Positions 1 through 64,000 of a DNA stretch of 64,000 bases are shown one piece after another; the stretch's first letter is position 1; the number at the start of each line of letters is the position of its first letter. This DNA is from a bacterium. Its GTDB lineage: Bacteria; Bacillota; Clostridia; Oscillospirales; Acutalibacteraceae. Below the pieces are notes generated by a model. It saw nothing but the letters and a program-made list of their open reading frames with translations, searched no databases and was not told the origin of the DNA. The position numbers and the translations under genes were made by a program. The stretch covers positions 1 through 64,000 of the forward strand of contig JALFLK010000010.1 in the NCBI GenBank assembly GCA_022774755.1, read 5' to 3'.

Positions 1-497
1 TTAAGAGCATTTGCTCTCTTTTGGGTTTTTTTAATGGAATCTGCAAGACGGTAAACGCTGTTTTCAATCTCGGCAAGCTCAACCGTAAGCTGTTTAACTT
101 CGCTGAACTTCAAATGAGCGTTATCCAAAGCCGTATCCGTCAAATATAAGCCGTAGGTGAGGTTGTGCTTAACAACGGGTTTAATGGTCAGAATAGGAAT
201 TTCAACGCCCATAACGCTTCTGTAATCAAGCTTCAAACTGTTTTCAACCGGAACAGCTCTGGCAATTTCGTTGCAAAATCCGTGGGTAATGTTTGCTGTC
301 TGCAAAGCAAGATACGCTTCCTCATAAGCAGAGTCAATTTTACCCTGTATTTCGTTTGCCTTGTCAATAAGGTTCATCATTTCACGGATAAGAATATTAC
401 GCTTTCTATCCATCAATTCGTAGCCTATTTTTGCCAAAGCAAGCGATTTTTTTGTATTCATTAAGTTACCCTTTGTAGGTACAGCCTGAATAGCCAT
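1..497 (-). CDS. atpD: V-type ATP synthase subunit D (3' part cut by window edge)
   Basis: Reverse-strand reading from ATG at 495-497 gives MAIQAVPTKGNLMNTKKSLALAKIGYELMDRKRNILIREMM..., typical of V/A-ATPase subunit D; position after A and B fits the operon. Confidence 0.9.
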   Translation of the reverse strand, partial: MAIQAVPTKGNLMNTKKSLALAKIGYELMDRKRNILIREMMNLIDKANEIQGKIDSAYEEAYLALQTANITHGFCNEIARAVPVENSLKLDYRSVMGVEIPILTIKPVVKHNLTYGLYLTDTALDNAHLKFSEVKQLTVELAEIENSVYRLADSIKKTQKRANAL

Positions 498-555
498 AAT
501 AATGAACACCCCTTTAATTTAATAAGATATTTCTTGCTCCGAATTAAGCAGTCGG

Positions 556-1947
556 TTACTTGTCCTCTGATGTTCTGTCAACATAATACTTGTCAAGCAC
601 AGCGTCGTCAACACGGTCAAGCTCTGCTCTGGGCAGATATCCCAAAAGCTCCCAGCCCAAGTCAAGGCTTTGCTGAATGGTTCTGTTTTCGTTAAAGCCC
701 TGGTTAATGAACTTTGACTCAAACTTTTTGCCGAATTCAATGTACTTTTTATCTGTGGGAGAAAGCTCCTCCTCACCGATAACGGAAGCAAGTGAACGAG
801 CGTCTATAACCTTTGCATACGAAGCGAAAAGCTGGTTTGCAAGGGGAGAGTGGTCAGCCCTTGTAAAGCCCTCGCCGATACCGTCCTTCATAAGTCGTGA
901 AAGGGACGGCAGTACGCTTACGGGCGGATAAAGCCCCTGTCCCTGAAGCTGACGGTCAAGAACTATCTGACCCTCGGTGATATATCCAGTTAGGTCGGGG
1001 ATAGGATGAGTAATATCATCGTTAGGCATAGTTAAAATCGGAATCTGGGTAACCGAACCGGGGTGTCCTTTAATCATACCTGCACGCTCATAAAGAGAAG
1101 CAAGGTCAGAGTAAAGGTAACCGGGGTAGCCTTTTCTTCCGGGAATTTCACCTTTTGACGAGCTGAACTCACGCAGTGCCTCAGCGTAAGAAGTCATATC
1201 CGTCATTATTACAAGAATGTGCATATCCAGCTCAAAAGCAAGATATTCGGCAATTGTCAAGGCGCATCGTGGAGTAAGAGTTCTTTCTATAATCGGGTCA
1301 TTAGAAAGGTTCAAAAGCATTACAACATGAGATAAAACTCCGCTTTCTTCAAAAGACTTTCTGAAATACTCCGCCACGTCTTTCTGAACGCCCATTGCGG
1401 CAAACACAACGCCGAAATTATTGCTGTCGGCTCCGGTAATTTTTGCCTGCCTTACAATCTGAACGGCAAGGTCATTGTGACTCATACCTGAACCGGAGAA
1501 AATCGGCAGCTTCTGACCTCTGATAAGAGTCATAAGCACATCAATAGATGAAATACCGGTATTGATGTAGTTTTTAGGGTAAACACGGGATACAGGGTTA
1601 ATGGGAGTGCCGTTAATGTCCGCCTTTTTCTCGGGATAAATATCGCCCAAGCCGTCAATAGGTCTTCCTGCGCCGTCAAGGACTCTGCCCATAATTTCGG
1701 GAGAAAGGGGCATCTCCATTGGGTGACCGGTAAGCCTTGTTCTTGCGTTTTTAAGGCTTATGCGCCTTGTGCCCTCAAAAACCTGAACAACAATCCTGTC
1801 GCCCTCAATCTGAACTACACGACCCTGTCGTTTTGTGCCGTCTTCCAGCTGAATGTCAACAATCTCCTCAAAGGAAACGCCCTTAACACCGTCAATTACA
1901 ATAAGCGAGCCGTTAATCTCTTTAACGCCTACATAATCTATAACCAT
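556..1947 (-). CDS. atpB: V-type ATP synthase subunit B
   Basis: 463 aa ORF with B-subunit motifs ([28 protein letters not shown]-like catalytic region). Confidence 0.97.
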
Positions 1948-1959
1948 TGCGCTTCCTCC

Positions 1960-3714
1960 TTACTTTAATATTGACGATATTTTTTCGTCTATATCTGCAA
2001 TATAATCATCAAACATTTCAAGCTTGTTGTTTGGAATATCATACTTCATTTTTGTGAGCTTATCGAAAAGTCCCAGCTTAAGAATTTTTGAAATGGGAAC
2101 CTCGGTAGAGATAACCTGCTTTGCCCTTTTGTGAAGATGAAGAATTGTTTTCATCATCAGCTTTTGCTTTTCAAGAGGAACATAGGTATCCTCAGGGTGA
2201 AAAGCGTTTTGCTGTAAAAATCCAACTCTGATAACTCTTGCAGTTTCAATTACCAGCTTTTGGTCGTCGGGCAGAACATCCGAGCCGATAAGCTTTACGA
2301 TTTCCATAAGCTGGTTTTCTTCCTGAAGCAAAGAGGCAATCTGCGTACGGTATTTAATGAATTCTTCGCCCTCGTTTTCTGCAAACCAAGGGTCAAGGTC
2401 GTTAAAATACTCGCTGTAGCTGTCAATCCAGTTAATAGCCGGGTAATGACGAGAGTAAGCCAAAGCTTTATCAAGCGCCCAGAAACATCTGGTAAAACGC
2501 TTGGTGTTCTGGGTTACAGGCTCAGAGAAGTCGGAGCCTTGGGGCGACACGGCGCCTATAAGCGTAACGGAGCCTTCCTTTCCGCACAATGCGTTTGCAC
2601 GGCCGCCTCTCTCGTAAAATTCTGCAAGACGAGAGGGAAGATATGCCGGGAAGCCTTCTTCGGCAGGCATTTCTTCAAGTCGTCCCGAAATCTCACGAAG
2701 AGCCTCTGCCCAACGAGAGGTAGAGTCAGCCATCATAGCAACGTGATAGCCCATATCTCTGTAATATTCCGCAAGGGTAATGCCTGTGTAAATAGAAGCC
2801 TCACGGGCGGCAACAGGCATATTTGAAGTGTTTGCAATAAGTACGGTTCTGTCGGTCATAGGTCTTTGAGACTTAGGGTCAACAAGCTCAGAGAATTCCT
2901 CAAGAACCTGGCTCATCTCGTTACCACGCTCACCGCATCCCACATATATGATTATGTCGGCGTCGCACCACTTTGCAAGCTGATGCTGGGTCATTGTTTT
3001 ACCTGTTCCGAATCCTCCGGGGATAGCCGCAGTACCGCCCTTTGCTATGGGAAAAAGCGTATCAATTACACGCTGACCGGTAATAAGCGGAACGGAGGGG
3101 GAAAGCATCTCTTTAACGGGACGGGCAGTTCTGATAGGCCACTTCTGACAAAGGGTAAGATTGTGGTCAACGCCTCTGTCGTCTTTAATAACGGCAACGG
3201 TGTCAAATAATCTATAGCGTCCGTTTGGCATAACCTCTGCAACGGTTCCGGATAATTCAGGAGGAACCATCAGTCTGTGTTCAATAATCGGGGTTTCGGG
3301 TAAGGTTGCGTATATATCACCGCCGTTAAGCCTGTCGCCAACCTTTACCTTGAGGGTTACATCCCAAAGCTTTTCATCGTCTAATGCAGAAACAGAAGAG
3401 CCCCTGCTGATAAATGCGCCGGCTTGCTTTTCAATTTCAGCCAGCGGACGCTCAATGCCGTCAAAAATATTATCAAGTATTCCGGGACCTAACAGCACAT
3501 TCATAGGCGCTCCGGTACCGACGATAGGGTCGCCGGGTTTAAGACCTGTTGTTTCCTCATAAACCTGAACGGTTGTGGCGTCGTCGGTAATACCGATAAT
3601 TTCGCCTACAAGCTTGTCGTCGCCCACATATACCATTTCCATCATTTGGAATCCCGTGGGACCTTTAACGGTAACAACAGGACCGTTAATACCGTAAATT
3701 ACATTTTTTTCCAT
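1960..3714 (-). CDS. atpA: V-type ATP synthase subunit A (start trimmed to [11 protein letters not shown])
   Basis: Walker [19 protein letters not shown]-subunit N-terminus; ORF 1960..3741, preferred start at 3714. Confidence 0.97.
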
Positions 3715-3746
3715 ATAATCATCTCTTTTTCTGGGATTCAAGTTCT

Positions 3747-3905
3747 ATACTAAAACCTAATCAAAAACTAAAATGTCTTTTTGGCATATTTTCTGTCATA
3801 CTTCGTGAGCCGTTCTCAATATGCGTCAGCATTTCTGCGGAATCTCACTTGTCTGGCAAAAATATGCTCAAAAGTCTTATAAAGCTTTTAATCAGGTTTT
3901 AGTAT
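3747..3905. repeat. MITE-like imperfect palindrome in the atpE-atpA spacer
   Basis: Left end ATACTAAAACCTAATCAAAA (3747-3766) against right end TTTTAATCAGGTTTTAGTAT (3886-3905); inner arms also pair. Confidence 0.7.
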
Positions 3906-4498
3906 TACATTACCTTTAAATTGGAATTTTCAATAAACCATTCCTTCTGATTTTCAAGCTTGCTGTCAAGAGTTTCGTCGGCAATAACGCCCTCTTCAGG
4001 GCAAAAAACCTTAATTCCGCCGATTTTAATTTCTGGGTCAGCCTCAACCGAAGTGTCTCCGGTAAAGCAAGCTTTAAGAGCATCGGAAAATCTTAAATCC
4101 TTATCACTTAAGTAAATTATACAATCCTTGCCGTCAAACATTTTTGCAATTTTTTTTGTCTGCTCAACAAGCTTTTCTTTATATTCGTCAGTAGAGGTAT
4201 AAGCGTTCAGCTTAGCCAGAGCTTTCTCAAAAACAGTTCTCATCATATGATTTCTCTTTACAAAAAGCTCATCCTGACTTTGCTTTTCTTTTTTAGCCAA
4301 ATCTCTTGTTACCGACGCTTTTTTAGCATCCATTTCCTTGTGAATCAGCACATAAGCGTCCTGCAATCCCTCTTCTTCCGCCTTTTTCATTTCTTCGGCT
4401 CTGAATCTCTCAATTTCATTTTCCATATCCTGCTTTTGGCGGTCGGCGTACCTCTGAATTGCGTTCAAGAAATTATTGGTTTTAGTAGATTCGTTCAT
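3905..4498 (-). CDS. atpE: V-type ATP synthase subunit E
   Basis: 197 aa, charged coiled-coil N-terminus and conserved E-subunit C-terminal pattern; operon position. Confidence 0.85.
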   Translation of the reverse strand: MNESTKTNNFLNAIQRYADRQKQDMENEIERFRAEEMKKAEEEGLQDAYVLIHKEMDAKKASVTRDLAKKEKQSQDELFVKRNHMMRTVFEKALAKLNAYTSTDEYKEKLVEQTKKIAKMFDGKDCIIYLSDKDLRFSDALKACFTGDTSVEADPEIKIGGIKVFCPEEGVIADETLDSKLENQKEWFIENSNLKVM

Positions 4499-4551
4499 TT
4501 ATAACACCTCGTTATATGTTTGGTGCAGTATGGTGCAGAATAGTCGTATAA

Positions 4552-4860
4552 TCAAAGCTTGACGCCGATTGCGTCCTGAACATACTTTGTAATACTGTCC
4601 TTTGTTCTTCCGTTTCCGTGACGGTCGGGTATTTCAACAATCAAAGGCTGTTTTCTGTTCAGCTTTAAATCATACACAAGCTCGGGACAAAGAGAAACAA
4701 GCCTTTCTGTCATAAGAATTACTGCAACATCAGGCATATTCATTGCTTTTTCAAGCTCTGCCCTGACCTCTTCGTCCTTATGGATTACAACGCCCTCAAT
4801 TCCGGCAAGGCGCATACCCATCATAGTGTCAACATTATCGCTGATAAGATAAAATTTCAT
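4552..4860 (-). CDS. atpF: V-type ATP synthase subunit F
   Basis: 102 aa, MKFYLISDNVDTMMGMRLAGIEGVV, typical F-subunit start. Confidence 0.9.
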   Translation of the reverse strand: MKFYLISDNVDTMMGMRLAGIEGVVIHKDEEVRAELEKAMNMPDVAVILMTERLVSLCPELVYDLKLNRKQPLIVEIPDRHGNGRTKDSITKYVQDAIGVKL

Positions 4861-4905
4861 AAAATCATATCCTTTTACAGTTGTTAGGATAATCTCCCCA
4901 AAGCA

Positions 4906-5328
4906 TCAGCCTAATTTTGAGAGAATCATAATTGAAATAAGCAAACCGTAAAGTGCGCAGCCTTCGCCCAAAGCAACGAAAATCATAGATTTACCGAAGT
5001 TCTTGGGGTCTTCGCTTGTTGCACCGATAGCTGCCGGTGCAGCGCCGCCAACGGCAATACCGCCGCCGATACAGGAAAGACCTGTTGCAATTCCTGCGCC
5101 GATTAAACCAAATCCCAGGTCACCGCCTGCCGAAGCAGTTGCTTCTGCCGCATTTGCAAACATAGGGAAGATAAAGCAGAGCGCAAATACTGCGCAGAAA
5201 GAGGTCAGCTGCATATATACTGTCTTTTTTGGACTTTTTCCGTTCTGGAACGCTTTAACTGCAAGCACCACGGAAAGAACGAGAAAAATCACGGGTAAAG
5301 TCAACATCACAAAATCAAAAATAGTCAT
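4906..5328 (-). CDS. atpK: V-type ATP synthase subunit K (membrane rotor proteolipid)
   Basis: Glycine-rich hairpin GLIGAGIATGLSCIGGGIAVGGAAPAAIGA and FVALGEGCALYGLLISIMIL; start trimmed to MTIFDFVML at 5328 with GGAGG upstream. Confidence 0.9.
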   Translation of the reverse strand: MTIFDFVMLTLPVIFLVLSVVLAVKAFQNGKSPKKTVYMQLTSFCAVFALCFIFPMFANAAEATASAGGDLGFGLIGAGIATGLSCIGGGIAVGGAAPAAIGATSEDPKNFGKSMIFVALGEGCALYGLLISIMILSKLG

Positions 5329-5415
5329 AGTGAAACCTCCAAAAAATTTTTTTATATGTAACCGCTGCCGCTTAAAAATCAGCCGCATCGGTTGTTTGTA
5401 ACACATCTGCAACGC

Positions 5416-7368
5416 TTATGCGTTGTTATCGTTAAGTCTTACAGGCTCATAGGGTCTGCCGTCGCCGGTATAAAATCTGCTGAACATCTCGTAATACTCA
5501 AGTCTTAATACCTGAATTGCAACAAGAAGTGCCTCAAGTCCCAAAACAACAAAGTTGCCAAGTACAACGATTATCCAGTATCCTATTCCGCCTGACATTT
5601 CTGCCATAACGAAAACAACCTCCATCATACCTGCGTGAACAAGCACAAAAGCACCCACTCTTAAAAAGCTCATTGTATTTGTAACATAGCTTAAAAGAAC
5701 TTCAAAAAGCTCAAAAAAGTTATCAACCAAAAATTCTCCTGGCTTTTCGGGCATCCAGTTTTTGTTTCCGTTTACAAGCTTAATAAGGGGCTCACGAATA
5801 TAAAGCAGAATAAGCGGAAGAACTATAAGTCCCAAAACATATCCCACGGACATAATCGGGATTCCCAGCAAAAGCTGGCATACAATTCCGCCCACAAGAG
5901 CTGTATAAAAAACAAGTCCGCATATTCCGTTTACTCCGAATATAGCCTCGCCGGGATTTTTTTGCTTAAACTTGCTGTATATGCCCATAATTATTGCGGC
6001 TATCAAAAGCACAATACCGATTCCAACAGCAAAATATATGATGTAGTTGGTCATCGACGGCGCCATAACCTCAATGGGTTTTTCCTCAAAGCCGAAAAGT
6101 GCTTTATAAAGCGGGTCCAGCATATGTTCAAATCCGAACACACTGCCGAAAATACATCCGAATATCGCCGAGGTGATACCGCAGGGAACAAGTATTTTTC
6201 CGATTTTCATACGCTTCAGCTTCCACATCAGAAGTCCCGCTATTGAAAGGACAATGCCGTGTCCCACATCTGCAAACATTATTCCGAACAATACAACATA
6301 GGTCATAGCTACAAAAGGAGTCGGGTCAATTTCGTTGTATCTCGGTACACCGAACATCTCGGTGTAAAATTCAAAGGGACGAAAGAAAAAGTTGTTTTTA
6401 AGTCTTACGGGAGGCGAGTGTTTAAGCTCATCCTTGCCGTCAACAAATTCCGTTTCAACGCTTTCTATTTTTTCAAGCTCGCCCTTAAGCTTTTCCGTAT
6501 ATTCCTTTGGAATCCAGCCCACAATGCAAAAACCTTTGCCGTGATAGGTAAGCGCTTTTGATTTTATGGTTGAAAACAGGCTCAGCTGAGAAAGCATTGA
6601 GTAATACTTTAAAATATTCAGCTTGTTGTCCTGCTTGTATTTGTTCAATGCGTCAACCGCTTTATTGTACCGGCTTTCATAATCAGGAAGCTCTTTTGTC
6701 AGCTTGTCGTAATACTCTTTCGGTGTTGCGTCAAGTCCGCTTATATCGCATTGTTCAAAATACAGTCCCGAGAAAATTCTGTCTATTTTATCCTCATATT
6801 CCCTGGGAGTAATATAAACACCCCAGTAGTAGTTTTCTTCCTCTGAACAAACAAAAAAGTTTACAAACGGATTATCATCATAATTAGACAGCTTTCCGTA
6901 GCTTTCTTTGGGAAGTCTTCCGAAGCAGGACTTAATATATTTGCACTTTGCAAGGTCGTCGAATTTTACATTCAAGCCGATAAAATGCTTTGCTCTCAAT
7001 ATATCCTGCTTTATGTCGTTTAACTTCATTCCTGCCGACGCAACGTCGTTTATCAGCAGGTCAATTTCACTGCAAATTTTCTTTGAACCGCCTATAAGCT
7101 CTTCGTCAGAGATTTTGAAGTCGTCAACATCAATATATTTCAACGGAAACTTGGCAAGCTCCAGAGAATTTCTCAGTTCAGCCAAAGGGTCTGCAAAAAC
7201 ATTGCCCGAGGGCATATGCTCAAAGTTTTTTGTGCTGGAATAAAAATCAGAAACTTCATCGGGATGAAAAACATGGGACTTACCCAAAACACCCACAGCT
7301 TGGTCAAAGTGTTCCACAAGGCCGACAATGCTAATCAATTTAATATCAGCTACAGCCAAAATAATCAC
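5416..7368 (-). CDS. atpI: V-type ATP synthase subunit I
   Basis: 650 aa, soluble N-terminal half and polytopic C-terminal half (FGIMFADVGHG, SFLRVGAFVLVHAGMMEVV). Confidence 0.95.
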   Translation of the reverse strand: MIILAVADIKLISIVGLVEHFDQAVGVLGKSHVFHPDEVSDFYSSTKNFEHMPSGNVFADPLAELRNSLELAKFPLKYIDVDDFKISDEELIGGSKKICSEIDLLINDVASAGMKLNDIKQDILRAKHFIGLNVKFDDLAKCKYIKSCFGRLPKESYGKLSNYDDNPFVNFFVCSEEENYYWGVYITPREYEDKIDRIFSGLYFEQCDISGLDATPKEYYDKLTKELPDYESRYNKAVDALNKYKQDNKLNILKYYSMLSQLSLFSTIKSKALTYHGKGFCIVGWIPKEYTEKLKGELEKIESVETEFVDGKDELKHSPPVRLKNNFFFRPFEFYTEMFGVPRYNEIDPTPFVAMTYVVLFGIMFADVGHGIVLSIAGLLMWKLKRMKIGKILVPCGITSAIFGCIFGSVFGFEHMLDPLYKALFGFEEKPIEVMAPSMTNYIIYFAVGIGIVLLIAAIIMGIYSKFKQKNPGEAIFGVNGICGLVFYTALVGGIVCQLLLGIPIMSVGYVLGLIVLPLILLYIREPLIKLVNGNKNWMPEKPGEFLVDNFFELFEVLLSYVTNTMSFLRVGAFVLVHAGMMEVVFVMAEMSGGIGYWIIVVLGNFVVLGLEALLVAIQVLRLEYYEMFSRFYTGDGRPYEPVRLNDNNA

Positions 7369-7397
7369 CTCTTTTAAATAATGTCAAATAGTCAGAA

Positions 7398-8450
7398 TCA
7401 GCTTTGATAAATAAGCAGGGATTCGATTTTTTTGCTGTCGACATTATATCTTACGCCCTCAATCAGGCAGGTAATGTTGGCAAGCTCCGTCTCTGCCGCA
7501 AACATATAAGAAATCATCACAGCCGCAGGGCTTGAGGAGTAGTATATGTTCTTAACCGCTTCTTTAAACCGCACCTTTGCAACAAGGCTTCCGGTGTAAA
7601 AATAGCTTGTTTTGTTTATAAAATAGCCTTGTTTCAGAGAACTCATAACGCCGAACGCCGACTTTGAGTCTTCTGCATTGCAAAGCATATCAATCTGTGC
7701 CTTTTTAAGCGAGCCGAAGGGAAGAAGATTTTTCTTGATTTCCTCAGGCTCCATATTATAGTACTTTTTAAGTCTTATAACTCTTGAAAAATTCTCGTAG
7801 TCAAGAATTGTATTGAAAAATGACAAAAGCCCGCCTTGCTCTTTTTTAGGGCAGTTCTTTTCTATTCCCTTATACAAATCACCGAAAACAAGGGTGTAAA
7901 GCTTGTTTTCAATCTCGGCAAGAGGAAGCCTGCCGTTTTCGTTGGGATGATATTGGGAAAGAATCTTGTAATAAGGCGATTTTTCAAGTGAAGCCAAAGC
8001 TTCGCTGTAATCCTTTGCCTTAGAAAGCTGAACATAATTTATTGTTGCGTGCTTTTCAAAATAAGCCGGAAAAGTGAAAATAAAATCTTCCGCCGACTTG
8101 GAATTTATAAGCGTCAGGTAATCGACAAGCAGAGAAACCTCAAGTCTGCGTGTTACAAAAGTAGAAAAGGTTGCTCCGACACTTGTTTCATAACTGCAAA
8201 GAGAGGAAAACTCGTAGTAAAGGTTCTGACGCAGGACTTTTTCAAGCATTCCTCTGTGCACATCACGCTCGTTAAGCTCCTTTAAGGCTCCTCCGTAGTG
8301 TGTATTGCCTTTCAGATAAACCATTATTTCAGCAACGGACTTGCAGTTTAAAAGGTTCTTATAGTCCTTTTCTTTCAGGCGTTTTCCGTATTTTGCCTTA
8401 GCCTTTGCAAACACAGCGTTGCTGGTGCTGTTTGAAGCCATTACACACAC
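7398..8450 (-). CDS. atpC: V-type ATP synthase subunit C
   Basis: 350 aa V-ATPase C/AC39-like; operon context. Confidence 0.88.
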   Translation of the reverse strand: MCVMASNSTSNAVFAKAKAKYGKRLKEKDYKNLLNCKSVAEIMVYLKGNTHYGGALKELNERDVHRGMLEKVLRQNLYYEFSSLCSYETSVGATFSTFVTRRLEVSLLVDYLTLINSKSAEDFIFTFPAYFEKHATINYVQLSKAKDYSEALASLEKSPYYKILSQYHPNENGRLPLAEIENKLYTLVFGDLYKGIEKNCPKKEQGGLLSFFNTILDYENFSRVIRLKKYYNMEPEEIKKNLLPFGSLKKAQIDMLCNAEDSKSAFGVMSSLKQGYFINKTSYFYTGSLVAKVRFKEAVKNIYYSSSPAAVMISYMFAAETELANITCLIEGVRYNVDSKKIESLLIYQS

Positions 8451-8478
8451 CTCCCATAATTAAAATGACAAAATGCGC

Positions 8479-8802
8479 TTACTCAATAACTCTTTTTACA
8501 ATTTCATCTACCCAAGCGTCACAGTTAAGGTTAAACTGCTCCTTAAGCTTAGAGAGTGCCTCCTGATGCTTTTTTACGCTTTCTTCCAATTGCTTTTCTG
8601 CTTTTTCCTGAGCCATTTGGTCGTTCTTTTTTGCTCTTATGCGAGCCTGCTCAACATACTCGTCGTGAACTTTCTTTCTCTGGAGTTCAATTTGCTCTTT
8701 AATACTTACTTTTTCCTGCTGTGCCTGTGCTTCCAGCTCCCGAGCTTTTTCGTCCATCTCGACAACCTTCTTAATCATATTTTGCACAAAAAACACCTCC
8801 AA
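8479..8802 (-). CDS. V-type ATP synthase G/H-like peripheral stalk subunit
   Basis: 107 aa coiled-coil ORF at the head of the V-ATPase genes. Confidence 0.7.
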   Translation of the reverse strand: MEVFFVQNMIKKVVEMDEKARELEAQAQQEKVSIKEQIELQRKKVHDEYVEQARIRAKKNDQMAQEKAEKQLEESVKKHQEALSKLKEQFNLNCDAWVDEIVKRVIE

Positions 8803-8850
8803 ATCAAATTAAAACAAAATCTGTGAAAGTTATATATAAAATCAGCAAAA

Positions 8851-10212
8851 TCAGTTTTTAAGCGCCTGCAAAGGAGAGGGGAGTCTTCCGCCTCTGTGAA
8901 TAAACTCAGAGGGAGAGCCGTCCCTTATGGGCATTACCGGAGCTTCTCCCAACAATCCGCCGAAAGAAAGCGTATCTCCTGCCTTTTTGCCTATTGCGGG
9001 AATAAGCCTTACGGCTGTGGTTTTGGTGTTTACCATTCCGATTGCCGCCTCATCTGCAATGATAGCAGAGATTGTTTCCGGGGTAATGTCGCCGGGAACG
9101 GCAATCATATCAAGTCCGACGGAACAAACAGAGGTCATAGCCTCAAGCTTTGTAATGTCAAGGGTGCCTTTTTCTGCTGCTGCAATCATTCCTGCGTCTT
9201 CGGAAACGGGAATAAATGCACCGCTGAGTCCGCCTACATGGGAAGAAGCCATAACTCCGCCCTTTTTAACTGCATCGTTAAGCAGCGCCAGCGCCGCTGT
9301 GGTGCCGTGGCATCCGCAGCTTTCAAGTCCCATTTCTTCAAGTATATATGCTACACTGTCGCCTACGGCAGGCGTAGGTGCAAGAGAAAGGTCAACTATT
9401 CCGAAGGGAACGCACAAGCGTTTTGACGCCTCCCTTGCCACAAGCTGTCCCATTCTTGTAATCTTAAAGGCTGTCTTTTTTATCATTTCCGCAATTTCGG
9501 CAATATCCTTGCCCTTGCCGTTTTTCGCTAAGGTGGCTCTGACAACGCCCGGACCCGAAACGCCCACGTTTATTACGCAGTCTGCCTCGCCGACGCCGTG
9601 GAAAGCACCTGCCATAAAGGGATTATCCTCGGGGGCATTACAGAACACCACAAGCTTTGCGGCGCCGATACAATCTCTGTCGGCTGTTTTTTCTGCCGTT
9701 TGCTTAACGATTTTTCCCATCATTTTAACAGCGTCCATATTTATGCCGGCCTTCGTTGAGCCTACATTTACGGAGGAGCAAACCTTTTCGGTTACGCTCA
9801 AAGCTTCGGGAATGCTGTCAATCAGCGCATAATCTCCTGCGGCAAAGCCCTTTTGAACCAAAGCGGAATAGCCGCCGATAAAATTAACGCCTAAGGTATC
9901 TGCGGCTCTGTCAAGAGCCTTTGCAAATTTTACCACATTTCTGCTTTGGCAGGGAGCTGCAACCATTCCGATAGGCGTAACGGAAATTCTTTTGTGAATA
10001 ATGGGAATACCGTACTCTTTCTCAATGTCTTCGCCTGTTTTTACCAAGTCTTTGGCATATCTGCAAATCTTATCGTAAACCTTGTCCGCAGCTTTGTCTA
10101 TATCCTCATCAATGCAGTCCAACAGCGAGATTCCCATTGTTATTGTGCGCACGTCAAGGTTTTCGTTGTCTATCATATGGATAGTTTCAAGAATATCTTT
10201 TGTTTCTAACAT
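8851..10212 (-). CDS. PFL family (UPF0210/DUF711) protein
   Basis: 453 aa, matches the UPF0210 pattern ([13 protein letters not shown]..., [23 protein letters not shown]). Confidence 0.9.
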
Positions 10213-10247
10213 ACTCTAATCCTTTCGATTTGTAATCTTACAGGCTT

Positions 10248-10517
10248 CTATATTTTATGCATACTGTTGAAAATATCCTCATGCATAATGTGAATTTTCG
10301 TATTTGTACTTTGTCCTACCAAGTCGAGATTTTTAGAAAGTGTGTCAAAGCTCACCGAGGACTTGTCAATCTCAACAAGCATTATCATAGCAAACATATC
10401 CTGAAGTACGCTTTGCGTAACCTCGACGATGTTCACTCCAACCTCTGCACATGCTGACGAAACCTTTGAAAGTATGCCAACATTGTCCTTGCCAAGCACT
10501 GTAATAACTGCTTTCAT
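10248..10517 (-). CDS. ACT domain-containing protein (UPF0237)
   Basis: MKAVITVLGKDNVGILSKVSSACAEVGVNIVEVTQSVLQDMFAMIMLVEID; pairs with UPF0210. Confidence 0.9.
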   Translation of the reverse strand: MKAVITVLGKDNVGILSKVSSACAEVGVNIVEVTQSVLQDMFAMIMLVEIDKSSVSFDTLSKNLDLVGQSTNTKIHIMHEDIFNSMHKI

Positions 10518-10767
10518 AAATATCCTCCAATAACCTGTGCGAAAACCGCATATACGGCAACAGCCCGCCACTGCTAAAATTCTACAGGTGTGTTAAATTT
10601 TTGACATAGCTATTATAATCCATTAAAGCGTCAAAGTAAAGTATAATATTGCCTAAAAAACAAAAATCTGAAATTTAATTTTATCTAATGTTTAAAGTTA
10701 AATTGAACATTTACCTTGTCCGTTGTTTTTGTTAAGACAATAAAAATCCAATAACTAAAAATAAAAG

Positions 10768-10796
10768 ACAGAGAAGCCCCAACAGGCCTCTCTGCC
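10768..10796 (-). terminator. Rho-independent terminator downstream of galU
   Basis: CAGAGAAGCC-CCAACA-GGCCTCTCTG stem, T-rich on the minus strand. Confidence 0.7.
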
Positions 10797-10836
10797 AAAA
10801 TTAAGTGTTTACATTATAGCACATTATAAGTAAGGA

Positions 10837-11709
10837 TTAAAGTGTTTTTGCCAAATTTTTAATGTATTCCGAAAGCTGAGCTTTGGTTTCGGGATGCTCA
10901 AGACCAAGCTCAATGCAGGCTTGAAGAATTCCGAACTTGTTGCCCATATCGTAACGCTTGCCTTCAAACTCAACGGCGGTCATTCCTTTGGTGACGGCAA
11001 TCTCTCTCATAGCGTCGGTCAGTTGGATTTCTCCGCCTGCGCCGGGTTTTGTGCGCTCCAGAATATCAAAAATTTCGGGCGGAAGAACGCATCGGTCAAG
11101 TATTGAATAAAGTGACAACACAGCCTCCTTTGTCTGGGGCTTTTCCACCATATCCGTGCATTTAAAAACATTGTCGTGCAAAGGTTCTACCTTCAGAGAG
11201 CCGTACTTGTGAATTTCGCTTTCTGCAACCTTTTTAACGCCCAAAACGCCTTCGCCGTATTCTCCGTAAACATCAATGAGCTGTTTAATTGCGGGAGTTT
11301 TGCTGTGAATTACCCCGTCGCCGTACATAACGGCGAATGGCTCATTGCCGATAAAGGACTTTGCTCTCAGAACAGCGTGACCCAAGCCTTTCATTTCTTT
11401 CTGCCTGATAAATGTAATATTTGCCATATCGGCAATTTTTCTGACAGAGTCAAGGACTTCTGATTTTCCGCTTTTTTCAAGCGCCTTTTCAAGCTCCGGA
11501 GAACGGTCGAAATGATCCTCCATAATGCCCTTGCCTCTGTTTGTTATAATCAAAATATCTGTAATTCCTGCGTTGACAGCCTCTTCAACAATATACTGAA
11601 TTGTGGGCTTGTCAACAATAGGGAACATTTCTTTTGGCATAGACTTGGTTGCAGGCAGTACTCTTGTGCCGAAACCGGCGGCAGGAATAACCGCTTTTGT
11701 GATTTTCAT
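10837..11709 (-). CDS. galU: UTP--glucose-1-phosphate uridylyltransferase
   Basis: MKITKAVIPAAGFGTRVLPATKSMPKEMFPIVDKPTIQYIVEEAV. Confidence 0.96.
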   Translation of the reverse strand: MKITKAVIPAAGFGTRVLPATKSMPKEMFPIVDKPTIQYIVEEAVNAGITDILIITNRGKGIMEDHFDRSPELEKALEKSGKSEVLDSVRKIADMANITFIRQKEMKGLGHAVLRAKSFIGNEPFAVMYGDGVIHSKTPAIKQLIDVYGEYGEGVLGVKKVAESEIHKYGSLKVEPLHDNVFKCTDMVEKPQTKEAVLSLYSILDRCVLPPEIFDILERTKPGAGGEIQLTDAMREIAVTKGMTAVEFEGKRYDMGNKFGILQACIELGLEHPETKAQLSEYIKNLAKTL

Positions 11710-11834
11710 TTTTTTAAAATCCCCCTTTGGTTTTTTAAAATTTTAAATTTCATACCGGTGTTCTGATGTTCCGCAGATTAAACGATGCTCCGCAGATATA
11801 TGCGGATTCTTGCCTTTTCTGCCGAACAACGGTA

Positions 11835-12896
11835 TTATACAAAAAAGTAAGGTAAAAACGATACCACTCCATAGGATATAAGCAAAATCAGAGCCAGGGT
11901 GGTGTTTACACCGCCTGAAAAATCAAGCTTTTTTGTCCTTTCGGCAAAATCGCCTTCTGTTTCGTCTTTGATTTTTTTAGTTTTTTTGATAACTGTTTTA
12001 AAGTACGCTTTGTTGGCAATTCCTCCTGCAACAAACATCAAAACCCACTTGAGCAGAGAGAAAACATACGGAGCATAAAATACAAGCTGCTGACCTATGG
12101 GCAGCGAGCTTACATTTGATGCAAGCGACTGATAAAACTCAAACTGAGATACATTTCCTATGTCTGAAACAAGTCCGCTGAAAATATCCATCCAGCCAAA
12201 TACGGGCAGTGTTTCAATAAGAAGCGTGCCGATTGAGAGCATACCGACCAAAATAGTAAAAACCGTTCCGATTTTATACATCTTGCGGTACAGCATATAT
12301 CCGCCTGTGAACAGGAAGGCGCAGAAATTAAATCTTGATTTGTTGTAATCCTTTATATTTTTAAAAATGCGTATGAAGTAAGGCGTGTTTTTCTGAACAT
12401 ACTTTGCCGCTTCGCCTGCGGTTACGCCCTCGTCAAGCTCCTCGTTAGGGTCAACACCTGCCATTGGGTCGAACATCGCCGCCCCAAACGGCATACCGCC
12501 TTGTGGGTTGTACTGCTGACCGTTGGGTCCGCTAAAGGGTTGCTCACCCTGACGGCTTCTGCCGGGATTCAGCTGAGCTCCGCATTTACTGCAGTAAAAT
12601 CCGGTTGAGGGATTTTTTTCTCCGCAGGAGGGGCAGATAACGGTTTGGGGTGCTTCCTGCCGGGTATCCTGTGCGCCGGCATTTTCCCACTGTTGTTTTG
12701 CCTGAGCTTCCTGTTTTTCTTTTATATATTTATCGTAATCGAAGTTATCCTTGTGCCTGTCCTCAAAATAGCAGTGACCTGCTTCTTCGTAACATTCCCT
12801 GTGATGCGGTGCACCGCATATGGGACAAACAACAATGTCGTCGTCTTTTTCCAGAGGAGTGTTGCAGGTAGGGCATTTAAGACCGTAAAAATCCAT
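11835..12896 (-). CDS. RING-like/zinc-ribbon membrane protein (DUF2628-like)
   Basis: CPTCNTPLEKDDDIVVCPICGAPHHRECYEEAGHC; second zinc ribbon CPSCGEKNPSTGFYCSKCG; several TM segments. Confidence 0.75.
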   Translation of the reverse strand: MDFYGLKCPTCNTPLEKDDDIVVCPICGAPHHRECYEEAGHCYFEDRHKDNFDYDKYIKEKQEAQAKQQWENAGAQDTRQEAPQTVICPSCGEKNPSTGFYCSKCGAQLNPGRSRQGEQPFSGPNGQQYNPQGGMPFGAAMFDPMAGVDPNEELDEGVTAGEAAKYVQKNTPYFIRIFKNIKDYNKSRFNFCAFLFTGGYMLYRKMYKIGTVFTILVGMLSIGTLLIETLPVFGWMDIFSGLVSDIGNVSQFEFYQSLASNVSSLPIGQQLVFYAPYVFSLLKWVLMFVAGGIANKAYFKTVIKKTKKIKDETEGDFAERTKKLDFSGGVNTTLALILLISYGVVSFLPYFFV

Positions 12897-13037
12897 TTGG
12901 TACTCCTTAAAGTCTGATAATTTTTATTATTATACCAAAATACTAAAAAAAAAGCAATAATTTATGTATATATAATTTATTTTTTACATAAAAGCCCCCT
13001 TTGATGCCACTAATCAGGCAAATGTTGATAAAAACGG

Positions 13038-13066
13038 TTTACATTTCAAACAGGTTTTGATATAAT
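13038..13066 (+). promoter_or_regulatory. SigA-type promoter for prfB
   Basis: TTTACA (13038-13043), 17 nt spacer, TATAAT (13061-13066). Confidence 0.7.
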
Positions 13067-13093
13067 GAAAAGCAGAATTTATCGGAGTTTATT

Positions 13094-14227
13094 TTGTTTG
13101 GGAGCGAAAATATGGTTCAGTTTGAAGAGTTACTTTTAAAGCTTCAGGGCTTAAAGCCCGATGTTGATGACTTGGCAGACGCCTTGGGGCTTAAAGCTAT
13201 GATGTCCGAAATAGAACAGCTTGAGCTTAAGGCTACGGAGCCGGGCTTTTGGGATGATGTTGAAAACTCACAGAAAATTTTGCAAAAAACAGGCTCACTG
13301 AAAGAAAAGGTAGAAAGCTACAATAAGCTTTGCGAAGCCTATGATGACGCCCAGGCGCTTATCGAGCTTGCCGACGAGGAGGGGGACTTGTCCCTGCTTG
13401 AAGAGGCTCAGGCTGATGTTGACGCTGTGGAGGCGGAAATTTCAAAACAGCGTTTGCAGACCTTGCTTACGGGCGAATACGACAAAAACAATGCAATTCT
13501 TACATTCCACGCAGGCTCCGGCGGAACGGAAGCTCAGGATTGGGCAGAAATGCTTTACAGAATGTATACAAGATGGGCGGCGGCTCACAACTTTAAGGTA
13601 AAAGAAATCGACTACCTTGACGGAGACGAAGCCGGACTCAAAAGCGCCGTGCTTTTGGTTGAGGGAGAAAACGCCTACGGATACTTAAAGAGCGAAGCAG
13701 GCGTTCACAGGCTTGTAAGAGTTTCGCCCTTTGACAGCGCAGGCAGACGCCACACCAGCTTTTCTTCTTTGGAGGTTATGCCGGAGATAGACGACGATAT
13801 TAAAATTGATATTAATCCCGATGACATTAAAATGGACGTTTACAGAGCCAGCGGCGCAGGCGGACAGAAGGTAAACAAGACCTCTTCAGCCGTTCGTCTT
13901 ACCCATATTCCCACGGGAATTGTTGTGGCAAGCCAGGTTGAGCGAAGCCAGTATCAGAACCGTGATGTCGCTATGAAGATGCTTATGTCAAAGCTTATGG
14001 AAATTAAAGAAAGAGAGCATCTTGAAAAGATTGAGGATATAAAAGGTGTTCAAAAAGAGATTACCTGGGGAAGTCAGATAAGAAGCTATGTGTTTATGCC
14101 CTATACTCTTGTTAAGGACCACAGAACAAATTATGAAACCGGTAACATAAACGCCGTTATGGACGGCGACCTGGACGGCTTTATAAATGCTTATTTAAAG
14201 GCACTCAGCCAAGGTACGGTAAAATAA
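13094..14227 (+). CDS. prfB: Peptide chain release factor 2, continuous frame; start may be the internal ATG at 13112
   Basis: SPF tripeptide (VRVSPFDSAGRRHTSF) and GGQ motif (GAGGQKVNKTSSAVRLTH). Confidence 0.95.
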   Translation: MFGSENMVQFEELLLKLQGLKPDVDDLADALGLKAMMSEIEQLELKATEPGFWDDVENSQKILQKTGSLKEKVESYNKLCEAYDDAQALIELADEEGDLSLLEEAQADVDAVEAEISKQRLQTLLTGEYDKNNAILTFHAGSGGTEAQDWAEMLYRMYTRWAAAHNFKVKEIDYLDGDEAGLKSAVLLVEGENAYGYLKSEAGVHRLVRVSPFDSAGRRHTSFSSLEVMPEIDDDIKIDINPDDIKMDVYRASGAGGQKVNKTSSAVRLTHIPTGIVVASQVERSQYQNRDVAMKMLMSKLMEIKEREHLEKIEDIKGVQKEITWGSQIRSYVFMPYTLVKDHRTNYETGNINAVMDGDLDGFINAYLKALSQGTVK

Positions 14228-14259
14228 ATTCTGAAATTTATTGTTAAGGATATGGTTAA

Positions 14260-15471
14260 ATGAAATACTTTGTAATGCTCTGCGACGGTATGGCAGATGA
14301 GCCTGTTGAAAAATTAGGCGGAAAAACCCCTATGGAGGTTGCCTTTAAGCCCAATATGGACAGTCTTGCCCAAAAGGCAGAGGTGGGAATTGTAAAAACG
14401 GTTGCCGAGGGGCTGAAACCCGGCAGTGATGTTGCGAATCTTTCGGTTTTGGGCTATGAGCCTGCAAAATATTACAGCGGAAGATCCCCATTGGAGGCGG
14501 CAAGCATCGGTATTGATTTAAAGGATACCGATGTTACCTTAAGGTGCAACCTTGTTACGCTTTCTGATGAAGAAAAATACGAGGATAAAAAAATGGTGGA
14601 TTACTGCGGCGGCGATATTTCTACCGAAGAGGCGAGAGAGCTGATTGAGTATGTTCAGTCAAAGCTCGGTAACGATACATTCAGGTTTTACCCGGGCGTT
14701 GCTTACCGCCATTGCCTTGTGTGGAACAACGGCGACCCTGAGCCCGGAGAGCTTACTCCTCCTCACGACATTCCCGGAAGAGTTATCGGGGAGTATCTGC
14801 CAAAGGGCAGAAGCGTTGACGCTCTTTATGATATGATGAAAAAAAGCTACGATTTGCTGAAAGACCACCCGATCAATCTTAAAAGAATTAAACAGGGCAA
14901 GCGGCCTGCAAATTCCTGCTGGTTCTGGGGAGAGGGCACCAAGCCCTTGCTTGACAGCTTTTACGGCAAATACGGCAAAAAGGGCAGTATGATTTCCGCC
15001 GTGGATTTGCTTAAGGGAATTGCAATTTGTGCGGATATGAAGAGCGTTGATGTTGATAACGCCACAGGATATATTGATACAAACTTTGACGGCAAATGCA
15101 AAGCGGCAATTAAAGAGTTTGAATCAGGTCAGGATTTTGTTTACGTTCATGTAGAAGCTCCCGACGAATGCGGTCACAGAGGAGAGGCGGAAAATAAAGT
15201 AAAGGCAATAGAGCTTATTGATAAGCATATTTTGGGACCTGTTGTTGATTTTCTCAGAGGTTACGATGATTTTGCGGTGCTTGTCTGCCCCGACCATCCA
15301 ACACCCCTGAGCATCCAGACCCACTCGGCTAAGCCTGTTCCGTATCTTATTTACAGCAGTAAGCAGGAGCTTGAAAGCGGTGTGGATAATTTTAACGAAG
15401 CCTCTGCCAAGAGTACCGGCAACTATATTGAAAAAGGCTTTACAATGATGAATTACTTTTTGTCAAAATGA
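14260..15471 (+). CDS. apgM: 2,3-bisphosphoglycerate-independent phosphoglycerate mutase, archaeal type
   Basis: MKYFVMLCDGMADEPVEKLGGKTPME...GSDVANLSVLGYEP. Confidence 0.9.
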   Translation: MKYFVMLCDGMADEPVEKLGGKTPMEVAFKPNMDSLAQKAEVGIVKTVAEGLKPGSDVANLSVLGYEPAKYYSGRSPLEAASIGIDLKDTDVTLRCNLVTLSDEEKYEDKKMVDYCGGDISTEEARELIEYVQSKLGNDTFRFYPGVAYRHCLVWNNGDPEPGELTPPHDIPGRVIGEYLPKGRSVDALYDMMKKSYDLLKDHPINLKRIKQGKRPANSCWFWGEGTKPLLDSFYGKYGKKGSMISAVDLLKGIAICADMKSVDVDNATGYIDTNFDGKCKAAIKEFESGQDFVYVHVEAPDECGHRGEAENKVKAIELIDKHILGPVVDFLRGYDDFAVLVCPDHPTPLSIQTHSAKPVPYLIYSSKQELESGVDNFNEASAKSTGNYIEKGFTMMNYFLSK

Positions 15472-15570
15472 TTATTAAAAGCAGTAATTTGCGATAGTAA
15501 TTATTTTGACGGAGTGAGTAATTACCATTAAAGTATTTAAACCGCAATTATTAACGGCAATTATTATACA

Positions 15571-15602
15571 GCCCAACGCTGAAATTATCTCGGCGTTGGG
15601 CG
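15571..15602 (+). terminator. Strong stem-loop, probable terminator of apgM
   Basis: GCCCAACGC-TGAAATTATCTCG-GCGTTGGGC followed by GTATTTG. Confidence 0.5.
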
Positions 15603-15624
15603 TATTTGTAAGGATTGGTGCAGT

Positions 15625-16329
15625 ATGACCGGCAAAACTGAAGAAGTCCGCCGATATGTGGAAAATAGGCTTTTTGAAATGCAGGATAAGGATTACGGGG
15701 ATTTTCACAGCAGACTTATGCCGAATATAGAACGGGAACGCATTATCGGCGTGAGAACACCTCAACTGCGCAGATTTGCCAAAGAGTTTGTAAAAAATCC
15801 CGAGAAAGAAATGTTTATGGAGGATTTACCCCATAAATATTACGAAGAAAACAATCTTCACGGCTTTTTAATTGAGGCTATGGGGGATTTTGACAATGCG
15901 GTAAAATACCTCGAAAGATTTTTGCCCTATATTGACAACTGGGCAACTTGCGATATGACCTCGCCGAAGGTTTTTAAAAAGCATACCGACAAATTGCTCC
16001 CCTGCATAAACAAGTGGATTCGTTCAGATAAAACCTACACAATTCGCTACGGAATCGGAATGTTGATGAAGCATTATCTTGACGGCGAATTTAAAACAGA
16101 GTATCTGTCAAGGGTTGCAGGTATAAAATCCGAAGAATACTATGTGAATATGATGATTGCCTGGTATTTTGCAACGGCGCTTGACAAGCAGTATGACAGT
16201 GCAGTTGAGTGTATAGAGCAAAAGCGTCTGTCCCTTTGGGTGCATAACAAGACTATTCAAAAAGCTGTTGAAAGCAGGCGCATCCCAAAGGATAAAAAAG
16301 ATTATCTGAAAACCCTTAAGATTAAATGA
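15625..16329 (+). CDS. DNA alkylation repair protein (AlkD-like HEAT-repeat)
   Basis: 234 aa, IIGVRTPQLRRFAKE, FLPYIDNWATCDM, AlkD family pattern. Confidence 0.85.
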   Translation: MTGKTEEVRRYVENRLFEMQDKDYGDFHSRLMPNIERERIIGVRTPQLRRFAKEFVKNPEKEMFMEDLPHKYYEENNLHGFLIEAMGDFDNAVKYLERFLPYIDNWATCDMTSPKVFKKHTDKLLPCINKWIRSDKTYTIRYGIGMLMKHYLDGEFKTEYLSRVAGIKSEEYYVNMMIAWYFATALDKQYDSAVECIEQKRLSLWVHNKTIQKAVESRRIPKDKKDYLKTLKIK

Positions 16330-16378
16330 TTACGGATAAATGATTACAGAAATTTGATTACGGAAAATTGGTGTGTAA

Positions 16379-17194
16379 ATGTTTGGTTTATGCTGTCCCG
16401 TTTGCGGAGAATTGCTTAAAAAATCCGATAAAGCTTATAAGTGCAAAAACAACCACAGCTTTGATATTGCAAGGCAGGGGTATGTGAATTTACTGCAAAG
16501 CGGTAAATCGAAGAACAAACGCAGAGGCGACGACAAGCTGATGATTGAGGCTCGCCGTGATTTTTTGAATAACGGCTATTACGAGCCTTTGCTTAAGGAA
16601 ATTTGTTCTTTTGCAGAAAAATACACTCCCGAAAACCCCTGTATTATTGACTGCGGATGTGGTGATTGCTATTATACAAGCAAGGTTTTTGATACGCTTA
16701 AACATAAAAATCCGAAAATTATAGCCGTGGATATTTCAAAGGACGCTCTGATTTGGGCGTCAAAAAGGAGCAGAGATTTGACATACGCCGCCGCAAGCGC
16801 TTTTTCTCTGCCCGTAGACGACTGTTCCTGCGATTTGCTGATGAATGTTTTTTCTCCGCTTGCTCCAAAAGAGTATGTAAGAGTGCTTAAAAGGGACGGT
16901 TGTATGCTGAGGGTTACTCCCCTTGAAAATCACCTTTTTGAGCTTAAAGAGGTAATTTACAGTAAGCCCTACAAAAATCCTCCCGATAATCTGAATATAG
17001 AGGGCTTCAGGCTTGTTGAAAGCAAAAATCTCAGGTATAAATCGGAAATTAAATCAAATGAGGATATAAAAAATCTTTTTAAAATGACGCCCTATTACTA
17101 TAAAACCTCCCGTGATGACCAATGCAAACTTGAAAGCGTTGACAGCCTGAAAGTAAGCTTGGAATTTTGCATCTCCGCCTACAAGCCGTTGTAG
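16379..17194 (+). CDS. rlmA: RlmA-like 23S rRNA guanine methyltransferase with N-terminal zinc ribbon
   Basis: CCPVCGELLKKSDKAYKCKNNHSFDIARQGYVNLLQ...GDDKLMIEARRDFL plus SAM motif IDCGCGDCYYT. Confidence 0.8.
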   Translation: MFGLCCPVCGELLKKSDKAYKCKNNHSFDIARQGYVNLLQSGKSKNKRRGDDKLMIEARRDFLNNGYYEPLLKEICSFAEKYTPENPCIIDCGCGDCYYTSKVFDTLKHKNPKIIAVDISKDALIWASKRSRDLTYAAASAFSLPVDDCSCDLLMNVFSPLAPKEYVRVLKRDGCMLRVTPLENHLFELKEVIYSKPYKNPPDNLNIEGFRLVESKNLRYKSEIKSNEDIKNLFKMTPYYYKTSRDDQCKLESVDSLKVSLEFCISAYKPL

Positions 17195-17203
17195 GCGGTT
17201 TTT
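17175..17203 (+). terminator. Terminator overlapping the 3' end of the rlmA-like CDS
   Basis: CCGCCTAC-AAGCCGTT-GTAGGCGG followed by TTTTT; the TAG stop lies in the stem. Confidence 0.8.
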
Positions 17204-17284
17204 ACATTATAGGAGATTGCTCGGCTGCGCCGGGACATAAAGGGCTGTTGTCAGCGAAAGCTTTCTGCACGAATTGCGTGTCGA
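17199..17284 (+). repeat. Dispersed intergenic repeat, copy 1
   Basis: TTTTTACATTATAGGAGATTGCTCGG...CTTTCTGCACGAATTGCGTGTCGA; about 75 of 86 positions match the reverse complement of 44091-44176 by manual ungapped alignment. Confidence 0.8.
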
Positions 17285-17382
17285 ATTTATGAAAAATAAA
17301 TATAATATATTGACTTTTTTCATAAAAATATCTATAATATAGAAAATGTTTTATAAATATTTTAGTAAAGGTGAGTGTTATT

Positions 17383-18528
17383 ATGAACAAATTTATGTTA
17401 AATGAAACATCATACCACGGCGCAGGTGCAATTTCGGCAATTCCCGAAGAAATTAAGAATCGTGGCTTTAAAAAGGCTTTTGTGGCAACCGATCCCGACT
17501 TGATTAAGTTCGGCGTTTCCGCCAAGGTGACGGATTTGCTTGACAAAGAAGGTATCCCTTATACCGTTTATTCCGATATTAAGGCAAATCCTACTATTGA
17601 GAATGTTCAGCACGGTGTAAATGCTTTCAAAGAATCGGGCGCAGACTGCATTGTTGCTATCGGCGGCGGTTCTTCTATGGATACTGCAAAGGCAATCGGA
17701 ATCATTATTACAAATCCCGAGTTTGCCGATGTTCGTTCTCTTGAGGGTGTTGCACTTACCAAAAATCCCTGCACGCCTATTATTGCCGTTCCCACTACGG
17801 CAGGCACAGCCGCTGAGGTTACAATAAACTACGTTATTACCGATGTTGAGAAAAAGCGCAAATTCGTTTGCGTTGACGCTCATGATATTCCGGTTGTTGC
17901 AGTAGTTGACCCGGATATGATGTCGTCTATGCCAAAGGGACTTACAGCCGCTACCGGAATGGACGCTTTGACCCACGCTATCGAGGGCTATATTACAAAA
18001 GGAGCGTGGGAGCTTTCGGATATGTTCCATCTTAAGGCTATTGAGGTTATCTCCCGTTCACTGCGTGACGCTGTAAACAACACAAAAGAGGGCAGAGAGG
18101 GTATGGCTCTCGGACAGTACATAGCCGGAATGGGATTTTCCAATGTGGGCTTAGGTGTTGACCACTCAATGGCTCACACCCTTTCGGCATATTACGATAT
18201 GCCTCACGGCAAGGCTTGCGCTACGCTTCTTCCTGCGGTAATGGAGTACAACGCTGAATATACAGGAGAAAAATACAGAGAAATTGCCCGTGCTATGGGC
18301 GTTAAGGGCGTTGATGATATGTCACCCGAGCAGTACAGAAAAGCGGCTGTTGACGCTGTTGCACAGCTTGCCGAAGATGTAGGAATCAAGACAAGTCTCA
18401 AGGGCGTTGTAAAGGAAGAAGACCTGCACCAGCTTGCTGTTGACGCATACGCTGACGCCTGCCGTCCCGGCAATCCCAGAGAAACAAGCGTTGAGGATAT
18501 CGAAGCTATTTACCGCAGTTTGATGTAA
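17383..18528 (+). CDS. fucO: Iron-containing alcohol dehydrogenase, lactaldehyde reductase (FucO)-like
   Basis: MNKFMLNETSYHGAGAISAIPEEI, GGGSSMDTAKA, DALTHAIEGYI, HGKACATLLP. Confidence 0.85.
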   Translation: MNKFMLNETSYHGAGAISAIPEEIKNRGFKKAFVATDPDLIKFGVSAKVTDLLDKEGIPYTVYSDIKANPTIENVQHGVNAFKESGADCIVAIGGGSSMDTAKAIGIIITNPEFADVRSLEGVALTKNPCTPIIAVPTTAGTAAEVTINYVITDVEKKRKFVCVDAHDIPVVAVVDPDMMSSMPKGLTAATGMDALTHAIEGYITKGAWELSDMFHLKAIEVISRSLRDAVNNTKEGREGMALGQYIAGMGFSNVGLGVDHSMAHTLSAYYDMPHGKACATLLPAVMEYNAEYTGEKYREIARAMGVKGVDDMSPEQYRKAAVDAVAQLAEDVGIKTSLKGVVKEEDLHQLAVDAYADACRPGNPRETSVEDIEAIYRSLM

Positions 18529-18645
18529 CAGATTTATGCGTCAATAAATTCTTAACCAGAAAAATTTAATCGCATAAACAGCAAAACATAATCGGTTATA
18601 TATTGGATTGACCTTATTAAATGTGAATCTTTGAAATTTTTATTG

Positions 18646-18680
18646 GGCACCCTGCATATTAGCCTTGCAGGGTGCATTTT
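18646..18680 (+). terminator. Rho-independent terminator
   Basis: GCACCCTGC-ATATTAGCCTT-GCAGGGTGC followed by ATTTTGTT. Confidence 0.75.
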
Positions 18681-18830
18681 GTTGCTCGAAAATGATTGAT
18701 TGTGAATATATTGATATAAAATTATACATAATAATATAGTTTAATAGGATAATTATTGTAGTAAAAATCTGGAAATTGACTGAATTTGAATAAAAATTAA
18801 AATATTTTGAATTTTTTTGATTGAAAATGC

Positions 18831-18858
18831 TTGACTTTGGAGAATTTTGTGCTATAAT
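18831..18858 (+). promoter_or_regulatory. SigA-type promoter for the fru-pts locus
   Basis: TTGACT (18831-18836), 16 nt spacer, TATAAT (18853-18858). Confidence 0.75.
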
Positions 18859-18880
18859 CTAATCAAGAGGTGAACGAAAG

Positions 18881-19630
18881 ATGCTCACACAGGAAAGATA
18901 CCAAGCGATACTTAATATTTTGAATAAAAAAAATGCGGTAACGGTTGCCGAACTTACAAATTTGCTGGATACCTCGGAGTCAACAATACGCCGTGACTTA
19001 AATACTCTTGACGAAATGGGAAAACTTAAAAAAGTATTCGGCGGAGCTACTTCGGTCGCCAAAAATTCAGGCGTTTTAGAGGCGGCGGTAAGCAGCAGAG
19101 AAAATGTTATGATAAAAGAAAAATCAGCAGTCGCTAATTACGCTGCCGGTCTTATTAACGATAACGACTTTGTTTATATTGACGCAGGCACAACTACTTC
19201 AAGGCTTGCAGATTACATAAGCAACAGCAAAGCAACCTATGTTACAAACGGAATTGCTCATGCGAGAAAGCTTATTCAAAAGGGATTTACCGCATATATA
19301 CTCGGCGGAAAAATCAAGCCCGTAACCGAAGCTGTTGTGGGCGCAGAGGGAATCAGAAGCATTGCAAACTTCAACTTTACCAAAGCGTTTATGGGAACAA
19401 ACGGAATTGATTTGGAAGCAGGATTTACAACGCCGGACATCGAGGAGTCGCTTATAAAAGAAAAGGCAATAAAGCAAAGCTATATGACGTTTGTGCTTGC
19501 AGACAATACAAAATTCGGTAAGATATTTCCGGCTACATTTTCAAAGCTTGAGAAATGCTGTATCATAACCGATATTCTTACGGATAAAAGGTTTGCCGAT
19601 AAAACTGTTATTAAGGAGGTACAGAAGTGA
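18881..19630 (+). CDS. fruR: DeoR/GlpR family transcriptional regulator (FruR-like)
   Basis: MLTQERYQAILNILNKKNAVTVAELTNLLDTSESTIRRDLNTLDEMGKLKKVFGGA; upstream of fruK/fruA. Confidence 0.88.
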   Translation: MLTQERYQAILNILNKKNAVTVAELTNLLDTSESTIRRDLNTLDEMGKLKKVFGGATSVAKNSGVLEAAVSSRENVMIKEKSAVANYAAGLINDNDFVYIDAGTTTSRLADYISNSKATYVTNGIAHARKLIQKGFTAYILGGKIKPVTEAVVGAEGIRSIANFNFTKAFMGTNGIDLEAGFTTPDIEESLIKEKAIKQSYMTFVLADNTKFGKIFPATFSKLEKCCIITDILTDKRFADKTVIKEVQK

Positions 19631-20532
19631 TTTATACAGTAACTTTAAACCCTTCAATAGATTATGTTGTAAGGCTCAGCGAATTAAAAACGGGAATTAC
19701 AAACAGAACTGACAGCGAGGAATACTATTTCGGCGGAAAAGGAATAAATGTTTCCTGTGTGCTTGCGGAGCTTGACATAGAAAGCACCGCCTTGGGATTT
19801 ATCGCAGGATTTACCGGAGATGCCATTGAGAGAGGAATTAAAAACCAAAAAATCAATACGGATTTTATTAAGCTTAAATCCGGCATTTCCCGAATAAATG
19901 TAAAAATTAAAGCCGGGGAAGAAACCGAGATAAACTGCCAGGGGCCTTATATTGAGGAAGGTGAGCTTATGAGGCTTATGGAAAAAACCGACCGTTTATC
20001 CGACGGAGATACCATTGTCCTCGCAGGCAATATTCCGAAGACGATGCCTGATGATGTTTACGAAAAAATCCTCGAAAGGATTAAGGATAAAAAAGTGAGA
20101 ATTGTTGTTGACGCAACAAAACAGCTTTTGGTAAATTCACTTAAATATAAACCGTTTTTGATTAAGCCTAACAGGCAGGAACTTTCGGAAATTTTTTCCG
20201 TTGAAATAAGTACCGAGGAAGAAATCGAAAAGTATGCAAAAGAGCTCCAGAAAATGGGTGCGGAGAATGTTTTGATTTCTCTGGGCAAAGACGGCGCAAT
20301 GCTTATTGATGAGTATGGAAAAAAGCATAAAGCCGGAGTTTTGGACGGCAGGGTGATTAACACCGTCGGTTCCGGAGACTCTATGGTAGCCGGCTTTATA
20401 GCAGGATATGAAAAAGAGCACAGCTACTCTTACGCATTGAAATTAGGCAGCGTCTGCGGAAACGCAACGGCATTTTTAAGCGGACTTGCCACAAAAGAAA
20501 AAATAAATGAATTGCTTGCAAAATTTAATTAA
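19627..20532 (+). CDS. fruK: 1-phosphofructokinase
   Basis: MIYTVTLNPSIDYVVRL, NTVGSGDSMVAGFIAGYE (PfkB motif); GTG start overlapping the fruR stop. Confidence 0.93.
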   Translation: MIYTVTLNPSIDYVVRLSELKTGITNRTDSEEYYFGGKGINVSCVLAELDIESTALGFIAGFTGDAIERGIKNQKINTDFIKLKSGISRINVKIKAGEETEINCQGPYIEEGELMRLMEKTDRLSDGDTIVLAGNIPKTMPDDVYEKILERIKDKKVRIVVDATKQLLVNSLKYKPFLIKPNRQELSEIFSVEISTEEEIEKYAKELQKMGAENVLISLGKDGAMLIDEYGKKHKAGVLDGRVINTVGSGDSMVAGFIAGYEKEHSYSYALKLGSVCGNATAFLSGLATKEKINELLAKFN

Positions 20533-20546
20533 AAGGAGAGAGATTT

Positions 20547-22508
20547 ATGCGAATTACTGATTTGCTGAAAGAAAACGGTATCGCTCTTAACGTTTCTGTA
20601 AACGACAAGAACGACGCCATTAGCAAGCTTGTTTCCCTGCACGAAAAGTGCGGAAATCTTAAAAATACGGAATCATACAGAGAGGGAATCCTCAAGAGGG
20701 AGGAAATGGGCACCACAGCCGTAGGTATGGAGGTTGCTATTCCTCACGCAAAGAGCGACGCTGTAAAAGCACCTGCCTTGACTGCTATTACAGTTCCAAA
20801 TGGAGTTGAATACGGTGCCGCAGACGGAAAGCCCTGTAAGCTTTTGTTTATGATTGCCGCAACAACCGATGGTGATGTTCATCTTGAGGTACTTGCAAGG
20901 CTGATGCAGCTTTTGATGGATGAAGAATTCACGGCAAAGCTGAAATCTGCAAAGACGGCAAAGGAGTTTCTTGCAATCATAGACGCTAAAGAGTCTGAAA
21001 AATTCCCCGAAGAGGCAAAAGCAGTCAAAGCCCCGGCAAAGGGAGCGTACAGAGTGCTTGCGGTAACAGCTTGTCCAACGGGTATTGCACATACTTATAT
21101 GGCAGCCGAGGCTCTTGTTAAAGCAGGAGAAAAGATGGGAGTTACCGTAAAGGTTGAAACAAACGGCTCCGGCGGTGCAAAGAATGTACTTACCGCTAAG
21201 GAAATTGAAGAATGTGACGGCATTATAATTGCCGCAGATAAAAGTGTTGAAACAGCTCGCTTTGACGGCAAGCCTGTATATTCCACAAAGGTTTCCGACG
21301 GAATCAATAAGCCCGAAGAGCTTATTCAGAAAATAATCAACGGCGAAGCTCCTGTGTTCCATTCCGATCGCAAACATTCTTCGGAAAGCAGTTCCTCCGG
21401 TAATGACAGCTTGGGACGTCAGATTTATAAACACCTTATGAACGGAGTTTCTCATATGCTTCCGTTCGTAGTTGCAGGCGGTATCTTCATCGCCATTGCA
21501 TTTCTTATTGACGCAGCAAGCGGAGTTTCGGCAGAAGGCAACTCAGCATTCGGTACCGTTACCCCGGTTGCGGCGTGGTTTAAGACAATCGGCGGATACG
21601 CATTTAACTTTATGCTTCCTATCCTTGCCGGCTTTATAGCAAAGTCAATCGCAGACCGCCCCGGCTTGCTGGTGGGCTTTGTTGGCGGATTCTTAGCGTC
21701 AAACGGCGCAACCTTTGCAGACCCTGCGGCGGCTGCTTCAATTCCTTCGGGATTTTTAGGCGCACTTTTGGCAGGCTTTGCAGGCGGTTATCTGATGCTC
21801 CTGCTTGAGAAACTCTGCGATAAGCTTCCAAACGCACTTGAAGGCATTAAGCCCGTACTGCTTTATCCTCTTGCAGGTTTAGGTATTGTAGGCGTTATGA
21901 TGTGCGCCGTCAATCCGTTTATGGGTATGATTAACACAGGTCTTAACAACGGTCTGACATGGCTCAGCGAAAACGACCTTGGCATTGTTTTGGGATGTAT
22001 CTTAGGTGCAATGATGTCTATTGATATGGGCGGTCCTTTCAACAAGGCGGCTTATGTATTCGGCACAGGAATGCTTACAACTGCAGCGGCAACTACTGAC
22101 CCTGCTGTTCAGGCTGTGTGCTACCAGGTAATGGCCTCCGTGATGATAGGTGGTATGGTACCTCCTATTGCAATCGCTCTTTCAACAACTTTCTTCAAAA
22201 ACAGATGGACAAAGGACGAGCGCAAAAACGGCGTAGTCAACTACATTATGGGACTTTCATTTATCACAGAGGGCGCAATCCCATATGCCGCATCTTCTCC
22301 GCTTAAGGTTATTCCTTCCTGCGCAATCGGTGCAGCAGTAGCAGGCGGTTTGTCGTGGCTGTTCGGCTGTACACTTATGGCTCCTCACGGCGGTATCTTC
22401 GTAGTAGCAACTATCGGTAATCCGCTTATGTACTTGCTTGCATTGGCAATCGGCTCGGTAGTTGGAATGCTTTTGCTTGCATTGCTCAAAAAGCCCTTGA
22501 AGAAATAA
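20547..22508 (+). CDS. fruA: PTS fructose transporter subunit IIABC
   Basis: EIIA (VAIPHAKSDAVKAP), EIIB (VTACPTGIAHTYMAAEAL), EIIC membrane domain. Confidence 0.95.
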   Translation: MRITDLLKENGIALNVSVNDKNDAISKLVSLHEKCGNLKNTESYREGILKREEMGTTAVGMEVAIPHAKSDAVKAPALTAITVPNGVEYGAADGKPCKLLFMIAATTDGDVHLEVLARLMQLLMDEEFTAKLKSAKTAKEFLAIIDAKESEKFPEEAKAVKAPAKGAYRVLAVTACPTGIAHTYMAAEALVKAGEKMGVTVKVETNGSGGAKNVLTAKEIEECDGIIIAADKSVETARFDGKPVYSTKVSDGINKPEELIQKIINGEAPVFHSDRKHSSESSSSGNDSLGRQIYKHLMNGVSHMLPFVVAGGIFIAIAFLIDAASGVSAEGNSAFGTVTPVAAWFKTIGGYAFNFMLPILAGFIAKSIADRPGLLVGFVGGFLASNGATFADPAAAASIPSGFLGALLAGFAGGYLMLLLEKLCDKLPNALEGIKPVLLYPLAGLGIVGVMMCAVNPFMGMINTGLNNGLTWLSENDLGIVLGCILGAMMSIDMGGPFNKAAYVFGTGMLTTAAATTDPAVQAVCYQVMASVMIGGMVPPIAIALSTTFFKNRWTKDERKNGVVNYIMGLSFITEGAIPYAASSPLKVIPSCAIGAAVAGGLSWLFGCTLMAPHGGIFVVATIGNPLMYLLALAIGSVVGMLLLALLKKPLKK

Positions 22509-22600
22509 AATAAAAATAATCGGAAATAAATAATTGTTAAGGCAGTCCTGCCGATAAAATAAGGCGGCAGGATTGCTTAAAATATAAAGGAGAATTACCT

Positions 22601-22864
22601 ATGGTATCAAAGAAACTTACTCTTACAAATCCACAGGGCTTTCATATGCGTCCCGCTTCGCTCTTTGCTTCGGCAATGGGAAAATATTCCTGCGATGTAA
22701 CAATTAAATTCAACGGAAACGACCACAACGCAAAGAGTCTTTTGAATATAATTGCCGCTTGCATTAAGTGCGGCAGCGAAATTGAGATTGTCTGCGACGG
22801 TGCCGACGAAAACGAGGCTCTTGCCGAGGCTGTTCAGTTAATAGAAAGCGGCTTAGGCGAGTGA
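22601..22864 (+). CDS. ptsH: Phosphocarrier protein HPr
   Basis: MVSKKLTLTNPQGFHMRPASLFASAM, 87 aa. Confidence 0.95.
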   Translation: MVSKKLTLTNPQGFHMRPASLFASAMGKYSCDVTIKFNGNDHNAKSLLNIIAACIKCGSEIEIVCDGADENEALAEAVQLIESGLGE

Positions 22865-22896
22865 TTCAGGATAATCTTGGCAAATCGAGGTGATTA

Positions 22897-24603
22897 TTGA
22901 TGTTAAAGGGAACAGCGGCTTCCGAGGGGATCGGAATCGGCAAGGTTATGGTAATCAAAGAACATACACTTGAATATACGCCGAAACAGATAGACGATGT
23001 TCAGGCTGAAATTCAAAGATTTAAAAAAGCGGTGGATACTTTTTGCGAGAACACCCGTGCAAAGGCTGAATCTGTAAGGGCTTCGGCGGGAGAAAAAGAA
23101 TCCGAAATTCTTTTGGGACATATCCAGATGATTAAGGACCCCTTTATGGAGGGCGAAATTGAAAAGCTGATTCAGAACGGCACCTGCGCCGAATCTGCCC
23201 TTGAAAATATGTGCGACACCTTTATAGCCGTATTTTCTGCGGCTGATGACGAACTTACAAAACAGCGTGCAACGGATTTGCGTGATGTTAAGACAGGCGT
23301 GCTTTCGGTGCTTTTGGGGGTTGAAGAGGTTAAAATCAGCGACGCATCTAAGGGTACGGTGCTTGTTGCCGGAGAGCTTACACCGTCGATGACAGCGGGA
23401 ATAAACAAGGAAAATATCGTCGGCATAGTTACCGAAACCGGCGGAAAAACTTCTCATTCCGCAATTTTAGCGAGAGCGTTGGAGATTCCTGCAGTGCTGA
23501 GCGTTGAGCAAGCTTTGACAAAGCTTGAGGACGGTATGGAGATTATCGTTGACGGCAGCGAGGGAGAGGTTATTGCCGACCCCGATAAAACACAGATTGA
23601 AGAATACTCAAAAAAGCGTGAAAAATTCATAGAAGAACGCCGTGAACTGGAAAAATACAGAGGTCAAAAGACAAAATCGGCAGATGGCATTGAATATCAG
23701 CTGTGCTGTAATATAGGCAAACCCGACGACGCAGTAAAAGCCGTTGAATGTGACGGCGAGGGAGTGGGACTGTTCAGAACGGAATTTTTGTTTATGGACA
23801 GAACCTCGGTGCCCACAGAACAGGAGCAGTTTGAAGCGTACAAAAAAGCCGCCCTTATTCTAAAGGGACGGCCGATGATAATCAGAACCCTCGACATTGG
23901 CGGAGATAAGGAACTGCCCTATTTGGGACTTGAAAAAGAAGAAAACCCCTTTATGGGCTTTAGAGCAATAAGATATTGCCTGAAAAACCGTGAGCTTTTT
24001 AAAACACAAATCAGGGCGATTCTACGTGCAAGCTCCTTTGGCGAAATTATGATAATGTTTCCCTTGATCACCTGTGTTGAGGAGCTCAGGCAGGGAAAAG
24101 AGCTTGTGGAAATTGCTAAGGAAGAATTAAAAGCGGGGAATATCCCCTTTGACGAGAATATAAAGGTCGGCGTAATGACCGAAACCTCATCGGCAGGTGT
24201 AATTGCAGATATTCTGGCAAAAGAGGCGGACTTTTTCAGCATCGGAACAAACGACCTTACGGGCTATACCATGGCATGCGACAGGGGCAACAGCGATGTT
24301 TCTTATCTTTATTCGCCCTTCCAGCCAAGCGTACTGCGCCTGATAAAAAATATAATTGAGTGCGGAGTGAAAAACAACATTCCCGTTGGAATGTGCGGCG
24401 AGGCGGCAGGCAATAAACTGATGATACCTTTGCTTATCGCCTTTGGTCTTACGGAGTTCAGCGTGTCTGCGCCGTCGGTGCTAAGCGTTAGAAAAACCGT
24501 GTCTGAATGGACTAAGGAAGCAGCCGACAAGGTTGCGGAAAAAGTGATGACCCTTTTAACCGAAGAAGAAATTGTAAATTATTTAAAGTCGGTTGCTAAG
24601 TAA
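22897..24603 (+). CDS. ptsI: Phosphoenolpyruvate--protein phosphotransferase (EI)
   Basis: GGKTSHSAILARALEIPAVL active-site His region, EI C-terminal PEP-binding domain. Confidence 0.97.
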   Translation: MMLKGTAASEGIGIGKVMVIKEHTLEYTPKQIDDVQAEIQRFKKAVDTFCENTRAKAESVRASAGEKESEILLGHIQMIKDPFMEGEIEKLIQNGTCAESALENMCDTFIAVFSAADDELTKQRATDLRDVKTGVLSVLLGVEEVKISDASKGTVLVAGELTPSMTAGINKENIVGIVTETGGKTSHSAILARALEIPAVLSVEQALTKLEDGMEIIVDGSEGEVIADPDKTQIEEYSKKREKFIEERRELEKYRGQKTKSADGIEYQLCCNIGKPDDAVKAVECDGEGVGLFRTEFLFMDRTSVPTEQEQFEAYKKAALILKGRPMIIRTLDIGGDKELPYLGLEKEENPFMGFRAIRYCLKNRELFKTQIRAILRASSFGEIMIMFPLITCVEELRQGKELVEIAKEELKAGNIPFDENIKVGVMTETSSAGVIADILAKEADFFSIGTNDLTGYTMACDRGNSDVSYLYSPFQPSVLRLIKNIIECGVKNNIPVGMCGEAAGNKLMIPLLIAFGLTEFSVSAPSVLSVRKTVSEWTKEAADKVAEKVMTLLTEEEIVNYLKSVAK

Positions 24604-24665
24604 GAACTCAATTCTATTGTATTTGTTTTCAAACACACAATATATGAGCTTATCGCTCAAAGGAA

Positions 24666-24699
24666 AACGGGGCTGTTAGTGGAACAGCCCCGTTTTTTT
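24666..24699 (+). terminator. Rho-independent terminator of ptsI
   Basis: AACGGGGCTGTT-AGTGG-AACAGCCCCGTT followed by TTTTTT. Confidence 0.9.
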
Positions 24700-24743
24700 A
24701 TGAAGAAATCTTCTGCTTAAATTATATTTTCTCTTTTGTATAC

Positions 24744-24776
24744 ATAAACGCTCCCCGTTTAACGAGGAGCGTTTAT
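24744..24776 (-). terminator. Terminator-like stem-loop of ilvC, possibly bidirectional
   Basis: ATAAACGCTCC...GGAGCGTTTAT. Confidence 0.6.
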
Positions 24777-24792
24777 TGTAAATGATTATAAA

Positions 24793-26368
<1,576 letters not shown>

Positions 26369-26378
26369 AGCTTACCTC

Positions 26379-28001
26379 TTAAATGGAAGGAGTGTCGGGA
26401 TAAACGTCACACACTAAAATAAACGCTTTATCGCTGTTTACCATTTCCTTTGCGGCTTCTTCCGCCTGCTCGTTAGTGCTTGCTCTGGCGCACTTGATTC
26501 CGTACGCCTTAGCCAAAAGTTCAATATCGGGAGCGTCGTTAAGAATGGTTGCGGCGTGTCTGTGACCGTAATGGTTATCCTGAAGCTCTCTTACCATACC
26601 TAAGCGAGAGTTTTTCATTACTATGATTTTAACTGCAAGGTCGTTTTGCACAATGGTAGCCAGCTCGTTAAGGCTCATCTGAAAGCTTCCGTCGCCGCAT
26701 ACCGCAACAACATCTCTTGAAGGTCTTGCAAATTTTGCGCCGATTGCCGCAGGAATTGAATATCCCATTGTACCCATTCCGCCTGTGGTCAAAAACCTGC
26801 CCTCACGAATCTTAAAGTTGTTTGCGCACCAAATCTGGTTTTGTCCCACATCGGCAACTAATATTGCCTTTGACCTGAGCATTGAGCTTAGCTTGCCGAT
26901 AAAGCTCCTGGGCTCAACAAAACCGTCGAAGGTTTTTGGCGCTCTTGAAAGCTGTGTTTTCCAGCTTTTTATTGTTTCACTCCATTGTTTTGCAACCTTG
27001 TAATCTCCGATTTCGTCCAGAAGATTATTTACAACATTTTTCATATCGCCGACAATGGGGATTGTTGTTTTAACGTTTTTTCCGATTTCCGCAGGGTCAA
27101 TATCAATATGTATAACCTTTACCCGCTCGCCCATCTGGTCGGGGGAAGCAACAGCACGGTCGCCTAAACGGGCGCCGCATACAATCACTAAGTCGGATTC
27201 GTGCAATGCACGGTTTGCAGGGGCTTTGCCGAATGTACCCAGCATGCCCATATAAAGCTCATGCTCCGAGGGCATAACACCGATTCCCATCATAGTAGAA
27301 AGCACCGGGATTCCCGTTTTTTCTGCAAATTCCACAAGCTTCAGCTTTGCGCCTGAACTTAAAACACCGCCGCCTGCTACGATAATCGGTCTTTTGCTTT
27401 TGCCTATAAGCTCTATCGCACGTTTAATCTGAACTGTGTGCCCTTTGGTGTTTGGCTTATATCCCACAATGTTTACGCTGTCGGGATATACAAACTCTTC
27501 AATTTTCTTTTGCTGAATATCTATGGGAATATCAATAAGCACCGGACCGGGACGGCCTGTTGTTGCAATATGGAAGGCCTCTTTAAAAATTCTGGGTAAA
27601 TCCTCGGTTTTGTTCACAAGGTAGCTGTGTTTAACAAAGGGCTCGCATGCGCCGGTAATGTCTGCCTCCTGAAAAACATCCCTGCCGATTAAATCGGAAC
27701 GAACCTGTCCTGTGATTGCAATAATCGGAATTGAATCCATATAAGCCGTTGCAATGCCGGTGATAAGGTTTGTTGCACCGGGACCGGAGGTTGCGGCACA
27801 TACGCCGACGGTTGATTTTGCCCTTGCGTAACCGCTTGCCGCATGGACGGCGTTTTGCTCCTGGCGGACAAGCACATGCTTTATATCCGAGCTGTATAGA
27901 GAATCGTAAAAAGGGCATATTGCAGCGCCGGGATAACCGAAAACAACAGATACATTTTCAGCCTCCAGGCATTTGACCATTATATCCGCACCGCTTATCA
28001 T
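26379..28001 (-). CDS. ilvB: Acetolactate synthase large subunit
   Basis: VFGYPGAAICPFYDSL, ThDP motif GDGSFQMSLNELATIVQNDLAVKIIVMKN. Confidence 0.97.
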   Translation of the reverse strand: MISGADIMVKCLEAENVSVVFGYPGAAICPFYDSLYSSDIKHVLVRQEQNAVHAASGYARAKSTVGVCAATSGPGATNLITGIATAYMDSIPIIAITGQVRSDLIGRDVFQEADITGACEPFVKHSYLVNKTEDLPRIFKEAFHIATTGRPGPVLIDIPIDIQQKKIEEFVYPDSVNIVGYKPNTKGHTVQIKRAIELIGKSKRPIIVAGGGVLSSGAKLKLVEFAEKTGIPVLSTMMGIGVMPSEHELYMGMLGTFGKAPANRALHESDLVIVCGARLGDRAVASPDQMGERVKVIHIDIDPAEIGKNVKTTIPIVGDMKNVVNNLLDEIGDYKVAKQWSETIKSWKTQLSRAPKTFDGFVEPRSFIGKLSSMLRSKAILVADVGQNQIWCANNFKIREGRFLTTGGMGTMGYSIPAAIGAKFARPSRDVVAVCGDGSFQMSLNELATIVQNDLAVKIIVMKNSRLGMVRELQDNHYGHRHAATILNDAPDIELLAKAYGIKCARASTNEQAEEAAKEMVNSDKAFILVCDVYPDTPSI

Positions 28002-28299
28002 ACTTTAGGTTTTCTCCTATCCTTAAAATTTCCGATGTTTCATCGGCTATTTTAGAGATTATTATAATACATATATATAGAAAAGTAAAGTAGAAAGATA
28101 GCGCAATATCGGAGAAAAAAGGTGAAAAATAAAAAAACAAAGGGATAAATGAATTTTGGACTAATAATATGTTGATTATTAAAGGTCAAATTAAAGTCAG
28201 ATTTCAACTAAAATTAAAAAATATAAATTTTTTAAAAATAAGAGAAAATAAGAGCATTTGTGAGCTATTTTAAAATAAACGGAGTTTTATGCCATTATT

Positions 28300-28343
28300 T
28301 GACTTTTGTTGACTTTGACTTTAACTGACTTTGACTTTATAAT
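28300..28343 (+). promoter_or_regulatory. SigA promoter with overlapping CtsR-type heptad array
   Basis: TTGACT (28315-28320), 17 nt spacer, TATAAT (28338-28343); reverse strand of the region reads AAAGTCAAAGTCAGTTAAAGTCAAAGTCAACAAAAGTCAAA. Confidence 0.8.
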
Positions 28344-28420
28344 ATAGACAAAGCTTAAAAAAGAGCACAGCAAGGGCTCATAAAAATAGGCTTTAAGGTT
28401 TAGATTAAGGAAGTGATGAT

Positions 28421-28873
28421 ATGCGTATGAGCGATTTGGTTGCTCAGTATATTATGGAAATGCTGGATGAGTCAGGAGGCAACGCAGAAATTCAAAGAAA
28501 TGAGCTGGCGGGTAATTTGGGATGCGTCCCAAGTCAGATAAATTACGTTATAACGTCCCGTTTTACTCCCGAACAGGGATATATCGTCGAGAGCCGCCGA
28601 GGAGGCGGAGGTTATATCCGAATCACACGGGTAAAGGCTGACAAAAGCACGGCGCTGATGCATATTATCAATTCTATCGGCAGCTCGCTGGATAAGGCAA
28701 GCGCAGAGATAATGGTGAAAAATATGTATTCTCAGTCAATAATAGACAAACAGGTCGCAAAGCTTTTGCTTTCTGCTATGAACGAGAGAGTTTATGCGGA
28801 TATACCCCAGGAACAGCGTAATACACTGAGAGCCAACATAATGAAAAATATGCTGCTCAGTTTATACAATTAG
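28421..28873 (+). CDS. ctsR: CtsR family transcriptional repressor
   Basis: MSDLVAQYIMEMLDESGG..ELAGNLGCVPSQINYVITSRFTPEQGYIVESRRGGGGYIRI. Confidence 0.95.
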   Translation: MRMSDLVAQYIMEMLDESGGNAEIQRNELAGNLGCVPSQINYVITSRFTPEQGYIVESRRGGGGYIRITRVKADKSTALMHIINSIGSSLDKASAEIMVKNMYSQSIIDKQVAKLLLSAMNERVYADIPQEQRNTLRANIMKNMLLSLYN

Positions 28874-28920
28874 AATGTCTGCAAAACAACAAAGGTAAAA
28901 ACTTACAAGGAGGAATTGTT

Positions 28921-29445
28921 ATGAAATGTCAAAAATGCGGAATGAGAGAAGCAACAACTCATATTAAAACTATGATAAACGGCGAATATGCAGAGTACGA
29001 CTTGTGCCCGAAGTGCGCAGAGCAAATGGGTTACAACAACATTTTTTCCGATATGGAAAGCGAGTTTAACAACTTTTTAGGAAGCTTTTTCGGAAATGCT
29101 CTTCCGGCAAGAACTCAGGCAACACGCTGCGAAAGCTGCGGAAGTACCTACAACGAAATTGCAAAAACTGGTCAGGTAGGATGCGCAGATTGCTACGATG
29201 TTTTCTTTGACCAGCTTATGCCGTTAATCAGGCGTATTCACGGCAACACAGCTCACTGCGGCAAGACGCCCCACAGCATTGAATACACTTGCGTAGAGGA
29301 CGACAAAGCACCGAATAATGCACCGAAAGATAAGGCAGAGCAAATCAACGAGCTTAAAGCACAGCTTCAGGAGGCTGTTAATCAACAGAATTTTGAAAAA
29401 GCCGCTCAGCTTAGAGATAAAATTAAGGAAATGGAGAATGAATAA
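28921..29445 (+). CDS. mcsA: McsA, UvrB/UvrC-motif zinc-finger activator of McsB
   Basis: MKCQKCGMREATTHIKTMINGEY, second CxxC pair, C-terminal UVR motif; between ctsR and mcsB. Confidence 0.93.
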   Translation: MKCQKCGMREATTHIKTMINGEYAEYDLCPKCAEQMGYNNIFSDMESEFNNFLGSFFGNALPARTQATRCESCGSTYNEIAKTGQVGCADCYDVFFDQLMPLIRRIHGNTAHCGKTPHSIEYTCVEDDKAPNNAPKDKAEQINELKAQLQEAVNQQNFEKAAQLRDKIKEMENE

Positions 29446-30434
29446 TGCAGAACGATATAGTAATTTCCACAAGAATAAGACTTGCAAGAAATTTAAAGGA
29501 GTTCCCGTTTCCCTGTAAGCTTGACGCCAAAGGAAGAAAAGCAGTAGCTGAAAAGGTAAAGAGCGCCGTTACAAACAGCAACAGCGCTCTTGCACAGCAG
29601 ATGGTGTGTATGGACCTTGACAGCCTGACAAAAATTCAGCGTGCAAATTTGGTGGAGAGTCACCTGGTAAGTCCCGAGTTTGTTGCCGATACAAACGGCA
29701 GAGAGCTTCTGCTGACAAAGGATAACAGCATAAGCGTAATGGTAAACGAGGAGGATCATATCCGTATTCAGGTTATTCTGCCGGGCTTTGACCTTGACGG
29801 TGCTTACAATATAGCCGACAAAACGGATACCCTCTTTGATGAGAATCTTAATTATGCCTTTGATAAAAGGCTGGGCTATCTTACCCAGTGCCCCACAAAT
29901 TTGGGAACAGGTATGAGAGCGTCGGTTATGCTTCATCTGCCGGCTTTGCAGAGAACAAAGGCAATCGGCAGAATTGCAGGCAACCTCTCAAAGCTGGGTC
30001 TGACAATCAGAGGTATCTACGGCGAGGGCAGTGAGCCTAAGGGCGCAATGTATCAGCTTTCTAACCAGGTAACTTTGGGAATCAGCGAGAAGGCGGCTAT
30101 GGAGAACCTTAAAAATATTACATTACAGCTTATAAATCAGGAAAAAATCACAAGAGAAAGACTTTTCAACAGCATTGAAGTACAGGATGTTGTTTCAAGG
30201 AGTTTAGGCGTATTAAAATATGCCAAAGCTATTAGCTGTGAAGAGGCTATGGCGTTACTTTCAAATGTAAGAATGGGAGTTATCGCAGGAGAAATTACCG
30301 ATGTGCAGATTGAAAAAATCAACAGTCTGTTTACCGAGGTTCAGCCTGCGGCGATTATGGTAAAAGCAGGCGAAAGCCTTACTCCCGAAAAAAGAGATAT
30401 ATTCAGGGCAAAGCTTATTTCATCTTCACTCTAA
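29445..30434 (+). CDS. mcsB: Protein arginine kinase McsB
   Basis: DIVISTRIRLARNLKEFPFP; guanido-kinase fold motifs; overlaps the mcsA stop. Confidence 0.95.
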   Translation: MQNDIVISTRIRLARNLKEFPFPCKLDAKGRKAVAEKVKSAVTNSNSALAQQMVCMDLDSLTKIQRANLVESHLVSPEFVADTNGRELLLTKDNSISVMVNEEDHIRIQVILPGFDLDGAYNIADKTDTLFDENLNYAFDKRLGYLTQCPTNLGTGMRASVMLHLPALQRTKAIGRIAGNLSKLGLTIRGIYGEGSEPKGAMYQLSNQVTLGISEKAAMENLKNITLQLINQEKITRERLFNSIEVQDVVSRSLGVLKYAKAISCEEAMALLSNVRMGVIAGEITDVQIEKINSLFTEVQPAAIMVKAGESLTPEKRDIFRAKLISSSL

Positions 30435-30469
30435 AATAACGGCTTGCCCGTAAGAAGGAAGGTTTTGTT

Positions 30470-32929
30470 ATGTATCAATTCAAAGGCTTTACAGAAAAGG
30501 CAAACAAGGCAATAAATATAGCTTTAGATGAGGCTTCTCAGATGGGACACACCTATGTGGGCACCGAGCATCTGCTTTTGGGTCTGATTGAGGAGGGCAC
30601 AGGCGTTGCCGCCACTGTGTTAAGCGAAAACGGACTGACTGCCGAAGCCTACAAAAATATGATTTCCGATTCAACAGGCGTTGGAAGCAAGACTGTTTTG
30701 ACGCCCGGGGATTTTACCCCGAGAACAAAGAGAACAATGCAGATGGCTATGATGATTTCAGGCAGAACCGGCTGTAATTATGTGGGCACCGAGCATTTGC
30801 TGTATGCTGTTTTAACCGAAAGCGACAGCTATGGCGTGAGATTTCTCAAGGATTTGGGAATAAATATCCGTTCCGTTGCAGAGGCTTTGCAGGAAAATAT
30901 GTCGCAAATGGGCGACGGAACTCCCTACGGCGCAGGAGAAAGCGTTGCATCGGGAAGCACAGGCACAAAAACGCTTGAAAAATACGGCAGAGATTTAACC
31001 GCCGCCGCAGAAAAAGGCGAGATTGACCCTGTTATAGGCAGAGCAACCGAAATACAGCGTGTAATTCAGATTTTGTCAAGGCGTTCAAAGAATAATCCCG
31101 TGCTAATCGGTGAACCCGGCGTTGGTAAAACAGCCGTAGCAGAGGGACTTGCCCTTAAAATTGCAAAGGGAGAGGTGCCCGAAATTCTCAAGGATAAGAA
31201 GATATTTGCCCTTGACCTTACGGGTATGATTGCCGGCGCAAAGTACAGGGGTGATTTTGAGGAGAGAATCAAGGGCGTTATTGACGAGGTTAAAAACGCA
31301 AATAATGTAATCCTGTTTATTGACGAACTGCACACAATCGTCGGCGCAGGTCAGGCAGAGGGCTCTGCCGACGCAGCCAATATTCTCAAGCCCTCCCTGG
31401 CAAGAGGCGATTTCCAGGTTATCGGCGCTACCACCATTGAGGAATACCGCAAGTATATTGAAAAGGATTCCGCATTGGAAAGGCGTTTTCAGCCTGTAAA
31501 TGTAGGCGAGCCTACTCAGGAGGAGGCAGTTGAAATTCTTAAAGGACTCCGTGACAGGTATGAGGCTCACCATAAGGTGAAAATTACCGACGAATCCATT
31601 GACTCAGCGGTAAAGCTTTCGTCAAGATATATCGCAGACAGGTATCTGCCCGACAAGGCAATCGACCTGATTGACGAGGCGGCTTCGAGAGTAAGGCTTA
31701 AGGAACTCACCTACCCGCCGGAAATAAAGGATATTGAGGACGATATTAAGCGGCTCGAGCAGGAGAAAGCAAGCGCAGTAAACGAGCAGGACTTTGAGCG
31801 TGCCGCACAGCTCAGAGACGAGGAAAAATCCTCTCAGGATAAGCTGGAAAAGCTTAAAAAGCAGTGGCAGGAGCAGTCAACAGGCAAAAAGGGAGAGGTA
31901 ACTCCAGACGATATTGCAAAGATAGTTTCCGACTGGACGGGCGTTCCCGTTGTTCAGCTTACAAAAGAGGAGAGCGAAAGACTGCTTGACCTGGAGAACA
32001 TTTTACATCAGCGTGTTGTCGGTCAGGACGAAGCCGTAAAGGCTGTTTCAAAGGCTATCAGAAGAGGCAGAGTAGGACTGAAAGACCCTAAGCGCCCGGT
32101 TGGCTCGTTCATTTTCTTAGGACCTACCGGCGTAGGCAAAACAGAGCTTTGCAAGGCGCTTGCCCAGGCGATGTTCGGCGACGAAAACGCTATGCTCAGG
32201 CTTGATATGAGCGAATATATGGAGAAGCACACGGTGTCTAAGCTTATCGGCTCGCCTCCGGGATATGTAGGCTTTGACGAGGGCGGACAGCTTACGGAAA
32301 TGGTCAGGAGGAAGCCTTATTCGGTTATACTTTTTGACGAGATCGAAAAGGCTCATCCCGATGTGTTCAATATGCTTTTGCAGATTCTCGACGACGGACG
32401 TCTTACGGACTCTCAGGGCAGAACCGTTGACTTTAAAAATACGGTAATCATTATGACCTCCAATGTAGGCGCAAGGCTCATAGTTGAAAAAGGCGGAGAG
32501 GCACTGGGCTTTAAAACGGTTGATTCCGAGAAGCCAAAGGAGAAGTCTGCACAGGAGATTAAAGACGCCGTTATGGGTGAACTTAAAAAGCTGTTCAGAC
32601 CGGAGTTTTTAAACCGTGTTGATGATATTATCGTGTTCGATAAGCTGGGCGAAGAGGATATTAAGGAGATTGCCGGCAAAATGCTTGATAATCTTAAAAA
32701 GCGTGTTAAGAATATGGATATTGACATTGATTTTTCAGAGGACGCAGTTTCTGAAATTTCAAAGGAAGGCTTTGACGACACCTACGGCGCAAGACCTTTG
32801 AGAAGAGCAATTCAAAACAAGATTGAGGATGTGCTGTCAGAGAAAATACTTGACGGCTCGGTTCAGAAAAATTCAAAGGTTCTGTGCGACTTCAAGGACG
32901 GAGAATTTGTCTTTGAGCCTGTAATGTAA
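30470..32929 (+). CDS. clpC: ATP-dependent Clp protease ATP-binding subunit ClpC
   Basis: N-domain repeats, two AAA domains ([30 protein letters not shown]), UVR motif. Confidence 0.97.
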
Positions 32930-32947
32930 AGAATAAAACGAAGTTAA

Positions 32948-32985
32948 AGGGCTGCTGCAAATGAGAAAATTTGCAGCAGCCCTTA
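32948..32985 (+). terminator. Terminator-like stem-loop after clpC
   Basis: AGGGCTGCTGCAAAT...ATTTGCAGCAGCCCT, weak T tract. Confidence 0.7.
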
Positions 32986-33356
32986 CTATTTGTGTTGTTT
33001 GTTATGTATTGTTTTTTATAGCTTAATTTTTTTGCAGTTTTCTACCCCTCAACAGGGTGTTTGTTTATGTGTTTTTATATTGCTGTAAGCAGGAATAATA
33101 AGCAACAGCGTCATCGATAATTCCCATGAATAATCCCTTTTTATGAGTCTGCACAAAAGTTTTGTATCCTTTCAAACAATATCGGCGACAGATTTATTAT
33201 ACTGAATTAAAGCAGTTTTCTGAAATAGAAAAATAATAAGCAAAAATTACAATTTGAACAATTTATCCAAGAAAAATCTTGCCTTTTTATCAAAAATAAT
33301 GTAATATATATGTATAGTTATGAATAACTTATTATTTTGTAAGGAGGTAAAATGCG

Positions 33357-33992
33357 ATGACAAATATGTATAAAATCAGGACAAAAAACAAAAATTTGTT
33401 TCTACGTGTCGCAAAAGGACATTTTGCAACGTCCCACAGCCACACCAATTATTACATAGACGTTACAACACAAAAGCTAAGGCTCTCTGAGGCTAAGGCT
33501 GTTGCAAAGGAGCTTGTTTTTCATTACCGTGCCCATACAATCGTCGATACAATTCTATGTCTGGACGGCACAGAGGTAATAGGCGCTTGCCTTGCAAATG
33601 AGCTTACAAAGGAAGACTTTATCAATATGAACGCTCACCAGACAATTTATATTGTATCTCCGGAATACACCTCGGCAGGTCAGCTGATTTTCCGTGACAA
33701 TGTTACGCCGATGATTGCAGGGAAGCATGTTCTTGTTCTCTCCGCTTCTGTTACAACGGGAAAAACCGCACAGTCTGCCATTGAGGCAATAGAGTATTAC
33801 GGCGGTATTGTGGCGGGCGTTTCTGCTATTTTTGCAACCGTTGATGAATGTGTCGGTTATCCGGTTATTTCTGTTTTTAATCCCGGAGATTTAGGCGACT
33901 ATGAGTGCTATAATTCTCACGATTGCCCTATGTGCAAAAGAGGAGAAAAAATTGAGGCACTCGTAAACAGCTACGGTTACTCGAAATTGTAA
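33357..33992 (+). CDS. Orotate phosphoribosyltransferase-like PRTase family protein
   Basis: VLVLSASVTTGKTAQSAIEAIEYYGGIVAGVSAIF (PRPP-loop-like). Confidence 0.7.
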   Translation: MTNMYKIRTKNKNLFLRVAKGHFATSHSHTNYYIDVTTQKLRLSEAKAVAKELVFHYRAHTIVDTILCLDGTEVIGACLANELTKEDFINMNAHQTIYIVSPEYTSAGQLIFRDNVTPMIAGKHVLVLSASVTTGKTAQSAIEAIEYYGGIVAGVSAIFATVDECVGYPVISVFNPGDLGDYECYNSHDCPMCKRGEKIEALVNSYGYSKL

Positions 33993-34057
33993 ATAAATCT
34001 GCCTGCGTACAAATTTTCTGTATTGCAGGCGCACTAAATTAGGAAAAGAGGTAGAAG

Positions 34058-35143
34058 ATGTCATCAGTAATTGAGTACAAATGTCCCTGCTGCGGCGGAA
34101 GAATTGAATTTGACAGTAATTCTCAGAAAATGCTGTGTCCCTTCTGCGGTACGAGCTTTGATTTGGAAACCCTTAAAAGCTACGATGAAGCGCTGAATTC
34201 TGACGCTCAGGACAATATGGAATGGGAAAGCAAGCCGGAGTCACAATGGCAAAGCGGCGAAACAGACGGTATGGCGGTTTATATTTGCGACTCCTGCGGA
34301 GGAGAGATTATCGCCGACAAAACCCTCGGCTCAACAAGCTGTCCTTACTGCAACAACACGGTTGTTATGTCGGGACAATTTGCCGGGGATTTAAGACCTG
34401 ACTACATTATCCCCTTTAAGCTTGACAAAGAGGCGGCAAAAAAAGCTTTGCAGAACCATATGAAGGGCAAGCCGTTTTTGCCGAAGCTCTTTAAAAGTCA
34501 GAACAGAATCAACGAGATTAAGGGCATTTATGTGCCGTTCTGGCTTTTTGACGCAGATGTTAACGCCAATGTCCGTTACAGAGCCACCAGAGTAAGAACC
34601 TGGAGCGACAGTAATTACAGATACACGGAAACATCATACTACCTTATTCTGCGAGGCGGTAATATTTCGTTTCAGCGTGTGCCTGTTGACGGCTCTACAA
34701 AAATGCCCGACGATATTATGGAGTCAATAGAGCCCTTTAAGTTTGACGACGCTGTTGACTTTCAGACTGCATACCTTTCGGGATATTTGGCTGACAGGTA
34801 CGACGTTGATTCCGACCAAAGCATTGAGAGGGCAAATCAGCGTGTGAAAAACAGCACGGAATCGGAATTTGCAAAAACCGTAACTGGATACTCAACCGTA
34901 GTGCCGGAAAATACCGTTATAAATCTTTCAAACGGAAAGGCAAAATACGCCCTTTATCCGGTTTGGATGCTTAATACTTCCTGGAACGATAAAACATTCA
35001 CCTTTGCAATGAACGGACAGACAGGCAAAATGGTCGGTGATTTACCTGTTGATTGGGCGTCTTTTTGGAAATGGTTCGGAATAATAACGGGAATTGCAGG
35101 AGCGGTTACGTTTCTGATTTTGTACCTGTTATGGTTGCTGTAA
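34058..35143 (+). CDS. TFIIB-type zinc-ribbon protein with C-terminal TM segment
   Basis: CPCCGGRIEFDSNSQKMLCPFCG and ICDSCGGEIIADKTLGSTSCPYCN; C-terminal hydrophobic helix. Confidence 0.75.
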   Translation: MSSVIEYKCPCCGGRIEFDSNSQKMLCPFCGTSFDLETLKSYDEALNSDAQDNMEWESKPESQWQSGETDGMAVYICDSCGGEIIADKTLGSTSCPYCNNTVVMSGQFAGDLRPDYIIPFKLDKEAAKKALQNHMKGKPFLPKLFKSQNRINEIKGIYVPFWLFDADVNANVRYRATRVRTWSDSNYRYTETSYYLILRGGNISFQRVPVDGSTKMPDDIMESIEPFKFDDAVDFQTAYLSGYLADRYDVDSDQSIERANQRVKNSTESEFAKTVTGYSTVVPENTVINLSNGKAKYALYPVWMLNTSWNDKTFTFAMNGQTGKMVGDLPVDWASFWKWFGIITGIAGAVTFLILYLLWLL

Positions 35144-35156
35144 GGAGGGGTATAGT

Positions 35157-36350
35157 ATGAAAAAGAGAGTGTTTTCGCTGTTTATTGCACTTTTTATAAT
35201 TTGCGGCTGTGCATTAACAGTATCTGCGGCAGAGGATAAAAGCTATATCATTGATTATTCCTTGGTTCTTTCGGATGAGGAAAAGACGGAATTAAACAGC
35301 CTTGCAAAGCAGGTTTGCAGCAATTACGGCATAGAAGCCTATGCGGTTACAACCGAACTGGACGGATTGGATATTGCGGTATATGCTGACACATTATTCA
35401 GCGTTGAGTCTAATAAATCAGACGGAGTGGTGCTGGTTACAGATACCGTCGATTTTACCTATTATGTTCACACCGTCGGCAGAGCAGAAAATATGTTTTC
35501 TGATTCTCAGCTTAATAAAATAGGTTCTGCTTACGGCGATGAAGAAACATATTACGAGAGATTTAAAAACTTTTACAATGAGCTTTCTTATCAGCTTGAT
35601 TTAAACGGAGTTGATACTATCCCCCAGGAAAGGCAAAAACCAAGACTTGTTGACGACGCAGGTATTCTTACCGAAACAGAAAAAACCGATTTAACGGCAA
35701 AGCTTGACGAAATAAGCGAAAGACTCCAATGCGACGTTGCAGTAGCTGTTGTAAACAGTCTTGAGGGAAAGACTGCTCAGGCATTTGCTGATGATTACTA
35801 CGACTACAACGGCTACGGTATGGGCTCCGGCGACGACGGAGTTTTGCTTTTACTTTCAATGAGTGAGAGAAAATGGGCGGTAAGTACATACGGAACGGCA
35901 TTCAGCGCTATTAACGATACAGCTATGGATTACCTTACTGATAACTTTACAGCATATCTCAGAGATGATGAATACTATACGGCTTTTGAAACCTACGCCG
36001 ACGATTGTGATACAATTATTACAAAATACGAGAACGGAACTCCGTTTTCGGAAAAAGATGCAAAGGGCAATTTGCCCATAGTAAGAAATATTATTATTTC
36101 GGTTATTGCAGGACTGATTATTTCATTTATTATTACATTTGCAATGAAGAGTAAGCTGAAAACCGTCAGAAGAAAGTACAATGCCTCTGATTATACCGTA
36201 CCCGGAAGTATGAATATTACAAACAGCAGTGATATGTATCTTTACCGTACTGTATCTAAGGTTAAAATTGAGAAAAACGACGGCGGCGGTTCTTCTTCCC
36301 ACACCAGTTCTTCAGGCAGAAGCCACGGCGGTTCAAGCGGAAGCTTTTGA
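35157..36350 (+). CDS. TPM domain-containing secreted/membrane protein, two TPM-like units
   Basis: Signal peptide; LVDDAGILTETEKTDLTAKLDEISERLQCDVAVAVV; C-terminal GGGSSSHTSSSGRSHGGSSGSF. Confidence 0.75.
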   Translation: MKKRVFSLFIALFIICGCALTVSAAEDKSYIIDYSLVLSDEEKTELNSLAKQVCSNYGIEAYAVTTELDGLDIAVYADTLFSVESNKSDGVVLVTDTVDFTYYVHTVGRAENMFSDSQLNKIGSAYGDEETYYERFKNFYNELSYQLDLNGVDTIPQERQKPRLVDDAGILTETEKTDLTAKLDEISERLQCDVAVAVVNSLEGKTAQAFADDYYDYNGYGMGSGDDGVLLLLSMSERKWAVSTYGTAFSAINDTAMDYLTDNFTAYLRDDEYYTAFETYADDCDTIITKYENGTPFSEKDAKGNLPIVRNIIISVIAGLIISFIITFAMKSKLKTVRRKYNASDYTVPGSMNITNSSDMYLYRTVSKVKIEKNDGGGSSSHTSSSGRSHGGSSGSF

Positions 36351-36376
36351 TTCAGATTGATAACAGGGAGGAAGCT

Positions 36377-38377
36377 ATGACAAAAAAGATAATATCAACA
36401 GCCCTTGCGGTTTTAATGATAGTTGGCTGTTCTGCTCTTGTTGCAGGATGTAACAATACAGCCGAACAGCCCGTAACATCGGAATATAAGCTGGCTGAAA
36501 ACATTGAGGACGGCTCGATTCTCCATTGCTTTTCGTGGAATTTTGAAACAATTAAAAACTCAATGGCAGATATTGCGGCTTCGGGCTTTACGGCACTTCA
36601 GACCTCTCCCATAAACGAATGTCTTGAGGGCGAGGACGGCGGAATGGAGCTTTACGGCGACGGAAAATGGTACTACCACTATCAGCCCACAGACTGGACA
36701 ATCGGCAATTATCAGCTTGGTACTAAGGAACAGTTTAAAGAGATGTGCGATGAGGCGGATAAGTACGGAATAAAGGTTATTGTTGATGTAATACCAAACC
36801 ACACAACTCCGACAACTTCTAAAATAAATCAAAACCTTATTGACGCCGTCGGCGGTATGGATAAGCTGTACCATCAGAACTCACAGTATGATTTAAAAAA
36901 CTACGGAAACAGGCTTGAATGTACCACCTACAAAATGGGCGGACTGCCTGATGTAAACACTGAAAATCCCGATTTTCAGGAGTATTTTTTAAAGTATATT
37001 AACGAGTGCATCGACTTGGGTGCAGACGGTTTCCGCTACGATACGGCAAAGCACATCGGTTTGCCCGACGACCCTAAGGAGGACGACGGATATACAAATA
37101 ACTTTTGGGAAAGAGTTACAAAGGATATTCACAAGGCTGATTCAATCTTCAACTACGGCGAGGTTTTGCAGGGGAACAACGACCGCATAAACGATTATAT
37201 CAAAACAATCGGAAGAACCACCGCCAGCACCTATGGTTCAAGAATCAGAAACGCCGTTGTGCAGGAAAATCTGGATTCTTCAATGATAAAGGATTACTAC
37301 ATAAGCGAGGATAACCTTAATAATATTGTAACTTGGGTTGAATCTCACGACAACTACATAAACGACGGCAACTGGTCGCTGATGTCCGAAAAACAGATTG
37401 AGATGGCTTATGCTATCATTTCGGCAAGACAGGCGGGAACACCGCTGTTCTTTGACAGACCCTACGGTTCTTCACAGGAGGATCAATGGGGTATGAACAG
37501 AATCGGCGCCGCCGGAAGCGATATGTATAAAAGCGATATTGTCCGTGCCGTAAACTTTTTCAGAATTGCAATGAAAGGCGAGGACGAAAACCTTGTTAAG
37601 CCTATGGATAAATCCTCAGCCCTTGTTATTGAAAGAGGAGAAAAAGGCGCAGTTATAGTTAATCTTTCGGGAGAGCTTGAAACAGGCTTTGAAATCAATC
37701 TTCCCGACGGAACATATAAGAATCGTGTTGACGGCGAAACAGTCTACACCGTTAAGGGCGGAAAGCTCACAAGCGACAAGCCTGTTCCCGAAAACACAGT
37801 AGTTGTCCTCTATAACGACGGCTTTGTTAATTATGCAAAGCCTGCGTCCGTAGGTGTTGAAAACGCCGAATTCAATTATGCTCAGGATTCCGTTGACGTT
37901 ATCCTGAGATGCTCAGACGCCGTTAATTCAAAATACATTCTTGAGGTTGGAGATAAGGTGATAGATACCCCCTTTGAGGACGGCGACACGGTTAGAATTT
38001 CTCAGGATAAGGGCGCAACGGCTGTTTTGACTCTTACTGCCGAGAATCAGCAGGGCACGCCTGTATATAAGCAGTTTTTATTTACAAGACAGGGAGAAAA
38101 ATCAACCAACAAAATTGAAAAAGGCACAAAGGTTTACTTTACCAAGCCTGAGGGCTGGGGCAGTAAAATCAGCGCATATGTTTACGCCGACGACGGCGAA
38201 GAAACAGCATGGCCGGGACTTTTGATGAAGGACGAGGGCGACGGAAAATACAGTTATCAGTTTACCGATGACTGGACATCTCCCAGAATTATCTTTAACG
38301 ACGGGTCAAAGCAGTACCCTGCCGCTAATGAGCCGGGACTATTGGTTGAAGCCGATAAAACATACACCGCAGAGTGA
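36377..38377 (+). CDS. GH13 alpha-amylase lipoprotein with C-terminal CBM26-like starch-binding module
   Basis: Lipobox LVAGC; GH13 motifs DVIPNHT, DGFRYDTAKH, FNYGEV, VESHDN; C-term VYFTKPEGWGSKISAYVYADDGEETAWPG. Confidence 0.88.
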   Translation: MTKKIISTALAVLMIVGCSALVAGCNNTAEQPVTSEYKLAENIEDGSILHCFSWNFETIKNSMADIAASGFTALQTSPINECLEGEDGGMELYGDGKWYYHYQPTDWTIGNYQLGTKEQFKEMCDEADKYGIKVIVDVIPNHTTPTTSKINQNLIDAVGGMDKLYHQNSQYDLKNYGNRLECTTYKMGGLPDVNTENPDFQEYFLKYINECIDLGADGFRYDTAKHIGLPDDPKEDDGYTNNFWERVTKDIHKADSIFNYGEVLQGNNDRINDYIKTIGRTTASTYGSRIRNAVVQENLDSSMIKDYYISEDNLNNIVTWVESHDNYINDGNWSLMSEKQIEMAYAIISARQAGTPLFFDRPYGSSQEDQWGMNRIGAAGSDMYKSDIVRAVNFFRIAMKGEDENLVKPMDKSSALVIERGEKGAVIVNLSGELETGFEINLPDGTYKNRVDGETVYTVKGGKLTSDKPVPENTVVVLYNDGFVNYAKPASVGVENAEFNYAQDSVDVILRCSDAVNSKYILEVGDKVIDTPFEDGDTVRISQDKGATAVLTLTAENQQGTPVYKQFLFTRQGEKSTNKIEKGTKVYFTKPEGWGSKISAYVYADDGEETAWPGLLMKDEGDGKYSYQFTDDWTSPRIIFNDGSKQYPAANEPGLLVEADKTYTAE

Positions 38378-38427
38378 TTTATCCCATGGTGGTTTAAAAG
38401 CCATATTAAATACTTGAAAAAAAGAAC

Positions 38428-38460
38428 AGGACTGTATCGCTTTTTGGGCGGTACAGTCCT
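38428..38460. terminator. Stem-loop between GH13 lipoprotein and TSCPD gene
   Basis: AGGACTGTA...TACAGTCCT; T tract on the minus side (CTGTTCTTTTTTT). Confidence 0.6.
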
Positions 38461-38557
38461 TGGTTTATCAGAAATTCTATTTTTGCGTTTTGCGCCAAAA
38501 GACACTCCGGAATTATGCGAGGCGGCCTGCTTAAAATAAAAAGCTTTTTGTCGTCAG

Positions 38558-38635
38558 AACTTTTCGCTCGGGAATAAAAGTCCCGAATCAGGTGAAGCTG
38601 TCTGCACGAAGCAAAAACCACGAAGCAAGAAAATT
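38558..38635 (+). repeat. Direct repeat unit 1 of a dispersed repeat family
   Basis: AACTTTTCGCTCGGGAATAAAAGTCCCGAATCAGGTGAAGCTGTCTGCACGAAGCAAAAACCACGAAGCAA; near-identical unit 89 bp downstream. Confidence 0.85.
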
Positions 38636-38646
38636 AGTACAGGCAA

Positions 38647-38723
38647 AACTTTTCGCTCGGGAATAAAAGTCCCGAATCAGGTGAAGCTGTCTGCACGAAG
38701 CAAAAAACACGAAGCAAAAAATT
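38647..38723 (+). repeat. Direct repeat unit 2 of a dispersed repeat family
   Basis: Near-identical to 38558-38635. Confidence 0.85.
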
Positions 38724-38973
38724 ATTTGGAGGATAAGGCTTCTTCAAGAGCATATGCAAGCTGGTCGGGGCAAGAGGTTCCACGACCGTTGCAGTCGATT
38801 CCCTTTAATCTTTTTATTGCCTCACGGGCGTCCATTCCTATGACAAGACTGCATATGCCCTGGCTGTTGCCGTTGCATCCTCCTAAAATTCTGCAATCCT
38901 TAATAATTCCGTTTTCAATCTCAACGGTCATTCGGCGTGAGCATACTCCTCTTGGAGTGTAATCGTATTTCAT
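38722..38973 (-). CDS. TSCPD domain-containing protein (TIGR03905-like)
   Basis: MKYDYTPRGVCSRRMTVEIENGIIKDCRILGGCNGNSQGICSLVIGM...NGRGTSCPDQLAYALEEAL. Confidence 0.9.
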   Translation of the reverse strand: MKYDYTPRGVCSRRMTVEIENGIIKDCRILGGCNGNSQGICSLVIGMDAREAIKRLKGIDCNGRGTSCPDQLAYALEEALSSK

Positions 38974-39131
38974 TTAATTCAACTTCCTTTTTATTTTTTT
39001 ACTATTCTATCATAAATACAGCGGAAAATAAAGTGCTTTGTTTAAGAGGAAATAAATTTAATTTTTATTATTCTTTTAAATTATTCCGACTTCAGAAAAA
39101 CTGTGATATTATTATGTAAATTATTTGTTTG

Positions 39132-39197
39132 GGAACACTGATTAAATCCTTTGCGCATATTGAGATCAGCTTTTTGCGTGGTTTATTCAGCGGTTCC
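39132..39197. repeat. Short imperfect palindrome upstream of dnaD, possible MITE remnant
   Basis: GGAACACTGATTAAATCC...GGTTTATTCAGCGGTTCC; shares CGCATATTGAGA and CTGATTAAA with the 3747-3905 element. Confidence 0.45.
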
Positions 39198-39220
39198 TTA
39201 GTTAGGTTCGGAGATAAGGT

Positions 39221-40306
39221 ATGTCATTTCGTATAAATTTAGGCAGTTGGGGTTCCGTGTTTGCAGTGCCCTCCAAGGTTGCCGATGAAAAATTAAAACT
39301 GAGCAGTGGTTTTCAGCTTAAAGTGCTTTTGTATATTTTGGGGCATAATAACGAGGAATTTACAAATAAGCAAATCGGAGAAGCTTTAGGTATGCACGAA
39401 GACGATGTCAAGGACGCCTTGACCTATTGGGTGAACGAGGGGATACTGTGCTTTTCCCAAGACAGCTTTGCTCCCAGACCCCAAGTGGCAAATGATGCAA
39501 ACATTCAGACAAAAAGCAAAAGCGAAGAAAACGGCTCCGTCAGCGTCGGAAAGACCGTTACAGAAAAAACTGTTGCCGAAAAAACCGACAAAAATGATGA
39601 AAAGCCAAAGGCTGTTATGTCACGGCCGCAAAAGCCAAGCCATACAAGAATCTCAATGCTGGCGGCAAATGACAAGACATTGGTTGACCTTCTCAACGAT
39701 GTTCAGATGGTGCTGAAAAAGACATTGTCGAATGTAGAAACCGCAACGATTGTTTATCTTTACGACACCTGCGGTCTTTCGGCGCCTGTTATTATGATGC
39801 TTGTGGAGTACTGCATTGCCATAAATAAACCCAACGCCAGAACTATTGAAAGAATTGGTGTCCAGTGGGCAGACGAGGGCGTGGAAACCGTCTTTGACGC
39901 AGAGCAGAAAATCACCGCCGTCCGTCAGTCAAATGCGGATTTTGCAAAGGTCGCTTCGGTTTTCGGAATACATATTCCCGGAACGCCTACGGCTAAACAG
40001 CTTGAATATGCAAACCGCTGGGTAAGCCAATGGAAATTTTCCGATGAGATGCTGAGAGAGGCATACGAACGGTGCATTGATACAAAGGGCGAGATGAAGT
40101 TTTCGTATATTGACGGAATCTTAAAACGCTGGAATAACGAAAATATCCGAAACAAGGATGAACTGCAAAAGAATTCATTATCCCCGAGAAAACCTAAAAA
40201 GCCGGCAAACTCTGCACCGAGGAATCAGCTTCAGCAAAAGCCTTCCTACGACATTGAAAGTCTTGAAAAACAGAGCTTTTTTGACGATGATAGTTTTTCT
40301 TATTAG
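39221..40306 (+). CDS. dnaD: DnaD domain replication-initiation protein
   Basis: N-terminal winged-helix-like region, C-terminal DnaB_2-like segment (SYIDGILKRWNNENIRN). Confidence 0.85.
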   Translation: MSFRINLGSWGSVFAVPSKVADEKLKLSSGFQLKVLLYILGHNNEEFTNKQIGEALGMHEDDVKDALTYWVNEGILCFSQDSFAPRPQVANDANIQTKSKSEENGSVSVGKTVTEKTVAEKTDKNDEKPKAVMSRPQKPSHTRISMLAANDKTLVDLLNDVQMVLKKTLSNVETATIVYLYDTCGLSAPVIMMLVEYCIAINKPNARTIERIGVQWADEGVETVFDAEQKITAVRQSNADFAKVASVFGIHIPGTPTAKQLEYANRWVSQWKFSDEMLREAYERCIDTKGEMKFSYIDGILKRWNNENIRNKDELQKNSLSPRKPKKPANSAPRNQLQQKPSYDIESLEKQSFFDDDSFSY

Positions 40307-40364
40307 TATTTACAATTCGTTTACATATTTTGCGCCTGAAAAGGCGGGCATATGAGGTGCTAAA

Positions 40365-41369
40365 ATGAGTTACAGCAAAGAAATATACGGCAAAGCAACA
40401 GATATTATCAACAACCGCAGGTTAAAGGCTCAGCGTGAGGCAGAGTTCCGCCGTGAAAAAATATTCGCTGAACATCCCGATATTGAAAAATTAAACAGAG
40501 AAATCTCCTCCTGCGGAATAATGGCGGCAAAGGCTGTGTTTATGGGCAGTGATGTTAAGACTGAGCTTAACAATCTAAAAGAAAAAAGCCTGTCTTTGCA
40601 GGAAAAGCTGAAAAAACGCCTTGTTGAATCAGGCTGCACCGCAAATGCCCTTGAGCCTCATTATTTTTGCACAGTGTGCGAAGACACAGGCTATTATGAG
40701 GAAAATAACAAGACGCTTGTATGTGACTGTCTGAAAAAGGCTTTGATTAAATGCAGCTGCGACGCTCTCAACGAATCATCTCCCTTAAAGCTTTGCACAT
40801 TTGATGATTTTTCTCTTAATCATTACAGCAATGACGCTCAGCCCGGCGAAACTTCGGACTATCGTAAGATGAGCAGAATATTGGAGTTTTGCAAAAATTA
40901 CGCCGAAAACTTTTCAAATAATTCAAAAAGCATATTGATGAGGGGCGCAACAGGCTTAGGCAAAACTCACCTGAGCCTTGCAATAGCAAACGAGGTTATT
41001 CAAATGGGGTACAGCGCCGTCTATGTTTCAGCTCCCGTAATCCTGTCTAAGCTTGAAAAAGAGCATTTTTCCAACAATTATAATGCAGAGGAGGAAACCT
41101 TGTCTGCATTGATGGACTGCGACCTGCTCATTATTGACGATTTGGGCACGGAATTTATGAATAATTTTTCTGTTTCGGAAATATATAATATTTTCAACTC
41201 CCGTTTGCTCAGAAGTAAACCGGTTATCATTAACACAAATTTGACTTTAAAAGAGATAGAGTCAGCCTATACCCAACGCTTTTTATCAAGAATCGCAGGC
41301 TGTGCCGTCAGACTGGATTTTGTAGGCAGCGATGTGAGAATAAGCGGAGAAAAGAAAAGAAATTTTTAA
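40365..41369 (+). CDS. DnaC/DnaI-like helicase loader ATPase
   Basis: CTVCEDTGYYEENNKTLVCDCLK zinc motif, Walker A MRGATGLGKTHLSLAIA, Walker B LLIIDDLGTE. Confidence 0.9.
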   Translation: MSYSKEIYGKATDIINNRRLKAQREAEFRREKIFAEHPDIEKLNREISSCGIMAAKAVFMGSDVKTELNNLKEKSLSLQEKLKKRLVESGCTANALEPHYFCTVCEDTGYYEENNKTLVCDCLKKALIKCSCDALNESSPLKLCTFDDFSLNHYSNDAQPGETSDYRKMSRILEFCKNYAENFSNNSKSILMRGATGLGKTHLSLAIANEVIQMGYSAVYVSAPVILSKLEKEHFSNNYNAEEETLSALMDCDLLIIDDLGTEFMNNFSVSEIYNIFNSRLLRSKPVIINTNLTLKEIESAYTQRFLSRIAGCAVRLDFVGSDVRISGEKKRNF

Positions 41370-41521
41370 AATTTCGGTATTCTTTAGTATTTGGATAATC
41401 ACAGGATGAATTATAGTCTTATAATCAAAAAATTTTTAAAAAATCATCTTTTTTAAAATAATTACTTGACATTTCAGCCATTTGTTATTATAATAACTAA
41501 TGTTGCACGCAAGTGTTATTT

Positions 41522-41595
41522 TGAGGAATAGTGTAACGGTAGCACGACAGACTCTGACTCTGTTTGTTGGGGTTCGAATCCCTATTCCTCAGCCA
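41522..41595 (+). tRNA. tRNA-Gln (anticodon CTG), CCA encoded
   Basis: TGAGGAAT acceptor stem pairs with ATTCCTCA; anticodon loop CTCTGAC; T-loop GGTTCGAATCC; 3' CCA. Confidence 0.93.
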
Positions 41596-41600
41596 CAAAT

Positions 41601-41627
41601 AGCCCCGATGATTCGGGGCTGTTTTTA
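41601..41627 (+). terminator. Rho-independent terminator between the two tRNA genes
   Basis: AGCCCCGATGATTCGGGGCT followed by GTTTTT. Confidence 0.85.
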
Positions 41628-41630
41628 AAT

Positions 41631-41707
41631 CGAGGTGTAGCGCAGTTTGGTAGCGCACATCGTTCGGGACGATGGGGCCGCAAGTTCGAATCTTGTCACC
41701 TCGACCA
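41631..41707 (+). tRNA. tRNA-Pro (anticodon CGG), CCA encoded
   Basis: CGAGGTG acceptor stem pairs with CACCTCG; anticodon loop TTCGGGA; 3' ACCA. Confidence 0.93.
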
Positions 41708-41747
41708 TTTGATTATTATATTCTTTTATATATTTTGGAGGTATATA

Positions 41748-42212
41748 ATGAAGAAGGTTTTAAGCGTTCTTTGTGTTGCCGTGCTGTCCCTCTGCGCTTT
41801 GTGCAGCTGCGGAGCAAAAGAGGCAGACCTTACTCAGGTTATGGCTGATATTAACGCAAAGTATGACACAAAAGAGCTTACGGCGGTTACTGATGTAAAC
41901 GATTTAAAGACATATTATCAGATTGAGCCTGCCGATGTTAAGCAGTTTGCCGCAGAGATTAACGAAAACAGCTCCGACGCACCGGTTGAGATAGTAATGG
42001 TAGAGGCTGTTGATTCTTCTGCAGCACAGCGTGTTTCATCAAAGCTTACAAACAGATATAACTCAATTTACAATATGTATGCTTCATACAGCGCAGAACA
42101 GCTTGACTTAATTAAAAACTGTTCTGTTACAACCGACGGCAACTATGTTTCTATGATTGTTTCCAAGGACGCTTCTGGAATGTTGGAGATTTACAACAAG
42201 GCTATTAAATAA
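41748..42212 (+). CDS. DUF4358-like lipoprotein
   Basis: MKKVLSVLCVAVLSLCALCSCGAKEADLTQVMADI, lipobox LCSC. Confidence 0.7.
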   Translation: MKKVLSVLCVAVLSLCALCSCGAKEADLTQVMADINAKYDTKELTAVTDVNDLKTYYQIEPADVKQFAAEINENSSDAPVEIVMVEAVDSSAAQRVSSKLTNRYNSIYNMYASYSAEQLDLIKNCSVTTDGNYVSMIVSKDASGMLEIYNKAIK

Positions 42213-42255
42213 GCTGAATTTTATAATTCTAAATCGTATATAAAACATCACATAC

Positions 42256-42284
42256 AAAAAAGAGGTGCATTTGCACCTCTTTTT
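42256..42284 (+). terminator. Rho-independent terminator
   Basis: AAAAAGAGGTGCATTTGCACCTCTTTTT. Confidence 0.9.
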
Positions 42285-42433
42285 CATTTACATTTCTTTA
42301 TAATTTTGAGTAAATTTGAGAGTAATTGATTTTTGTTTTTTATAAAAGTAATTTGAATCAAACTGATTTTTCCCGGCATTAACTTTCAGCCATATAGATT
42401 TTTGTTAGATAATGCTGTCTGCACGGAGCAAAC

Positions 42434-42994
42434 TCATTTGTTCTTTATTGCCTTAATTTGCGGAATACGGGTAACTGCTTTTGCCAATGTAAGTGTAATT
42501 AAAATTTCAGGAACTGCTAAAATCAGAGCTTGCAGGGCTCTTGTGCCAAGCGTAATAAGGAAAGGCAGACCGAATGCTATATTAAGCCAGAGCGTGCCTA
42601 AAAAAATGTGGATAAACACGGCGTTAATTACATAGGAAATTAAAAGCCTTACAATCGTGCAGTTGTTCTTGTAAAGAAACAGCCCGAAGAGAATACCGGT
42701 CAGAATTCCGCTTATTGTAAATCCGGGGAAGTATGCCCCCTGAGGGCTTAGGATATAAGAGATAATGTCTCCCAAACCGCCTACGCAGGCGCCTGCAACA
42801 GGACCGTACATTATGCAGACAAGCATAAGGGGAATAAATGCAAAGCCGAATTTCATTGACGGGGCAAACGCAAGGGTTAAATTGCCGAAATACCCCAGTA
42901 CAATCCGCAGTGCCAGCAACATTCCGATTGCGCACAGGGAATAGGGATGAGAAAGCTCTTTTGCGCTTTTTTTGAACTGATTTAAAATATACAT
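42434..42994 (-). CDS. folT: Folate-family ECF transporter S component
   Basis: 186 aa polytopic; upstream THF riboswitch supports folate assignment. Confidence 0.85.
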   Translation of the reverse strand: MYILNQFKKSAKELSHPYSLCAIGMLLALRIVLGYFGNLTLAFAPSMKFGFAFIPLMLVCIMYGPVAGACVGGLGDIISYILSPQGAYFPGFTISGILTGILFGLFLYKNNCTIVRLLISYVINAVFIHIFLGTLWLNIAFGLPFLITLGTRALQALILAVPEILITLTLAKAVTRIPQIKAIKNK

Positions 42995-43054
42995 AAAAAC
43001 CTCCTGGTGTGTGTTGTTACATTAGGAGGCAGATCGCTAATCAAAAATCAGCAT

Positions 43055-43084
43055 AAAAAAGCGGACAGATGCTCATCTGCCCGC
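43055..43084 (-). terminator. Terminator of the THF riboswitch expression platform
   Basis: GCGGACAGATGCTCATCTGCCCGC, with six T residues on the minus strand. Confidence 0.8.
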
Positions 43085-43099
43085 CGGGAATCGTCCTAA

Positions 43100-43201
43100 A
43101 GTAACAGCGGGATGCAAATTTTGTACCGCAGGCTACGCCTTTCGTTCCCTTGACAACTCCCCGTTCAAAGGACACTTTACGCACAAAATTCTACTCTGTG
43201 A
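43100..43201 (-). promoter_or_regulatory. THF riboswitch upstream of folT
   Basis: Minus strand ACAGAGTAGAATTTTGTGCGTAAAGTGTCCTTTGAACGGGGAGTTGTCAAGGGAACGAAAGGCGTAGCCTGCGGTACAAAATTTGCATCCCGCTGT matches the THF aptamer layout, including the GGGGA/ATCCC pseudoknot. Confidence 0.88.
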
Positions 43202-43262
43202 ACATATTTATTATATCACCGTTTGCGCCTTTGTCAATACTTTGCTTTAATGATTTATCAGG

Positions 43263-43970
43263 TTAAATTACGCCGTTAAAGGCAAGTACAATCAAAACGC
43301 AGGTGAGAAGCACCAGAGATCCGGTAATAATTGTGCCGGCTATTGCAGGGACGCCGCCGCTGTTTGAAGCCTTGCTTTCGGGAATCAGGTTTTGCTTTCT
43401 CAGGGCGCTTACAATGGGCTTATAAAGAACAAGCACAATACCGCCGTTGATTGCCGCTTTGAGCAGATTAAAGGGAATAAAAGCAGGAATCAGCAGAGAT
43501 ACTACCGCTTCTCTGGGCACATTCATATACATAGGGGTCACGATGTAATTCCACAGAACCATTGCGACGGTTGCTGCGGTGGTGCCAACGGCTAATCCAG
43601 CAACGGCAGAGGCGACAGTGCGCCTGTTTTTGTAAATCAGAGCCGCCGGACATACAAAGCACCCTGTGGCAATTATGTTCATAATACAGCCGATTATGCC
43701 TGTGTCGCTTATTGTAAACATCTCTACAAGGCATACGGCGACAGTCATTGAAATTCCCGAAAGAGGTCCGAAAATAAATGCGCCGATCATTATTATTGCA
43801 CATTTAAATTCTAAATCAAGAAAAGGCACGGCAGGAATAATAGGAAGCCTGAAAATCATTACAGCCACATACGCCATAGCCGTAATAAGCCCCAGAATCG
43901 CCAGCTTTTTCGTGCGGTAAGTGCGGTCCTCACCGGAAATCAGTTTTGGTTCTTTTGTTTTGCTAATCAT
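43263..43970 (-). CDS. ribU: Riboflavin-type ECF transporter S component
   Basis: Polytopic S-component pattern; FMN riboswitch in the leader supports riboflavin specificity. Confidence 0.82.
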   Translation of the reverse strand: MISKTKEPKLISGEDRTYRTKKLAILGLITAMAYVAVMIFRLPIIPAVPFLDLEFKCAIIMIGAFIFGPLSGISMTVAVCLVEMFTISDTGIIGCIMNIIATGCFVCPAALIYKNRRTVASAVAGLAVGTTAATVAMVLWNYIVTPMYMNVPREAVVSLLIPAFIPFNLLKAAINGGIVLVLYKPIVSALRKQNLIPESKASNSGGVPAIAGTIITGSLVLLTCVLIVLAFNGVI

Positions 43971-44090
43971 AATAAATCCTCCTTTGCGGTTGTCGACTTC
44001 AATCTTTGCAGACGGTGTTATAAAAGATTACACCCGCATATCCGACTGTTTCGGAGAGATTTTTACCGGAAAGTAAAAAAGTCGAGTACC

Positions 44091-44176
44091 TCGACACGCA
44101 ATCCGTGCAGACAGCTTTTGCTGAAAACAGCCTTTTATGCCCGAGCACAGCCTAGCAATTTCCTATAATGTAAAAA
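44091..44176 (-). repeat. Dispersed intergenic repeat, copy 2, in the ribU leader
   Basis: Reverse complement aligns without gaps to 17199-17284. Confidence 0.8.
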
Positions 44177-44198
44177 AAGCTCCGCTTTTAAGCGGAGC
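44172..44198 (-). terminator. Terminator of the FMN riboswitch expression platform
   Basis: CGCTCCGCTTAAAAGCGGAGC followed by TTTTTTT on the minus strand. Confidence 0.85.
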
Positions 44199-44245
44199 GA
44201 ATAAGTAAAACAAGCTGTGCCTTAAAAATTTGACAAAGCCGTTTA

Positions 44246-44357
44246 TCTTCTTTCATCCGGACTGTACCGTCGGCACCTGAATTTCACAGGTTCGGCAAGC
44301 AAAAGCTTGTTAGCGGGCTATACCGCCGGTGAGGAATTGCACCTCGCCCCGAAGACA
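44246..44357 (-). promoter_or_regulatory. FMN riboswitch (RFN element) upstream of ribU
   Basis: Minus strand CTTCGGGGCGAGGTGCAATTCCTCACCGGCGGTATAGCCCGC...GAACCTGTGAAATTCAGGTGCCGACGGTACAGTCCGGATGAAAGAAG. Confidence 0.97.
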
Positions 44358-44459
44358 ACCTAATATTATTATATGTTTTATTTTCGTGTTGTCAATATGT
44401 TTTTAAAAATAATATAATTCTGATAAAGAATTATTATGTGAGTAGCAAATACAATACTG

Positions 44460-45323
44460 TTAATATGTTTCGTCACCGTCTAAATTGCAGGGTTTTGATA
44501 AATCAAGATAAGCAATATCGTGGTGGGGAACCTGTTTTTCTTTGGGAGGTTCTGTCATATAATCACCGAAAACAATGGTCAGATACTCGTCGTAGCCCTT
44601 CATAATGGGAACCTTTATCCCCTCAAAATCAACCTCAACGCTGTCTTTGTAAATTCGGGAGGGATATTTATAGGTCATAAAGTGAGGACCTGCGCATAGC
44701 TCGGTAACATAGTCGCTTTCGTAAAAATTATATTTGCTCATTTGTTTTTCGGCAAATCGCCATATTTTTGTCCGGGTCTTGGGTTTTCTAAACAGCTTTA
44801 AAAGTAATTTACTGCCTGCGCTTAACAGCTTTCCGTGGTTTTCGGGAACAATCTGTGCCAAAAACAGGGAGTAAATCATTGCCCAAAAATACTGAATATA
44901 TCTTTTGATTTTGCCGTCGGGACAGCCGTCAATGGGAAATACATCCAGCACAAGCCCATGGGGAATTTTTACATTCCGCTGATTATCCTTAACCATTGTG
45001 TAGTTGGTGTCGGTTACCGTGACGAAAATGTTGCCTGTAAAAGTGTTGTCATCGGTTTTTAAAAGCACAAACCTGCCGTCGGTTTTCTGCTGACGCCAAA
45101 GCTTAACAAGCATTTCGTAGTCAGGACGGGGCATCAGCACATCAATGTCGTCGTCCCAGGGGACAAATCCGCCTGTGCGAAGCGCTCCGATACAACATCC
45201 TCCGCAAAGGTAAAAATTGAGGTCGTTTTTGTAACAGAAATCTCTGATAAATTCAAGAGTGTCAAGCTCTTTAAGCTGTAATTCCCTTAAAAGCTCGGGG
45301 GTCAGCGTTACATTTTCAGACAT
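44460..45323 (-). CDS. LicD family protein
   Basis: LYLCGGCCIGALRTGGFVPWDDDIDVLMPRPDYE. Confidence 0.92.
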   Translation of the reverse strand: MSENVTLTPELLRELQLKELDTLEFIRDFCYKNDLNFYLCGGCCIGALRTGGFVPWDDDIDVLMPRPDYEMLVKLWRQQKTDGRFVLLKTDDNTFTGNIFVTVTDTNYTMVKDNQRNVKIPHGLVLDVFPIDGCPDGKIKRYIQYFWAMIYSLFLAQIVPENHGKLLSAGSKLLLKLFRKPKTRTKIWRFAEKQMSKYNFYESDYVTELCAGPHFMTYKYPSRIYKDSVEVDFEGIKVPIMKGYDEYLTIVFGDYMTEPPKEKQVPHHDIAYLDLSKPCNLDGDETY

Positions 45324-45427
45324 ATTTTCCTCCTTGCTTTCCTATTCTCCATACTTTAATTATAAAACCTGCCTTAAAACCTTGTCTTGGTTTTAGGAGA
45401 ATCAGCGTCAGGCTTGTCCGATTTTGC

Positions 45428-46522
45428 CTATTTATTTATTTCTTCTTCTTTTTGCTTTAAAATTACCGTGTTCTTCTTAACCTTAGTTTTAACCTTTTCA
45501 ATTTGTTTGTCGGCAAAAGACTGCTTGTGCTTTCGCTTCCAAAAAGGAATACTTATAAGACCTGCGTATGTTCCCACACCGTAGGCAATATGCAGAATCG
45601 GGAAAATAAAGGGGAGCAAAAAGAACTGGGGCTGAACATTTTTAGTGGCAAAGCACCCTACTGTGTTTACAATATCAAACATTGCGTAAAGAATTGTCAG
45701 AATTTCCAGAGGGAGAGGAAAACCCCAAAAAGCAAGCACGATAAACAGGACAAGCGCACCTACAAAAAGCATCGGAGCAAAATGATAGTAGGAAAGGCAC
45801 TTGGGACAGGTTGAAACCGTAAGTCCAATCCACTTGCCGTTGCTGAATTTTTGCTTTATCATATCTCTTAGTCTGTTTCGTGTGTGCTGATATGAAATAA
45901 TATCGGGACAACAGCACAGCCTGTATCCGGCTTGTCTTATTCTGTAATGAAGTTCGTTGTCCTCTGTCCTTCCTAAATTTTCGTTAAAGCCTCCCACTTT
46001 TTCAAAAACCTCACGCTTATATGCGGCGTGGAACAGGCTGTCCATATATTCTCTTTTTGCCGGCGGACGCCTGTACGAGGCTACGGAGCTTCCGAACAGC
46101 GACTCCTCCGCCGCAAGCAAGGTAAGCTTCCAGGGGGAAATATCGGCAGTTATGTTGGGTCTTCCGCCACCGACAACCTTTTCGCCCAGATTTATGTTAT
46201 AAACATTTCTTGAAACAAAATTTCTCGGGATTCTTGCGTGGGCGTCAACACGGATAATAACATCGCCGTGGGCGTTCATAATCGCACAGTTCCAGGAGGA
46301 CGCCTGATTCCGCTTTGCACATTGAGCAATAACAACATTTGCAAAGCCGTAATCGGTGTTTTTAAAATCCTCCATCATTTTTCTTGTTTTGTCGTTTGAG
46401 TTGCTGTCAACAAGGACTACCTCAATCTGGTCATGTGGATAATCCTGCATTGAAAAGTCTCTGAACAGGCCGTTGAGCACCTTTTCTTCATTATAGGCTA
46501 TCATACACAGCGAAACTAACAT
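45428..46522 (-). CDS. Glycosyltransferase family 2 membrane protein
   Basis: VSLCMIAYNEEKVLNGLFRDFSMQDYP...VLVDSNSNDKTRKMMEDF; C-terminal TM segments. Confidence 0.9.
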   Translation of the reverse strand: MLVSLCMIAYNEEKVLNGLFRDFSMQDYPHDQIEVVLVDSNSNDKTRKMMEDFKNTDYGFANVVIAQCAKRNQASSWNCAIMNAHGDVIIRVDAHARIPRNFVSRNVYNINLGEKVVGGGRPNITADISPWKLTLLAAEESLFGSSVASYRRPPAKREYMDSLFHAAYKREVFEKVGGFNENLGRTEDNELHYRIRQAGYRLCCCPDIISYQHTRNRLRDMIKQKFSNGKWIGLTVSTCPKCLSYYHFAPMLFVGALVLFIVLAFWGFPLPLEILTILYAMFDIVNTVGCFATKNVQPQFFLLPFIFPILHIAYGVGTYAGLISIPFWKRKHKQSFADKQIEKVKTKVKKNTVILKQKEEEINK

Positions 46523-46529
46523 ACTAAGC

Positions 46530-47321
46530 TTATGCCTCCCTTTTTAAGCGAATAAGCCATTTTGCGGAGGTTCCGAAAGATACCCCCATATAAGGCACAA
46601 CATAGAAAACAGGCAGAACAAAAAAGCATAGGAGTATCCAGAAAACAAAGCTAATAAACAGCTTTGCAATGTCCTTTGTGTGCCCTTTTGATGTTTTTAA
46701 GGTTTCGGAAATTACAGCTTTAAATCCGTAATTTCCGTATTCTGCCATAACAAAGTCGGAAAGAAAAAACCTAAAGTTATACATAACGGCAAGGGTTATT
46801 CCTAAGGCTGATAAAACACCGCCGATTATGTTAAGCGCCAATTTTGTCTGTTCACCGTCTGCAAATGTACCGCCGATTGTAATAAAGGTGATTCCCGGCA
46901 GTGAAAAGCAAACGAAAGCAAGGAAAAACGCTAATAGTTTTGCAGATATTACTCCCAGCGCCGTAAAATACCTTTTGGGCGATGTAAAATAAAACAGCAG
47001 GTCGTCAGGACTGCACCGGTTGTAAACGGCTATATTATAGCAAAGCCTTGAAAAACCGCTGGTAATCGGGCTTATTCCGAAAACCATAAGCACCGAAAGG
47101 GTGTTTATGATTAAGCCGAGAAGTACCTTAGACTTTTTTATCTGATAGGTTGAGGTGTTAAGCGCATTAAACCCGAACAGAAGCGAGTAATAAAGGCAAA
47201 AAACAACCAGAAAAGCTATCATCATTACCGACAAACAACCTAATGCCAAAGACCAGTTGCCTGCGGACAGAGAACGGCGTGCCTGAAATTTTATGGTTTT
47301 TTCCGCTTTCATCATATACAA
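46530..47321 (-). CDS. Hypothetical polytopic membrane protein
   Basis: 263 aa, several TM segments; no family confidently recognised. Confidence 0.65.
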   Translation of the reverse strand: MYMMKAEKTIKFQARRSLSAGNWSLALGCLSVMMIAFLVVFCLYYSLLFGFNALNTSTYQIKKSKVLLGLIINTLSVLMVFGISPITSGFSRLCYNIAVYNRCSPDDLLFYFTSPKRYFTALGVISAKLLAFFLAFVCFSLPGITFITIGGTFADGEQTKLALNIIGGVLSALGITLAVMYNFRFFLSDFVMAEYGNYGFKAVISETLKTSKGHTKDIAKLFISFVFWILLCFFVLPVFYVVPYMGVSFGTSAKWLIRLKREA

Positions 47322-47332
47322 ATCATCACTTT

Positions 47333-48697
47333 TTAAAGATTTTCGGTGTACATTTTGTACATTGCCTCAAGGCATATTTCTGCGTGTTTAAAGTAATTTT
47401 TCATGTCTATGCTTTCATCGGCATTGTGCATATTGATTTCATCTCCGGGGAATACCGGACCGAAAGCAACTCCGTTTCCGCCAAGCTTTCTGGCGTATGT
47501 TCCGCCGCCTGTGGTGTAAAGGGAAGCATCCTCTCCCGTGACGGTTTTATATGCCTGCGACAGAAGATTTATTATCTTGCTGTCTTTTTCCAAATAGAGA
47601 GGTCTCAGGTGGCTCAGCACCTTTACCTTGAGATTTTCAAGCTCTGCGGATTTTGAAATTCGGTACAAAATTCCGTCGCCGTTTACGGTTACGGGATATC
47701 TTACATCAAGGGTAAGCTCCGCTTTGCCGTCGATAATTTTAACCATTCCCACATTAACCGTCAGCTCACCGGAAACGCTGTCGCACATTTTTATGCCCAA
47801 AGACCTGCCGTCGGTTTCGTTATTGATTGCGTAATCAATAAAGGTGCAGATGCTTCCCAAATCGCTGTGGCAAAAATGCTCCGCCAGCAGTTTAACAAGC
47901 TGAGCCGCTGCATTTTTGCCTTTTTCAGGCTCGCAGGCGTGGGCTGACTTGCCCCTGCACAGAATCATCAGCCCGTCGATTGTGTAAATAAATTCAAAAT
48001 TACCGCCGCTTGCGTCGGCAAGCCTCATAAGCTGGTGGTCGTCATATTCGTTGGTTTCAAGAAGAGCGTAGGCGGTGTCGGGAACAGCGTTTACGGCTTT
48101 GCCCGAATGAAACTCCGTAAGAGCCTTGCCGTCGTGACCGTCTGCGTACAATTTAAGCTGGAGAATTCCTTTTTCTCCAATGCAAATTCCGTATTCGCTG
48201 TCGGGAGTAAAGGAGTAGTCGGGAACGGGCTCCTCTTTAAAGTAAATGTCCATATCCTTCATACCCTTTTCTTCATCTGTGCCGAAAATTGCCCTGAGGG
48301 CGTTTTTGCCCTGAACACCGCTTTCTTTAAGCACCCTTAAACAATAGAGATTTATAAGCGCCGCCCCCTTATCGTCGGCAACACCTCTGCCGTACAGTCT
48401 GCCGTCTTTTTGAGTAAGCTCAAAGGGTACAACCGTCCAGTTGTTTCCTGCCGGAACAACATCCAGATGAGTCAGAACTCCGCAGAGTTTACCGCCATGT
48501 CCCAACTGAGCGTGACCGGCTTTGTCTTTAACATTTTTTGTTACAAGGCCGAAATCTTCGGCTCTTTTAAGAATGAAATTAAGTGCTTCCCTGCATTTTG
48601 CGTCTAGTTCTCCCGATACAGACTCAATTTTCAGCAAGGTATCCAGGTCTTTTAGAATTTCGTCTTTATATTTTAGAATCTCTTTTCCAAAATACAT
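47333..48697 (-). CDS. M20-family (Sapep/PepV-like) dipeptidase
   Basis: HLDVVPAGNNWTVVPFELTQKDGRLYGRGVADDKGAALINLYCLRVLKES, FGTDEEKGMKD. Confidence 0.9.
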   Translation of the reverse strand: MYFGKEILKYKDEILKDLDTLLKIESVSGELDAKCREALNFILKRAEDFGLVTKNVKDKAGHAQLGHGGKLCGVLTHLDVVPAGNNWTVVPFELTQKDGRLYGRGVADDKGAALINLYCLRVLKESGVQGKNALRAIFGTDEEKGMKDMDIYFKEEPVPDYSFTPDSEYGICIGEKGILQLKLYADGHDGKALTEFHSGKAVNAVPDTAYALLETNEYDDHQLMRLADASGGNFEFIYTIDGLMILCRGKSAHACEPEKGKNAAAQLVKLLAEHFCHSDLGSICTFIDYAINNETDGRSLGIKMCDSVSGELTVNVGMVKIIDGKAELTLDVRYPVTVNGDGILYRISKSAELENLKVKVLSHLRPLYLEKDSKIINLLSQAYKTVTGEDASLYTTGGGTYARKLGGNGVAFGPVFPGDEINMHNADESIDMKNYFKHAEICLEAMYKMYTENL

Positions 48698-48892
48698 TAA
48701 ATCACCCCAAATGAGTAAATGCAGACTGCGCTTTTTGCGCCTGCGCCATAAACATATATATTCACTGTATTCGATTTCTTGAATATGCCTATATGCCGAA
48801 AACGGCGTCAATACAGCCGTACGGTAATCTTATGGTAATATTATCTGTGTTTTTATGTGAAAATAAACTCGCCGAAAATACCTTTGATTTTG

Positions 48893-51313
48893 TTATTTTG
48901 CCTTATTTACAGCCTTTTTTCTAAGGCTCAATGCCAACAAAATCAACAGATAAACGACATATATTATACTACATACGACAGTAATTATAATTCCCGTATG
49001 GAAACCGGGCTGTCTGTAAACAAATTTAATGTCGCTTGTTGTTCCTCCCGGAACTCTCACCGCCATAAAGCCCTTATCCACTTTTTCTATTTCGTTTTTT
49101 TCACCGTTTACATAAGCCGTCCAGCCTTTGTCATAGGGAACGCTGAAAAACAGCAGATTATCTCCGCCTTTGTTGTCAATAAGAGCAGTAAAACCGTCGT
49201 TGTCGTAGGCAAATTGTGAACAGCTGTTTTCCTTCAGCTTTGCACATTCATCAAAATAGCTTTCGTAGGTATAGCTGAATTTTTGTATAATGCTCTGACC
49301 GTTGTAGCTTTCGCTGTGAGTTATATCCGAATACTTTTTCATCTGCTCGTCTGTAAGCACAAGAGCCTTTGTCAGAGCCAGATGACGGTCAAATTTCCTG
49401 ATGGTTTCCCAGTCTGTTTCGGTAATATATTGTTCAAACATAAAGCCCATGGGAATGTAGTGCTGATTTTCGTATATATCACAGCCGTTTTCGGTGGTCA
49501 GGTACTTCCAGCCGGGCATATCGCTTTCGTCATTGTTATTTTCATAGACGGTAAACTGCTTGTCGTTGTCAGTAGAATCAAAAAGATATTTACAGCTCAG
49601 CAATCCCCTGAGAGCGTAGTAGTCACATTTTGGCCGTGAAGCAACATCTCTTGTGATGCCTATTGAATCGTAAAATTCCATTATTGAGGGTGAAACCACG
49701 CTGTGAAATGCGTTAATTGATGGAATCTGCCAGTACATTGCAAGGTTATCAAGAGATTCGTAAAAATCACTTCTTACGGTGTGCAGGTCATCAATGGTCA
49801 GGTCTTCTCCGTTATTCAGCGCATAGGGAATTATAAATGATTTATCGTTTCCGCCGTATGTCTTACCGGAAATTACTACAAATGTGGATGTAACGGCAGT
49901 AATAATTCCCACGCCTGCCATAATCCATCCTGCAAATTTTTTGGGATTGTTTCTGAATTTTTTAATAATAAGGGCGCAAAGCAAAATCCCTGTTACAGCG
50001 GCGGCGACATAAATCCAAAATCTGTCGGGATATGCCTCGACGCCTATTTGAAAATCGGTAATTTCATCGGGGTCTGTTTTGCTGTATGTGTATGATGGAA
50101 TCAATCCTATAAGCAAGCCTATGCCCAATGTTATTCCTGCTGTCCACCCAATGGCCCGCTCCCAGTTTACACGGCTGTTTTCCAGTGCGGTAACCGTTGC
50201 AAGAGAAGTCATAAGCGTAAGCATATAGAACCACCTTGCGTAGTAAATACTGCTGTTAAAAAGCTGAAAAGCACTGTTAAAAAGCGGTATAAACGCCATA
50301 ATAAATAAAATCGGCAGTATTTTTTTAAGCCAGTGTTTTGACCTTGTCTGCAAAAATCCTATAACTCCTGCCATGCTGAACAAGGGGAGCCATCCGCTGA
50401 CCGACGCCCAGTTACATTCAACATCTTTGGTGAAGTTGGGGAATGCAGGAAGTTCCGGAGGGAAGAAAAAGCTCAGGAAAATGTACCAATACCTCTGGGA
50501 GATTTTGTAAGCCAGAGCGTTCCAGCCGTTCGGGAGCTTTTCAAGCCTTGGATTGCCCATAACGCTGAGAACTGACGGAAGCAAAAGAACAGCCGTTGCC
50601 GCAAATCCCAGGAGAACCTCAAAAACCAGCGTGAGCATTTTTTTTACGCTTAATCTGTAATTTTTAGTGCAGACCATTACAATCCAGTAAATTATGACAA
50701 ATACAACCTGACCTGCAAAAAAGTAATAATTTACTATGCAGGAGGCAAAAACTCCCAGAGCGAGAACTCCTTTTCTGCCGTCTTTCATAAGGCTGTCAAG
50801 TGAAGCCAGAAGAAGCGGAAAAGCAATGATTGCCTCGTGAAAATGAAAGAAAAATATGTTATATACGGAAAATCCCGAGAAAGTGTAAAGAAGACTGCCG
50901 ATTACTGCAAAATCTTTGTTTTTTACATATCTTTTCAGGTAAAGATATGCCGCAAGGGAGGCGCAGACAAATTTTAGCATAAACAGCGGTCCCATAAGGT
51001 ACGGCACGGCTTTGCTTGGGAACAGCATTGTTATCCAGAAAAAGGGACTTCCCAACAGGTAAAAGCTGTAACTTCCCACAAGACCCGAGCCTAAGTCGGT
51101 CGTACTGCTCCAATTTACATTTCCCTGCAAAATTGCGTCGTGTACCATCTGATAAAAAGGAACTTCCTGAACATTAAAATCGCCGTAATACAGAAAATAT
51201 CCTCCGTCATATATCATAACCGGCACAAAAAGAATCGCAGAAAACAACAGTGAAAGCAAAAAGGTTTTTAAAACATAGTGCTGTTTTTTTGTGGTGTGGG
51301 GAGTTAAGGTCAC
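48893..51313 (-). CDS. YfhO family membrane protein
   Basis: 806 aa polytopic protein; C-terminal LLFFSVPYDKGWTAYVNGEKNEIEKVDKGFMAVRVPGG. Confidence 0.9.
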   Translation of the reverse strand: MTLTPHTTKKQHYVLKTFLLSLLFSAILFVPVMIYDGGYFLYYGDFNVQEVPFYQMVHDAILQGNVNWSSTTDLGSGLVGSYSFYLLGSPFFWITMLFPSKAVPYLMGPLFMLKFVCASLAAYLYLKRYVKNKDFAVIGSLLYTFSGFSVYNIFFFHFHEAIIAFPLLLASLDSLMKDGRKGVLALGVFASCIVNYYFFAGQVVFVIIYWIVMVCTKNYRLSVKKMLTLVFEVLLGFAATAVLLLPSVLSVMGNPRLEKLPNGWNALAYKISQRYWYIFLSFFFPPELPAFPNFTKDVECNWASVSGWLPLFSMAGVIGFLQTRSKHWLKKILPILFIMAFIPLFNSAFQLFNSSIYYARWFYMLTLMTSLATVTALENSRVNWERAIGWTAGITLGIGLLIGLIPSYTYSKTDPDEITDFQIGVEAYPDRFWIYVAAAVTGILLCALIIKKFRNNPKKFAGWIMAGVGIITAVTSTFVVISGKTYGGNDKSFIIPYALNNGEDLTIDDLHTVRSDFYESLDNLAMYWQIPSINAFHSVVSPSIMEFYDSIGITRDVASRPKCDYYALRGLLSCKYLFDSTDNDKQFTVYENNNDESDMPGWKYLTTENGCDIYENQHYIPMGFMFEQYITETDWETIRKFDRHLALTKALVLTDEQMKKYSDITHSESYNGQSIIQKFSYTYESYFDECAKLKENSCSQFAYDNDGFTALIDNKGGDNLLFFSVPYDKGWTAYVNGEKNEIEKVDKGFMAVRVPGGTTSDIKFVYRQPGFHTGIIITVVCSIIYVVYLLILLALSLRKKAVNKAK

Positions 51314-51457
51314 GGTTTGCCCTCCGAATAATATTTTAAAATCTTTACTTTTTCAGCAAATAAAGTATAATATTTATTACAGTATATCATAAATCTATCC
51401 TATTTTCACTATAATTTTACAAAAAATTGTGAAAATGCCGTAAAAAAGGGGAAAAAT

Positions 51458-52057
51458 ATGAAAAATAAAGAAAACGGTCATTTTTTTGCCATGCTGTCAA
51501 GAATGAAATATATAAACCGCTGGGGACTGATGAACAATACAAGAAACGAAAATATCTGCGAGCACAGCCTGCAAACGGCGTTTTTTGCTCATGCTCTGGC
51601 GCTGATTGAAAACAAACGTTTCGGCGCACACCTTGACCCTCGGCGAGCCGCAGTTTTGGCAATGTATCACGACTGTTCCGAGATTTTAACGGGCGATATG
51701 CCTACGCCTGTTAAATATTATGACGAGAGAATTGTCAGCGCATACAAAAATGTTGAGAGAATATCCTGCAACAGGCTGATTTCTATGCTGCCGGAGGATT
51801 TGCAGGAAGAGTACCGTGATATTATGTTCTTTCAGGGTGAAGACGACGAGGTACTTAAAAAAATCGTCAAAGGGGCAGACAAGCTTTCCGCCCTTGTTAA
51901 GTGTATTGAAGAGCTGAGAATGGGCAACGATGAGTTTGAAAAAGCCAAGGCTTCAACACTTGAAGCTCTGCAAAAAATGGACATAAAATCGGTTAATGTG
52001 TTCCTTGATGAATTTTTGCCGTCGTTCTACCTTACTATCGACGAACAGGACGGTTAG
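51458..52057 (+). CDS. YfbR-like 5'-deoxynucleotidase (HD domain)
   Basis: MLSRMKYINRWGLMNNTRNENICEHSLQTAFFAHALA, AMYHDCSEILTGDMPTPVKY. Confidence 0.9.
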   Translation: MKNKENGHFFAMLSRMKYINRWGLMNNTRNENICEHSLQTAFFAHALALIENKRFGAHLDPRRAAVLAMYHDCSEILTGDMPTPVKYYDERIVSAYKNVERISCNRLISMLPEDLQEEYRDIMFFQGEDDEVLKKIVKGADKLSALVKCIEELRMGNDEFEKAKASTLEALQKMDIKSVNVFLDEFLPSFYLTIDEQDG

Positions 52058-52236
52058 ACAAAATCAGTACATTATTTAGTACATTATCAACAAAATGTTC
52101 ACACAAACAACATATTATTGTCTATAATAATTCGTATTTAGAATTATTACCTTGTATATTTTGTGGTATAATAGTTTCTATTGATGAAAACGCACTAAAT
52201 ATGACTGTTTGAAATCTTAAAAAAGGAGTGACACCT

Positions 52237-53418
52237 ATGGCGTATCAAAATGGCAGTAACCGCAGCGGAAACCAAGGTGGTTATGTGGACATAAGTTCAA
52301 ACTCCCAGGTGAAAAAAGTGTATAAAAAGCGTGGCAGGGGAAAGAGGATTTTTATTATCTTCTTTTCCGTCGTTTTCTTAATATGCGGTTCGGGACTTCT
52401 GTATTACTACTCTGTGCTGGAATCCCTGAACTATAATTTTTCCGGTAATATCGGAGGAAATGACAATAACACATCCGGCGACGGCAACGACAGCATAGGT
52501 TCTCAGGATTCTAACCTTACTTTTGACGGCAAAACCCTTTTGAGCGACCCTAAGGTTTTAAATGTTATGCTTTTCGGCGAGGATTATTCCGACGGTGAAG
52601 ACCACGGCAGAAGCGACTCAATGATTATGATGACCATAGACAACAGGCATCAGAAGCTGAAGCTGACAACCTTTATGAGGGATACCTATGTGTATATTCC
52701 CGGTTACGATTACCAGAAGATTAACGCAGCGTATATGTTCGGCGGTCCTGCACTTGCCATAAAAACCATTCAGGCAAACTTCGGAATTAAGATTGACCGA
52801 TATGCGGTTGTAAATTACGAGAGCTTTGTGGATATTGTAGATATAATGGGCGGAGTTGATATTGAGCTTACAGAGGATGAAATCGGATATATCAACTTCC
52901 AGATGTATATTAACGACCAGGTTGACGGCCCCACAACAATTACCGATTCTCCGGGAGTTGTTCACCTTAACGGCACCGAGGCTCTTTGGTATGCCCGTGA
53001 CAGAGGCTTCTATGAGCCTGATGAATACCCGGGAGTTGTTTTTGAAGGCGACGACTGGGATAGAACAAGACGCCAGAGAAACTTTTTGAGTACGGTTTTT
53101 GCAAGTATGAAAAACGCATCACTGCCTCAGATTGTATCTATTGTGGGTAAGGTAGGCCCCCTTGTAACCACAAACTTTAAAAAGGACGAAATTACTACGC
53201 TTGTTGCAAACTCCCTGAAATATTTAAAATACGATGTTGAGGAGTTCAGCGTTCCCCACGGCAATCAGGGTGCTGAGTGGGATTATGTGAACGACCCGGT
53301 AAAGGGCTCATATATCCAGATAAATGATTTGGATTTGGAGCGAAAGGAGATAGCCTCCTTTGTGTTTGAAGAGCTGGTAAGCGGGGCGTCAGTTTCTTCT
53401 TCCTCAGCAAGTCGTTAG
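52237..53418 (+). CDS. LCP (LytR-CpsA-Psr) family protein
   Basis: N-terminal TM; LLFGEDYSDGEDHGRSDSMIMMTIDNRHQKLKLTTFMRDTYVYIPGY, LNGTEALWYARDR. Confidence 0.93.
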   Translation: MAYQNGSNRSGNQGGYVDISSNSQVKKVYKKRGRGKRIFIIFFSVVFLICGSGLLYYYSVLESLNYNFSGNIGGNDNNTSGDGNDSIGSQDSNLTFDGKTLLSDPKVLNVMLFGEDYSDGEDHGRSDSMIMMTIDNRHQKLKLTTFMRDTYVYIPGYDYQKINAAYMFGGPALAIKTIQANFGIKIDRYAVVNYESFVDIVDIMGGVDIELTEDEIGYINFQMYINDQVDGPTTITDSPGVVHLNGTEALWYARDRGFYEPDEYPGVVFEGDDWDRTRRQRNFLSTVFASMKNASLPQIVSIVGKVGPLVTTNFKKDEITTLVANSLKYLKYDVEEFSVPHGNQGAEWDYVNDPVKGSYIQINDLDLERKEIASFVFEELVSGASVSSSSASR

Positions 53419-53468
53419 TTGTTTCTGATGATTTCCGCTTATGTCGTATTGATATGGCAATAAAATTA

Positions 53469-53503
53469 ACCGAGTCGGTTTTATAGCCGGCTCGGTCTTT
53501 TTG
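53469..53503 (+). terminator. Rho-independent terminator
   Basis: ACCGAGTCGG-TTTTATAG-CCGGCTCGGT followed by CTTTTT. Confidence 0.85.
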
Positions 53504-53550
53504 TGTTTTGTTAGATTGATTTTGAATTTATACTATACCGGAATTAAAAA

Positions 53551-55212
53551 TCAGCCCATAGGCGCAAAGCGGTTTACAAGACTGCCGTCGTATTCTACAA
53601 TATCCGTAAACATATCATATGGTCTTGCCCAGACATCGCCTGTTTTGTCAGACTTGTAAATCACAAGCTTTTCAAGGGTTTCGCTGTGGCGTGCAACGGC
53701 GATAACCGTATATTCGCTGCCTTTAAAGTGCTTGTATCGTTTGCCCTCAACGGGAGTAATCGGCTTTGGAGATTTCTGCGGTTTTGCCGTTTTCTGCTTA
53801 ACGCATTTTTCATTTACGGAATTATTCTTCTGTTTTGGAAGGACGATGCTTTTTAACCCGTCAATGCGGAAACTGCCGTCGTTAGGTACAAGAATTCTTC
53901 CGCCGTGAGCCGGAATTTCAATGTTAATATAGCCGTTTGTATCAAAGGCTTGGTTATCGTTTAAGACATCGGTCAACACAGAGCCGCCCTCGGTGTTAAA
54001 GCCGATTTCAGAGGGATTGTCTGATAAGTTAAGCAGAATATAAGCAGTCTGAGACGCGGTTTTTCTTCTGAAAACATACTGCTCGTTTTTAATTACAATA
54101 TTTTCAAAATCACCGTATTTCAGGCTTTCAAGCCCTAAGCGAACAGCTCCGAGCCTTTGTAAAAATTTGCAAAGCTCATCGTCTGCATCGGGAATATTAT
54201 CAATATCAAGGCAAGGTCTTAATTCGGCGTCGCTGTGGTTTGTCCTTTTGCCTTTAACCGCCCATTCGCTTCCGTAGTAAACAGACGGAACGCCCGGCAT
54301 ACAGTACAGCAGGGTGTAGATGTTTTTAAGATGCCTTTGGTCGTTTACCGAGCTTGCAACACGGTTGACATCGTGGTTGTCGGCAAAATTATATGTGTAA
54401 ATATCCTTGTAAATCCCACCGTTCCCGAACTGCCGCTGCAGCGAGTGGGCAATTTCAAAGTAATTATGGTCGTTGTGACTTGAGTATAAGCCCTTGTAGC
54501 ATTCGTAGTTTGTAACGGAGTTCAGCGCATTGTCACGGATAATGCGGTTGTAATCTCCGCCGACCATTTCCCCGTACATCCAAAAATCTCCGCATTTTGA
54601 GTCTGCAAAGCTCCTCAGCCTTTTGAAAAATCCCGTATCCATTACATCGGCGGCGTCAATTCTCAGTCCGTCAATACCGAATTCGTCAATCCAAAAGCCC
54701 ACGCAGTCAATAAGATAGTCGGCAACCTGAGGGTTTTGCAGATTCAGCTTAACAAGGTCATAGTGACCTGCCCAGCCCTCGTACCAAAATGGGTCGCCCT
54801 TGGGACTTCTTCCGCCGAAGTTTAAATTTTGAAACCAAGAGCAGTAGGGCGAGGCTTGTCCTTTCTCCTGAATATCCTTGAATGCAAAAAATTCTCTGCC
54901 CACATGATTAAAAACTGCGTCAAGAAGCACCTTTATACCGTTTTTATGAAGGTGGTCGCAAATTTTCTTAAAGGATTTGTTGTCGCCTAAACGGCAGTCA
55001 ATTTTTTTGTAGTCGATTGTGTCGTAGCCGTGAGAACTGCTTTCAAAAACAGGGTTAAACACAACGGCGTTTACTCCAAGACTTTTCAGATGGTCTGTCC
55101 AGTCGTAGATTTTATCAAGCCTGGAGCTTGTTATACGGTCGTTGTGCTTAGGCGCTCCGCAGAAGCCGAGGGGGTATATATTGTAAATGATTGATTCGTT
55201 TATGTAAGACAT
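53551..55212 (-). CDS. GH13 alpha-amylase family protein with C-terminal DUF1653-like domain
   Basis: DAVFNHVG, DGLRIDAADV, WMYGEM, NFADNHDVNR; tail GKRYKHFKGSEYTVIAVARHSETLEKLVIYKSDKTGDVWARPYDMF. Confidence 0.9.
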   Translation of the reverse strand: MSYINESIIYNIYPLGFCGAPKHNDRITSSRLDKIYDWTDHLKSLGVNAVVFNPVFESSSHGYDTIDYKKIDCRLGDNKSFKKICDHLHKNGIKVLLDAVFNHVGREFFAFKDIQEKGQASPYCSWFQNLNFGGRSPKGDPFWYEGWAGHYDLVKLNLQNPQVADYLIDCVGFWIDEFGIDGLRIDAADVMDTGFFKRLRSFADSKCGDFWMYGEMVGGDYNRIIRDNALNSVTNYECYKGLYSSHNDHNYFEIAHSLQRQFGNGGIYKDIYTYNFADNHDVNRVASSVNDQRHLKNIYTLLYCMPGVPSVYYGSEWAVKGKRTNHSDAELRPCLDIDNIPDADDELCKFLQRLGAVRLGLESLKYGDFENIVIKNEQYVFRRKTASQTAYILLNLSDNPSEIGFNTEGGSVLTDVLNDNQAFDTNGYINIEIPAHGGRILVPNDGSFRIDGLKSIVLPKQKNNSVNEKCVKQKTAKPQKSPKPITPVEGKRYKHFKGSEYTVIAVARHSETLEKLVIYKSDKTGDVWARPYDMFTDIVEYDGSLVNRFAPMG

Positions 55213-55333
55213 ATTTCCTCCCAAAATTTTATTTTTTAAAATTATATCACAGTAAAATCTATTGTGCAAACATATTTGCTGTGATATAATAGCCCTGACA
55301 GAAAATGTATGATGTATAAAAGGGGTTGTTTGT

Positions 55334-55861
55334 ATGAATGTTTGGCACGATATTTCTCCGAAAAGAATTAAACCTGATGATTTTGTTGCTTACATAGAAA
55401 TTCCCAAGGGAAGCAAAACAAAGTATGAGCTTGACAAGGAAAGCGGTATGCTGATTTTAGACAGAGTGCTTTATACTTCTACCCATTACCCTGCAAATTA
55501 CGGCTTTATCCCCAGAACTTATGCCGATGACCTTGACCCATTGGATGTTTTGGTGCTTTCAAGCGAGGTTATGTACCCGTCAACCCTTGTGCGCTGTTAT
55601 CCTATCGGGGTAATAAATATGATTGACAACAAGCGCAACGATGAGAAAATTATAGCCATTCCCTACGGCGACCCTATGTATAATGAGTTCAAGGACATAA
55701 GCCAGCTTCCGGCTCATATTTTCAACGAGATGACCCATTTCTTCAAGGTTTACAAAACTCTTGAGAATAAACAGACAGCCGTAAATGAAGTTCAAGACGC
55801 AGAGGTTGCAAAGAATATTATCGCAAAGGCAATAAGCGATTACAGAGAAAAATTCTGCTGA
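55334..55861 (+). CDS. ppa: Inorganic pyrophosphatase, family I
   Basis: [56 protein letters not shown]. Confidence 0.96.
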
Positions 55862-55872
55862 AAGGTGATATT

Positions 55873-56325
55873 ATGCAAAAAATAGTGAATAAAACCACAA
55901 AAAAATTAAGAATAGCGTTAATGGTGATTTTTCTGCTGATTGTATTTGCAAACAGCTTTCCGTTTTTTCAGGGACAGCAAAGCGACGGCAGACTTTACTA
56001 CTATACGGCGACCGATTTGTTTTTGGAGGTTACCACAATTACCGAAAACCCCGTTGACCAGGGTCCTCTGACGGCTGTTGCGTGGAGCTCTGCGCTGTTT
56101 TTTGTTATTCCTATTGCCGGATTTCTTTTTGCGGCTTTCGACAGAGAGAGAAACATTAAAAATGTTGCCGGAATAATTCTCTCGGCTATGGGCGCCCTTG
56201 CAATAACATTTATAGTAGGACCGTATATGTCTTTGGGTTCTTTGGCGGCGATTATTTTGTATTTTGTCACATTCCTTATTTCGGTTTTCGGAATATTTGC
56301 TCGTTATATTGTTCAGGAAGAATAG
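55873..56325 (+). CDS. Hypothetical membrane protein
   Basis: 150 aa, several TM helices, 12 nt after ppa. Confidence 0.7.
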   Translation: MQKIVNKTTKKLRIALMVIFLLIVFANSFPFFQGQQSDGRLYYYTATDLFLEVTTITENPVDQGPLTAVAWSSALFFVIPIAGFLFAAFDRERNIKNVAGIILSAMGALAITFIVGPYMSLGSLAAIILYFVTFLISVFGIFARYIVQEE

Positions 56326-56329
56326 AGCC

Positions 56330-56905
56330 CATATAAAAACCGATTTGCCGTTAATTATTACCGGTGCTGCAAAAGTCCAAGAATCATATCCTCTGTCTTT
56401 ATGGCTTTTATGATGATCTATTTCTATTCCTCTTTTAAGTACCTTTGGAACAGCTGCAAAAGTTGCTATTTCAGCATCACTTTTTAGATACGACAATGAT
56501 ATACTTACCTCTTTCCAAGTGGATTTTTCTTGCTGGTTAGTTGTACCGTGATAAGCCTTTATAGTATAGCCATTTTCCTTTGCCGCTTCGTCAACAAGTT
56601 TCTGCGCTGCTTCAAGATCGTTGTTCTTTACAGCTTCAAGGTATTCGTTGTCAATAACATCATTTAAAGAGTACTTGACATTAGTATTATTTTGTGGTAT
56701 TGTTTCATTAAATGCAGTGGTGATGTTGGATCCCTTGCTATCGTTCTTTTTGGTAGTAACACCCAAGTTTCTAGCCTCTGCATTTTCTTTTATAAGTACA
56801 AATTCTGTACCATCATTAGCTACTATTCTATGGGTCTTATATCTGTATTGACCGGTCTTTCTTACAACTACACCAACAAATCCCTTTATATTTTTTAATA
56901 AATAA
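56330..56905 (-). pseudogene. Truncated fragment of a large phage/ICE-type polyvalent protein
   Basis: Open frame without start: KNIKGFVGVVVRKTGQYRYKTHRIVANDGTEFVLIKENAEARNLGVTTKKND...NVKYSLNDVIDNEYLEAVKNNDLEAAQKLVDEAAKENGYTIKAYHGTTNQ...RGYDSWTFAAPVIINGKSVF; homology-like sequence stops near 56335. Confidence 0.65.
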
Positions 56906-56907
56906 TA

Positions 56908-56942
56908 AAAGCTGTATCGAAAAATTTTCGATACAGCTTTTT
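56908..56942 (-). terminator. Terminator of the DUF2804 gene
   Basis: AAAGCTGTATCGAAAATTTTTCGATACAGCTTTT. Confidence 0.8.
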
Positions 56943-56943
56943 G

Positions 56944-57936
56944 TTACAGTACGGTAAAAACCATCTGGGCAGGTATGCTTGTTAAATTTACGGGCTCTGA
57001 ATTCAGCAAAGCAAATTCTCCGTACAGACTGCCGTGAACAACGGTTGTTTTGTCGCATTTTATAAATACGGGGGAATTTTTGTAAATTTCGGGCTTAAAG
57101 GTTATATTTACAGCGTGAATTCCGCTTTTAAAATTCCAGATTTTATCAATCCTTTCGTCGCTGCCCAAAAACTTAATTTTAGAGAGTTTTTGCATATTTC
57201 CGTCCGTAAAGTAGCAGTTTTCTTCCCCCTGAAGGTCGTCGCCTAATTTACTGCCGAAATAAAGGGAAAAATTTTTGCCGTCAAGCTTGCAGTTTGCGGT
57301 AACATACCTGTAAATCTGTCTGTAAGGCAGACGGCACAGGGTTGTGTGGAAATATCCCAGATTGTTTGAAAAATCGTAGGATTTATCGCCTAATTCCGCT
57401 TTTCCGGTTACTGTTGAATCCGGCTGAAAGCTCTTTAGGTAAAAGCATTTCGGCTTTTGATTAAAGGGTACTGCAAGGTTTAGACTGTCACCCTGATGCC
57501 TGCGGAAAGTAAGGTCAAAAAACAAATCTCCGTAGCCTGCAAAATTTTGAAAACTGCATTTAATATTAAGCGAATCGGTTAGTTCATATTGAGAAATATT
57601 AAGCCCTTTGTGTGAAATTTCATACTCGTTGCCTGCGAGGTAGGGAATACTGCTATTTGTGAGAAAAACCTTTTTTACAACGCAATCGGCAACCGTGCCT
57701 TTCAGCTCTTTGTCTCTGAGCGCGATTTTTACCACAAACTCAAAGGCAGTTTTTTCAATGGTTATAAAAATAGAACAGCTTTTGCTTTCTGCATAAAAAA
57801 ATCTGTGGCAGTCGGCTTTTTCAACCGCTTTTTGCCCCGTCGTATTAAGGGTGAAAAGCGGACTTTTGCTCCAACCGCCCAAAACTGCTCCGTCGCCTGT
57901 GAAAAACGGACGGCTGTTTGTTACCTCTTTTTGCAA
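56944..57936 (-). CDS. DUF2804 domain-containing protein
   Basis: 330 aa, FFTGDGAVLGGWSKSPLFTLN...NFAGYGDLFFDLTFRRH. Confidence 0.8.
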   Translation of the reverse strand: MQKEVTNSRPFFTGDGAVLGGWSKSPLFTLNTTGQKAVEKADCHRFFYAESKSCSIFITIEKTAFEFVVKIALRDKELKGTVADCVVKKVFLTNSSIPYLAGNEYEISHKGLNISQYELTDSLNIKCSFQNFAGYGDLFFDLTFRRHQGDSLNLAVPFNQKPKCFYLKSFQPDSTVTGKAELGDKSYDFSNNLGYFHTTLCRLPYRQIYRYVTANCKLDGKNFSLYFGSKLGDDLQGEENCYFTDGNMQKLSKIKFLGSDERIDKIWNFKSGIHAVNITFKPEIYKNSPVFIKCDKTTVVHGSLYGEFALLNSEPVNLTSIPAQMVFTVL

Positions 57937-58108
57937 GAAAACTCCTCCAATGAAATTTCATATACCTCTATACGGCTATTATACAAAAAATTTATCGTCT
58001 TATCAAGGAGCAAACGGCTTATTCACCTTTATTGCTTAAAAAAGGTGATTTTTTTTAGGTTTTTATCATAAATATTATAAAAATATTAAAAACACTTGGA
58101 GAGAAATT

Positions 58109-58528
58109 TTGAAAAAGCCTATTTTGAAAAAGCCTATATTTTTTTTGTGGTGCGCAGTTTGTGTATTGAACGTTTTTCTGCTTTCCTCTTGCACAAAGAT
58201 TGTAAAATGCAATTCCGACGAGCTTAAAGCAAGCTCCTGGGTTGGAGAAACGGCAGGAAAAACTGCGGTTACTCTTGAATTTTTTGAGGATAATACGGCA
58301 CAGCTTACAATCAGTGGTGACGCAGACAACAGCTGTAAAATCGGCGGCGTCTGCATAGCTGACGAAAGCACGCTTTTAATCAGCGACAAATCAATGGCGA
58401 GGACAATTTCCATTGAGTACAGGGTGTACGGAAAAAAGCTTGAGCTTTCGTATATGGGAGGAACCCTCATTCTTGAAAAGGCAGAGCCGTCGGGGCAGCA
58501 GAAAACTCCCGATGAAACAAACGAATAG
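58109..58528 (+). CDS. Small hypothetical lipoprotein
   Basis: MKKPILKKPIFFLWCAVCVLNVFLLSSCTKIVKC, lipobox LSSC. Confidence 0.65.
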   Translation: MKKPILKKPIFFLWCAVCVLNVFLLSSCTKIVKCNSDELKASSWVGETAGKTAVTLEFFEDNTAQLTISGDADNSCKIGGVCIADESTLLISDKSMARTISIEYRVYGKKLELSYMGGTLILEKAEPSGQQKTPDETNE

Positions 58529-58558
58529 AACAGAACTTAATAAAACACAACTTCGTTA

Positions 58559-58595
58559 AGACAGCCGATTTGTAAAAAGACGGCTGTTTTTGTTT
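58559..58595 (+). terminator. Rho-independent terminator
   Basis: ACAGCCGATTTGTAAAAAGACGGCTGT followed by TTTTGTTT. Confidence 0.75.
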
Positions 58596-58810
58596 ATTTG
58601 CTTATAAATCAAGGAACAATTCTTCGGTATGATTTAATTCTGTTTTTTGTTTATATTAGGTGATTTGCAAATTCCGTAATATTAGGTAATTTTTATTGAT
58701 AAATTTGTTGCATTATGATATAATAACTCTATTATGCAGATTTGTACCTTTTTTCCACTCTGCATAAAAATTATTGTCCGAAAAATCGCTGACGGGAGAT
58801 GAATTTTTGT

Positions 58811-59320
58811 ATGGTTGTAATGGGAATCGACCCCGGATATGCCATAGTAGGCTGGGGCGCCGTTGAGTGTAAATCCGGCGTTTGCAAGCCCTTAGGCTTC
58901 GGAGCAGTTACAACCGACGCAGGAACGGATTTTAACCGTCGGCTTACCGTGATTTACGACGATATTTCTTATTTGCTCAAAAGGTGCCGTCCCGACGCTG
59001 TGGCAATCGAAAAGCTGTATTTTACCACAAATCAGAAAACCGCAATTATGGTTGCCCAGGCAAGGGGAGTGGTTCTTCTTGCGGCGCAAAAGCAGGAAAT
59101 TCCGATTTTTGAATATACTCCGCTTCAGGTCAAAACTACCGTAACAGGCTACGGAAAGGCAAAAAAACCTCAGGTTATGGAGATGACAAGGCGGCTTTTG
59201 AAGCTTAAAGAAGTGCCCAAACCCGATGATACCGCCGATGCGCTGGCTATTGCTCTTTGTCATATTCAGGCTTCGGGTTCAAGATTAAGGCAAGCAATGT
59301 ACCAAAAGGGGTTGAGTTAG
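58811..59320 (+). CDS. ruvC: Crossover junction endodeoxyribonuclease RuvC
   Basis: MVVMGIDPGYAIVGWGAVE, AIEKLYFTTNQKTAIMVAQARG, DDTADALAIALCH. Confidence 0.95.
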   Translation: MVVMGIDPGYAIVGWGAVECKSGVCKPLGFGAVTTDAGTDFNRRLTVIYDDISYLLKRCRPDAVAIEKLYFTTNQKTAIMVAQARGVVLLAAQKQEIPIFEYTPLQVKTTVTGYGKAKKPQVMEMTRRLLKLKEVPKPDDTADALAIALCHIQASGSRLRQAMYQKGLS

Positions 59321-59916
59321 TGTTTTATTCCGTCAGAGGAAAGCTGATACATACAGAAGTTAATATCGCCGTTGTGGATTGCGCAGGAGTGGGTTATAAG
59401 TGCCAGACCACAATGAACACTTTGAAAAAATTAAAGCCCGACAGCGAGGTAACCCTTTACACCTACCTGAATGTCAGGGAGGACGCCATGGAGCTTTTCG
59501 GCTTTGCCACTACCGAGGAGCTGGGGATTTTTAAAACCCTTATCGGCGTAAGCGGAGTTGGTCCCAAGGTGGGGCTCGCCATACTGTCCGTGCTTACCCC
59601 CCAGCAGGTTGCTTTGGCGATTGCCTCCAATGACGTAAAGTCCATTACCCTTGCCCAGGGAGTAGGCAATAAGCTGGCTCAGAGAATTATTCTTGAGCTT
59701 AAGGATAAACTGAAAAATATAGCCTCAAAATCAAACAGCGGAGCTGTTTCTGCGGCGTCAGAGGTTGTTTCGGGCAACATTCCCAAGGCGATTGAAGCCC
59801 TTACGGTGCTTGGTTACACTCCGGCAGAGGTTACACCGTACCTTGCAGGAATGGATTCATCACTTCCTGTTGAAAAGCTGATCGGAGAAACCCTGAGGAT
59901 GCTGGGCAGAAATTAG
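59320..59916 (+). CDS. ruvA: Holliday junction DNA helicase RuvA, GTG start
   Basis: (V)FYSVRGKLIHTEVNIAVVDCAGVGYKC; GVSGVGPKVGLAILS; GTG overlaps the ruvC TAG stop (TAGTG). Confidence 0.93.
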   Translation: MFYSVRGKLIHTEVNIAVVDCAGVGYKCQTTMNTLKKLKPDSEVTLYTYLNVREDAMELFGFATTEELGIFKTLIGVSGVGPKVGLAILSVLTPQQVALAIASNDVKSITLAQGVGNKLAQRIILELKDKLKNIASKSNSGAVSAASEVVSGNIPKAIEALTVLGYTPAEVTPYLAGMDSSLPVEKLIGETLRMLGRN

Positions 59917-60050
59917 TTTTTTTAAATATACACAAAGTATGTATATACCGAATATAAAACGGATATGAAACGAAAAATATGCGCTGAATTTTGAATTTGA
60001 TTTAGTTTATGATTTATAAAAATAAGGAAATTTAAAAAAGGAAATTTACT

Positions 60051-61115
60051 ATGAGTTTTGAATTTTCTGACGAATTTGATTTTGAAAACAGAATTATGGA
60101 TACCTCGGAAATCCCCGAGGATACCGCAGACGGAGATAATCCCCTGCGTCCCAAAACCCTGGACGAATACATAGGTCAGGAAAAGGTTAAGGAAAATCTG
60201 CGGGTGTTTATTCAGGCGGCAAAGCAAAGGAACGAAACCCTTGACCATGTTTTGCTTTACGGCCCTCCCGGCTTGGGCAAAACCACTCTTGCGGCTATTA
60301 TCGCAAAAGAAATGGGCGTTTCTATCAGAATTACATCCGGTCCGGCAATAGAAAAGCCCGGCGACCTTGCCTCAATTCTGACCAACCTCAATACCGGAGA
60401 TGTTCTTTTTATTGACGAAATCCATCGCCTGAGCAGAGCCGTTGAAGAGGTGCTTTACCCTGCTATGGAAGATTTTGCCATAGATATAATCACCGGTAAA
60501 GGTCAGATGGCGGCGTCATATCATCTGCCTTTGCCCCGGTTCACTCTTGTTGGAGCAACCACCAGGGCAGGTCAGCTTACAGCACCGCTGAGGGACAGAT
60601 TCGGAGTTGTGCTCAGACTTGAGCTTTATACTCCTCAGGAGCTTGCTATGATTATTGAGCGAAGCGCAGAGATTTTGAGCATCGGCATAGAGCACGACGG
60701 CGCTTTGGAGATTGCCTCACGCTCCAGAGGTACGCCGAGAATTGCAAACAGGCTTTTGAAAAGAGTAAGGGACTTTGCACAGGTTATGTCTGACGGCGTT
60801 ATAACACGGGAAACGGCAAAGATAGCCCTTGACAGGCTGGAAATTGACAATCTCGGACTTGACCGCAACGACAGAAGAATGTTGGAGGCTATTATCAAGT
60901 TTTACGCCGGCGGTCCCGTGGGGGTTGAAACTCTTGCGGCGGCAATAGGCGAAGAGGCGGTTACCATAGAGGACGTTTACGAGCCTTATTTGCTTCAGAT
61001 AGGCTTTTTGTCAAGAACGCCCAGGGGCAGATGCGTTACTGCGGAGGCATACAAACACTTAGGCTGCAAAATGCCCGGAGAAACAGGTAATTCTCAGCCT
61101 AATTTATTTGACTGA
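60051..61115 (+). CDS. ruvB: Holliday junction DNA helicase RuvB
   Basis: [48 protein letters not shown]. Confidence 0.98.
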
Positions 61116-61192
61116 TTTATACTTGGTATATCGAGAAGTTTTGACGAAGATTTGACAGAACAAATCAAATAAAAAATTTACGGAGGAAAGTT

Positions 61193-62542
61193 ATGGGCAG
61201 ACTATTCGGAACAGACGGCGCAAGAGGCGTTGCAAACGAACAACTTAACTGCGAACTTGCAATGAACATAGGCAGAGCGGCGGCAATGGTGCTTATAAAC
61301 GACGAGGTGAAGCACCCCACATTTTTAATCGGCAGAGATACAAGACTTTCGGGCGAGATGCTCCAGGGTGCGCTGATTGCAGGCTTATGCTCTGTGGGAG
61401 CAAATGTTAAACTGCTGGGGGTAGTGCCTACTCCTGCTGTTGCATACCTTATCGGAAAATACAAGGCTGACGCAGGAATTATGATTTCAGCCTCTCACAA
61501 TCCATATGAATTTAACGGAATTAAAATTTTCAGCGAAGAAGGCTACAAGCTCCCCGATGATTTGGAAGAGCAGATTGAAGCCATAGTTTTAGACCATGCA
61601 CAGCCCTATAAAATCGTTGAAAACGAAAATATCGGTACCGTTGAGATTATAGACAACGCAGCTGACGACTATATCGAGCATATCGTATCTGCAATCAGCT
61701 ATGATTTGTCGGGTATGGAAATTGCCCTCGACTGCTCCAACGGCTCGTCTTCAAGAACTGCCGAAAAGCTGTTTGCTAAGCTGGGCGCAAAGTGCCATAT
61801 GCTTTTTGACAAGCCCGACGGAATAAACATTAACAAGGACTGCGGCTCCACTCATGTTGAAAACCTGCAAAAATATGTAATTGACCATAATCTGGACGCC
61901 GGTCTTGCCTTTGACGGCGACGCAGACAGATGTCTTGCAGTTGACGATAAAGGTCAGCTTGTGGACGGGGACTACATCATCGCAATTATCGCCGCAGACC
62001 TTAAAAGCAGAGGCTTGCTTAAGAAAAATACCGTGGTTGGTACGGTAATGACCAATATGGGCTTTAATAAGTTCTGCGAAAACAACGGTATGCACTTTGT
62101 TTCTACCAAGGTCGGCGACCGCTATGTGCTTGAGGCTATGCTTCAGGACGGCTACAATATCGGCGGTGAGCAGTCGGGCCATGTTATCCTTTTGGATTAC
62201 GGCACAACAGGCGACGGACAGCTGACAGGCGCAACTCTGCTCAGTCTTATTAACAGAAGAAACGCAAAGCTTTCGTCCATTGCAACCCTTATGGAGAGAT
62301 TTCCCCAGGTGCTTATTAATGTGGGCGTTTCGCCGGAGGGCAAGCTGAACTTCTACACCGACAAGGAAATCAAAGCAGAGATTAAGAGAGTTTCTGATAT
62401 ATTAGGCGACAGAGGCAGAATACTTGTGAGAGTATCAGGTACAGAGCCTTTGGTCAGAGTTATGCTTGAGGGCGAAAATTCCGAAGAAATTACAAAACTT
62501 GCCAATGAAACAGCGGATTTGGTAAGGGAAAGACTTTCATAA
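61193..62542 (+). CDS. glmM: Phosphoglucosamine mutase
   Basis: MGRLFGTDGARGVANEQL, active-site SASHNPYEFNGIKIF, DGDADRCLAVD. Confidence 0.97.
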   Translation: MGRLFGTDGARGVANEQLNCELAMNIGRAAAMVLINDEVKHPTFLIGRDTRLSGEMLQGALIAGLCSVGANVKLLGVVPTPAVAYLIGKYKADAGIMISASHNPYEFNGIKIFSEEGYKLPDDLEEQIEAIVLDHAQPYKIVENENIGTVEIIDNAADDYIEHIVSAISYDLSGMEIALDCSNGSSSRTAEKLFAKLGAKCHMLFDKPDGININKDCGSTHVENLQKYVIDHNLDAGLAFDGDADRCLAVDDKGQLVDGDYIIAIIAADLKSRGLLKKNTVVGTVMTNMGFNKFCENNGMHFVSTKVGDRYVLEAMLQDGYNIGGEQSGHVILLDYGTTGDGQLTGATLLSLINRRNAKLSSIATLMERFPQVLINVGVSPEGKLNFYTDKEIKAEIKRVSDILGDRGRILVRVSGTEPLVRVMLEGENSEEITKLANETADLVRERLS

Positions 62543-63408
62543 TGAGAACAGCAAGCAACTGGAAGGATTACGAGCTTATTGACGCCTGTAACGGCGAAAG
62601 GCTTGAGCGTTGGGGAGATATTATTTTAATAAGACCCGACCCTCAGATTATCTGGACAACAGATAAGAAAAATCCCCTGTGGAAAAATGCCCACGCAAGG
62701 TACAACAGAAGCAACAAGGGCGGAGGCGCATGGCAGGTTTATAAAAAACTTCCAAACCGCTGGAGTGTAAATTACGGCGATTTGGTTTTTAACATTAAGC
62801 CTATGGGCTTTAAGCATACGGGAGTGTTCCCCGAGCAGGCGGTAAACTGGGACTTTGTTAAAGAAAAAATTAAATCTGAAAAACGGGAGCTTAAAATTCT
62901 TAATCTTTTCGGATATACAGGGTGCGCTACCCTTTCGGCTATGAACGCAGGAGCGTTTGTGTGCCATGTTGACGCCTCTAAGGGTATGGTTCAGTGGGCT
63001 AAGGAAAACGCCGTGTCGAGCAATATTGCGGACAAGCCCGTCAGGTGGATTGTGGACGACTGTATAAAGTTTGTATCAAGAGAAATCCGCAGAGGCAATA
63101 AGTACGACGGAATAATTATGGATCCGCCTTCTTACGGACGGGGACCCGGCGGAGAAGTATGGAAGCTTGAGGAACAGCTTTATTCTCTTGTGGAATTATG
63201 CAGAAACGTACTTTCCGACGACCCTGTGTTTTTTATACTGAATTCATACACAACCGGGCTTTCCCCTGCCGTGATGGAGTATCTGCTGGGTGTGCTTTTG
63301 CAAAAGCCTTTCGGCGGAAAAGTATCGTCGAATGAAATCGGTTTGCCTGTTACGGAAACCGGATTTGTCCTGCCCTGCGGGTCAACGGCAATTTGGGAAA
63401 AGCAGTAA
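62542..63408 (+). CDS. Class I SAM-dependent methyltransferase (RlmI-like)
   Basis: [58 protein letters not shown]. Confidence 0.88.
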
Positions 63409-63430
63409 GACTTCGGTTTGGGAGATATTT

Positions 63431-64000
63431 ATGGAATTTATATCAGCTGAAAATGTTTCGTTTTATTACGATACCGATGATGAACAGCAAAATTCAGTGC
63501 GTCAATACGCCTTAAACGGCGTTGACCTTGAGATAAAAAAAGGCGAGTTTGTGGCGTTGCTCGGCCATAACGGATGCGGAAAATCCACTATGGCAAAACA
63601 GCTAAACGCCATGCTTACTCCCGTTGGCGGCGATATATTCGTGGATTCAGTCAACACAAAGGACGATAAAAAAACCTTTGATATACGCCGAAAGGTGGGG
63701 CTTGTTCTGCAAAATCCCGACAACCAGCTCGTGGCAAGCGTTGTTGAGGAGGATGTGGCTTTCGGTCCGGAAAATTTGGGCATAGAGCCAAAGGAAATCC
63801 GCCGAAGGGTTGACAAGGCGCTTAAAGATGTTGATATGTCCGAATACTCAAAGCACTCGCCCTCAAAATTAAGCGGAGGGCAAAAACAGCGAGTGGCAAT
63901 AGCCGGAATTATTGCTATGGAGCCCGACTGCATTGTTCTTGACGAGCCTACGGCTATGCTTGACCCCAAGGGCAGGCAGGAGGTGCTGGACGCCGTTATA
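63431..64000 (+). CDS. ecfA: Energy-coupling factor transporter ATPase (3' end beyond window)
   Basis: [18 protein letters not shown]..., Walker [49 protein letters not shown]. Confidence 0.93.

Follow-up and report, generated by a model that had tools for sequence, protein, structure and literature searches.

A modular repeat of about 97 bp behind intrinsic terminators in gut Clostridia, probably a small mobile element

Short intergenic repeats and targets chosen by hairpins

Most small bacterial repeats follow no clear target rule, and group IIC introns select their target by a hairpin together with a T-tract. REP/BIME sequences are short intergenic repeats, rich in hairpins, that RAYT (Y1) transposases are believed to mobilise in trans, and integron cassettes with attC attachment sites stack in one orientation. 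Two pneumococcal families are comparable in the way they work. The BOX elements of Streptococcus pneumoniae are small, intergenic, non-coding and modular, with a variable number of modules and many copies, and they carry terminal inverted repeats, produce target duplications and occupy varied intergenic sites (PMC3049150). SPRITE elements of the same organism are reported to consist of a duplex of 18 bp and a long tract rich in T, to end in AAAA/TTTT, and to be enriched near gene 3' ends (PMC3049150).

The repeat described here was studied in a window of 64,000 nucleotides (the whole stretch of DNA analysed, from one contig of an Acutalibacteraceae assembly) and in the genome to which it belongs, the latter through searches and through the sequence surrounding the copies. 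It resembles BOX in being small, intergenic, modular, abundant and devoid of coding capacity, but, with BOX taken by its published description, differs in that its common form has no inverted ends and its target is the T-tract of a terminator. With SPRITE it shares a terminator-like hairpin, a T-rich tract and proximity to gene 3' ends, while a 6-bp 3' terminator stem, a conserved 5' tip, exact post-terminator insertion and stacking set it apart from SPRITE as described. Unlike REP/BIME, it follows terminators, is mostly 97 bp long with a fixed layout, and resides in a genome with no match to the Y1 profile. A target or attachment site chosen by its hairpin, and stacking in one orientation, recall group IIC introns and integron cassettes; however, the window's genome has no match to the reverse transcriptase profile, the copies have no Rfam intron match, no attC site was identified, and the repeat is far smaller than either and without cargo genes. 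Because one defining feature of each is missing, the repeat is not classed as a MITE (terminal inverted repeats are absent from the units of this genome, although it is short, non-coding and numerous as MITEs are, and may still be said to work like a MITE), a REP sequence or a group II intron derivative. Literature searches found no description of it. Its significance could lie in a sharp and testable target rule, namely hairpin plus T-tract in one orientation, in the apparent regeneration of its own target and in its span across gut Clostridia.

Anatomy and placement of the repeat

The two copies in the window, 17199-17284 on the forward and 44176-44091 on the reverse strand, align without gaps at 87% identity (75/86 positions, E=2.8e-24, BLAST within their own genome), just as a sequence-only reading had proposed, and both begin, as it had also placed them, inside the T-tract of a terminator (T5 and T7, respectively; Table 1). 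The 86-bp length given there proved too short, as the full unit measures about 97 bp, and the supposed end at GCGTGTCGA is not the end of the unit, since copy 2 and nearly all others run on through GGTACTCGAC-TTTTTT. In the genome-wide search suggested by that reading, the 1.88 Mb genome (35 contigs, completeness 99.8%) yielded 53 matches, of which 47 are near full length, far above what chance would give. The genes beside the copies are unrelated, so duplication of flanking genes does not explain them. The region upstream of the alcohol dehydrogenase gene, where copy 1 is situated, is not syntenic in the relatives shown.

Table 1. Features around the two copies of the repeat in the window
Feature	Position	Strand	Basis
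RlmA-like rRNA methyltransferase gene, upstream of copy 1	16379..17194	+	Pfam PF21302 E=1.8e-15, and methyltransferase domains
Host intrinsic-terminator hairpin before copy 1, 10 pairs, then T5 at 17199-17203	17175..17198	+	terminator scan
Copy 1, shortened, without terminal hairpin	17199..17284	+	comparison with other copies
Promoter-like site TTGACT-17-TATAAT for the Fe-ADH gene, close behind copy 1	17310..17338	+	consensus scan, 11/12 matches
Iron-containing alcohol dehydrogenase (Fe-ADH) gene, downstream of copy 1	17371..18528	+	Pfam PF25137 E=5.9e-63, PF00465 E=3e-49
FMN riboswitch aptamer, upstream of copy 2	44241..44360	-	Rfam RF00050, 110.9 bits
FMN riboswitch terminator hairpin, 8 pairs, then T7 at 44178-44172	44179..44198	-	terminator scan
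Copy 2, full unit: RYR and tip TTATAGGAAATTGC (from 44168) through own hairpin	44081..44171	-	44091-44176 of the earlier reading covers most
Own terminator-like hairpin of copy 2, GTCGAGGTACTCGAC, then T6 at 44080-44075	44081..44095	-	terminator scan; stem paired in 95% of cells, 67 units
Riboflavin ECF transporter S component gene (RibU-like), downstream of copy 2	43263..43970	-	Pfam PF12822 E=2.1e-16, PF07155

The layout of the unit can be written as [T-tract]-RYR-TTATAGGAAAYTGCTCGG ... TCGGGCA ... CAGC-loop-GCTG ... CTGTCTGCNCGRATTGCGTGTCGAGGYACTCGAC-TTTTTT, with its own terminator hairpin, GTCGAGGTACTCGAC-TTTTTT, as the usual 3' end; with few exceptions, 88 nt separate the tip from the right T-tract. 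The stem TGCTCGG/TCGGGCA is paired in 95% across units, and the 6-bp terminator stem in 95% of cells over 67 units; a third, small internal stem also pairs well. RNAalifold applied to the 67 units gave -4.2 kcal/mol and no strong consensus fold, the single helices nevertheless being well paired, and a search of Rfam 15 at the gathering score found no family overlapping the unit. An inverted counterpart of the left tip, TTATAGGAAAYTGC, was not found at the right end of units in the window's genome; some relatives are symmetric, with the inverted tip at that end.

Other modules, with the unit's ends around a different middle, are stacked at a spacing of about 96-97 bp. At three loci of the window's genome (L022, L046 and L055) a longer module of about 166 bp replaces the hairpin of some units and ends in the same 3' sequence; it contains CCGGGGAGATAGCTTCATCTAATTGG together with part of module B in inverted form, TGCCCGACCGTTTT. 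In the CAMFFI genome, three loci (L060, L068 and L098) hold an extra hairpin, GGACRACC-loop-GGTTGTCC, in mid-unit, as if a second palindromic repeat had been inserted into the element. A separate repeat at 38555-38721 of the window consists of two tandem copies of 78 nt, 96% identical and spaced by 89, whose core (CGCTCGGGAATAAAAG ... GCTGTCTGCACGAA) resembles the unit at 77% over 43 nt; it is probably a relative that has diverged and has no 5' tip.

Placement behind terminators is pronounced. Among 42 distinct tips read in the window's genome, 30 adjoin host sequence and 12 lie behind the hairpin of another unit, so that units stack in tandem, each behind the preceding one. A hairpin of at least 8 bp ends at the T-tract in 22 of the 30 host-flanked sites, compared with 18 of the 556 T5-8 tracts in the window; two more sites have hairpins with larger loops and six have no clear hairpin. 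Orientation relative to the terminator is constant at every site, and the upstream reading frame usually points towards the element. The terminators occupied include attenuators, namely those of the ribU FMN riboswitch, two T-boxes and the thrS leader. With about 50 copies in one orientation, and with the empty ribU sites described below, the earlier suggestion of preferential insertion after terminators is strongly supported. A THF (tetrahydrofolate) riboswitch was also recognized downstream of ribU, at 43103-43200 on the reverse strand (Rfam RF01831, 89 bits), about 1 kb from the FMN riboswitch.

Empty sites, junctions and distribution

At ribU, none of the 19 relatives that retain the FMN riboswitch terminator has the element behind it. 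Copy 2 is therefore, by comparison of the orthologous sequences, a lineage-specific insertion. Six genomes (G000, which is the window's genome, G029, G005, G189, D16-36 and Scybalomonas) have family members at the leader terminator of thrS, and about 20 others have none there. Because the interiors differ among the six, a recurrent target is favoured over an old site with many losses, for a locus that was chosen after it had already turned up. One count among the relatives is doubled, since G061 and G067 give several matches on identical contigs at identical coordinates and seem to be one genome.

At the junctions, the position of the tip start with respect to the T-tract hardly varies from site to site, and homology between dispersed sites ends at the unit ends. 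The left and right flanks have the same base behind the T-run in 48 of 58 non-tandem ends, against 41.8±2.0 when right flanks were shuffled within genomes (p=0.006); this agreement is not present in every genome and may partly stem from both ends being terminators. At one site, CTTTTTCATT is common to both flanks. That the T-tract and the next base are duplicated, or are common to both junctions, is thus supported by the flanks but not proven.

When GTDB genomes were scanned for the tip, 48 loci were found, most of them in genomes of the Oscillospirales and Lachnospiraceae types and nearly all behind terminators. These loci have the same layout with other interiors and other 3' hairpins, and the 5' tip recurs in distant Clostridia. 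Eight carrier genomes hold 31-83 tips each, against 0-3 for a reversed-pattern control. Carriage in number is patchy, with no more than two such carriers among 147 genomes sampled from the order.

The tip was not found in viral contigs, and a plasmid search with it gave matches at chance level only. A phage collection contained only short tip-like matches, and the four inspected proved to be unannotated human-faecal contigs, three of which show the tip followed immediately by its inverted copy behind a terminator. In L317-L319, records from human faeces labelled as phage, a perfect inverted pair, TTTTTTACTTTACAGGAAA-TTGC-TTTCCTGTAAAGTAAAAA(A), comes directly behind terminators; these unannotated contigs may be bacterial scaffolds mislabelled as phage.

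Possible mobilisation and rival explanations

In regard to the mechanism, we consider it likely that the repeat is a family of small, non-autonomous mobile elements of about 97 bp and modular build, which insert into terminator T-tracts in one orientation and whose 3' end regenerates the target; the repeat is probably mobile. The unit would enter the T-tract directly behind an intrinsic-terminator hairpin, including those of riboswitch and T-box attenuators, always in the same direction. Since a full unit brings its own hairpin and T6 at the 3' end, a hairpin-T6 site would be re-created at the far junction, making head-to-tail stacking possible. An enzyme acting in trans could recognise the conserved 5' tip together with the hairpin-T6 site. 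Copies would be tolerated because transcription stops before them and because each ends in a terminator. Behind attenuators, a copy would supply a second terminator between the switch and the gene, for which a regulatory role behind riboswitches is possible; such extra terminators behind riboswitches and T-boxes may retune the controlled genes. The repeat could also account for many unannotated double-terminator and repeat-rich intergenic regions.

Several candidate mobilisers were considered, and four of them rejected. The profile of Y1/IS200 (RAYT) transposases, PF01797, had no match in the window's genome or in G001, G060, G061 and G063, where past loss is possible, and the profiles of IS1182, IS110 and reverse transcriptase (PF00078) had none in the window's genome. 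Tyrosine recombinases gave 10 matches there, but the search does not discriminate, because they are present in every genome searched, carrier or not. No mobile-element gene is apparent beside 138 tips, as judged from the adjacent reading frames inspected by eye.

A further reading, which we regard as unlikely, is that a recombinase recognises any intrinsic-terminator hairpin and T-tract by structure, with T6 as the crossover or duplication, the units being gene-less, integron-like cassettes and terminators their universal attachment sites. Minimal cassettes ending in a terminator would then restore the target each time they insert and line up in one direction as arrays downstream of genes and of riboswitch or T-box attenuators.

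Alternatively, the repeat could act in cis as functional RNA or DNA, serving as a fail-safe second terminator that was brought in downstream of genes and attenuators and is kept by selection for what it does to read-through transcripts and not by its own mobility. Most full copies retain the 3' hairpin-T6, which recurs, with quite different sequence, in distant carriers; sites lie behind riboswitch and T-box terminators and recur at the thrS and ribU leaders; and the two partners of one pair in the small internal stem change together (C-G in 31 of 52 units, T-A in 14), though largely as a split between the window's genome and a second one. Nevertheless, nearly all relatives lack the element at orthologous sites, carriage is patchy within the order, neither a strong consensus fold nor an Rfam match was obtained, and the hairpin is lost in the copy behind the RlmA-like gene, so that we find this explanation quite unlikely. 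The functional 3'-end RNA element that the sequence-only reading had offered as its other suggestion is likewise not supported as the general case, given also that the transcript is expected to end before the copies; an action of the unit's own hairpin on transcripts that read through is possible.

Structure-directed site-specific recombination in the manner of integron cassettes, with circular units, T6 as a common crossover and no true target duplication, would agree with the hairpin-T6 at both junctions, with the same-orientation arrays, with a 3' hairpin that is constant in place and variable in sequence, and with the tyrosine recombinase matches. However, the presence of these enzymes in every genome, whether it carries the repeat or not, the lack of any circular form among the observations, and a partial agreement in the base past the T-tract, which fits duplication better, make it very unlikely.

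Finally, segmental duplication, unequal recombination or template switching at T-tracts, in place of a dedicated mobile element, is highly improbable, since, even if unequal recombination can enlarge tandem arrays and T-tracts offer microhomology, flanking genes and host hairpins vary by locus around a nearly constant tip start, dispersed sites lose homology at the unit ends, and ribU shows a clean insertion without neighbouring sequence.
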